Source of the DNA: Deltaproteobacteria bacterium
GTDB taxonomy: Bacteria; UBA10199; 2-02-FULL-50-16; JAJFLM01
Direction: 5' to 3'
Length of the DNA: 34,015 nt
NCBI GenBank assembly: GCA_021772655.1
Contig: JAJFLM010000098.1
Location: 1-34,015, forward strand
A model generated the notes under the pieces. It worked only from the letters and a program-made list of their open reading frames with translations. It did no database searches and was not told the DNA's origin. The translations under genes were made by a program, and so were the position numbers. Shown here one piece after another: positions 1 through 34,015 of the stretch; position 1 is the first letter of the stretch; every line of letters begins with the position of its first letter.

Positions 1-1295
1 TTTCCAGGGCAAAGTGTAGCGGGCCCTGGATTAAGAACATTTAGAGGTAAATATTTGATTCTGTCTTCGATAACTTCACTGCGGTTTAAAACTATATCGA
101 TGCCTTCACGAGTCTCTCCAGCGTCCAAAGTAATCACAGAAAATAACTGATTATCTTCGTCGGCCACATCCCCTTCATTCCAGAATTCTGCGTCACCGTA
201 AATGAATGGGTCTATTAATCCTGGAGCTATTGTAAAGGCAGCACTCTTACCAGTCACCTCTTCAACTTCAATTGTATAAGAGCCTGGCGGTAGTCCTGAT
301 ATCGAAAAATTAGCTACCGAAGTGACCTCATCAGTAATATTATCAATGCAAAAACTTGAATTGATTGTGGCTGCATGCATACCTTCCGTACATAGCCTTC
401 CACTCAAAAAAGAATACGCCTTACACAGAGAGTCTTCGATATTTCTCGCAATGATATTTACATGCATCATTGGGGAATCATCAGACTTAAGAATAGTCCC
501 CTTGATTGTAGCCATATCTTCCGCAAAAGAATTTGATGGATATAAAGCAGAAATGCCAGCAACGTCATCAGGGTTTAATACAGTTTTACCTTCATTACCT
601 GCTTGATTAGACATAGTTGGTATCAAATTCTGCAAGCCAATGTGCCCTTCTAATATTATCTGTTGATTAAGTGATGGGTGGGCAAGTCCTAAGAGATGGC
701 CCAACTCATGAACCATTGTTGCCACAACTCTATTGATTCCACCAATAGCATTTGTTGTTTCTATTTCTGGACTTAATACCAAAATACCTTGGACAATATT
801 AAATGGGCTACCCAAACTACCAGAAAAAACTTTTGCCCCTGCATTAGCAGAACAGCTTGTAATTAAACAAAGCTCATTCTTTAAAATAGAACTATCTCGA
901 TCAAACGCGATCACTGTCTCTAATTTTTTCTGGGCCTGGCTAGGACAAGAGTCAAGGTCATCGGTATAGCATTGAAACAGGTTGATATAATCCTTGTAAT
1001 TATCACCCGTAATATCTTCGGGTAAATACCCTCCAAAATTAAAACGTGGTACATGCGGAGAGACACTCTCCCAAATGTTCATAGCCTCTTTAAGTAATAC
1101 ATGCGCTTTATCATTATCTAAACGAGCACTCAAATCTCCAGGGTCCAAGTAATATGTGATGATAGAGCCAGGCTTCCATCCTATAGGTTCCCCTGTATCT
1201 GGATGGATGTAGAGATAATTATAAGCATGACTCATTACGGGCAGACAAAGACTTACGCATAAACATACGAAGCTAACCAGTAATGTACTAAACAT
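1..1295 (-). CDS. Secreted matrixin-like zinc metalloprotease, C-terminus truncated by window edge
   Basis: Own translation of the minus strand: MFSTLLVSFVCLCVSLCLPVMSHAYNYLYIHPDTGEP... (signal peptide), ...VATMVHELGHLLGLAHPSLNQQ... (HExxHxxGxxH), then IPTMSNQ...LNPDDVAGISALYPS (Met-turn and matrixin end motif). Frame stays open to base 1, so it is absent from the ORF track. Confidence 0.88.
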   Translation of the reverse strand, partial: MFSTLLVSFVCLCVSLCLPVMSHAYNYLYIHPDTGEPIGWKPGSIITYYLDPGDLSARLDNDKAHVLLKEAMNIWESVSPHVPRFNFGGYLPEDITGDNYKDYINLFQCYTDDLDSCPSQAQKKLETVIAFDRDSSILKNELCLITSCSANAGAKVFSGSLGSPFNIVQGILVLSPEIETTNAIGGINRVVATMVHELGHLLGLAHPSLNQQIILEGHIGLQNLIPTMSNQAGNEGKTVLNPDDVAGISALYPSNSFAEDMATIKGTILKSDDSPMMHVNIIARNIEDSLCKAYSFLSGRLCTEGMHAATINSSFCIDNITDEVTSVANFSISGLPPGSYTIEVEEVTGKSAAFTIAPGLIDPFIYGDAEFWNEGDVADEDNQLFSVITLDAGETREGIDIVLNRSEVIEDRIKYLPLNVLNPGPATLCPG

Positions 1296-1323
1296 AGTAA
1301 AGTTCACAGTAAGCCCCACTACT

Positions 1324-2406
1324 CTAATTTATGCCACCTAAAATCATAATAGAAAAATTTCCGTACCCTTGCCCTCCCGATTCCTCCTTAAGTCGTACCC
1401 GAACAGAATTAGAATCCTTAGATAGAACCACTGCAAACATTCTTCGCCCTCCCGAATTATCATTAACGGTTGCAATAGCCGCATATGTAGAGTTTTGCAT
1501 TGAAGCACTATAAACAAGTCTGTAATGATCACCATAAGTTGCATCTCCCAGTATTCTGGTAACGCTCGAAAAATTTACGCTATCAGAGAGCGTTTTTGAG
1601 CCAGCTGTTCCACTTCCGTCGGTTACATAGGCCCAGGCATTAACATTTAACCTAGGATCACTGCCCTCCAAAGCCGTAATACGAGTCTCATGATTATTTA
1701 CCACCACATCATTAAGATTACTGACATTTACACCATCGACAGAAGCAACATTGGTAACATTATTGCCACCCATATTCAGGGACCCCGTCATTGAGTCACT
1801 ACCATCACGATTTAATTTCTCATTAAGATCACTTTGTAACGATGAAACTTCACTCGCAACTTCTGAATCCAAAGCCACTTCACCCGGCAACTGAGTTGTC
1901 GTTATCATCACATTCTCAACATGCTCATTAGTAATCGCCCCCTGCTGAATCATCGTTGACGTAATCGAATTCTCCGCAACCGTCAGCGCTTCCTGACAAT
2001 AATAGGCATACGGTACCGAAGTTAACTCAAGTTGTTCTAAAGTCGTAATACTCCCAACGCTTACTTCAATGAAAAGTGGTGTGATCGGATTCAACACAGA
2101 GTAAGGCAATCCACCCGTCGGCACCGCAGGATCAGACCCTGGTTCAACACCCGACCCAATCAACACGTTTACCAAGCCATCAAAGACATGAACGCCCTTC
2201 TGCTCCTCGCTATAGAGCTCCGTCCCCTGATCATCGAGAACCCGGAATAAAATATCCACATTATCATCAGCAATAAGATTGCCCGCATCATCAAAAAGAG
2301 CTGATTGAAAAGTAATCACTTGGGGAATACTTTGCGCCATAACTGTCAGTGAAAAAAGCACTGATAAAAAACTTACTGTACCTAAAGATAATTTCTTGAG
2401 TTTCAT
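1324..2406 (-). CDS. Secreted tail-fibre-like protein of unknown function
   Basis: ORF 1324..2427; likely start is MKLKKLSLGTVSFLSVLFSLTVMAQS (signal peptide). Contains the 'LTSVPYAYYCQEAL' and 'SMTGSLNMGGNNVTNVASV' segments typical of tail-fibre/collar-like secreted proteins. Confidence 0.7.
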   Translation of the reverse strand: MKLKKLSLGTVSFLSVLFSLTVMAQSIPQVITFQSALFDDAGNLIADDNVDILFRVLDDQGTELYSEEQKGVHVFDGLVNVLIGSGVEPGSDPAVPTGGLPYSVLNPITPLFIEVSVGSITTLEQLELTSVPYAYYCQEALTVAENSITSTMIQQGAITNEHVENVMITTTQLPGEVALDSEVASEVSSLQSDLNEKLNRDGSDSMTGSLNMGGNNVTNVASVDGVNVSNLNDVVVNNHETRITALEGSDPRLNVNAWAYVTDGSGTAGSKTLSDSVNFSSVTRILGDATYGDHYRLVYSASMQNSTYAAIATVNDNSGGRRMFAVVLSKDSNSVRVRLKEESGGQGYGNFSIMILGGIN

Positions 2407-2427
2407 TATAACCTCACAGTTAATCAA

Positions 2428-2877
2428 TTAACGTAATTTAATCTCAACACGTCGGTTCTGTGCACGACCTGCTGCGGTGTCATTGGCTGATAAAGGCTGC
2501 CCTTCCCCAAATGACAAAACAATTAGCCTTGAAGGATCTATACCTAAACCCACCATCACCTCACGCACAGCGCGCGCGCGACTATCACCAAGTTTTAAAT
2601 TATAATCTTCCAAACCCTCGGCATCAGCGTGCCCTTCCAACTGAGCGACTTTAGTTGTATCAAGATTCAGTCGGTTAACGCTGGATTGGATTTTCTCCTG
2701 TTCAGAAATTTTAACTTGAGCGAGATCCGACTCAAAATAAACTCGCTCAACTATTTCTGGATCAGCATAAACTTGCGCGTCTGTCGCCACCTTGATGCGC
2801 TTAGGCGACGACGCACAGGACACGAATAATCCAGTGGCCAGCAACACTATGAATAAACGAAATTGAAAGAATCGCAT
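2428..2877 (-). CDS. OmpA/Pal-family peptidoglycan-associated lipoprotein
   Basis: Lipobox-like GLFVSCASS; OmpA C-terminal domain VYFESDLAQV...LEGHADAEGLEDYNLKLGDSRARAVREVMVGLGIDPSRL...GRAQNRRVEIKL. ATG overlaps the upstream stop (TAATG). Confidence 0.9.
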   Translation of the reverse strand: MRFFQFRLFIVLLATGLFVSCASSPKRIKVATDAQVYADPEIVERVYFESDLAQVKISEQEKIQSSVNRLNLDTTKVAQLEGHADAEGLEDYNLKLGDSRARAVREVMVGLGIDPSRLIVLSFGEGQPLSANDTAAGRAQNRRVEIKLR

Positions 2878-3734
2878 TAGGGTTTACTCCTACTCATAAC
2901 ATGAGGAAAATGTGCTAGATCTGTATCAAAACTGTAAAAAGGCACTGCCCCACTGGTGATAGCAGGGCTCTTACTTTGACCAAAGGACACAATACCTGTT
3001 CCGGGAAGAGAACCCGGCGGGGCCAACCGTACCGTCACCTGACTACTTTCTCCATTAGTCAAATCACGCAAGATGAAGGTATGGCGACCCAACGCCAGCT
3101 CTGGAGGTAAGAAGTTAAATTGCCCTAAAGACAACTTAGCCTCAGCAAATTCTAATCCAGTTTGATTATCTTTTAGAACTAAAGACTGATTAAAAGATGC
3201 ATCTTGAACCTCAATCTGATGGTTAGGTTCACCAGACCCTTGCATCATCAAACGGGTTACAATTACCCGATTGCCATTTCTAAGATTTAAGAAAATAGGC
3301 ACCGTATTTAACGAAACAGTTATCGGCTCAAGCTTCTGCTTATCAATGGTAATATTTTTAATTTCCTTACGGCGCACCACCATATTTTCATTATTCAAAG
3401 CTTCAACTAACAGGGTCCGCTGATCCCCTTCGGGGATATCTTTAAGAGAAATCCCCGCTCCATCAGGAGTTGCCTCCAAAAGAATCGGCACTGAAATTCC
3501 TGAGCCCGTGACATAGACACGAAACTTTTTAACTTGTTGCCTTAGAGGTAATTCTTCAGCCACTAAGCCAGCAGGGGCCAGTGCATTTTCAATGTTCAAA
3601 AATAAATCTACGTGCTCTTGCTTAGTGCAGGCTGCAAGCAACATGAAAAATCCAAAAAATGCTATCCGTAAGGGCGTATTTCCATACGCCCCTACACGCT
3701 TTGAAAAAATATCTTTTCTATCTAAAAACCACAT
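2877..3734 (-). CDS. Lipoprotein of unknown function with a palindromic repeat encoded in its N-region
   Basis: Start ATG at 3734 preceded by CAGGAGCGATTA (good SD): MWFLDRKDIFSKRVGAYGNTPLRIAFFGFFMLLAACTKQEH; lipobox LLAAC. Overlaps the 3' end of the PEGA gene. Confidence 0.75.
   Translation of the reverse strand: MWFLDRKDIFSKRVGAYGNTPLRIAFFGFFMLLAACTKQEHVDLFLNIENALAPAGLVAEELPLRQQVKKFRVYVTGSGISVPILLEATPDGAGISLKDIPEGDQRTLLVEALNNENMVVRRKEIKNITIDKQKLEPITVSLNTVPIFLNLRNGNRVIVTRLMMQGSGEPNHQIEVQDASFNQSLVLKDNQTGLEFAEAKLSLGQFNFLPPELALGRHTFILRDLTNGESSQVTVRLAPPGSLPGTGIVSFGQSKSPAITSGAVPFYSFDTDLAHFPHVMSRSKP
3668..3695. repeat. 28-bp palindromic repeat, copy 1, inside a CDS
   Basis: GTAAGGGCGTATTTCCATACGCCCCTAC; near-perfect inverted repeat, matched by a second copy at 24172..24199, with shared right flank ACGCT. 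Confidence 0.85.
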
Positions 3735-5013
3735 TAATCGCTCCTGTTGTATTGGTCGTCGCTCCCGCAAGAATCCCGCCCGTAACCGCCCCCACCACCA
3801 CTAAACCGACAGCACTCCAGAACCAGGGATTTTTTAATAAAGGCCTATGCTTACCCAACAAGGAAACATCACCGTAGTAAGGCGCCGCCGCAAGACTGCC
3901 GGGGTCATCCATAATATTTCTATGCATTTCATCTAAAACCTTGGACGCTAACCGTTCTGAAGTCTGACCGAGTTCTCGACGAAAATTTCTAACAGAAACC
4001 GACTGGGGTTGATGAAAGGTCGCAAGGTCACGATCTACAATATAGGCTTTCACCACAGCTTGATCATTTTCACGGTCGAGATCGATCAGAATAAGCTTTC
4101 GAACCTGCATGGCTTTGGCAGCCGCTCCCGATGTTTCAGTCAGATGTTCAAAATTATTGAACTGATCACGATGAAATCCAGCCATATCTTTAGAGAGGTT
4201 TAAGTTAGGTGCTTTCCATGGCAAATGAGCGGCTACTTCAGCCATAGTATCTGCTTTTACTTGAACAACCTCACGGGAGCTTTGGTAATTTGCGGCCTTA
4301 ACAACCACAGCATGTTCCCCAATCGCATACCCACTTACCTGCAATGGTGTCGTTCCTTTAAAGACACCATTCACATAAACATCTGAAGCCGCGGGCACAG
4401 AATGAACTTGAATCATGCCCGTTTGTTGTTGAGCTGTTTTTTCACGGGTACGTCGGACTTTCTTGACAATAGAAGGCGCAAAATAACGCTGGTCCAATTT
4501 TATCGTTGGATTATAATAAACCAGTTTACTAAAGGCTTCATTGGCTAAAGCCCGTTGGTTCTGAGCCATCGCCACAATACCTTGAACTGTATAGGCTTCG
4601 AGCAAAGCCGCATTATCACGTTCCGCAAGTGGAGCGGATAAAGCCTGAGCGACTACCTTCTCCACCAAACTGCTAGAACGCTCTAGATGTAGTTGAAAAT
4701 ACTCGCGCTTGGCTTCATCAACCGCCGCTTGCAACGAAGATACCTGCCCTGAGGCAATAATAGCATCCTTTTGATAATCTAAGAGCGCTTTACTTTCAGC
4801 ACGCGACAAAACTTTTAAATGGGCGTACCGAGATAATTCCTCACGAAATTTATCGGTCATTTTTCTAGTCTTGCGAGAGGAAACATCCGAACGATGTAAT
4901 TCTAATACCGCAATATGCTGTGGGTCTGCTGTATCAATGGGAATATGTGCAAAACTAGAGGTAGCTTGCAACTGCACTAATAACAGACAGACACATCGAA
5001 ACCAGAATCTCAT
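3718..5013 (-). CDS. Exported PEGA-domain protein with C-terminal transmembrane segment
   Basis: Start MRFWFRCVCLLLVQLQATSSFA with SD GGAGGGAAGA upstream; PEGA segment GMIQVHSVPAASDVYVNGVFKGTTPLQVSGYAIGEHAVVVKAANYQSSREVV; C-terminal WFWSAVGLVVVGAVTGGILAG. Confidence 0.85.
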   Translation of the reverse strand: MRFWFRCVCLLLVQLQATSSFAHIPIDTADPQHIAVLELHRSDVSSRKTRKMTDKFREELSRYAHLKVLSRAESKALLDYQKDAIIASGQVSSLQAAVDEAKREYFQLHLERSSSLVEKVVAQALSAPLAERDNAALLEAYTVQGIVAMAQNQRALANEAFSKLVYYNPTIKLDQRYFAPSIVKKVRRTREKTAQQQTGMIQVHSVPAASDVYVNGVFKGTTPLQVSGYAIGEHAVVVKAANYQSSREVVQVKADTMAEVAAHLPWKAPNLNLSKDMAGFHRDQFNNFEHLTETSGAAAKAMQVRKLILIDLDRENDQAVVKAYIVDRDLATFHQPQSVSVRNFRRELGQTSERLASKVLDEMHRNIMDDPGSLAAAPYYGDVSLLGKHRPLLKNPWFWSAVGLVVVGAVTGGILAGATTNTTGAINVVFR

Positions 5014-5127
5014 TCTTCCCTCCACTTGTACCCCGTTTTTCTGCGCTAAAAGAAGTAAGGCCTGCAGTAAACGGCCAATTTTTATCCAACTCTCAAAGTT
5101 GACCTGATAAATGATAGTCCATCTAAA

Positions 5128-5143
5128 TGCACAAGCCGTGCCA
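5128..5143 (-). promoter_or_regulatory. Sigma54 (RpoN)-type -24/-12 promoter
   Basis: Minus strand TTGGCACGGCTTGTGCA versus consensus YTGGCACGrNNNTTGCW (one mismatch); GG/GC spacing correct; about 100 nt upstream of the PEGA start codon. Confidence 0.65.
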
Positions 5144-5397
5144 AGACCATGCCAAGTTCGGAATAGTAAATAATTTTAAATACTTATGAGAAAATGAACT
5201 ACGAAAGAGCTTTCATGAAAAGCTTATATGAGTTTCAAAGTGAGAGAGTAGTATCGCAAAATGAATCGCTATAATTTGCGTGTTCAAGAGGAAAAATATC
5301 ATGAGCTGGAATTATATAAAAATTGATGGCGTTTTTTAATGAGGGTGAAAATACATCCACGCTAGAATTTCACATGAATTGATCTACTTAAATACAA

Positions 5398-8300
5398 TCA
5401 TTTTTCTTGCAGCATATCTAAAACAGCCTGCAACAAAACTTCTGGCTGTTGTGTCATGGTCCCTTGCTGCATGCGTACTTGCAGTAAGCTTTCCCCAGCG
5501 GTATTCACACCAATCATCAGTTCAATGTCGCCAAATTGATGGCTATTAAACGGTTGCCCTGTAGTGTTGGCTTTAAAATTTAAACGCACCACACTTCCCG
5601 TCACATGCCACTCATCTTGATAGCGTACTGTCATCGCCGGGCCCACGTTAACAACTGTAGTAATCGCTTGCACTAAAGCCGCATCGGGTGAGAAAAGTTC
5701 AAAGTTCCAATCAAAATAGATGGAATCACTGACCCGACTAGCGCGGATGATACCGTTGTGTAGCATTAAGTTTTCATGGCTGGTTGTCATGGGGTTTAAA
5801 TCTAAGCGTGCCGTGATCAAGCGGTTTAATAACGTGACCGGAGGTAATGTCGTTCTGGCAAAGGCGGTGTTCCATGAGCCACTATGAGGGCCCACAATAA
5901 CTTGAGCCGGTTCTGCCTCGTGAAGCAGCTTCCACTCTGGGCCTAAGTGCCCAGGCCGCACCTGATCTACCATCTGTAAGCTTAAAGCTGTCACACTGTC
6001 ATGATCTAATTCCAGCAGGTTTTGTTCTCGCAAGCTCTCCCAAAGTTGCCCAATAGCAAAGTTGACCGCCACGCGATTATTAAAACTATCGCGCTGTTCA
6101 CTGCTAGAAAGTCGCTCAGCGCGTTCCCCTAATAAACGCTTTGTTCCATAATGATATTCTGACATTGCGCCATCCATTACTTGCCAAGCGGCCTTTGCTT
6201 CTCCAGCAGCTGACAAGATGCGCGCATGGGTTAACATAATCTCTAAATCAAACTCTTCTACCATCCAATTGGATTCACGTAATAAATCATAGGCTAAGTG
6301 ACTCCGACGTAAAGCTTCATCAAGCTGGCGTTGAGCTAAATAGATTTGCGCAAAAGCCATGTGGGCCATGGCCGCTAGTTTAGGGTCTGCCTCTTCACCG
6401 GCATTTGCAATCGCTTCCACACGTAGAGCCGCAGTCACCGCTTCGGGATAACGCTGCAAGGCATTCAAAGTCAGTGCACGGTACAAATGTGTCACCCCGG
6501 CCATAAACTCATTAGCATGGCGGCCATATAATTGAACACAGCGGTCTAACTCTTGCATCGCTAATTCATGCTGGCCTAACAAACGTGCTGAAGTTCCAAT
6601 GTTAGGCACAAAATTAACGCGAAAGGCTCCACCAAACTTCTCTAAGGAGAGCTCTTCAGTAGCTTGATATAACTCTAAGGCTTCTTGATAATAACCCAAA
6701 TTAATATAAGCCCCACCCAAGTTGACGTTGCGTACCAAGCGCCGCTTGGCAAAACGCGGTGAGGTCAACAGGCTATCCACTTCTTCCGCCAATTGAATCA
6801 CGCTGGCATAATCGCCGTATTGCAAGCCGAGATACATTTGATTCAAATAAGAATCAGCAATTAAATCTTTATCATCTAGAATCTTGGCCATGCGGACCGC
6901 GGCCTCAATATACTCTCGACCCTCTTCAAAATAACGCCCTTCAGTATAACAGCGCCCTTTTAAAGCCAACAACTGTACTTGCATCGCTTCGGGTTCATCA
7001 GCATCAAATAATGACAAACCCTGATTGACCGCAGCAATCGCTGTTGGTCTACTGATACCACGCTTTTCATCTGGTGCCGCCAGGTAAGTTCTTGCCTGGT
7101 TATAATAATATTGAGCTTGATGGCCACGGTCCATCGTGACATCCAATAACAGCGTCGCCGCTCGAAGCGCTCCATAAGCCCTCTCAAAATCGCGTACGTC
7201 TAAAGCATGTCCATTGATTTCGAGCTCTGCTGACAAAGCTATGGCTGGAACTAATTCTCTGCCCAAACGAGAGGCCTCTTGAAAATAAATCATCCCTTGA
7301 TCGGGAGCCCCATTCAATTTTGCCTGCATCCCTGCATCAAAAAAGACCCGCGAGGCCATCGCTAAATTGCCCGCCTCTGATAAGTGATGGGCGACTACTG
7401 ATAAAGGTTTGTCTCCCCAACGCTGATACAAAGCCGCCACATCGCGATGCAATTCCCGCCGCCGATCACTGCTCATCACTTTCAAGCAAGTTTCGCGCAT
7501 CATGTCATGACGGATACGGTAGTTACCAGAACCGGCCTTCACCAAGACTTGCTCTAATTCTAATCGGCCCAAATGAATTTCGGCATCATCAATCCCCAAA
7601 TCATGCAATAAATCTAAATCTACCGTGCCGCCAACAATCGAGGCTATCTCAATCAGGTCGCGTTCCCCGGCTGCTAAACGGTCTAGACGGGCCTGAAGAA
7701 AATTTTGTGAGCCTGGAGTCACCGCCGTGCCGTCTTCACTTACGAAATTCCATCCGTCTGTCGAAACATCACGTTGCAACCAACCCGCACGCGTTGCTTG
7801 TACCATTTCATGAAGAAAGAATAAGTTGCCTTGAGCCTGTTCTAGAATAAAATTAACTGCTGCACTCCTAAAACTACTTTCAACATAGTCACTAATCAAT
7901 TCTGAGGTCATCGCTGCCAGACCACTGGAATCGATTTCTCCTAATTCAACAAGTGGTAAGGCTGCTGCCGATTGGAAAATCTTATGGTAATCCGCGGTAA
8001 AACTGGGACGTGCCGCACCGAGAATACTCAAACGCGCATGGGGTAATTCTGAAACTAAATGACTGAGCACTTTCAATGAAAATTCATCGGCCCAATGCAA
8101 ATCTTCTAAGACAAACATCAGTGGGAAAACCTCGGTGTAAGCGGCTGTAAAATCAACTAAGGCACGCGTTACATTTTCACGATACACGCGCTCATCCGAA
8201 GTCATCGATTCAATATTCTCAGCCACCTGACGACGCATCTCCATCACAGAGCTATCAATGCGTTCTTGCATAGAATCTTCTAGGCTAAAGCCTAAACCCA

Positions 8301-9846
8301 TCAAACGACCCAACAACTGTGCGAGCCATTCTTTTTGCGACTCGTCATAGTTGGATAAAACATGGGTTAAACTGCGGATTTTTATTTCTTGATCGCCAGG
8401 AAGGTCGACCGCTTCTACACCGGCTAAATTTCTTAGCGCCTGACTTAATAAGTAATACGGCGGATGAATATTGCGGTCCACACCGCGGGCCGCAGCCACT
8501 TTTACTTCTGCTTGCGCCAGGCGTTTATCACGATGAATGTATTCCGCAAGCAATCGGCTCTTACCCGAACCCGCTTCACCAACGGCCACGGTTACACGCG
8601 CAGTACCTGCTAAGACATTTGTTAAAGAGTTTTCTAATTGCGCTAACTGAGGTTGGCGACCATGAAATGGCATATCACTTTCTTGTAAAGACACTATACC
8701 CTGAGACCCTGGCACCTCGCCTTTAATCCAATAAACCCCCACCTTGCCTTCCACACCTTTAAAGGCAACGCGATCAATATCTTGATAGGTAAAACGACCC
8801 TGCAGCTCAGCAAAAGTCGCATCCGATACCAAAATACGATTGCCATCCGGCAAAGCTATTTTACTAGCGCCCGCATCTTGCTTAAAACTTTCCATGCGCG
8901 AAGCCATATTGACAGCCATCCCGATCACATCATATTTTTTTGAATCAGGTCCACCTAAATAACCCACGGCTACCTGTCCGGTGTGCACACCAATGCGCAT
9001 TTCTAAGGCAGGCAAACCACGCGCTTCCAACTGAGGATTGAGTCGATCTAAAATCTGGAGCATACGCGTGGCCGCACGTACGCCACGCACCGCATGGTCT
9101 TCATAGGCATAAGGCGCACCAAACACAGCCATGATAGCATCGCCAATATTTTTAACAAACCAACCACCTTGACGTTTGATTTCAGCACCTAAGACATTAA
9201 ACTCATAGTTGAGCCAACGGAAGAGTTCTTCCGCACCCAGGCGATTACTCATCTGAGTAAAACCTTTGAAGTCGGTAAATAAAATCGTGACGCGCTTGTT
9301 CTGCGGTTGAAGGTCTAAGCCAATATCTTCGCGAAATGGCGTTCCACATTTTGAACAACATTTATCATCGGGTTTAGGTTCCAATAAAACCAAACAACCA
9401 TTACATTGAAGTTTACCCACATGAAGTGCGGGAACTAAATCGGTCACCGGCGCTAAACTCTGAGTAATACTGCGGCGGCGAGACAATGGCGCACGACTGG
9501 ATGGCCGCACTGAGTCTGAAGACCCTGGACGCCCTAATACATGAGTCCAAGCCCCTACTTCTTGGGTCCAACTCCGCAACAATGTATTCAATACCAACGG
9601 ATTGTCGCCACAATTTCCTTGAAGCATTTCCTTCAACAGCTCGGCTTGCTGCGCCAAACCTGTCACTGCGGGATCTAAGCCAAGGGCTTGCGTCCGCACC
9701 GATTCCAAAATATCCAAGGGACTGGATTGTTGAGCCAAACCGGCCTGAATCTGTTGCTGGATTTGGGCGTAGGCCTGCAAAGGTCCGGAGGAGGCCAAGA
9801 GAAACCCCGAATGGGCGAGAGCTGTTTGTGACATCAAGCTTAACAT
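5398..9846 (-). CDS. Class III adenylate/guanylate cyclase with zinc ribbon, AAA ATPase and TPR-like helical repeats
   Basis: Start MLSLMSQTALAHSGFLLASSG with AGGGG upstream (ORF track overextends to 10053). CNGCLVLLEPKPDDKCCSKCG zinc ribbon; cyclase motifs VTILFTDFKGFTQMS, FVKNIGDAIMAVFG, MRIGVHTGQVAVG, YDVIGMAVNMASRMES; Walker A GEAGSGKSRLL; long helical repeat region. Confidence 0.92.
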   Translation of the reverse strand: MLSLMSQTALAHSGFLLASSGPLQAYAQIQQQIQAGLAQQSSPLDILESVRTQALGLDPAVTGLAQQAELLKEMLQGNCGDNPLVLNTLLRSWTQEVGAWTHVLGRPGSSDSVRPSSRAPLSRRRSITQSLAPVTDLVPALHVGKLQCNGCLVLLEPKPDDKCCSKCGTPFREDIGLDLQPQNKRVTILFTDFKGFTQMSNRLGAEELFRWLNYEFNVLGAEIKRQGGWFVKNIGDAIMAVFGAPYAYEDHAVRGVRAATRMLQILDRLNPQLEARGLPALEMRIGVHTGQVAVGYLGGPDSKKYDVIGMAVNMASRMESFKQDAGASKIALPDGNRILVSDATFAELQGRFTYQDIDRVAFKGVEGKVGVYWIKGEVPGSQGIVSLQESDMPFHGRQPQLAQLENSLTNVLAGTARVTVAVGEAGSGKSRLLAEYIHRDKRLAQAEVKVAAARGVDRNIHPPYYLLSQALRNLAGVEAVDLPGDQEIKIRSLTHVLSNYDESQKEWLAQLLGRLMGLGFSLEDSMQERIDSSVMEMRRQVAENIESMTSDERVYRENVTRALVDFTAAYTEVFPLMFVLEDLHWADEFSLKVLSHLVSELPHARLSILGAARPSFTADYHKIFQSAAALPLVELGEIDSSGLAAMTSELISDYVESSFRSAAVNFILEQAQGNLFFLHEMVQATRAGWLQRDVSTDGWNFVSEDGTAVTPGSQNFLQARLDRLAAGERDLIEIASIVGGTVDLDLLHDLGIDDAEIHLGRLELEQVLVKAGSGNYRIRHDMMRETCLKVMSSDRRRELHRDVAALYQRWGDKPLSVVAHHLSEAGNLAMASRVFFDAGMQAKLNGAPDQGMIYFQEASRLGRELVPAIALSAELEINGHALDVRDFERAYGALRAATLLLDVTMDRGHQAQYYYNQARTYLAAPDEKRGISRPTAIAAVNQGLSLFDADEPEAMQVQLLALKGRCYTEGRYFEEGREYIEAAVRMAKILDDKDLIADSYLNQMYLGLQYGDYASVIQLAEEVDSLLTSPRFAKRRLVRNVNLGGAYINLGYYQEALELYQATEELSLEKFGGAFRVNFVPNIGTSARLLGQHELAMQELDRCVQLYGRHANEFMAGVTHLYRALTLNALQRYPEAVTAALRVEAIANAGEEADPKLAAMAHMAFAQIYLAQRQLDEALRRSHLAYDLLRESNWMVEEFDLEIMLTHARILSAAGEAKAAWQVMDGAMSEYHYGTKRLLGERAERLSSSEQRDSFNNRVAVNFAIGQLWESLREQNLLELDHDSVTALSLQMVDQVRPGHLGPEWKLLHEAEPAQVIVGPHSGSWNTAFARTTLPPVTLLNRLITARLDLNPMTTSHENLMLHNGIIRASRVSDSIYFDWNFELFSPDAALVQAITTVVNVGPAMTVRYQDEWHVTGSVVRLNFKANTTGQPFNSHQFGDIELMIGVNTAGESLLQVRMQQGTMTQQPEVLLQAVLDMLQEK

Positions 9847-9873
9847 ATATATGCCCCTGCTCTTCGGCAGTAG

Positions 9874-9889
9874 GGACAAAGTGTTGTCC
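9874..9889. promoter_or_regulatory. Perfect inverted repeat in the cyclase/kinase-1 divergent intergenic region (candidate operator)
   Basis: GGACAA-AGTG-TTGTCC, 6-bp perfect arms, just upstream of the cyclase start. Confidence 0.4.
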
Positions 9890-9979
9890 GCAGCTTTCAC
9901 CCTATTTATTCGAAAACATTCGAAAATCCAACAAGGCCAATTAAATTGAGCCCTTAGGTCACATTTTTTAACAAATTCA

Positions 9980-10007
9980 CGCAACAGAAATGCAACGCTT
10001 GCGAAAA
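9980..10007 (+). promoter_or_regulatory. Bipartite upstream motif CGCAAC-N15-GCGAAAA, copy 1
   Basis: Same words with the same 15-nt spacing occur upstream of the second kinase at 15006..15033. Confidence 0.45.
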
Positions 10008-10014
10008 GGTGGGC

Positions 10015-13000
10015 GTGATTGGTCATGGGTTTATTCAAATGGGAAGTTCCCAACTTCTAGCGGCGTCGTCCGCCACACACAGTCAGTTGTTTGTGGGGGC
10101 CGCTGACCAACTGACTCAGCTGGTCACGCGAGCCAACACCGTTGAAGTCGATACGGTACTGCCACCCTTACGTCATCTGGTTCAAGGACTGGAGCAGATG
10201 AATATGCCGTTAGATATTGTTACGGCAGCCAATAACATTCGCGAAAGCATTGAAGAGATTAGACAACAAAACCCAGCGGCCAGTATTTCAGCCTATGCTC
10301 TGGTGGGTGAGCTCAACGAACATGAGTTATTGCCCAGACCGGATGAAACACCTCAGGATGCGATTGACCGGCTCTTTCAGGACCGTCAAACCAGAAACAA
10401 CATGCCGGCGCTTGCCTTACACCGCAATCGCATCACGCAAAGTTTTGCGCGCACCGGACGCTTTCACCCCATCGCATCGATTCAATATCGTCAAGCACCG
10501 GCCGGAACACACATTACCGAACTAGAAGCCCCACCTGTACTTGAAACGAACATTGAAGAAGAAGCTGTCGTCGCTAATGACAACGCCCAACAAGCCACAC
10601 GAGACAACCCGGTGCCGTTTCACATTAAAGGTCGTGAGGAACTCCAGTATTATATTACCGGCATTCTCGGTGAAGGCGCCGGTGGCATTGTTTATGAAGC
10701 CTATGATGTACGGATTGGCCGTTATGTCGCCATCAAACTCATCAGCGATTTAAAAGGCATGGGTGATAAAGAAAAGAAACTTGAGATGTTTCGCAATGAA
10801 GCCCATCTGCAGGGAACTGTACGTCACCATCGCATTGTCGAAGTCTTTGACATGGGTGAAGATCAAACTGGGCAACCTTTTGCCGTCATGCAGTTGATGC
10901 ATAACAACCTGCAAAGCTTACTGCTCAAACAGCTAAATGATGGGCACTTTAAGCTAGAACAACGGATGAATTTAGCCGAACAAGCCGTCGCCGCCGTCGC
11001 TAAAGCCCATGCGCTGGGAATTGTGCACAAAGATATCAAACCCGAAAACTTTTTCTTAAATGAACACGCTGATGGTCAGATTACCGTTCATCTCGGCGAC
11101 TTTGGAATCGCGCAGAAAAAAACTGCTATTGACGCTGACTCAGCGGCGGGTATTACAAAGCAGGTTCGCGGCACACCCATCTATATGGCAGCCAGTGATT
11201 TTTTTGATCATGTGCCTGATGATTATACCCGTGACGTCTATGCTTTAGGCACCCTCATCTATGAATTACTCACGGATGACCTCCCCTATGACTGCGACGG
11301 CGATTATATTAAGATTTGTTATATCAAGAATGAAAATGATCCCGAAGCACCCAGCCGGATGGCACGCGGTCGTGGCATTCCTAGCAGTGTGGACCGCATC
11401 ATTTTAAAGGCACTCGCACGCGATCCAAGCGAACGCCAGGCCAATGCCGAAGAATTACTCTTTGAACTGGTAACCTATCGTGCACAGGCTCATGAAGAAC
11501 ATGCTGACACGCTTCGCAAATCCATCTCTGCACTTGTTGAACAAGATGAACGCAATATGGAATTTATTAACGACACCATGGATGAATGGCGTGCGGCCCT
11601 AGCACAAGCTCTGACAGAATATAAAAAGTCCTACGTGCTCTACAAACTTCCCAGCACCAAAGAAAAATTAGTCTCTATTCACTATCAATTGATCCGCTTG
11701 GCCAATCGTCAAGGCAATGAAGGCGAACGGCGACGCTTGATTGAAGAGCTCAAACTAATTGAACCAGATGCCCCTCAGATTGAAAAATTAGAACAGCCTA
11801 TCAGCGTGCAGATTCAATATGACGAAGGAGTTATTGATGATGGTAGGTTTCTAGTCCAACTCAGGAGAAGTACCGACAACCGTGGCATCTTAGAATTTGA
11901 AGATGAAAGCATTACGCTTAAACTACCCACAAGTTTTACGGACTTAGAACGCGGCTCAGCTTATAGCATCGGCTTGACTCATCCTGAGTTCCATCCGGTG
12001 AATATCCCTCTACCAGTACGCCACTCGGCTCTGCCTCACAGGGTCAGAATCCCTTTATATCGCAGGGGAACGGTTCCCAAAGATTGGTTAATTATTCCTG
12101 CAGGCCCGGTTGCCGTTCGCGAATTCAGTGGGCGCTTTTCAGAACGCGTTGAAGCACACGATTGGCGTGAAATCCCTTATGATTATGCCATCGGCCCTAA
12201 AGTCACGAATGCTCAATATATCGAATTCTTGATGGCCATCCGGTCTTTTATTGAAACCCGCCTTGTGCGAGACCGAGACAATTATGAGACCGAAAAACAA
12301 AGATTTGCCCAACAAATTCCGGCGCACTGGCACAGTGATATTCATGAGCGCCTGCTCGACACATCTTTGCGGACACATATGGATTTGCTTGATAACAACG
12401 GTATGTCCCTAGAAAAAAATGGGGCCGTAACGGGTGTCAGTTATAAAAATGCCGTCGCCTTTTTAAAATGGAAATACCGCAATAAAAATGTCCTGCCAGC
12501 TGATTTAGATGAATGGAAAAAAGCCATGCGTGGCATTGACCGTCGCACTTACCCTTGGGGCGACAATACGCGTCGTGGCATTGCCTTATGGCGTTTTGCC
12601 GGGTGGCATAGTCTACTCCGTGTACCTGATAACAATTATGAAGGGGAATTTTCTCACCCACGACATAGAATGTCTTTAGGTGATATCTCGCCCTACTCAA
12701 TTTTTGATGGGTTTAATCTCGTCCAAGGGATTCGTTTTTTAGTCAGTGGCACTCAAACCTTGCTCCGACTTTCCGAGGCCACCGCTCAACGTGTTTTAGA
12801 TGCTTCTGATTTACAAGTAGATGCGTCTCAGGCCGATCAACTTTCTAGTTGGGTATTTGTCGCAGGTGAGCCCTATGATGCCCCCGTACCCACTAATGTT
12901 GATATTGTTCAACCGGTCTCCGTGCACAACCGCTCCGCTTTAGAAAAAGTCGGTTTTTTTCCAGTACAACGACTTAAGGAAGCCCAAAACGGGGTCACGC

Positions 13001-13032
13001 CAACCCCACGTATCAGCACACTCACACGTTAG
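10015..13032 (+). CDS. Ser/Thr protein kinase with C-terminal FGE-sulfatase-like domain (kinase 1)
   Basis: G-loop ILGEGAGGIVYEA, VAIKL, catalytic loop IVHKDIKPEN, GDFGIA; C-terminal IPAGPVAV...YDYAIGPKVTNAQYIEFL...RRTYPWGDN...VGFFPVQRL. Start uncertain: GTG 10009, GTG 10015 or ATG 10039. Confidence 0.88.
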   Translation: MIGHGFIQMGSSQLLAASSATHSQLFVGAADQLTQLVTRANTVEVDTVLPPLRHLVQGLEQMNMPLDIVTAANNIRESIEEIRQQNPAASISAYALVGELNEHELLPRPDETPQDAIDRLFQDRQTRNNMPALALHRNRITQSFARTGRFHPIASIQYRQAPAGTHITELEAPPVLETNIEEEAVVANDNAQQATRDNPVPFHIKGREELQYYITGILGEGAGGIVYEAYDVRIGRYVAIKLISDLKGMGDKEKKLEMFRNEAHLQGTVRHHRIVEVFDMGEDQTGQPFAVMQLMHNNLQSLLLKQLNDGHFKLEQRMNLAEQAVAAVAKAHALGIVHKDIKPENFFLNEHADGQITVHLGDFGIAQKKTAIDADSAAGITKQVRGTPIYMAASDFFDHVPDDYTRDVYALGTLIYELLTDDLPYDCDGDYIKICYIKNENDPEAPSRMARGRGIPSSVDRIILKALARDPSERQANAEELLFELVTYRAQAHEEHADTLRKSISALVEQDERNMEFINDTMDEWRAALAQALTEYKKSYVLYKLPSTKEKLVSIHYQLIRLANRQGNEGERRRLIEELKLIEPDAPQIEKLEQPISVQIQYDEGVIDDGRFLVQLRRSTDNRGILEFEDESITLKLPTSFTDLERGSAYSIGLTHPEFHPVNIPLPVRHSALPHRVRIPLYRRGTVPKDWLIIPAGPVAVREFSGRFSERVEAHDWREIPYDYAIGPKVTNAQYIEFLMAIRSFIETRLVRDRDNYETEKQRFAQQIPAHWHSDIHERLLDTSLRTHMDLLDNNGMSLEKNGAVTGVSYKNAVAFLKWKYRNKNVLPADLDEWKKAMRGIDRRTYPWGDNTRRGIALWRFAGWHSLLRVPDNNYEGEFSHPRHRMSLGDISPYSIFDGFNLVQGIRFLVSGTQTLLRLSEATAQRVLDASDLQVDASQADQLSSWVFVAGEPYDAPVPTNVDIVQPVSVHNRSALEKVGFFPVQRLKEAQNGVTPTPRISTLTR

Positions 13033-13035
13033 CCG

Positions 13036-14886
13036 TTAAGCATCTTCTTTATCTACACGAACGCTTGATGGACTAATCAACTCCGGATAATAAACCGATA
13101 AATCAATATAACCAGCAGGTCCCGCCTGCCACTTAGGCAGATTATATTGCTCGGCGTCCGCTGCAGCAATATGATAAGAAAAAACTCGACCCTGGGTGGT
13201 AATCGCTTGCTGTTGTGCTTGATCTAATAATTCTCGCGTCCGTTGCGGTGGCGTATGTAAAGGGGGCACCCCATTATCTATCAAGACAATAGGACTCTTC
13301 CATTCAGGATCTAAGATACCTCCCACATGACGTATAATGCGAGCAGCCCGTGCTTCGGTCATAATCGGATCATGTCCAGTGGCTGGCAAAGTATACTGCC
13401 GCACAGCCTGATGATCAGCATTGGTATCCCCTGAAAAATAAACCATGGGATTCTTATCATCAGCGTGAGCAAATAAATCAAAGCCTATTGTAGGGATACT
13501 ATGAAAAGAATAGTCTACCTCTATAGACATCCCTAAAATTGAGGCACGCTGTTGGGGGTATAGGGGCACGAAATCCCATTGAGCTAAATCAGCTAATTCC
13601 GAACCCACGGCCAAGTTATAAAGCTCACGCAACATATCGTATATGACAGGTGTCGTATAAACCGTGATATCAGGCAAAGCCTGCAACAATTGTGGGATCG
13701 CATTACCATAATGATCACTGTGTCCATGAGTGAGAATAATTCCTGCAATCGTCTCTAAGGGCATATCATGCTCACTTAAAAATTTTAAGGTGCTGGACGG
13801 CGGATCAATAATCACGGCGCGACCCTGATTCCACAACATAAAACCACTGGTTTCTTCATCATGGCAAAAACCATGCCCCGTACCAATGGGGACTAAAGCC
13901 GGACGCCCCGCATCCATTAATTTATTCAGTAAAGAGACTAACATCACATTAGGTTTTAATGCGCGGTGATCAGAGCGATGCCGCATCAATGGAAAACGTT
14001 TTGGATCTCCCAAATCAAGCTGATAAGTATTCCTTCCATCATGCACCGTATACTGCTGCCGGCCACGACGCGAAATAATCAAGCCCCCTAAGCGCACTAT
14101 ATTCTTTTCACTAAATGCCGAAATCTGTCGGAGGGCTTCGGGCTCGACCCCATCAAAAGAGCGCATTTCTGCGGCTAAATCGGGGATGCCGACCGCAGTA
14201 GGTGAATACTCGGCTTTAACCAAGGCTGCCATGTGATCCCGATCTGGCCCACGATAAGACAGGTTAAGGTATTGTTCCAAACGCTGTGCTGTCGCGGCAT
14301 CCGGCGCGACTAATTGCATCGTCATGCCCTGCGTGACGAAATGCATATATTGCACAAAATCAGCAGGAATCAGGCCATCCGTAGCGTCTACATAATCTAA
14401 ATCAAAAATATATTTTGTCGGAACAATAAACGGAATATCCTCAGGTCGAATTTCACGATCTGACGCTTCTTGATACAAGGCTAAGCTATCCTTATTCGTC
14501 CACATCGGCACACCAAATTGCACCCAACCCTCACTAGTCATTAAAATAGCGCCACCGCGTGGCAACGCTTTGATCGTCCCGGCCGGTGCCATCGGACTAT
14601 TTCCACCCACACTCCCCGGTGGGGCGGCACCATTAGCAACATTACCGTAGGAGAAATGTGCCGTCGCACAAAAATATTTTAAGGAACCATTCTGCCATAA
14701 GTTATGGTCTGGAAGATAAAAACCATGCTCTGGCAATTGAAGATAATTAGAAAGGCCTGGCGGCGGCGTCTGGATAAACGTTTGTCCCGCCGCAAATAAT
14801 TGCGGATCTGAACCAGCGGCCATTAGTGGCAAACCCCCGAGCACCCCTAAGGTCGCGTTTGTCGCTGCAATATTCAGCAGACTCAC
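13036..14886 (-). CDS. Metallo-beta-lactamase-fold hydrolase, possible cyclic-nucleotide phosphodiesterase
   Basis: IAGIILTHGHSDHYGN (HxHxDH), YFSGDTNADH, GTGHGFCHDEETSGFMLWNQGRAVIIDPP, N-terminal LPRGGAILMTSEGWVQFGVP. Start GTG at 14886 chosen for SD GGGAGG; ORF track starts at 14937. PDE role is inference. Confidence 0.82.
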   Translation of the reverse strand: MSLLNIAATNATLGVLGGLPLMAAGSDPQLFAAGQTFIQTPPPGLSNYLQLPEHGFYLPDHNLWQNGSLKYFCATAHFSYGNVANGAAPPGSVGGNSPMAPAGTIKALPRGGAILMTSEGWVQFGVPMWTNKDSLALYQEASDREIRPEDIPFIVPTKYIFDLDYVDATDGLIPADFVQYMHFVTQGMTMQLVAPDAATAQRLEQYLNLSYRGPDRDHMAALVKAEYSPTAVGIPDLAAEMRSFDGVEPEALRQISAFSEKNIVRLGGLIISRRGRQQYTVHDGRNTYQLDLGDPKRFPLMRHRSDHRALKPNVMLVSLLNKLMDAGRPALVPIGTGHGFCHDEETSGFMLWNQGRAVIIDPPSSTLKFLSEHDMPLETIAGIILTHGHSDHYGNAIPQLLQALPDITVYTTPVIYDMLRELYNLAVGSELADLAQWDFVPLYPQQRASILGMSIEVDYSFHSIPTIGFDLFAHADDKNPMVYFSGDTNADHQAVRQYTLPATGHDPIMTEARAARIIRHVGGILDPEWKSPIVLIDNGVPPLHTPPQRTRELLDQAQQQAITTQGRVFSYHIAAADAEQYNLPKWQAGPAGYIDLSVYYPELISPSSVRVDKEDA

Positions 14887-15005
14887 GCTCAACCTCCCTC
14901 TCCAGAAGAACTTCTTAGGATTATTCGGGTAAGTCAATAGAATGTTGCGTCTTTTTGCAAAGTAAGTTATGTCAGCGAAAACTAACTACTTCTTGCAAAA
15001 AACCG

Positions 15006-15033
15006 CGCAACTCTTCGAGATAACTCGCGAAAA
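15006..15033 (+). promoter_or_regulatory. Bipartite upstream motif CGCAAC-N15-GCGAAAA, copy 2
   Basis: Matches 9980..10007 in words and spacing; ends 9 nt before the kinase-2 ATG. Confidence 0.45.
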
Positions 15034-15042
15034 CCCAAACCC

Positions 15043-18000
15043 ATGTTCACCCTGGCCCCGGCACTCACCAACAGCACCTTTTTATATGCGACGTCACTCT
15101 CCTCAGCGGCTGTCCCCTTACCTCCTGATGCAACTCTGATTCATCGACAAGCTGTCTGGGAATTGCAAGGGGCTATTGAATCACAAAACCATGTCAGCTT
15201 AGCCTTTGCCGTACCGCGTATTGGAGCCATCGCCCAAGAACTTGAACAAAGTGATGCTGATGAAGATAAAGTCCAAGCCGCACAGATTTTACATACCTTG
15301 CTGAAAACACAATATGACGAAAACCCTGAAGCCAGCATCCCGAGCGACAAACTTCTAGCTGAACTGCGACAAGATAGCATTATTCCAGAGCCCACTGCTG
15401 AAAGTCGCGCCGAAGCCTCACGCTATCAACAAGGCATCCAACGTAATACCTTATTATTTGGGGGACCCTACCCTAAACTACAACGTCAAACCGGACTGCG
15501 TTTTTTTGATAGTGAAGTTCCTGTAGAAGAAGCTGCAGAGCGACTTGCAGAATCTGTCGCCGTCAGCCTGGATGAAGGAGTCCTGAAGGCCACAACCTCT
15601 GACCTAACGGGTTTTATTACACGACGTGCACTCACTGCTGAAGGTAACACCGTCACCATTCAAACCGAATATAAAAGAACAACCGTACTGGGGCAAGGCG
15701 GCATGGGTGTCGTGTACCGTGCCCGAGACATGCAATTGGACCGCGATGTCGCTATTAAAATGATGCATGTGCAAGCCACTGATGATCGACCTGATAAAGA
15801 GGAACTACGCCAAGAATTTATTGAGCGTTTTAGAAATGAAGCGCGCTTGCAGGGTGGTATCGAAACAGAAACCATTGTACGGGCCTATGTCACCGCTGTA
15901 CAGGGAGATGGTGACCCTTATTTAGTTATGGAAATGCTCAAGGGTTCACTCGGTAAGATTATCGATGAAACCAACAGCGGTAGAAGAGCTTTTAATTTAG
16001 AAGAAGCCGTACGCTTTGCGCGGCAAGCCGCTGAATCACTAGCGGATGTTCATGCCCGTGGTTTGATCCATCGCGATATTAAGCCTGACAATTTCTTTAT
16101 CTCGGAAAAAGGTCGTCTGAAACTGGGTGACTTTGGAATCGCTATCTCAAGCAAAGATGTGGAGCAAGAAGATCACAGTCGCGTCGCCGGATCACCCGAG
16201 TATATTGCACCGGAATGTTGGGAGCATCGACCCGACTCTTTTAAACGTGATGTCTATGCCTTAGGGGCCATGCTCTACGAAATATTTACCGGCGAACTCC
16301 CCTTTAGTTTTAATGACCTGGAACCTGGACAGGATCCCATGCGTTTTATCATGATGAAATCAATGACAACTGATTTTGAACCTGTCCATCTCAGAGCCAT
16401 TGACCGGCAAATCCCTGAAGCCTTAAGTAATATTATTTCAAGAGCCCTGACAAAAGATCCTGAAGAACGCCCCACAGCTCATGAATTATTGGTCAGCCTC
16501 TTAACCTTCGAAGCCGAAGTTGATTTGAACGTATCGGCAGCCATGAAACATTTAAATGGTCGGGAAATTGAAAAATCTACTGAGGGTGGAAAAAGTGCCC
16601 TCGCCACCAGCTGGCTTGATTTACTGAAAAACGCCGCCATTGGATTTAAACACGCGTACGATATTGTCCACAGTGAGAGCATTAAAGACCGAATTATCGA
16701 AATCTTCGAAGAAATCGCACAATGGGCGGACACGGTCGGCAATGATCCCGAAAGAACAGCCGCGATTCGTGAACTGAGACGCTATGATCCCGATAACTTT
16801 GTCGCCCACGAATTAAGCCAAAATATTCCGGTCCGCATTCGCTACAGCACTCAATCAGGTTTACCCCTGCGTGTGTTTGCAGATGATGAAGAATTTCGCG
16901 TCACCCTAGGTCGCTTTACCGACGAGGGCGGCGTATTAAAATGGGATGGTGTAAAAAAGACATACCCCTCTCCGATTAAAACGCTCCCTTTATTACCACG
17001 TGGTGGCAACCATCAATTAAGAGTCGATCATCCGTCACTTCATAGCGTGGCTATCCCACTACCCGCAAGACCCAGTAGTGTCGCACATGTTGTAAGAGTA
17101 CCACTCTATTTAAAAGGTGAGACAAGATTGCCAGGAGCTCTCAAACTACCCGATGATTTTATTATTATTCCTGCGGGACATGTGGCGAGCAATATTCCTG
17201 GGGGGCGACACAGTCGACAACTACCCGATGAGGAATCATGGAAACCGATCTCTTATGATTATGCCATGGGACCCAAAGTCACCAATCAGCAGTACCTAGA
17301 CTATATTATTGACGAGTATGCCGCAGTCCTTGAAGAAAACGATGATATTGGAGAAGCAGGAGATAATAACTTTATCGATATGGCTTTAGTAGCTGTCGGA
17401 AAAAGAATTCCCAGCCATTGGAACCCACGGATCAGAGACAAGCTAGCCCGAGGTTTAGACCTTGCTGCCAGTGATTATATAGATGTGGATGGAAGGCCGC
17501 TGGATTTAGGGGCTGCCGTTACGGGGATTACCTACCCTAATGCCCTCAAATATTTGGACGTCACGTACCGCGAGCATAATAAGTTTAATAGAGAAAATGG
17601 TTATGAAACCCGAGCGCGGCCCGCCACCCTGCATGAATGGAAGCGTGCGGTGCGCGGCAATGATGTTCGGATGTTTCCTTGGGGCGACCGTATTATTAGC
17701 GGGGTCGCGGATTGGCGCTTTACCGGTGATTTTTCACAGGCCCGCATCCGCGCTAACCATGACATCTATACTGATACAAGACTTGGCGACTGGTCCCCCT
17801 TCTCACTCATGAAACAAAATGGTTTAGAACGCGGGATTGGCTTTTTAGTCAGCGGCACCCGTACCATGTTGAGTATGGATCCAGAATATGTCGGCGCTAT
17901 TTTAGAAGCCTCAGGTAGGCTGCAACATATTGACCCCAACGATAAAAACCAATTAGCTCAGGTTGTGTTTACCGTTGGGGGTGCCTACAACGCAGGCCCA

Positions 18001-18138
18001 CCCAGCACGATAGAAATCGTCACCCCTTACCGTGTACAGGACATGGCCATCATGGAAGAAACGGGTTTCTTTCCAGTGATACGATTGAATACTTCAAAGA
18101 CAGGGCCAACACCTAAATGGGAGACGCTCACTCAATGA
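15043..18138 (+). CDS. Ser/Thr protein kinase with C-terminal FGE-sulfatase-like domain (kinase 2)
   Basis: VLGQGGMGVVYRARD, VAIKMM, LIHRDIKPDNFF, LGDFGIA, GSPEYIAPE; C-terminal IIIPAGHVA...YDYAMGPKVTNQQYLDYI...RMFPWGD...TGFFPVIRL. Confidence 0.93.
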   Translation: MFTLAPALTNSTFLYATSLSSAAVPLPPDATLIHRQAVWELQGAIESQNHVSLAFAVPRIGAIAQELEQSDADEDKVQAAQILHTLLKTQYDENPEASIPSDKLLAELRQDSIIPEPTAESRAEASRYQQGIQRNTLLFGGPYPKLQRQTGLRFFDSEVPVEEAAERLAESVAVSLDEGVLKATTSDLTGFITRRALTAEGNTVTIQTEYKRTTVLGQGGMGVVYRARDMQLDRDVAIKMMHVQATDDRPDKEELRQEFIERFRNEARLQGGIETETIVRAYVTAVQGDGDPYLVMEMLKGSLGKIIDETNSGRRAFNLEEAVRFARQAAESLADVHARGLIHRDIKPDNFFISEKGRLKLGDFGIAISSKDVEQEDHSRVAGSPEYIAPECWEHRPDSFKRDVYALGAMLYEIFTGELPFSFNDLEPGQDPMRFIMMKSMTTDFEPVHLRAIDRQIPEALSNIISRALTKDPEERPTAHELLVSLLTFEAEVDLNVSAAMKHLNGREIEKSTEGGKSALATSWLDLLKNAAIGFKHAYDIVHSESIKDRIIEIFEEIAQWADTVGNDPERTAAIRELRRYDPDNFVAHELSQNIPVRIRYSTQSGLPLRVFADDEEFRVTLGRFTDEGGVLKWDGVKKTYPSPIKTLPLLPRGGNHQLRVDHPSLHSVAIPLPARPSSVAHVVRVPLYLKGETRLPGALKLPDDFIIIPAGHVASNIPGGRHSRQLPDEESWKPISYDYAMGPKVTNQQYLDYIIDEYAAVLEENDDIGEAGDNNFIDMALVAVGKRIPSHWNPRIRDKLARGLDLAASDYIDVDGRPLDLGAAVTGITYPNALKYLDVTYREHNKFNRENGYETRARPATLHEWKRAVRGNDVRMFPWGDRIISGVADWRFTGDFSQARIRANHDIYTDTRLGDWSPFSLMKQNGLERGIGFLVSGTRTMLSMDPEYVGAILEASGRLQHIDPNDKNQLAQVVFTVGGAYNAGPPSTIEIVTPYRVQDMAIMEETGFFPVIRLNTSKTGPTPKWETLTQ

Positions 18139-21100
18139 ACCTCCTCGCCTTTTCATCTTTGAATCAAGCCTCGTTACTCCTAGCCAGCGCCGGAGCGCCT
18201 GCTACGCAACATTCCGTCAGCGCGCAACAAAGCTATGTGGATGCGGCACGAGAAGTGCATACCCAAATTGGTCAAGGTATCCCCTTAATGACCAATGAAG
18301 ATGCGTATCAACTCACAACGCGTTTACTAAGTGGTATCCGCGCTTTACCAATGCTTTCCAACAATAGTACATCGCTAAGAGGCGGGATTGTTAAAGACGC
18401 TGAAGAACTCATCAATCGCTATGACAGAATTCGTACCATTGAAGCCGAGCGACCTGGCAGCATTGTCGCACCGCTTACCAAAAAAGGCTTTTTAAAATCA
18501 CTCGTCAAACGCAAACTGGCGCCTGAACAGGGTACTGATGAAGCCATTCAAGCGCACATTGATCGTTTCTTAACCGGCGCCGCTTTTATGCATGACGTAC
18601 CCTACGTTGATAACAGGGGCCACACTTTAACAGTCCAAAAATTGGACTTGGCTGCCGTACAAGCTGCTTATGCCAGCGCAGCAACACCCGCTGAGGATGA
18701 GACGCCTATTACAATTATGTCCGCTGAAACGGATACACCGGGACAAGACGCGCGCTCGCAACAAGCGATTCCCAGTATTGTTCCCATTAGCGTTTCTGAT
18801 CAAAAATCATTAATGATTAGAGACAGTGAAACCGGCGCCATCCACCCCTCTAAGTTCTATGAACTTGTCGAACTCGCTGAAGGAGGCGAAGCCAAAGTTT
18901 TTAAGGCGACACAACGCGATGCTGATCGCGCTGTCGCACTCAAAATTAGTACTGCTAAAGCTTTCTCAAAAGATGAGCATGCTAAGAACTTAAATGAAAT
19001 TCGCTTGCTCAGCGATAATGCTCCTGGTGCGATTCAAGTATATGATGCTGGATTCACGGCCGAAGACTTGCCTTATATTGCCATGCAATACATGAACCAA
19101 GGCACTATTTTTGATTATTTAGAGCGACACAACCTTCCAATGGAAGAACTCATCGAGATCTGTGAAGAAATTATTTATTCTATTGTACAAGCGAGTCATC
19201 AACGCGGCATCATTCATCGTGACATCAAGCCAGAGAATTTTTTAGTTCATCTGCTACCTGATAGAACCATCTCCGAATCCCGTAATGGCAGCGAACCTCC
19301 GGCACGGATGCGACGCATTATCAAAAGTGCCGACTATGGTATTGCTATTACACCCGAGGAGTTTGATGAACTTGACAGCGGCAGTCCGAAATATTTTGCC
19401 GGCACGCCTGAATATATGCCCAAGGAATCCTTCACCGGCAGCCCTCCTGACTTTCGCTTTGATGTTTTCTCCTTAGGAACCACATTATTTGAACTATTAA
19501 CCGGCAAACTTCCCTACCCGCAAAAAAAGGGAGAGGTTCATACGGCTTATATCGTGAGACGTATGGGAGAAGCGGCCCCCATAGCTAATCCCAAAGAGCT
19601 AAACCCACAAATACCACAGTGGCTGAACGACATTATCCTTAAAGCCATCGATAATGATCCGGAGCAACGCTTTGCTGATCCGACAGACATGCTCTTTGCT
19701 TTCATCACCCATGAAGCGCGCCAGTACGAACAAGGCGCTAGCACTCAAGTACGGCAAAAACGTAATACCTTGCAGCCACAATCATTGCGTGAACTAATGC
19801 GTCAAGACGCCGTGCAACGACGACGCTCTGAAAAACATCGCTTACGCATGTTAAGGCAAGCCATTAGCAAATACGAAGAGGCCTACCGTCGTTTTCCCTT
19901 AGAAGCCATTCGTCAGAAAATTGTGGAACTAACTTTTGCGCTTTGGCAAGAGGCCAGTCAACGCGGTATAGATGAGGACATCACGCGAACCCGCAACCGG
20001 CTCCGCGACTTATTGCCAGAATCAGATGCACGCTATCGCTTAGCTGATAAGGATGTAAATCTTACCTTTATAATTGACGGAGGTTTTGCGACGGGCGTCC
20101 AACCGAGTTTTCATTTTGCACGCGCACTGAATGAAGATGGTGACCTCTCTAACTCCGCCTATTCAGGCAAACAGCATAATGGTGTTTTCCAACATACCCT
20201 GCCACCTTTAGGTTCACATCGCCTGACCATGTTGGCTCCCCAACATATTCCGGTTGCCATCCCATTACCCCCTCAAGCAGGGGATTATACAGTTCGCATT
20301 CCGGTCTATCAACTCAGCCAGGTTCCACAGTGGGCTCGTGAAGAACATTTACTGATCCCCGCGGGGCAAGTGACCGCTTGGCGTGAAGGTGATTCGTACA
20401 GTGGTGAACGTGACAGCAGTCGCTTGAGAAGTGTCGACCATGATTTTATGATTGGTCCACTGGTCAGTAATCAAAATTGGATTGATTTTCTTTTTAAATA
20501 TGCCGAAATACACGGCCAAAAAGCGGCTATGCTACACATCCCACGCGATGAACATGGCTATCTCTGGCATTGGGATGACGGTGCCTTACGTTTTCTGGAC
20601 CGCAACAACTTGCCCGTTGAAACAAGCGTACCCGTCAACAATTATCATCCCAACTCAATTCAGGCATTTATTGACATCATGCGTCCCGGTGCAAGCCTCC
20701 CAACACTTGATCAATTAAAGTTAGCCGCCCGCGGTGTAGATGGCCGCAAATGGCCCTGGGGAGATATGAATCCCCATGGCGGTGAAGCCGCTTTCCAAAC
20801 GACAGGAGAGTCATCTGATTATGTCCGCTTACCAATTCATGAATCGATGATAGATCAGAGCCCCTACTCCGTATTTGATGAACATGGGCGCCCTATTTGT
20901 CAGATCAACCACATGATTGGTAATTTGGAACGACCTATTGATGTCCCTCCAAACCACGAAGAGCGTATCTTCGGAATCTATAAAATGGATCCGGAAAAAA
21001 TTTCTGCCGAACAAAAACAAGCTATTCTATGGAGCTTTGGTGCGGCCTACGACACGACACCTCGCGATGCCGAACAAGTCCATCGTCGCATGAATTTTAC

Positions 21101-21155
21101 CAGCTCACATCGTGTGGGTTTACAACTGGTTTATAATTTATCGGGCCCACGCTAA
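18135..21155 (+). CDS. Ser/Thr protein kinase with C-terminal FGE-sulfatase-like domain (kinase 3)
   Basis: IIHRDIKPENFLV, SADYGIAI, GTPEYMPKESF, VFSLGTTLFELLTGKLPY; C-terminal LLIPAGQVTAW...HDFMIGPLVSNQNWIDFL...RKWPWGDM. ATG overlaps kinase-2 stop as ATGA, so start is 18135 rather than 18117. Confidence 0.92.
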   Translation: MNLLAFSSLNQASLLLASAGAPATQHSVSAQQSYVDAAREVHTQIGQGIPLMTNEDAYQLTTRLLSGIRALPMLSNNSTSLRGGIVKDAEELINRYDRIRTIEAERPGSIVAPLTKKGFLKSLVKRKLAPEQGTDEAIQAHIDRFLTGAAFMHDVPYVDNRGHTLTVQKLDLAAVQAAYASAATPAEDETPITIMSAETDTPGQDARSQQAIPSIVPISVSDQKSLMIRDSETGAIHPSKFYELVELAEGGEAKVFKATQRDADRAVALKISTAKAFSKDEHAKNLNEIRLLSDNAPGAIQVYDAGFTAEDLPYIAMQYMNQGTIFDYLERHNLPMEELIEICEEIIYSIVQASHQRGIIHRDIKPENFLVHLLPDRTISESRNGSEPPARMRRIIKSADYGIAITPEEFDELDSGSPKYFAGTPEYMPKESFTGSPPDFRFDVFSLGTTLFELLTGKLPYPQKKGEVHTAYIVRRMGEAAPIANPKELNPQIPQWLNDIILKAIDNDPEQRFADPTDMLFAFITHEARQYEQGASTQVRQKRNTLQPQSLRELMRQDAVQRRRSEKHRLRMLRQAISKYEEAYRRFPLEAIRQKIVELTFALWQEASQRGIDEDITRTRNRLRDLLPESDARYRLADKDVNLTFIIDGGFATGVQPSFHFARALNEDGDLSNSAYSGKQHNGVFQHTLPPLGSHRLTMLAPQHIPVAIPLPPQAGDYTVRIPVYQLSQVPQWAREEHLLIPAGQVTAWREGDSYSGERDSSRLRSVDHDFMIGPLVSNQNWIDFLFKYAEIHGQKAAMLHIPRDEHGYLWHWDDGALRFLDRNNLPVETSVPVNNYHPNSIQAFIDIMRPGASLPTLDQLKLAARGVDGRKWPWGDMNPHGGEAAFQTTGESSDYVRLPIHESMIDQSPYSVFDEHGRPICQINHMIGNLERPIDVPPNHEERIFGIYKMDPEKISAEQKQAILWSFGAAYDTTPRDAEQVHRRMNFTSSHRVGLQLVYNLSGPR

Positions 21156-21467
21156 TTATGGATAGTACTCAATCAAGATATTATCTACTTCAACCTTTAC
21201 ATTATATTTACGGACACAAGCTGATGGATTTATAGGGGATTTTCCTGTCGTTACGTCAAACTCCCAACCATGCCAGGGGCAGGTCACAACCGTTCCGTCC
21301 AGCTCTCCCTCAACCAGTGGTGCGCCACGATGTGGGCAATTGCTATCCATGGCATAAAGTTGGTTGGCTATATTAAAGAGCGCGATCGGACGCTCATGCA
21401 CCTCGACAAGTTTACGACGCCCATTAGGCAATTCGGCCGCTTTAGCGACGCTAATCCATTCTGACAT
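21156..21467 (-). CDS. Rieske [2Fe-2S] ferredoxin-like protein
   Basis: CPHRGAPLVEG...CPWHGWEFDVTTGKSP (CxH...CxxH Rieske signature), 103 aa. Confidence 0.93.
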   Translation of the reverse strand: MSEWISVAKAAELPNGRRKLVEVHERPIALFNIANQLYAMDSNCPHRGAPLVEGELDGTVVTCPWHGWEFDVTTGKSPINPSACVRKYNVKVEVDNILIEYYP

Positions 21468-21521
21468 GGACCGCTGTTTAACTTATGAAGATATTTTTAG
21501 GCAAGGGGTATTTGAGGGCCC

Positions 21522-24017
21522 TTACGTGACTCTTTTTAAGCGAAAACTTATCAGAACCGATAAGCCCAACAGCATCAGCCCAAACACCGAGGGATTTGCC
21601 CGCTGATCCAATAAGCTATTTTTACAGGCACCACTACCGCGCGCAAAGTTGCCCGCGGCATTTGCCGGATTGGTGCCTGCACCATCATCGCCAGCTGTAG
21701 CCGAGCCATCATCGCCGCCGCCAGCCGTATCACTACCGGCAGAGTCTCCACCCGCAGTATCACCGCCTGCTGTATCGCCACCCGTGGCTTCCATCAGGCA
21801 GTTCCCATCACAACCATCCCCTGGAGTGAGATTACCATCGTCACATTCTTCACCCGTTTGAACCGTCCCATCACCGCACACTTCATTCAAACACTGGCTG
21901 GAACAACCATCATCATCTGCGATATTACCATCATCACATTCTTCGCCTGCATCTACTTGGCCATCACCACAGATTTCAAATTCACAAATATCACTGCAAC
22001 CATCCCCGGCTGTGGTGTTGCCGTCGTCACATTCTTCACCCGTATCGAGAAAACCATCTCCACAAATTGGTGCCGCGGCCCCGACTTCGAAAGCTCCGCG
22101 ATCACATAAGCCATCTAAACGATTAAAAGTTCGTTGATCATCCCCTTCACACGCAGGGCTTCCTGTACCTGGAGTTGCTGGATTGGCGGTATCAATCGCT
22201 GGACTACCCGCTAGCAAGGCATGAGTATCTGTTAAGCCCCCATTACCTTGTAAGACATCTAACATCGCATCAATCGGAGACCCAGCTGTACCCACTAAAT
22301 CATTGGTACCCGTAAAACCCGTGCAGCCCGTACCATCCCCAATCAAATTATAATCCAATGAGATAAAGGCAATACCACCACAATCAACTGACGGTGCCGA
22401 CACCACCACACCATTGCCCGCTACAATCGAATTACTCACAGTGACCGTGCCAGGAAATGTAATCGGTCTATTATACAGCCCAGCTGCTTCCGAACTCTCA
22501 CCACCCCCCGATAAATCAAAACCATTTAGTGTGATGGTGGAATTATTAATCTCCACGGTCCCGGAATCATTCGCGACTCCGGATCCAGGCGCACGGCCCG
22601 AACGATTGCCACTGACAGTCACATTTCTCAAAAAGAGTTCGGCATCACTACCACCGACGTTCATAATACCGCCGCCCATACCACCAGACGAGTTGTTAGC
22701 AACGAGTGAATGCAGTACTGTCACCGTCCCGCCGCCGTCATCTTCTTCATGAAAAATGCCGCCACCGGAACCGGCAGTGTTATTACCACTGATTGTTGTC
22801 TCATCTATTAGAACGGTTCCATCTTCACTATACAAACCACCTGCATTCGCCTCGGCAAAATTATTGGTAATCGTACTGCGGTTGACCGTTACGGTCCCAC
22901 CATTATTAGAGATACAACCCCCGTAGCCCCCAAAGCTGCTGGCAAAATCAATATTTGCATTACAAGTCACATCATTAAGCGTCATGGTAGAATCGTTGCC
23001 ATTAGCCAGACCCATCCCATCACCACCAAACAAATTGTTTTCACTAATGCTGCCACCATTATGGGTATAACTAGCGCTAGGGCCCACATTCCAAACCCCA
23101 CCGCCAAAACCGCTACCGCCATCATTGCCGATGACATCTGTATTCGTGATAATGGCTGTCCCTCGGTTCAAAATACCACCCGCATCGTTCGAGCTATTCC
23201 CGTTGCCACTTTCCCCCACATCGGAGTCATTTATCGTCAACATGCCGCCGGTTGCATTAAAAATAGCTCCGCCTTCGCCTGCCTGATCAGTCGGTGTCGC
23301 TTCATTTTCAGTAAAAATAACTCGGGTTAATGTGGCGGTCCCTTCATTATAAATCGCACCCCCTAAACTCGCTCCACTGCCGCTCGTCCCGGTATTATTA
23401 GCTGCCATATTTTCAGAAAAAATTCCGTCTGTTACAGTCAGCATTGCCCCGGATAGATTAGAAATCGCACCACCACGTACAACCAAACTTGCGTCTGAAA
23501 ATTCAAGAGCAATATTATTGGCTAAAGTGATTGTATTAAGCGTCAGCGTACCTTCATTTAAAACACCTGCACCTTCACTGGCATGACTGCCCGTAATATT
23601 AAGCAGATTGAAAGTCGCCGTCACACCACTGTGAACGTGAAAAACCCGAATCGGTAACTGTGCTTGCGCTGAACTCACATCAACAGCTGTCGCTCCCGAA
23701 GGCGAAATTGTCAGATCGGCGGTTATGTCTAAGTCACCGACGGCCGCAATATCGTCATCACCGGGAAAGAACAGTGAAACAGAAGCCACTGAAATCACAA
23801 TATCATCAGCAGCTACCGTAAAGTTGGCCTCTTGAATCGCCGCGCGTAAGGTACAGTTTCCCTGCCCATCCGAACAAACCCCGTCACCAATATTATTATC
23901 AGTGCCATCAAAAGTAGAGTTTACGTTAAAAGTTGCTGCGTGCCCCGAAACAGACCAAACAATAATCGCTGTTACGATGGCAAGCAGGCCCCCAAGCCTT
24001 TGTAATGTTCGCCACAT
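21522..24017 (-). CDS. Secreted CSLREA-type beta-helix surface protein with DUF4215 repeats and C-terminal anchor-like tail
   Basis: Start MWRTLQRLGGLLAIVTAIIVWSVSGHAATFNVNSTFDG...DGQGNCTLRAAIQEAN (CSLREA-like); repeated GGG(I/L)xNxGT rungs; three CGDGxxxxGEECDDGN repeats; tail ACKNSLLDQRANPSVFGLMLLGLSVLISFRLKRVT. ORF track overextends to 24188. Confidence 0.88.
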   Translation of the reverse strand: MWRTLQRLGGLLAIVTAIIVWSVSGHAATFNVNSTFDGTDNNIGDGVCSDGQGNCTLRAAIQEANFTVAADDIVISVASVSLFFPGDDDIAAVGDLDITADLTISPSGATAVDVSSAQAQLPIRVFHVHSGVTATFNLLNITGSHASEGAGVLNEGTLTLNTITLANNIALEFSDASLVVRGGAISNLSGAMLTVTDGIFSENMAANNTGTSGSGASLGGAIYNEGTATLTRVIFTENEATPTDQAGEGGAIFNATGGMLTINDSDVGESGNGNSSNDAGGILNRGTAIITNTDVIGNDGGSGFGGGVWNVGPSASYTHNGGSISENNLFGGDGMGLANGNDSTMTLNDVTCNANIDFASSFGGYGGCISNNGGTVTVNRSTITNNFAEANAGGLYSEDGTVLIDETTISGNNTAGSGGGIFHEEDDGGGTVTVLHSLVANNSSGGMGGGIMNVGGSDAELFLRNVTVSGNRSGRAPGSGVANDSGTVEINNSTITLNGFDLSGGGESSEAAGLYNRPITFPGTVTVSNSIVAGNGVVVSAPSVDCGGIAFISLDYNLIGDGTGCTGFTGTNDLVGTAGSPIDAMLDVLQGNGGLTDTHALLAGSPAIDTANPATPGTGSPACEGDDQRTFNRLDGLCDRGAFEVGAAAPICGDGFLDTGEECDDGNTTAGDGCSDICEFEICGDGQVDAGEECDDGNIADDDGCSSQCLNEVCGDGTVQTGEECDDGNLTPGDGCDGNCLMEATGGDTAGGDTAGGDSAGSDTAGGGDDGSATAGDDGAGTNPANAAGNFARGSGACKNSLLDQRANPSVFGLMLLGLSVLISFRLKRVT
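21724..21783 (-). repeat. 15-bp in-frame tandem repeat (four units) encoding GGDTA-like linker
   Basis: + strand units gccgtatcactaccg / gcagagtctccaccc / gcagtatcaccgcct / gctgtatcgccaccc; protein GGDTAGGDTAGGDSAGSDTA. Confidence 0.8.
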
Positions 24018-24032
24018 AATAAGCTTTAATAA

Positions 24033-24048
24033 AGCAAGATCAGTGCCA
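24033..24048 (-). promoter_or_regulatory. Sigma54 (RpoN)-type -24/-12 promoter
   Basis: Minus strand TTGGCAC-TGATC-TTGCT; match to TTGGCAC-N5-TTGCW, immediately upstream of the CSLREA gene start. Confidence 0.7.
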
Positions 24049-24171
24049 ACTGGATAAAAAACTAACCTGGCGAAATAATTGACCTTTTTTAAGGCGAGGT
24101 TCTGTCCAGCTGTCAGAAAATCAACCCTAAAGGATAAATACAGTAAAAAAATGACGCCCGGGCAGCAACCC

Positions 24172-24199
24172 GTAGGGGCATATTGCAATACGCCCCTAC
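24172..24199. repeat. 28-bp palindromic repeat, copy 2, intergenic
   Basis: GTAGGGGCATATTGCAATACGCCCCTAC; 13/14 arm match; near-identical to 3668..3695. Confidence 0.88.
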
Positions 24200-24236
24200 A
24201 CGCTCCGCAAACTTGTCCCCAAACCTCTCATTTGAT

Positions 24237-27200
24237 ATGAGCCTTAAAATGCGTTTGACCGAATTCTTTTTAAAAAAACCCCTCAATGCAAATCTAATCA
24301 TGGTTCTGATTCTGCTGGTGGGCGGCTTAACCCTCTTTCAGCTAAAACGCGCAACCTACCCCACGGTTCAGTTCGATATCTTAAAAATTTCCACCACTTA
24401 CCCAGGAGCTTCCGCTGAGGATGTCGAAATTAATGTCACGAAAAAGCTTGAGGACGAATTAAAGGGCGTTAACGGCATTGAAAAGATCAAATCAAACTCC
24501 TTAGAAAACTTGTCTCTTATATATGTGTTTGTCGATACGGATGCCGATGATATTCAGGAGACTAAAGATGATATCCGTCGGGCCGTTGACCGTGTCAATG
24601 ACCTCCCTGAAACCATCACAGAAAAACCGGTAGTTGAAGAAATGCGCTCGGCGAATGTCCCTGTGATTGAAATTGCTGTTGTCGGGAGGGCTGATGAGAT
24701 TGTTCGCCGTAAAGTCGCCCGTGATCTCGAAGAAGAAATTCGCGAAATCAAAGGCGTGATGTCTGTAGAAAAGGTGGGTTATCGAAAACGTGAAGTTAAA
24801 ATTCTCATCGACAACCTCAAATTATCTGAAGAATATATTTCATTTAATGAAGTCATTCATGCCATCAAAAGCCGTAATGTTCGTTCTTCTGGTGGTAGCT
24901 TAGAATCCTATTTAGCTGAAAAGAAAATTGTGACTTTTTCAGAGTTTCAAACCCTACCGGAAGTCAAAAATGTGATTGTGCGTGGTAATTTTTCTGGTGA
25001 CAACATCACTCTTCATGACATTGCAACAGTCACTGATAGTTTTGAAGACTATCAAATTCTGCCACGTACCAACGGACAAACCAGTATTAACCTACTCATC
25101 AGAAGCCATGGCAATGGCGATATTATTGATATCAGCGAAGCCATCCATCAATTAATTGAAGAATTTGAAGAAACCATCCCCCAAAACGTGAGTATTGTGC
25201 TCGTCAGTGATTATTCCAGATACACATCCAACGTACTCGGCATTGTTAAAAGCAATGCAATCATCGGTTTTATTCTCGTCTTGTTGGTGCTCATTTTATT
25301 TTTAGACCGCTACTCCGCTTTATGGGTGGCCGCAGGCATCCCGATTTCTTTATTAGGGGCCATTGCCCTCTTCCCTTTATTTGACATTGATATTAATTTT
25401 ATCTCTTTGACCACCATGATTATCGTCGTCGGTATCGTCGTGGATGATGCGATTGTCATCGGAGAAAATATCAGCCGTCATCGCGAAATGGGAAAAGCGC
25501 CCTATGAGGCAGCCCTCCAAGGGGTTAAAGAACTCGTCTGGCCCGTGACCATTACGGTGATCAGTACAATCCTCGCCTTTATTCCCATGTATTTTATGCT
25601 AGGTGTCACCGGAAAATTTGTCCGGCAAATACCCACTATCGTTATTTTAGCACTGGTCATCAGCTTGTTAGAAGCGATCACCATCCTACCCGCCCATTTA
25701 AAAAGTAGCCCCGCTCGTCAAGCCAGCGCTTCACAATTAATGACTCGCTTCCAAAACTGGTATCAGAACTTCTTACTACGCATCTTAAAACACCCCGTCA
25801 AAACAACTCTAGGCGTCTTTGCTCTACCCATAGCGGCTATTTTGTTATTTTCACTAGCGATGAAGTTCATCCTCTTCCCCTACACAGATATTGATATGTT
25901 CTATGTGATTGCCGAATTGGATGAAGGGACGGGCATTACAGCGACCGCAGAAAAAATGAAGTCCGTTGAAGAACTCATCGCACACATCCCTAAACACGAA
26001 CTGGTTAACTTTACGACGAGTGTCGGCCACCATGATATGGACGTCTATGGAGGCAGTGCTGGACTTCATGAAAACTGGGCTCTGATCACTATCTTTTTAA
26101 AACCTGCTGCAGAACGAGATCGCCCCAGCGAAATGATTATGGCTGAAATATCCGAAAAACTTCGTAACATCACGGGTTTCAAAAAGCTCTACCTAGAAAA
26201 ATATTATGACGGCCCACCTATTGGTAAACCTGTCACGATTACTTTAGTCAGCGATGACGATAAATTACTGCAAAGGACTAGCCAAAAAATATATCAATTC
26301 ATCAAAACTATACCGGGCATCCTCTCACCTGACATTGACCGAAAAGCCGGCAAACAAGAGATGCGCCTGAAGCTAGATTATCATGAAATGGCGCGTGCAG
26401 GTATTACCGTCGCAGAAGTGGCACACACTATCCGTGCCGCCTATGACGGCATTGTGGCCTCAAGTCTGGTGCGAGAAGGCGAAGAAATTGATTTCAGAGT
26501 CCAACTAAAACCTGAACAGCGACAAAAAATTGCTGTTTTACTAGAGCTACAAATCCCTAATGCCATGGGTAAATTAGTCAGTCTCAAGAAATTAGCGACC
26601 CTTATCCCCCAAGAAGGGATTGAATCCATCCGTCATTATAATGGTCAACGTTCTATTACTGTCACTGCTGATGTCGATACTGATATCATGACGGCCGTAC
26701 AAGCCAACCAACAAGTGCGAGCCCAATTTGAAAAAGAAATTAACGCCCTCCCCGGCTTACGCATGATCTTTGGAGGAGAAGAACAAGCCACCCAAGAAAG
26801 CATGCAGAGCTTTTTATGGGCCTTTATTTGTGCCCTGGTAGCGATTTATTTCCTCCTGACGGCCTTATTAGGCTCCTTTGTACAGCCCTTTATCATCATG
26901 GCCGCCATCCCTATTGGTATCGCCGGTGTTATCTTTGGATTTTTCTTTCATCAATTACCCATTGGCTTTCTTGCGCTGATTGGATCTCTGGGATTGATTG
27001 GTGTCATTGTGAATGATTCTCTTGTGATGATTACTTATTTGAACGAGTTACGAGGTGATAAAGCTAACTTATCACTGCAAGAGATTATCCATGGCTCTAA
27101 AACCAGATTGCGCCCGGTGATTTTAACCACCATCACCACCGTGGCGGGACTGATTCCCACCATCTATGGTTTCGGCGGCTATGAACCCTTTATTGTGCCC

Positions 27201-27299
27201 ATTGTCTTAGCATTGGCCAGCGGCCTTATCCTCGCAACCATCGGTACTTTGGTGCTAGTCCCAACGCTCTATACTTTAAGCTATGGGCGTACCGATTAA
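24237..27299 (+). CDS. RND-family efflux transporter (AcrB/HAE1-like)
   Basis: MSLKMRLTEFFLKKPLNANLIMVLILLVGG...KRATYPTVQFDILKISTTYPGASAEDVE...VVGIVVDDAIVIGENISRH...GVIVNDSLVMITYLNELR. ORF track start at 24183 is a TTG inside the palindromic repeat. Confidence 0.93.
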   Translation: MSLKMRLTEFFLKKPLNANLIMVLILLVGGLTLFQLKRATYPTVQFDILKISTTYPGASAEDVEINVTKKLEDELKGVNGIEKIKSNSLENLSLIYVFVDTDADDIQETKDDIRRAVDRVNDLPETITEKPVVEEMRSANVPVIEIAVVGRADEIVRRKVARDLEEEIREIKGVMSVEKVGYRKREVKILIDNLKLSEEYISFNEVIHAIKSRNVRSSGGSLESYLAEKKIVTFSEFQTLPEVKNVIVRGNFSGDNITLHDIATVTDSFEDYQILPRTNGQTSINLLIRSHGNGDIIDISEAIHQLIEEFEETIPQNVSIVLVSDYSRYTSNVLGIVKSNAIIGFILVLLVLILFLDRYSALWVAAGIPISLLGAIALFPLFDIDINFISLTTMIIVVGIVVDDAIVIGENISRHREMGKAPYEAALQGVKELVWPVTITVISTILAFIPMYFMLGVTGKFVRQIPTIVILALVISLLEAITILPAHLKSSPARQASASQLMTRFQNWYQNFLLRILKHPVKTTLGVFALPIAAILLFSLAMKFILFPYTDIDMFYVIAELDEGTGITATAEKMKSVEELIAHIPKHELVNFTTSVGHHDMDVYGGSAGLHENWALITIFLKPAAERDRPSEMIMAEISEKLRNITGFKKLYLEKYYDGPPIGKPVTITLVSDDDKLLQRTSQKIYQFIKTIPGILSPDIDRKAGKQEMRLKLDYHEMARAGITVAEVAHTIRAAYDGIVASSLVREGEEIDFRVQLKPEQRQKIAVLLELQIPNAMGKLVSLKKLATLIPQEGIESIRHYNGQRSITVTADVDTDIMTAVQANQQVRAQFEKEINALPGLRMIFGGEEQATQESMQSFLWAFICALVAIYFLLTALLGSFVQPFIIMAAIPIGIAGVIFGFFFHQLPIGFLALIGSLGLIGVIVNDSLVMITYLNELRGDKANLSLQEIIHGSKTRLRPVILTTITTVAGLIPTIYGFGGYEPFIVPIVLALASGLILATIGTLVLVPTLYTLSYGRTD

Positions 27300-28942
27300 T
27301 GAATGGCAAAGGCCCCCGTTTCGGGCCGAGGAACCACAGCAATTTGCACATGTAGATCCTGTTGAGAGAAACGCTTCTCACTGAGGTTGACGATAAAAAA
27401 ATAGAGATGGGTTGGCGGTTCAAAGGGGTCGACAAATACCTGCTGTCTGACACTAGGTCGCATGGGAGCATAGCCTAAAAACTTTTTCTGCTGCGGATTG
27501 GATTCATCGGCTAAAAAAACATAGGCTTTCAAATGTGCGGCTGCTGGTTCCCACCTAATATTTAAGGCCCCAACTGCTTCACGTTTTTGAATACGCGTTG
27601 TAAACATCCGCAACGAATGCGGGGGCAAATCTTGAGTCGTCGAACCAATAATGCCATGAGGCGGTTCAATATTATCTAAAGGCACCCCTGATAATAATGA
27701 GCTAATCTCTTGGCCTTTAACCAAAGGCACCTCCATTCTCAATGCGGCAGGTGTATTTTCATAACTTAAAGACCATGCTAAGAAAGCCAACCAAATATCT
27801 TCACCATCTTGAGCTTTATTGAGTTGATCAAATAAAAAACTCTCGGATTTATCCTGAGACTGGATATAAGCGCGCACGATCGGAATACCGCGTAAGCGAT
27901 ATAAGAAATGCCATAAAGCAGCTGTCCGATAGCGTTTTGAAACATCAGGGGGATGCTGTGAGAAACTAAAGTCTACATTTTCCTTTCCTGGTACCGTAGG
28001 CAGCAAACCTTCATTAAAACTTTGAGCGACACCTCTCACTAAGGCATCAACATTGGGGTCCTGCAGAAAAGCTTCTGGCGCGCCATTAAGATAATAAGCA
28101 AACAGTATTTCTTCGAGTAACATCCCTTGCAAAGCCGACTTCCATCGCTTTGCCTCTTGCCAATTCTCACCAACAAGACGAGATAAACATGGCATGGATA
28201 TAAATAAGACGCTCCGACCCTCATCATCCCAAACCAGAGCATTCCGTTGAATCCGGTCAGAGAGTACCCAGGTCCATTTCTTGCTCGATAACTTCAGTGG
28301 GTTATCTTCGCCACGTTTCACCCCCACAATTTTTAAAAATGCTTCTAAGGGCTCACCCCATTTTTTCGTGCGCCCGGCATCAAAGATTTCATGGGTATCA
28401 AAATAACTGCTAATATAGGGAACTTTATCCTTTAAAAAATGAGGGGGCCATTTAAAATCAGCCCATGCACTGACTTTCTTTTGATCAAAAACAGCTTTTG
28501 ACCATTGATCTAAAGTACGTCCGCGTTTTTTTAAGTAGTCACGTATCGCAACAGCTAATTGACTGTAGGACACAGCACCATTTTTATTGCGCTGACGCGG
28601 CATCAATAATTGAATCTCTTTACCCGCAAGACGTCCCACTGATTTAACCTGCCCTTGCCGCTGCAACCTCAACACCTCTTCAATCCAAGGTTTCCACAAC
28701 AATCCTTGTGGGTCATCATCTTTACCAAGAGTCCGAAGTCGGGTGAGCTCACGACGCAAATAAGTTGCAGAACAAGAATCTATTTTATCGCCCTGGGATG
28801 TGGCCTGAGGCTCTTTCAACCGCAGTACATCGAATACTTCATGATGGCTTTGTAATAAGCGCGCCTTGGTATTTGATGGCTGAGTCACCAGGGCTGGCGA
28901 GGAACTTGACAGAAGTACTGAAATAGCCAGAAATAGGGCCAT
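27296..28942 (-). CDS. Exported protein of unknown function
   Basis: Start MALFLAISVLLSSSSPALVTQPS with AAGGG 3 nt upstream of ATG at 28942; ORF opens at 28999. No family recognised. Confidence 0.65.
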   Translation of the reverse strand: MALFLAISVLLSSSSPALVTQPSNTKARLLQSHHEVFDVLRLKEPQATSQGDKIDSCSATYLRRELTRLRTLGKDDDPQGLLWKPWIEEVLRLQRQGQVKSVGRLAGKEIQLLMPRQRNKNGAVSYSQLAVAIRDYLKKRGRTLDQWSKAVFDQKKVSAWADFKWPPHFLKDKVPYISSYFDTHEIFDAGRTKKWGEPLEAFLKIVGVKRGEDNPLKLSSKKWTWVLSDRIQRNALVWDDEGRSVLFISMPCLSRLVGENWQEAKRWKSALQGMLLEEILFAYYLNGAPEAFLQDPNVDALVRGVAQSFNEGLLPTVPGKENVDFSFSQHPPDVSKRYRTAALWHFLYRLRGIPIVRAYIQSQDKSESFLFDQLNKAQDGEDIWLAFLAWSLSYENTPAALRMEVPLVKGQEISSLLSGVPLDNIEPPHGIIGSTTQDLPPHSLRMFTTRIQKREAVGALNIRWEPAAAHLKAYVFLADESNPQQKKFLGYAPMRPSVRQQVFVDPFEPPTHLYFFIVNLSEKRFSQQDLHVQIAVVPRPETGAFAIH

Positions 28943-29783
28943 GAACCCTTTCACAGGCCTAAGGCACACACGTTTTTTTCTGATCATGCTGGGACTCATT
29001 AGCTGTAGCAGTCTTATCGGGCTGACGCCACAGGCTCAAGCGAAAAGCAAGACCCTACTACTGTGGTATCCTGGTGCCGCTGGCCAACCAGAACAAGTTC
29101 AGCCTCTATTAGACACTTGGACCCAATATCTGGAAAGCAAAGGTATCACACTGCAGGCAAAATACCTTAATGGTGCCGTTGCCACAGATAAGCAACACGT
29201 TAAAAAACTAAAACCCAGCCTCGCCATCTTGACCTTAGAAGCCTACCTTAATTTAAAGTCTCAAGTAAGTATGACGCCCCTAGCACTCACTCAACCTTTG
29301 GCCAGTAAAAATGGGCGCACGCAATATACGGTATTCTTCAACACCCAAGCCGGAAAAACTGGACCCCTCTTTTTATCAGAACCCTTAGATCAAAATTTTA
29401 TTAAGGACTATTTACTCCCCCAATATAAAGAGCAAAGCATGGAATATACGCCACAAGCTTTGTTTAAGTTGAAACAAATTGCGCAAGGGAAACAAACGGG
29501 GATGGTGTTATTGAACGCACAAGAAACTCAAACGGTTCATAAGTTAAATGCCGATTGGAAGAATAATCTTAGCACGCACAACTCAGCTCAAACTATTCCC
29601 ACACCTGTAGTCGTGCTGTTTGATAAGCAAGCTGTTAATTTTCCCAAAGAAAATTTGACTCAAACTTTAGTCGCCATGAAACAAGACCCCGCAGGCAAAG
29701 AAATTCTCGCCCAATTGCGATTATTGGGCTTCATGGCAACAGATGCCGAAAAATATCAATCAAGCATCCGGGTCGCACCATAA
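28941..29783 (+). CDS. Exported periplasmic-binding-protein-like protein
   Basis: MNPFTGLRHTRFFLIMLGLISCSSLIGLTPQAQA signal peptide; body resembles phosphate/phosphonate-type substrate-binding proteins (weak recognition). Confidence 0.6.
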   Translation: MNPFTGLRHTRFFLIMLGLISCSSLIGLTPQAQAKSKTLLLWYPGAAGQPEQVQPLLDTWTQYLESKGITLQAKYLNGAVATDKQHVKKLKPSLAILTLEAYLNLKSQVSMTPLALTQPLASKNGRTQYTVFFNTQAGKTGPLFLSEPLDQNFIKDYLLPQYKEQSMEYTPQALFKLKQIAQGKQTGMVLLNAQETQTVHKLNADWKNNLSTHNSAQTIPTPVVVLFDKQAVNFPKENLTQTLVAMKQDPAGKEILAQLRLLGFMATDAEKYQSSIRVAP

Positions 29784-30709
29784 GCGGCACCTAAAATACC
29801 AGCATCATCCCCTAATTTAGCAGGGAGTAGCTGTGTCACTTTTGCCGTTTCGTGATAACTATGATTACGGAATTCTTCCCACATACTACTTTCAAAATGA
29901 GCCCAGCAATGACTGACTCCCCCGCCTATCACCACGGTATGAATTCCAAGTACGTGCACCAGTGATGCAATACCCATCCCTAAATAGCGGCCACATTCAC
30001 TTAAAATATGCTTTGCAAAATCTTGTCCCGCTTCGGCTTGTTGGGCGAGATCGACGGGGGTCACTTCAAAGGGTTGTTTCCCAATCGCAGTGAGAAATTC
30101 CTGCTTCTCATCTGACAACGGGGCATCTCTCACTAATTGAGTCAAACCCGTAGCGCTCGCATACATTTCAAAACAACCATTACTACCACAATGACAATGC
30201 GGACCTGAACGTGACAAGACAATATGACCAAACTCAGCAGCATAACCATAATCACCGCGAATCACTTCATCATCCCAAACAATACCGCCGCCAATACCGG
30301 TCCCTAAAGTCAGCATCATTAAATGGGCGGCACTTTGCCCGGCACCAAATTGGGCTTCACCCAAGGCCGCACAGTTGGCATCATTATCAATATATAAAGG
30401 CACCGACACGTGTTGCATCAACTGTTGCCGCAATGGAAAATCTTTAACTTTAGGAAAATGTGGCGATTGCCTCAGAATACTCGCTTCAAAATCAACGATG
30501 CCCGGAACACCGATACCAATCGATTCAACGGCCCCATGGACCTCAGCTGAGAGTTTATTAATGAGCTCTAAAATGGTTTGAATAATGTCTTCGGGGGAAC
30601 GTTCCGGCCCCGAAGCGCCTTGAAGGCGGTGATGGATATCGGTGCCAGACTGCCATAAAGCACCCCGGATATTTGTCCCACCTAAATCAATCCCAATCGA
30701 CCACGCCAC
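29756..30709 (-). CDS. ROK-family sugar kinase (glucokinase-like)
   Basis: IGIDLGGTNIRGALW, IDNDANCAALGEAQFGAG, LGTGIGGGIV, zinc motif HCHCGSNGCFEMYAS. GTG start directly follows the stop of the upstream gene. Confidence 0.92.
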   Translation of the reverse strand: MAWSIGIDLGGTNIRGALWQSGTDIHHRLQGASGPERSPEDIIQTILELINKLSAEVHGAVESIGIGVPGIVDFEASILRQSPHFPKVKDFPLRQQLMQHVSVPLYIDNDANCAALGEAQFGAGQSAAHLMMLTLGTGIGGGIVWDDEVIRGDYGYAAEFGHIVLSRSGPHCHCGSNGCFEMYASATGLTQLVRDAPLSDEKQEFLTAIGKQPFEVTPVDLAQQAEAGQDFAKHILSECGRYLGMGIASLVHVLGIHTVVIGGGVSHCWAHFESSMWEEFRNHSYHETAKVTQLLPAKLGDDAGILGAAYGATRMLD

Positions 30710-32119
30710 CTAGAAAAAATTACTTAATATCTCCGTTAAGTCAATCAAACTTACGCTGCTGTCTTTTTCATTGGTGATGATGGCAACCAATGGCGAATCA
30801 TTAATGGAAATAGCATTAGGACCTAAACCAACGCCATCACTCGTCGTTAAAGTTTGACTGATGGAGTTGTCCATTAAATTAACGATGACGACCTGGTTAT
30901 TCGCAAAATCCGTCACCAAGGCGGCTGACCCCGATGCAATCGCCACATTGCGATAATCACCTGTCGCGGAAAGATCTACGGTCGTTTGCGTTATCAAACC
31001 TAAACCTGATAAACGGACTAAGCGATTGTTGCTCCGATCAATCAAGGCCACTTCAGTGGCACTATTAAAAAAAGCTAAACCAGCAAAATCACCGGCCCCA
31101 AGATTTACTTGCGACCCTAAGGAAATAATATTACTCGGCGGCGCAGAAACTATTAATTCTGTTAAAATCGTGTCGCCATTATCAAAAAGACTCAAGACAA
31201 CAAATCGTGGTAATGAAGAACCATCCGACGCTCCGGCAATGGCATAGGTACCAACATGTACCGCCGCGCCATTAGAAGGATGACTTACTAAGAAGGTAGT
31301 GCCCGTCGCCGGAAACATGAGACTGTTATCGACCATGGTGACAGAGCTCGCCCCGGTATCTTGCGCAATCAATGCAAACTCAGCACCTACCAAGCCTGTA
31401 GGGTCTGCCGCAATGGCAACAGGAGCTGTCACAGCAACCGACGCCCCCTTAGCAATACCCATCGCATCAACCACAAAATAAAAGTTATTGGCCTGATCAA
31501 TTAAATACGTATCTTGGGTGGAACGATCTAAAGCCAAATCAACCGGAAGCACTCCCGTCACATTCAAATCGGGTTGAGGTGTAAACGTCGATAAGGAATA
31601 ACAATCTACATCGGAACCATCTGAGAAGACTTGCAAAGTGCAACCTAGACTCGCCCCAAAACTAGTCGTCGCACCCACAGGCGTGGCATCAACGAGCGTA
31701 CGCCCATCAACGACCGTCACTAAAATACCACCGTCTTCGTTAGCTTCGCCGCCAATAACTTGTTCAATCAAAAAGCTATCACCTACTTGAGCTGGAAACG
31801 ATGTTTGGAAGCTACCACTACTGGTCGCTTGAGTGCTTGCCACTGGAGTGGTTTGTGCCAACAAGTTGAACCCTTGAGTGGCATTATTAAGAACATTAAT
31901 CGTGGCCCCATCAACAGCCGCGGCTTGATCACCGGCCAACTGCACCATACCACTGCTATCAGGCGAGGTAATCGATACTAAGCCAGCGACGGGAGCAGGA
32001 ATAGAAACAGGTGGGGACGCTGCGCCTGCACAGGCTTGAAGAAAGGCCAACCCTGTCCCTAAGCCACATAGGGCTGCTGCAATAAGTAGATAGCGTTTAT
32101 ATAAATTATATCGTTTCAT
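30710..32119 (-). CDS. Lipoprotein with beta-propeller-like (YVTN/NHL-like) body
   Basis: MKRYNLYKRYLLIAAALCGLGTGLAFLQACAGAASPP lipobox; repetitive segments such as IALIDRSNNRLVRLSG, ALVTDFANNQVVIVNLMDNSIS, VAIITNEKDSSVSLIDL. Confidence 0.72.
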   Translation of the reverse strand: MKRYNLYKRYLLIAAALCGLGTGLAFLQACAGAASPPVSIPAPVAGLVSITSPDSSGMVQLAGDQAAAVDGATINVLNNATQGFNLLAQTTPVASTQATSSGSFQTSFPAQVGDSFLIEQVIGGEANEDGGILVTVVDGRTLVDATPVGATTSFGASLGCTLQVFSDGSDVDCYSLSTFTPQPDLNVTGVLPVDLALDRSTQDTYLIDQANNFYFVVDAMGIAKGASVAVTAPVAIAADPTGLVGAEFALIAQDTGASSVTMVDNSLMFPATGTTFLVSHPSNGAAVHVGTYAIAGASDGSSLPRFVVLSLFDNGDTILTELIVSAPPSNIISLGSQVNLGAGDFAGLAFFNSATEVALIDRSNNRLVRLSGLGLITQTTVDLSATGDYRNVAIASGSAALVTDFANNQVVIVNLMDNSISQTLTTSDGVGLGPNAISINDSPLVAIITNEKDSSVSLIDLTEILSNFF

Positions 32120-32239
32120 CTTTTTGATCCCACCTTAGCCTCAGTCCTAAACTTTAATTGCGGGGGTGACAAGTGACATTTTCCATAGGATTCACCAAGT
32201 GAAGACAAGCTAAAGATAACTTTTTGAACCTCATTGAAG

Positions 32240-32401
32240 CTATTTTATACAGAGCAAGCGTTGGACCACCTCATCCATCCCTCCGGATTGACGGTGGCTG
32301 ACTTCTATCTCGCCGCGTCCCATTAACATAGCATATATAATTAAAATTCCGCCCAAGACACAGAGGACTCGAACGGCTCCCTTCCTGTTTAAGGATCTCA
32401 T
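32240..32401 (-). CDS. 53-aa single-pass membrane microprotein
   Basis: Own translation: MRSLNRKGAVRVLCVLGGILIIYAMLMGRGEIEVSHRQSGGMDEVVQRLLCIK*; ATGA overlap with the upstream microprotein gene. Confidence 0.6.
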   Translation of the reverse strand: MRSLNRKGAVRVLCVLGGILIIYAMLMGRGEIEVSHRQSGGMDEVVQRLLCIK

Positions 32402-32529
32402 CGTTTATCCTCCGCATTGGCATGTACGGGTTCAGATCCGTACCAATCGTGGTTTTGTTCGCTTAAGGTCGCACACCCACACTGCATGCAAGCAAAAGCT
32501 GCGATAAGTATTAGTGCTATCCGGATCAT
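32398..32529 (-). CDS. 43-aa small lipoprotein-like microprotein
   Basis: Own translation: MIRIALILIAAFACMQCGCATLSEQNHDWYGSEPVHANAEDKR*; SD AGGAGAGGTC directly upstream of ATG; lipobox-like cysteines. Confidence 0.65.
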   Translation of the reverse strand: MIRIALILIAAFACMQCGCATLSEQNHDWYGSEPVHANAEDKR

Positions 32530-32542
32530 GACCTCTCCTTTT

Positions 32543-32585
32543 AAAAAAAGTGAGGACGGAGGCTCCCTAAGTTGCCCCCGCCCTC
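32543..32585 (-). terminator. Rho-independent terminator between two microprotein genes
   Basis: Minus strand GAGGGCGGGGGC-AACTTAGGGA-GCCTCCGTCCTC-AC-TTTTTTT: 12-bp stem with two G.U pairs, then a U-tract, directly before the next gene's SD. Confidence 0.75.
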
Positions 32586-32598
32586 GGGATTGCTTGGG

Positions 32599-32697
32599 TT
32601 AGGTAGTTGTCGCTCCATCAGCATCTGGCCCCCCATCGGCCAGACCGGATGAGTAAAAATTTTCAGTGCCCTGCTGTGTAAAATTTTGTAATTTCAT
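32599..32697 (-). CDS. 32-aa micropeptide
   Basis: Own translation: MKLQNFTQQGTENFYSSGLADGGPDADGATTT*; SD AGGAG at correct spacing; 13-nt predicted 5'UTR from a sigma54-like promoter; followed by a terminator. Confidence 0.65.
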   Translation of the reverse strand: MKLQNFTQQGTENFYSSGLADGGPDADGATTT

Positions 32698-32720
32698 TGT
32701 GGCTCCTACCTGATACTAAG

Positions 32721-32736
32721 AGCAAAGCCTGTGCCA
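32721..32736 (-). promoter_or_regulatory. Sigma54 (RpoN)-type -24/-12 promoter
   Basis: Minus strand TTGGCAC-AGGCT-TTGCT; match to TTGGCAC-N5-TTGCW; predicted +1 near 32710, just ahead of SD and ATG (32697). Confidence 0.78.
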
Positions 32737-32856
32737 ATTGTGCTATTAAAATATTAAATCATTGATATTATTGAATTATTTAGTTTTTCAGGGAAAACGA
32801 GAGTAGGTGAACTATTAAAATATAATTTAATAAATATAATTATGTGACTATTTTAT

Positions 32857-32894
32857 ATATAAATCAGTTTACTGTTAACATGCTGATTTTATAT
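32857..32894. promoter_or_regulatory. Imperfect inverted repeat in an AT-rich divergent intergenic region
   Basis: ATATAAATCAG-N15-CTGATTTTATAT, upstream of the right-edge kinase. Confidence 0.35.
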
Positions 32895-32945
32895 GGTTTT
32901 ATAAATAGTCCTTGCCATCTTATCTAATAATTATAAAATCATCTC

Positions 32946-34015
32946 GTGTCTGTCATTGATCATGATTATGAGATTATCCGCCTACTCGGTGAAGGCATGT
33001 CCGGGGAAGTTTACGAAGTCACCCGCAACCAACAAACCTGGGCACTCAAACTCTTAAAGCAACAACCCGAACAAAGTGATCCCGCAGCTTGGATTGAGGC
33101 CTTTAAGTTTGAATTCTCGCTGCTCAAAGATATCAACCACCCCCACATTGTAAGCATTGGTGATTTTGGTTGGGACCGCGAACGCGATCAACTTTATTTC
33201 ACGCAAGAATTGGTGCAAGGCGTCCCCCTCAACGAATACTTAACGCCCAAAACTGACATCAACACCGCACAAGATTTATTTAGACAATGCTTGCAAGGTT
33301 TAGACGCCATCCATCAAGCCAATGCCTTGCACGGTGACATCAAGCCCTCGAATATTTTTGTGGTTACCTCCACTCAGCAACCCGCCATCAAAATTTTAGA
33401 TCTAGGAATCTCCCACCCGCGCTTTCAATTGAATTCTGGAACCCCGGCTTACATGGCTCCTGAAAAAATTCTTGGAGACACCGTGGACGTACGTTCTGAC
33501 CTCTATTCCTTAGCGGTCAGTTTTTATGAATGTCTCACGGCCAGCAATCCCTTCCGCGGCAAGAGTAGTAATGAAACTTTACGAAATCAAACCGCCCTGC
33601 TCCCAGCTGCTCCTGGCTCATTAAATCGCGCCATCACACCTACTTTCAATCAAATCCTCTTCCGCTTATTAGCAAAGAACCCGCGCGACCGTTACAACAA
33701 TGCAAAAACAGTACTTGAGACACTCTCCTTACAACAAGGGGGGCATCATGCGATTGCAGCCCCGCTATTAACAGAACGCTGGATTGGCCGCAGCGATACC
33801 GTCGAGCAAGCCACCCAGTGGTCACAAAACCTCAGTGACTTTTCAGTACTTTTTATCACGGGTCCTGCAGGCATCGGTAAATCGCGTCTGCTGGAAGAAA
33901 TGAAATACGAATTTGAATTGGCCGGCAATAGTGTGCGCAGTTATTCCCCTGCCAATAAAGGCAAATTGCAAGCGAACGTTATTTATTTATTAGACGATGA
34001 CAGCCTGCAGGCTGA
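32946..34015 (+). CDS. Ser/Thr protein kinase fused to AAA ATPase (PknK-like architecture), truncated by window edge
   Basis: Own translation from GTG: VSVIDHDYEIIRLLGEGMSGEVYEV...WALKLL...ALHGDIKPSNIFV...ILDLGIS...GTPAYMAPEKI...; then GRSD...LFITGPAGIGKSRLLEE (Walker A). Not in ORF track because it has no stop in the window. Confidence 0.88.
   Translation, partial: MSVIDHDYEIIRLLGEGMSGEVYEVTRNQQTWALKLLKQQPEQSDPAAWIEAFKFEFSLLKDINHPHIVSIGDFGWDRERDQLYFTQELVQGVPLNEYLTPKTDINTAQDLFRQCLQGLDAIHQANALHGDIKPSNIFVVTSTQQPAIKILDLGISHPRFQLNSGTPAYMAPEKILGDTVDVRSDLYSLAVSFYECLTASNPFRGKSSNETLRNQTALLPAAPGSLNRAITPTFNQILFRLLAKNPRDRYNNAKTVLETLSLQQGGHHAIAAPLLTERWIGRSDTVEQATQWSQNLSDFSVLFITGPAGIGKSRLLEEMKYEFELAGNSVRSYSPANKGKLQANVIYLLDDDSLQA

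What the first reader, a model, noticed from the sequence alone, without database searches (positions are those of the whole stretch)
32240..32736. Uncalled three-microprotein locus with its own sigma54-like promoter and internal terminator
Three tiny minus-strand ORFs are absent from the track: 32 aa MKLQNFTQQGTENFYSSGLADGGPDADGATTT, 43 aa lipoprotein-like, and 53 aa single-TM. The first two have strong SDs and the third overlaps the second as ATGA. The promoter gives a predicted 13-nt leader. A terminator after the first ORF would make abundant 32-aa peptide with limited readthrough into the two membrane microproteins, as expected for a peptide signal, toxin or RiPP-like precursor with associated envelope proteins. 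The GG at residues 22-23 could be a processing site, but that is speculation.
Basis: partly seen in the sequence, partly recalled or inferred. Interest (0 to 1): 0.7.

Follow-up and report, generated by a model that had tools for sequence, protein, structure and literature searches.

The report
Sigma54 operon head with small ORFs
Three tiny unannotated genes sit at the start of a sigma54-controlled operon for a cell-surface lipoprotein; the promoter, regulator and lipoprotein recur in distant relatives, but the tiny proteins themselves do not, so whether the first one acts as a peptide or only rides on a short regulatory RNA is still open.

Summary
The locus is not free-standing. It is the head of an operon running into a 469-aa Ig/beta-propeller lipoprotein, divergent from the N-terminus of a Ser/Thr-kinase gene. 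The closest homologues of that kinase (50-54% identity) are sigma54 enhancer-binding proteins (kinase, AAA, TPR, GAF, Sigma54_activat, HTH_8). The cassette 'kinase-EBP / sigma54 box / lipoprotein' recurs across the class. Between box and lipoprotein, five genomes of another family and one of a third also have a terminated leader of about 155-255 nt, but without a convincing shared ORF. No homologue of the three microproteins was found in 47 genomes of the phylum. Architecture, hydrophobicity and base composition favour real genes; codon usage is inconclusive. A RiPP precursor, secreted signal or toxin is not supported. Best reading: an EBP-switched sigma54 promoter makes a short terminated transcript (here with a 32-aa ORF), and readthrough feeds envelope proteins. 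This is a new variant of a known kind of regulation.

The parts
32721..32736 (-). sigma54 (-24/-12) promoter box TGGCACAGGCTTTGCT; +1 expected near 32710
   Evidence: exact match; 32 boxes in the genome against 1 for the reversed control; a perfect box at the corresponding place in L006 and other cassettes
32599..32697 (-). 32-codon ORF MKLQNFTQQGTENFYSSGLADGGPDADGATTT, AGGAG Shine-Dalgarno, 23 nt after the box
   Evidence: no homologue found
32543..32585 (-). intrinsic terminator: 12-bp stem GAGGGCGGGGGC/GCCTCCGTCCTC, 10-nt loop, T7
   Evidence: terminators at comparable distance from the box in L006, L110-L113 and L108
32398..32529 (-). 43-codon ORF with hydrophobic N-terminus (signal-peptide or lipoprotein-like), AGGAG Shine-Dalgarno
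   Evidence: no homologue
32240..32401 (-). 53-codon ORF, one predicted transmembrane stretch, ATGA overlap with the 43-codon ORF
   Evidence: no homologue
30710..32119 (-). 469-aa lipoprotein: N-terminal signal/LQAC, Ig-like domain, C-terminal beta-propeller; conserved partner of the cassette
   Evidence: homologues in 20 of 61 genomes; AlphaFold model pLDDT 85; propeller matches
32946..34013 (+). divergent Ser/Thr-kinase gene, N-terminal part (kinase plus start of AAA_16), cut by the contig end; predicted sigma54 enhancer-binding protein
   Evidence: Pfam; full-length homologues carry Sigma54_activat, GAF, TPR and HTH_8
32737..32945 (.). AT-rich divergent intergenic region (23-30% GC), expected to hold the activator sites
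   Evidence: no specific site identified

Best explanation
This is the 5' end of a sigma54 operon switched by the divergently encoded kinase-type enhancer-binding protein (EBP). When the EBP senses its signal (unknown; its homologues carry kinase, TPR and GAF sensor domains) it activates the box at 32721-32736. Most transcripts end at the hairpin at 32585-32543, giving an RNA of about 165 nt that carries a translatable 32-codon ORF. A minority read through into the translationally coupled 43-aa and 53-aa small membrane proteins and on to the surface beta-propeller lipoprotein. The kinase-EBP / box / lipoprotein arrangement, and a terminated leader in two other families, are shown by comparison. 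That this EBP drives this box, that readthrough is regulated, and that the small ORFs are translated are inferred. The leader could act through its peptide, through its RNA, or simply as a terminator gate on the lipoprotein; I favour the gate/short-RNA role, because leader plus terminator recur in relatives and the ORF does not.
For: Exact sigma54 box with a 32-to-1 genome-wide excess over control and an rpoN gene. Same layout in other genomes: divergent kinase-EBP, sigma54 box, lipoprotein. Closest full-length kinase homologues (54% in G038, 50% in G032) have Sigma54_activat and HTH_8. Terminator end at +171 from the box here, at +155 to +183 in the five f10 genomes and +255 in G032. The f10 leaders share a structured hairpin with compensatory changes at 3 of 28 pairs. 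Several other sigma54 genes of this genome have SD-ATG starts 20-39 nt after the box; here it is 23. Hydrophobicity of the 43- and 53-codon ORFs is reached by only 1.2% and 0.3% of spurious ORFs. GC is 45-53% over the ORFs against 23-35% in the flanking intergenic stretches.
Against: The EBP of this locus is cut off at the kinase/AAA boundary, so its sigma54 domain is inferred. Leaders of different families do not align, so shared origin of leader and terminator is not shown; the kinase tree needs two changes for the leader trait. Several cassettes have the box directly before the lipoprotein with no leader, and in a few no box was recognised. Synonymous codon usage does not separate the small ORFs from spurious ones. 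No transcript data.
Confidence: 0.6

Rival explanations
1. The 32-aa ORF is a functional microprotein made abundantly from the sigma54 promoter, and the two membrane microproteins work with it at the envelope.
For: Strong SD and ATG at the spacing used by other sigma54 genes of this genome. Codon plus amino-acid score like true genes: only 0.2% of spurious ORFs score as high. The chance of such an ORF after the box is about 2%. The hairpin inside the ORF is no stronger than synonymous recodings give (p 0.26), so RNA structure does not explain the ORF.
Against: No homologue in 47 genomes of the phylum or elsewhere in its own genome. Relatives' leaders at the same place have no comparable SD-led ORF. 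Synonymous-only codon score is not gene-like enough to decide (18th percentile of real fragments).
Confidence: 0.4
2. The product is a noncoding sigma54-dependent small RNA, diverged from the structured leader seen in the f10 family, and the 32-codon ORF is incidental.
For: f10 leaders are structured, terminated and without a shared SD-led ORF. Similar transcript length. Leader as a whole folds at z -2.1. Sigma54-driven sRNAs are known elsewhere (CrcZ, GlmY; PMC8657755, PMC7073468).
Against: Without the terminator the fold is ordinary (z -0.9). No sequence match to the f10 hairpin in this genome. No Rfam match.
Confidence: 0.3
3. RiPP precursor, secreted peptide signal or toxin.
For: Small size, GG at residues 22-23, neighbouring membrane peptides.
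Against: No hydrophobic export signal in the 32-aa peptide, no canonical double-glycine leader motif, no maturation, protease or exporter gene recognised on the sequenced side of the locus, and no family match.
Confidence: 0.05
4. The 43- and 53-codon ORFs are decayed remains of a larger first lipoprotein gene, as found in that place in G032 and G008.
For: G032 and G008 have a 253-aa and a 247-aa lipoprotein between the box and the conserved lipoprotein. Poor codon scores of both ORFs.
Against: No tblastn match of either ORF in those loci; SD and ATGA coupling are intact (1/3000 by chance).
Confidence: 0.15

Closest known systems
QseE/QseF-GlmY (E. coli): sigma54 EBP, lipoprotein QseG and a sigma54-driven small RNA in envelope sensing (PMC7073468)
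   Same: A sigma54 promoter under an EBP drives a short RNA; a lipoprotein belongs to the system; envelope theme.
   Different: QseF is a two-component response regulator; here the EBP homologues are Ser/Thr-kinase-AAA-TPR-GAF proteins, the lipoprotein is a beta-propeller inside the same operon, and the leader carries an ORF. No sequence relation tested or claimed.
CbrAB-CrcZ/CrcY (Pseudomonas): RpoN-dependent ncRNAs (PMC8657755)
   Same: Short sigma54-dependent RNAs controlled by an EBP.
   Different: Crc RNAs are decoys for Hfq-Crc; this transcript lies in front of an operon and holds an ORF with an SD.
Sigma54 control of the bacterial exterior (Francke et al. 2011, PMC3162934)
   Same: EBPs and sigma54 promoters associated with surface and lipoprotein genes.
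   Different: The kinase-AAA-TPR-GAF EBP with a propeller lipoprotein and this terminated ORF-bearing leader was not found described in the papers searched.
Leader-peptide attenuators (such as the E. coli trp leader; general knowledge)
   Same: Short ORF followed by a terminator ahead of structural genes.
   Different: No run of regulatory codons and no evident competing antiterminator: the terminator pairs with probability 0.999.

Membership tests
sigma54-dependent promoter | GG at -24 and GC at -12 with correct spacing (TGGCAC-N5-TTGCW) | tested here: met
   exact match; genome excess 32 to 1
sigma54-dependent promoter | sigma54 factor encoded in the genome | tested here: met
   Sigma54_DBD, E 7.7e-62
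sigma54-dependent promoter | activation by an EBP in vivo | not testable with these tools
   needs a mutant or reporter
Ser/Thr-kinase enhancer-binding protein (divergent gene) | kinase domain followed by AAA_16 | tested here: met
   Pkinase 2.2e-41; AAA_16 2.5e-5, under the curated cut-off, the domain being truncated by the contig end
Ser/Thr-kinase enhancer-binding protein (divergent gene) | Sigma54_activat and HTH_8 at the C-terminus | tested here: inconclusive
   contig ends before them; present in the five full-length homologues scanned
intrinsic terminator | stable GC-rich hairpin directly followed by a T run | tested here: met
   12 bp, about -26 kcal/mol, T7 two bases after the stem
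double-glycine-leader peptide or RiPP precursor | conserved leader before GG, plus a maturase or C39 exporter gene nearby | tested here: not met
   no such leader pattern by eye; no such gene recognised among the ORFs of the window and no family match for the peptide; DNA beyond the kinase not available
lipoprotein (43-aa ORF) | lipobox with L/V/I at -3 and C at +1 | tested here: not met
   AFAC and QCGC only (read from the sequence); weak PROSITE-like fit at C14
f10 structured leader RNA | apical hairpin GUCGAGGU..UGGAGUGCCCCUYGA | tested here: not met
   pattern absent from this genome

The most novel reading that the evidence does not exclude
In this little-studied class, kinase-type sigma54 activators control surface lipoproteins through a dedicated short terminated leader transcript whose content is replaced between lineages: a structured RNA in one family, an ORF-bearing RNA here. 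The 32-aa product or its RNA would be a lineage-specific regulator of the lipoprotein system.
Probability: 0.3. Interest if true: 0.6.

Novelty: new variant of a known kind. Interest (0 to 1): 0.42.

Why it matters
It places three unannotated small genes in a defined regulatory setting: a recurrent, apparently undescribed cassette of a Ser/Thr-kinase sigma54 activator, a sigma54 promoter and a beta-propeller lipoprotein. It gives a testable case of a sigma54 operon whose first product is a short terminated transcript. If the leader is functional, it would be a new example of sigma54-driven short RNA or peptide control of the cell surface in uncultured bacteria.

Tried and rejected
CsrA decoy: the f10 leaders have GGA loops, but CsrA is absent from the f10 genomes, so rejected for them. 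Rfam: nothing. Homologues of the microproteins: none in own genome, relatives, phylum or plasmids; L002-L005 are chance hits at E 0.05-0.9. Lipoprotein homologues in viral contigs: none. Joining the kinase to contig C328 (L136): its start is a paralogue, not the continuation. Activator sites in the intergenic region: only AT-rich repeats. RNA structure as an explanation for the ORF: not stronger than synonymous recodings. L006 and G034:C34 (L047, L076, L079) are the same contig and were counted once. The first kinase tree missed most rows through a strict text filter and was replaced.

Full report
What is there. On the minus strand, in order: an exact sigma54 box TGGCACAGGCTTTGCT (32736-32721), a 32-codon ORF (32697-32599) with AGGAG shortly before its ATG, a 12-bp GC-rich hairpin with a 10-nt loop and T7 (32585-32543), a 43-codon ORF (32529-32398) with its own AGGAG, a 53-codon ORF (32401-32240) starting in the ATGA overlap, 120 nt of AT-rich spacer, and a 469-aa lipoprotein gene (32119-30710). 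The tool that scans for terminators did not list the hairpin because it allows loops of 8 at most; folding shows it plainly at about -26 kcal/mol, formed with probability 0.999.

Is it more than chance? The box is one of 32 exact boxes in the genome; the reversed control pattern occurs once, and the genome has one sigma54 gene. In dinucleotide shuffles of the region, an SD-led ATG ORF of 30 codons or more 10-50 nt after the box arises in 61 of 3000, and an SD-led ORF of 40 codons coupled by ATGA to another of 40 in 1 of 3000. The best hydrophobic stretches of the 43- and 53-codon ORFs are reached by 1.2% and 0.3% of spurious ORFs of similar length. GC is 45-53% across the ORFs and 23-35% in the flanking spacers. 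Codon usage is mixed. The 32-codon ORF scores like a gene when amino-acid content counts but is undecided on synonymous choice alone, and the other two score poorly. ORFs this short cannot be settled that way.

What surrounds it. The gene divergent from the promoter (32946 to the contig end) is a Ser/Thr kinase with the start of an AAA_16 domain. Its closest homologues, 54% and 50% identical, and three more distant ones (five full-length proteins scanned) are kinase-AAA-TPR-GAF-Sigma54_activat-HTH_8 proteins, i.e. sigma54 enhancer-binding proteins. The window's own copy is cut before those domains, so its role is inferred. Contig C328 of the same genome carries a paralogue, not the missing half. 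The 469-aa protein has homologues in 20 of 61 genomes searched. Its model (mean pLDDT 85) shows a long, mainly beta fold, and sequence and fold searches find beta-propellers (1l0q S-layer protein E 4e-18, YncE, Pizza).

The recurring cassette. In another genome (L006, the same contig as G034:C34) the kinase gene is again divergent, followed by a perfect sigma54 box and the lipoprotein homologue. A survey of fetched loci gives three kinds: box directly before the lipoprotein (for instance L117, L056, L062); box plus a terminated leader (this window, +171; five f10 genomes, +155 to +183; G032, +255); and no box recognised (for instance L115). In the f10 genomes the leader is a structured RNA with a nearly invariant apical hairpin inside a terminator stem; 3 of 28 pairs show compensatory change. 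None of those leaders has an SD-led ORF comparable to the 32-codon one, and the f10 hairpin pattern is absent from this genome. On the kinase tree the leader trait needs two changes: shared origin with loss, or two gains, cannot be told apart.

The microproteins in relatives. No homologue of any of the three was found in the 47 genomes held for the phylum, in the own genome outside this locus, or in plasmids. The nearest relative held is of the same order but a different family, so absence says the ORFs are not class-wide; it does not show that they are not genes. Ka/Ks could not be computed.

How it most likely works. Shown: promoter sequence, terminator, ORF layout, conserved neighbours. Inferred: the divergent EBP turns on the box; most transcripts stop after about 165 nt; readthrough supplies the small membrane proteins and the lipoprotein. 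Whether the short transcript acts as peptide, as RNA, or only as a gate is not decided. The recurrence of leader plus terminator without the ORF in relatives tips the balance towards gate or RNA; the good translation signals and the spacing typical of this genome's sigma54 genes keep the peptide alive. Secreted signal, RiPP and toxin readings have no positive support. The confidences given to the best explanation and its rivals are not exclusive: the operon-head reading holds whether the leader works as peptide or RNA.

What it resembles. Sigma54-driven short RNAs under EBP systems are known (CrcZ/CrcY, PMC8657755; GlmY with QseEF and the lipoprotein QseG, PMC7073468), and sigma54 is tied to surface functions in general (PMC3162934). 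These are likenesses of working, not kinship. The kinase-type EBP with a propeller lipoprotein was not found described in the papers searched, but the library lacks most subscription journals.

Verdict. Moderate interest.

Noticed in passing
L006 4666-4773 (-), L110 2808-2915 (-), L111 6449-6556 (+), L113 4413-4520 (-), L112 1016-1123 (-): Conserved structured RNA between a sigma54 box and the lipoprotein gene in five genomes of one family: apical hairpin GUCGAGGUGUAUGGAGUGCCCCUYGAU inside a terminator stem; no Rfam match; GGA loop although these genomes lack CsrA.
   Followed up: partly
window 24033-24048 (-): Second exact sigma54 box in the window, inside the N-terminal extension of the ORF called from TTG 24188; an ATG at 24017 lies 15 nt after the box, so the gene may start there or the box is fortuitous.
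   Followed up: no
G000 C328, C210, C370, C379 (L130-L133): The own genome has several large proteins matching the sigma54-activator half of these kinase-EBPs; C328 is a paralogue of the window's kinase gene.
   Followed up: partly
L012-L041: Ten proteins encoded downstream of the genome's exact sigma54 boxes were scanned with Pfam and nearly all are without a family; a large sigma54 regulon of unknown proteins.
   Followed up: partly
window 10009-21155 (+): Three consecutive large proteins of 1007-1031 aa, each with kinase-like sequence and a C-terminal PWGD motif reminiscent of formylglycine-generating-enzyme domains; Pfam on the middle one gave only the kinase.
   Followed up: no
G000 C73 (L128): CsrA is present in this genome but in only 2 of 47 genomes of the class.
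   Followed up: no
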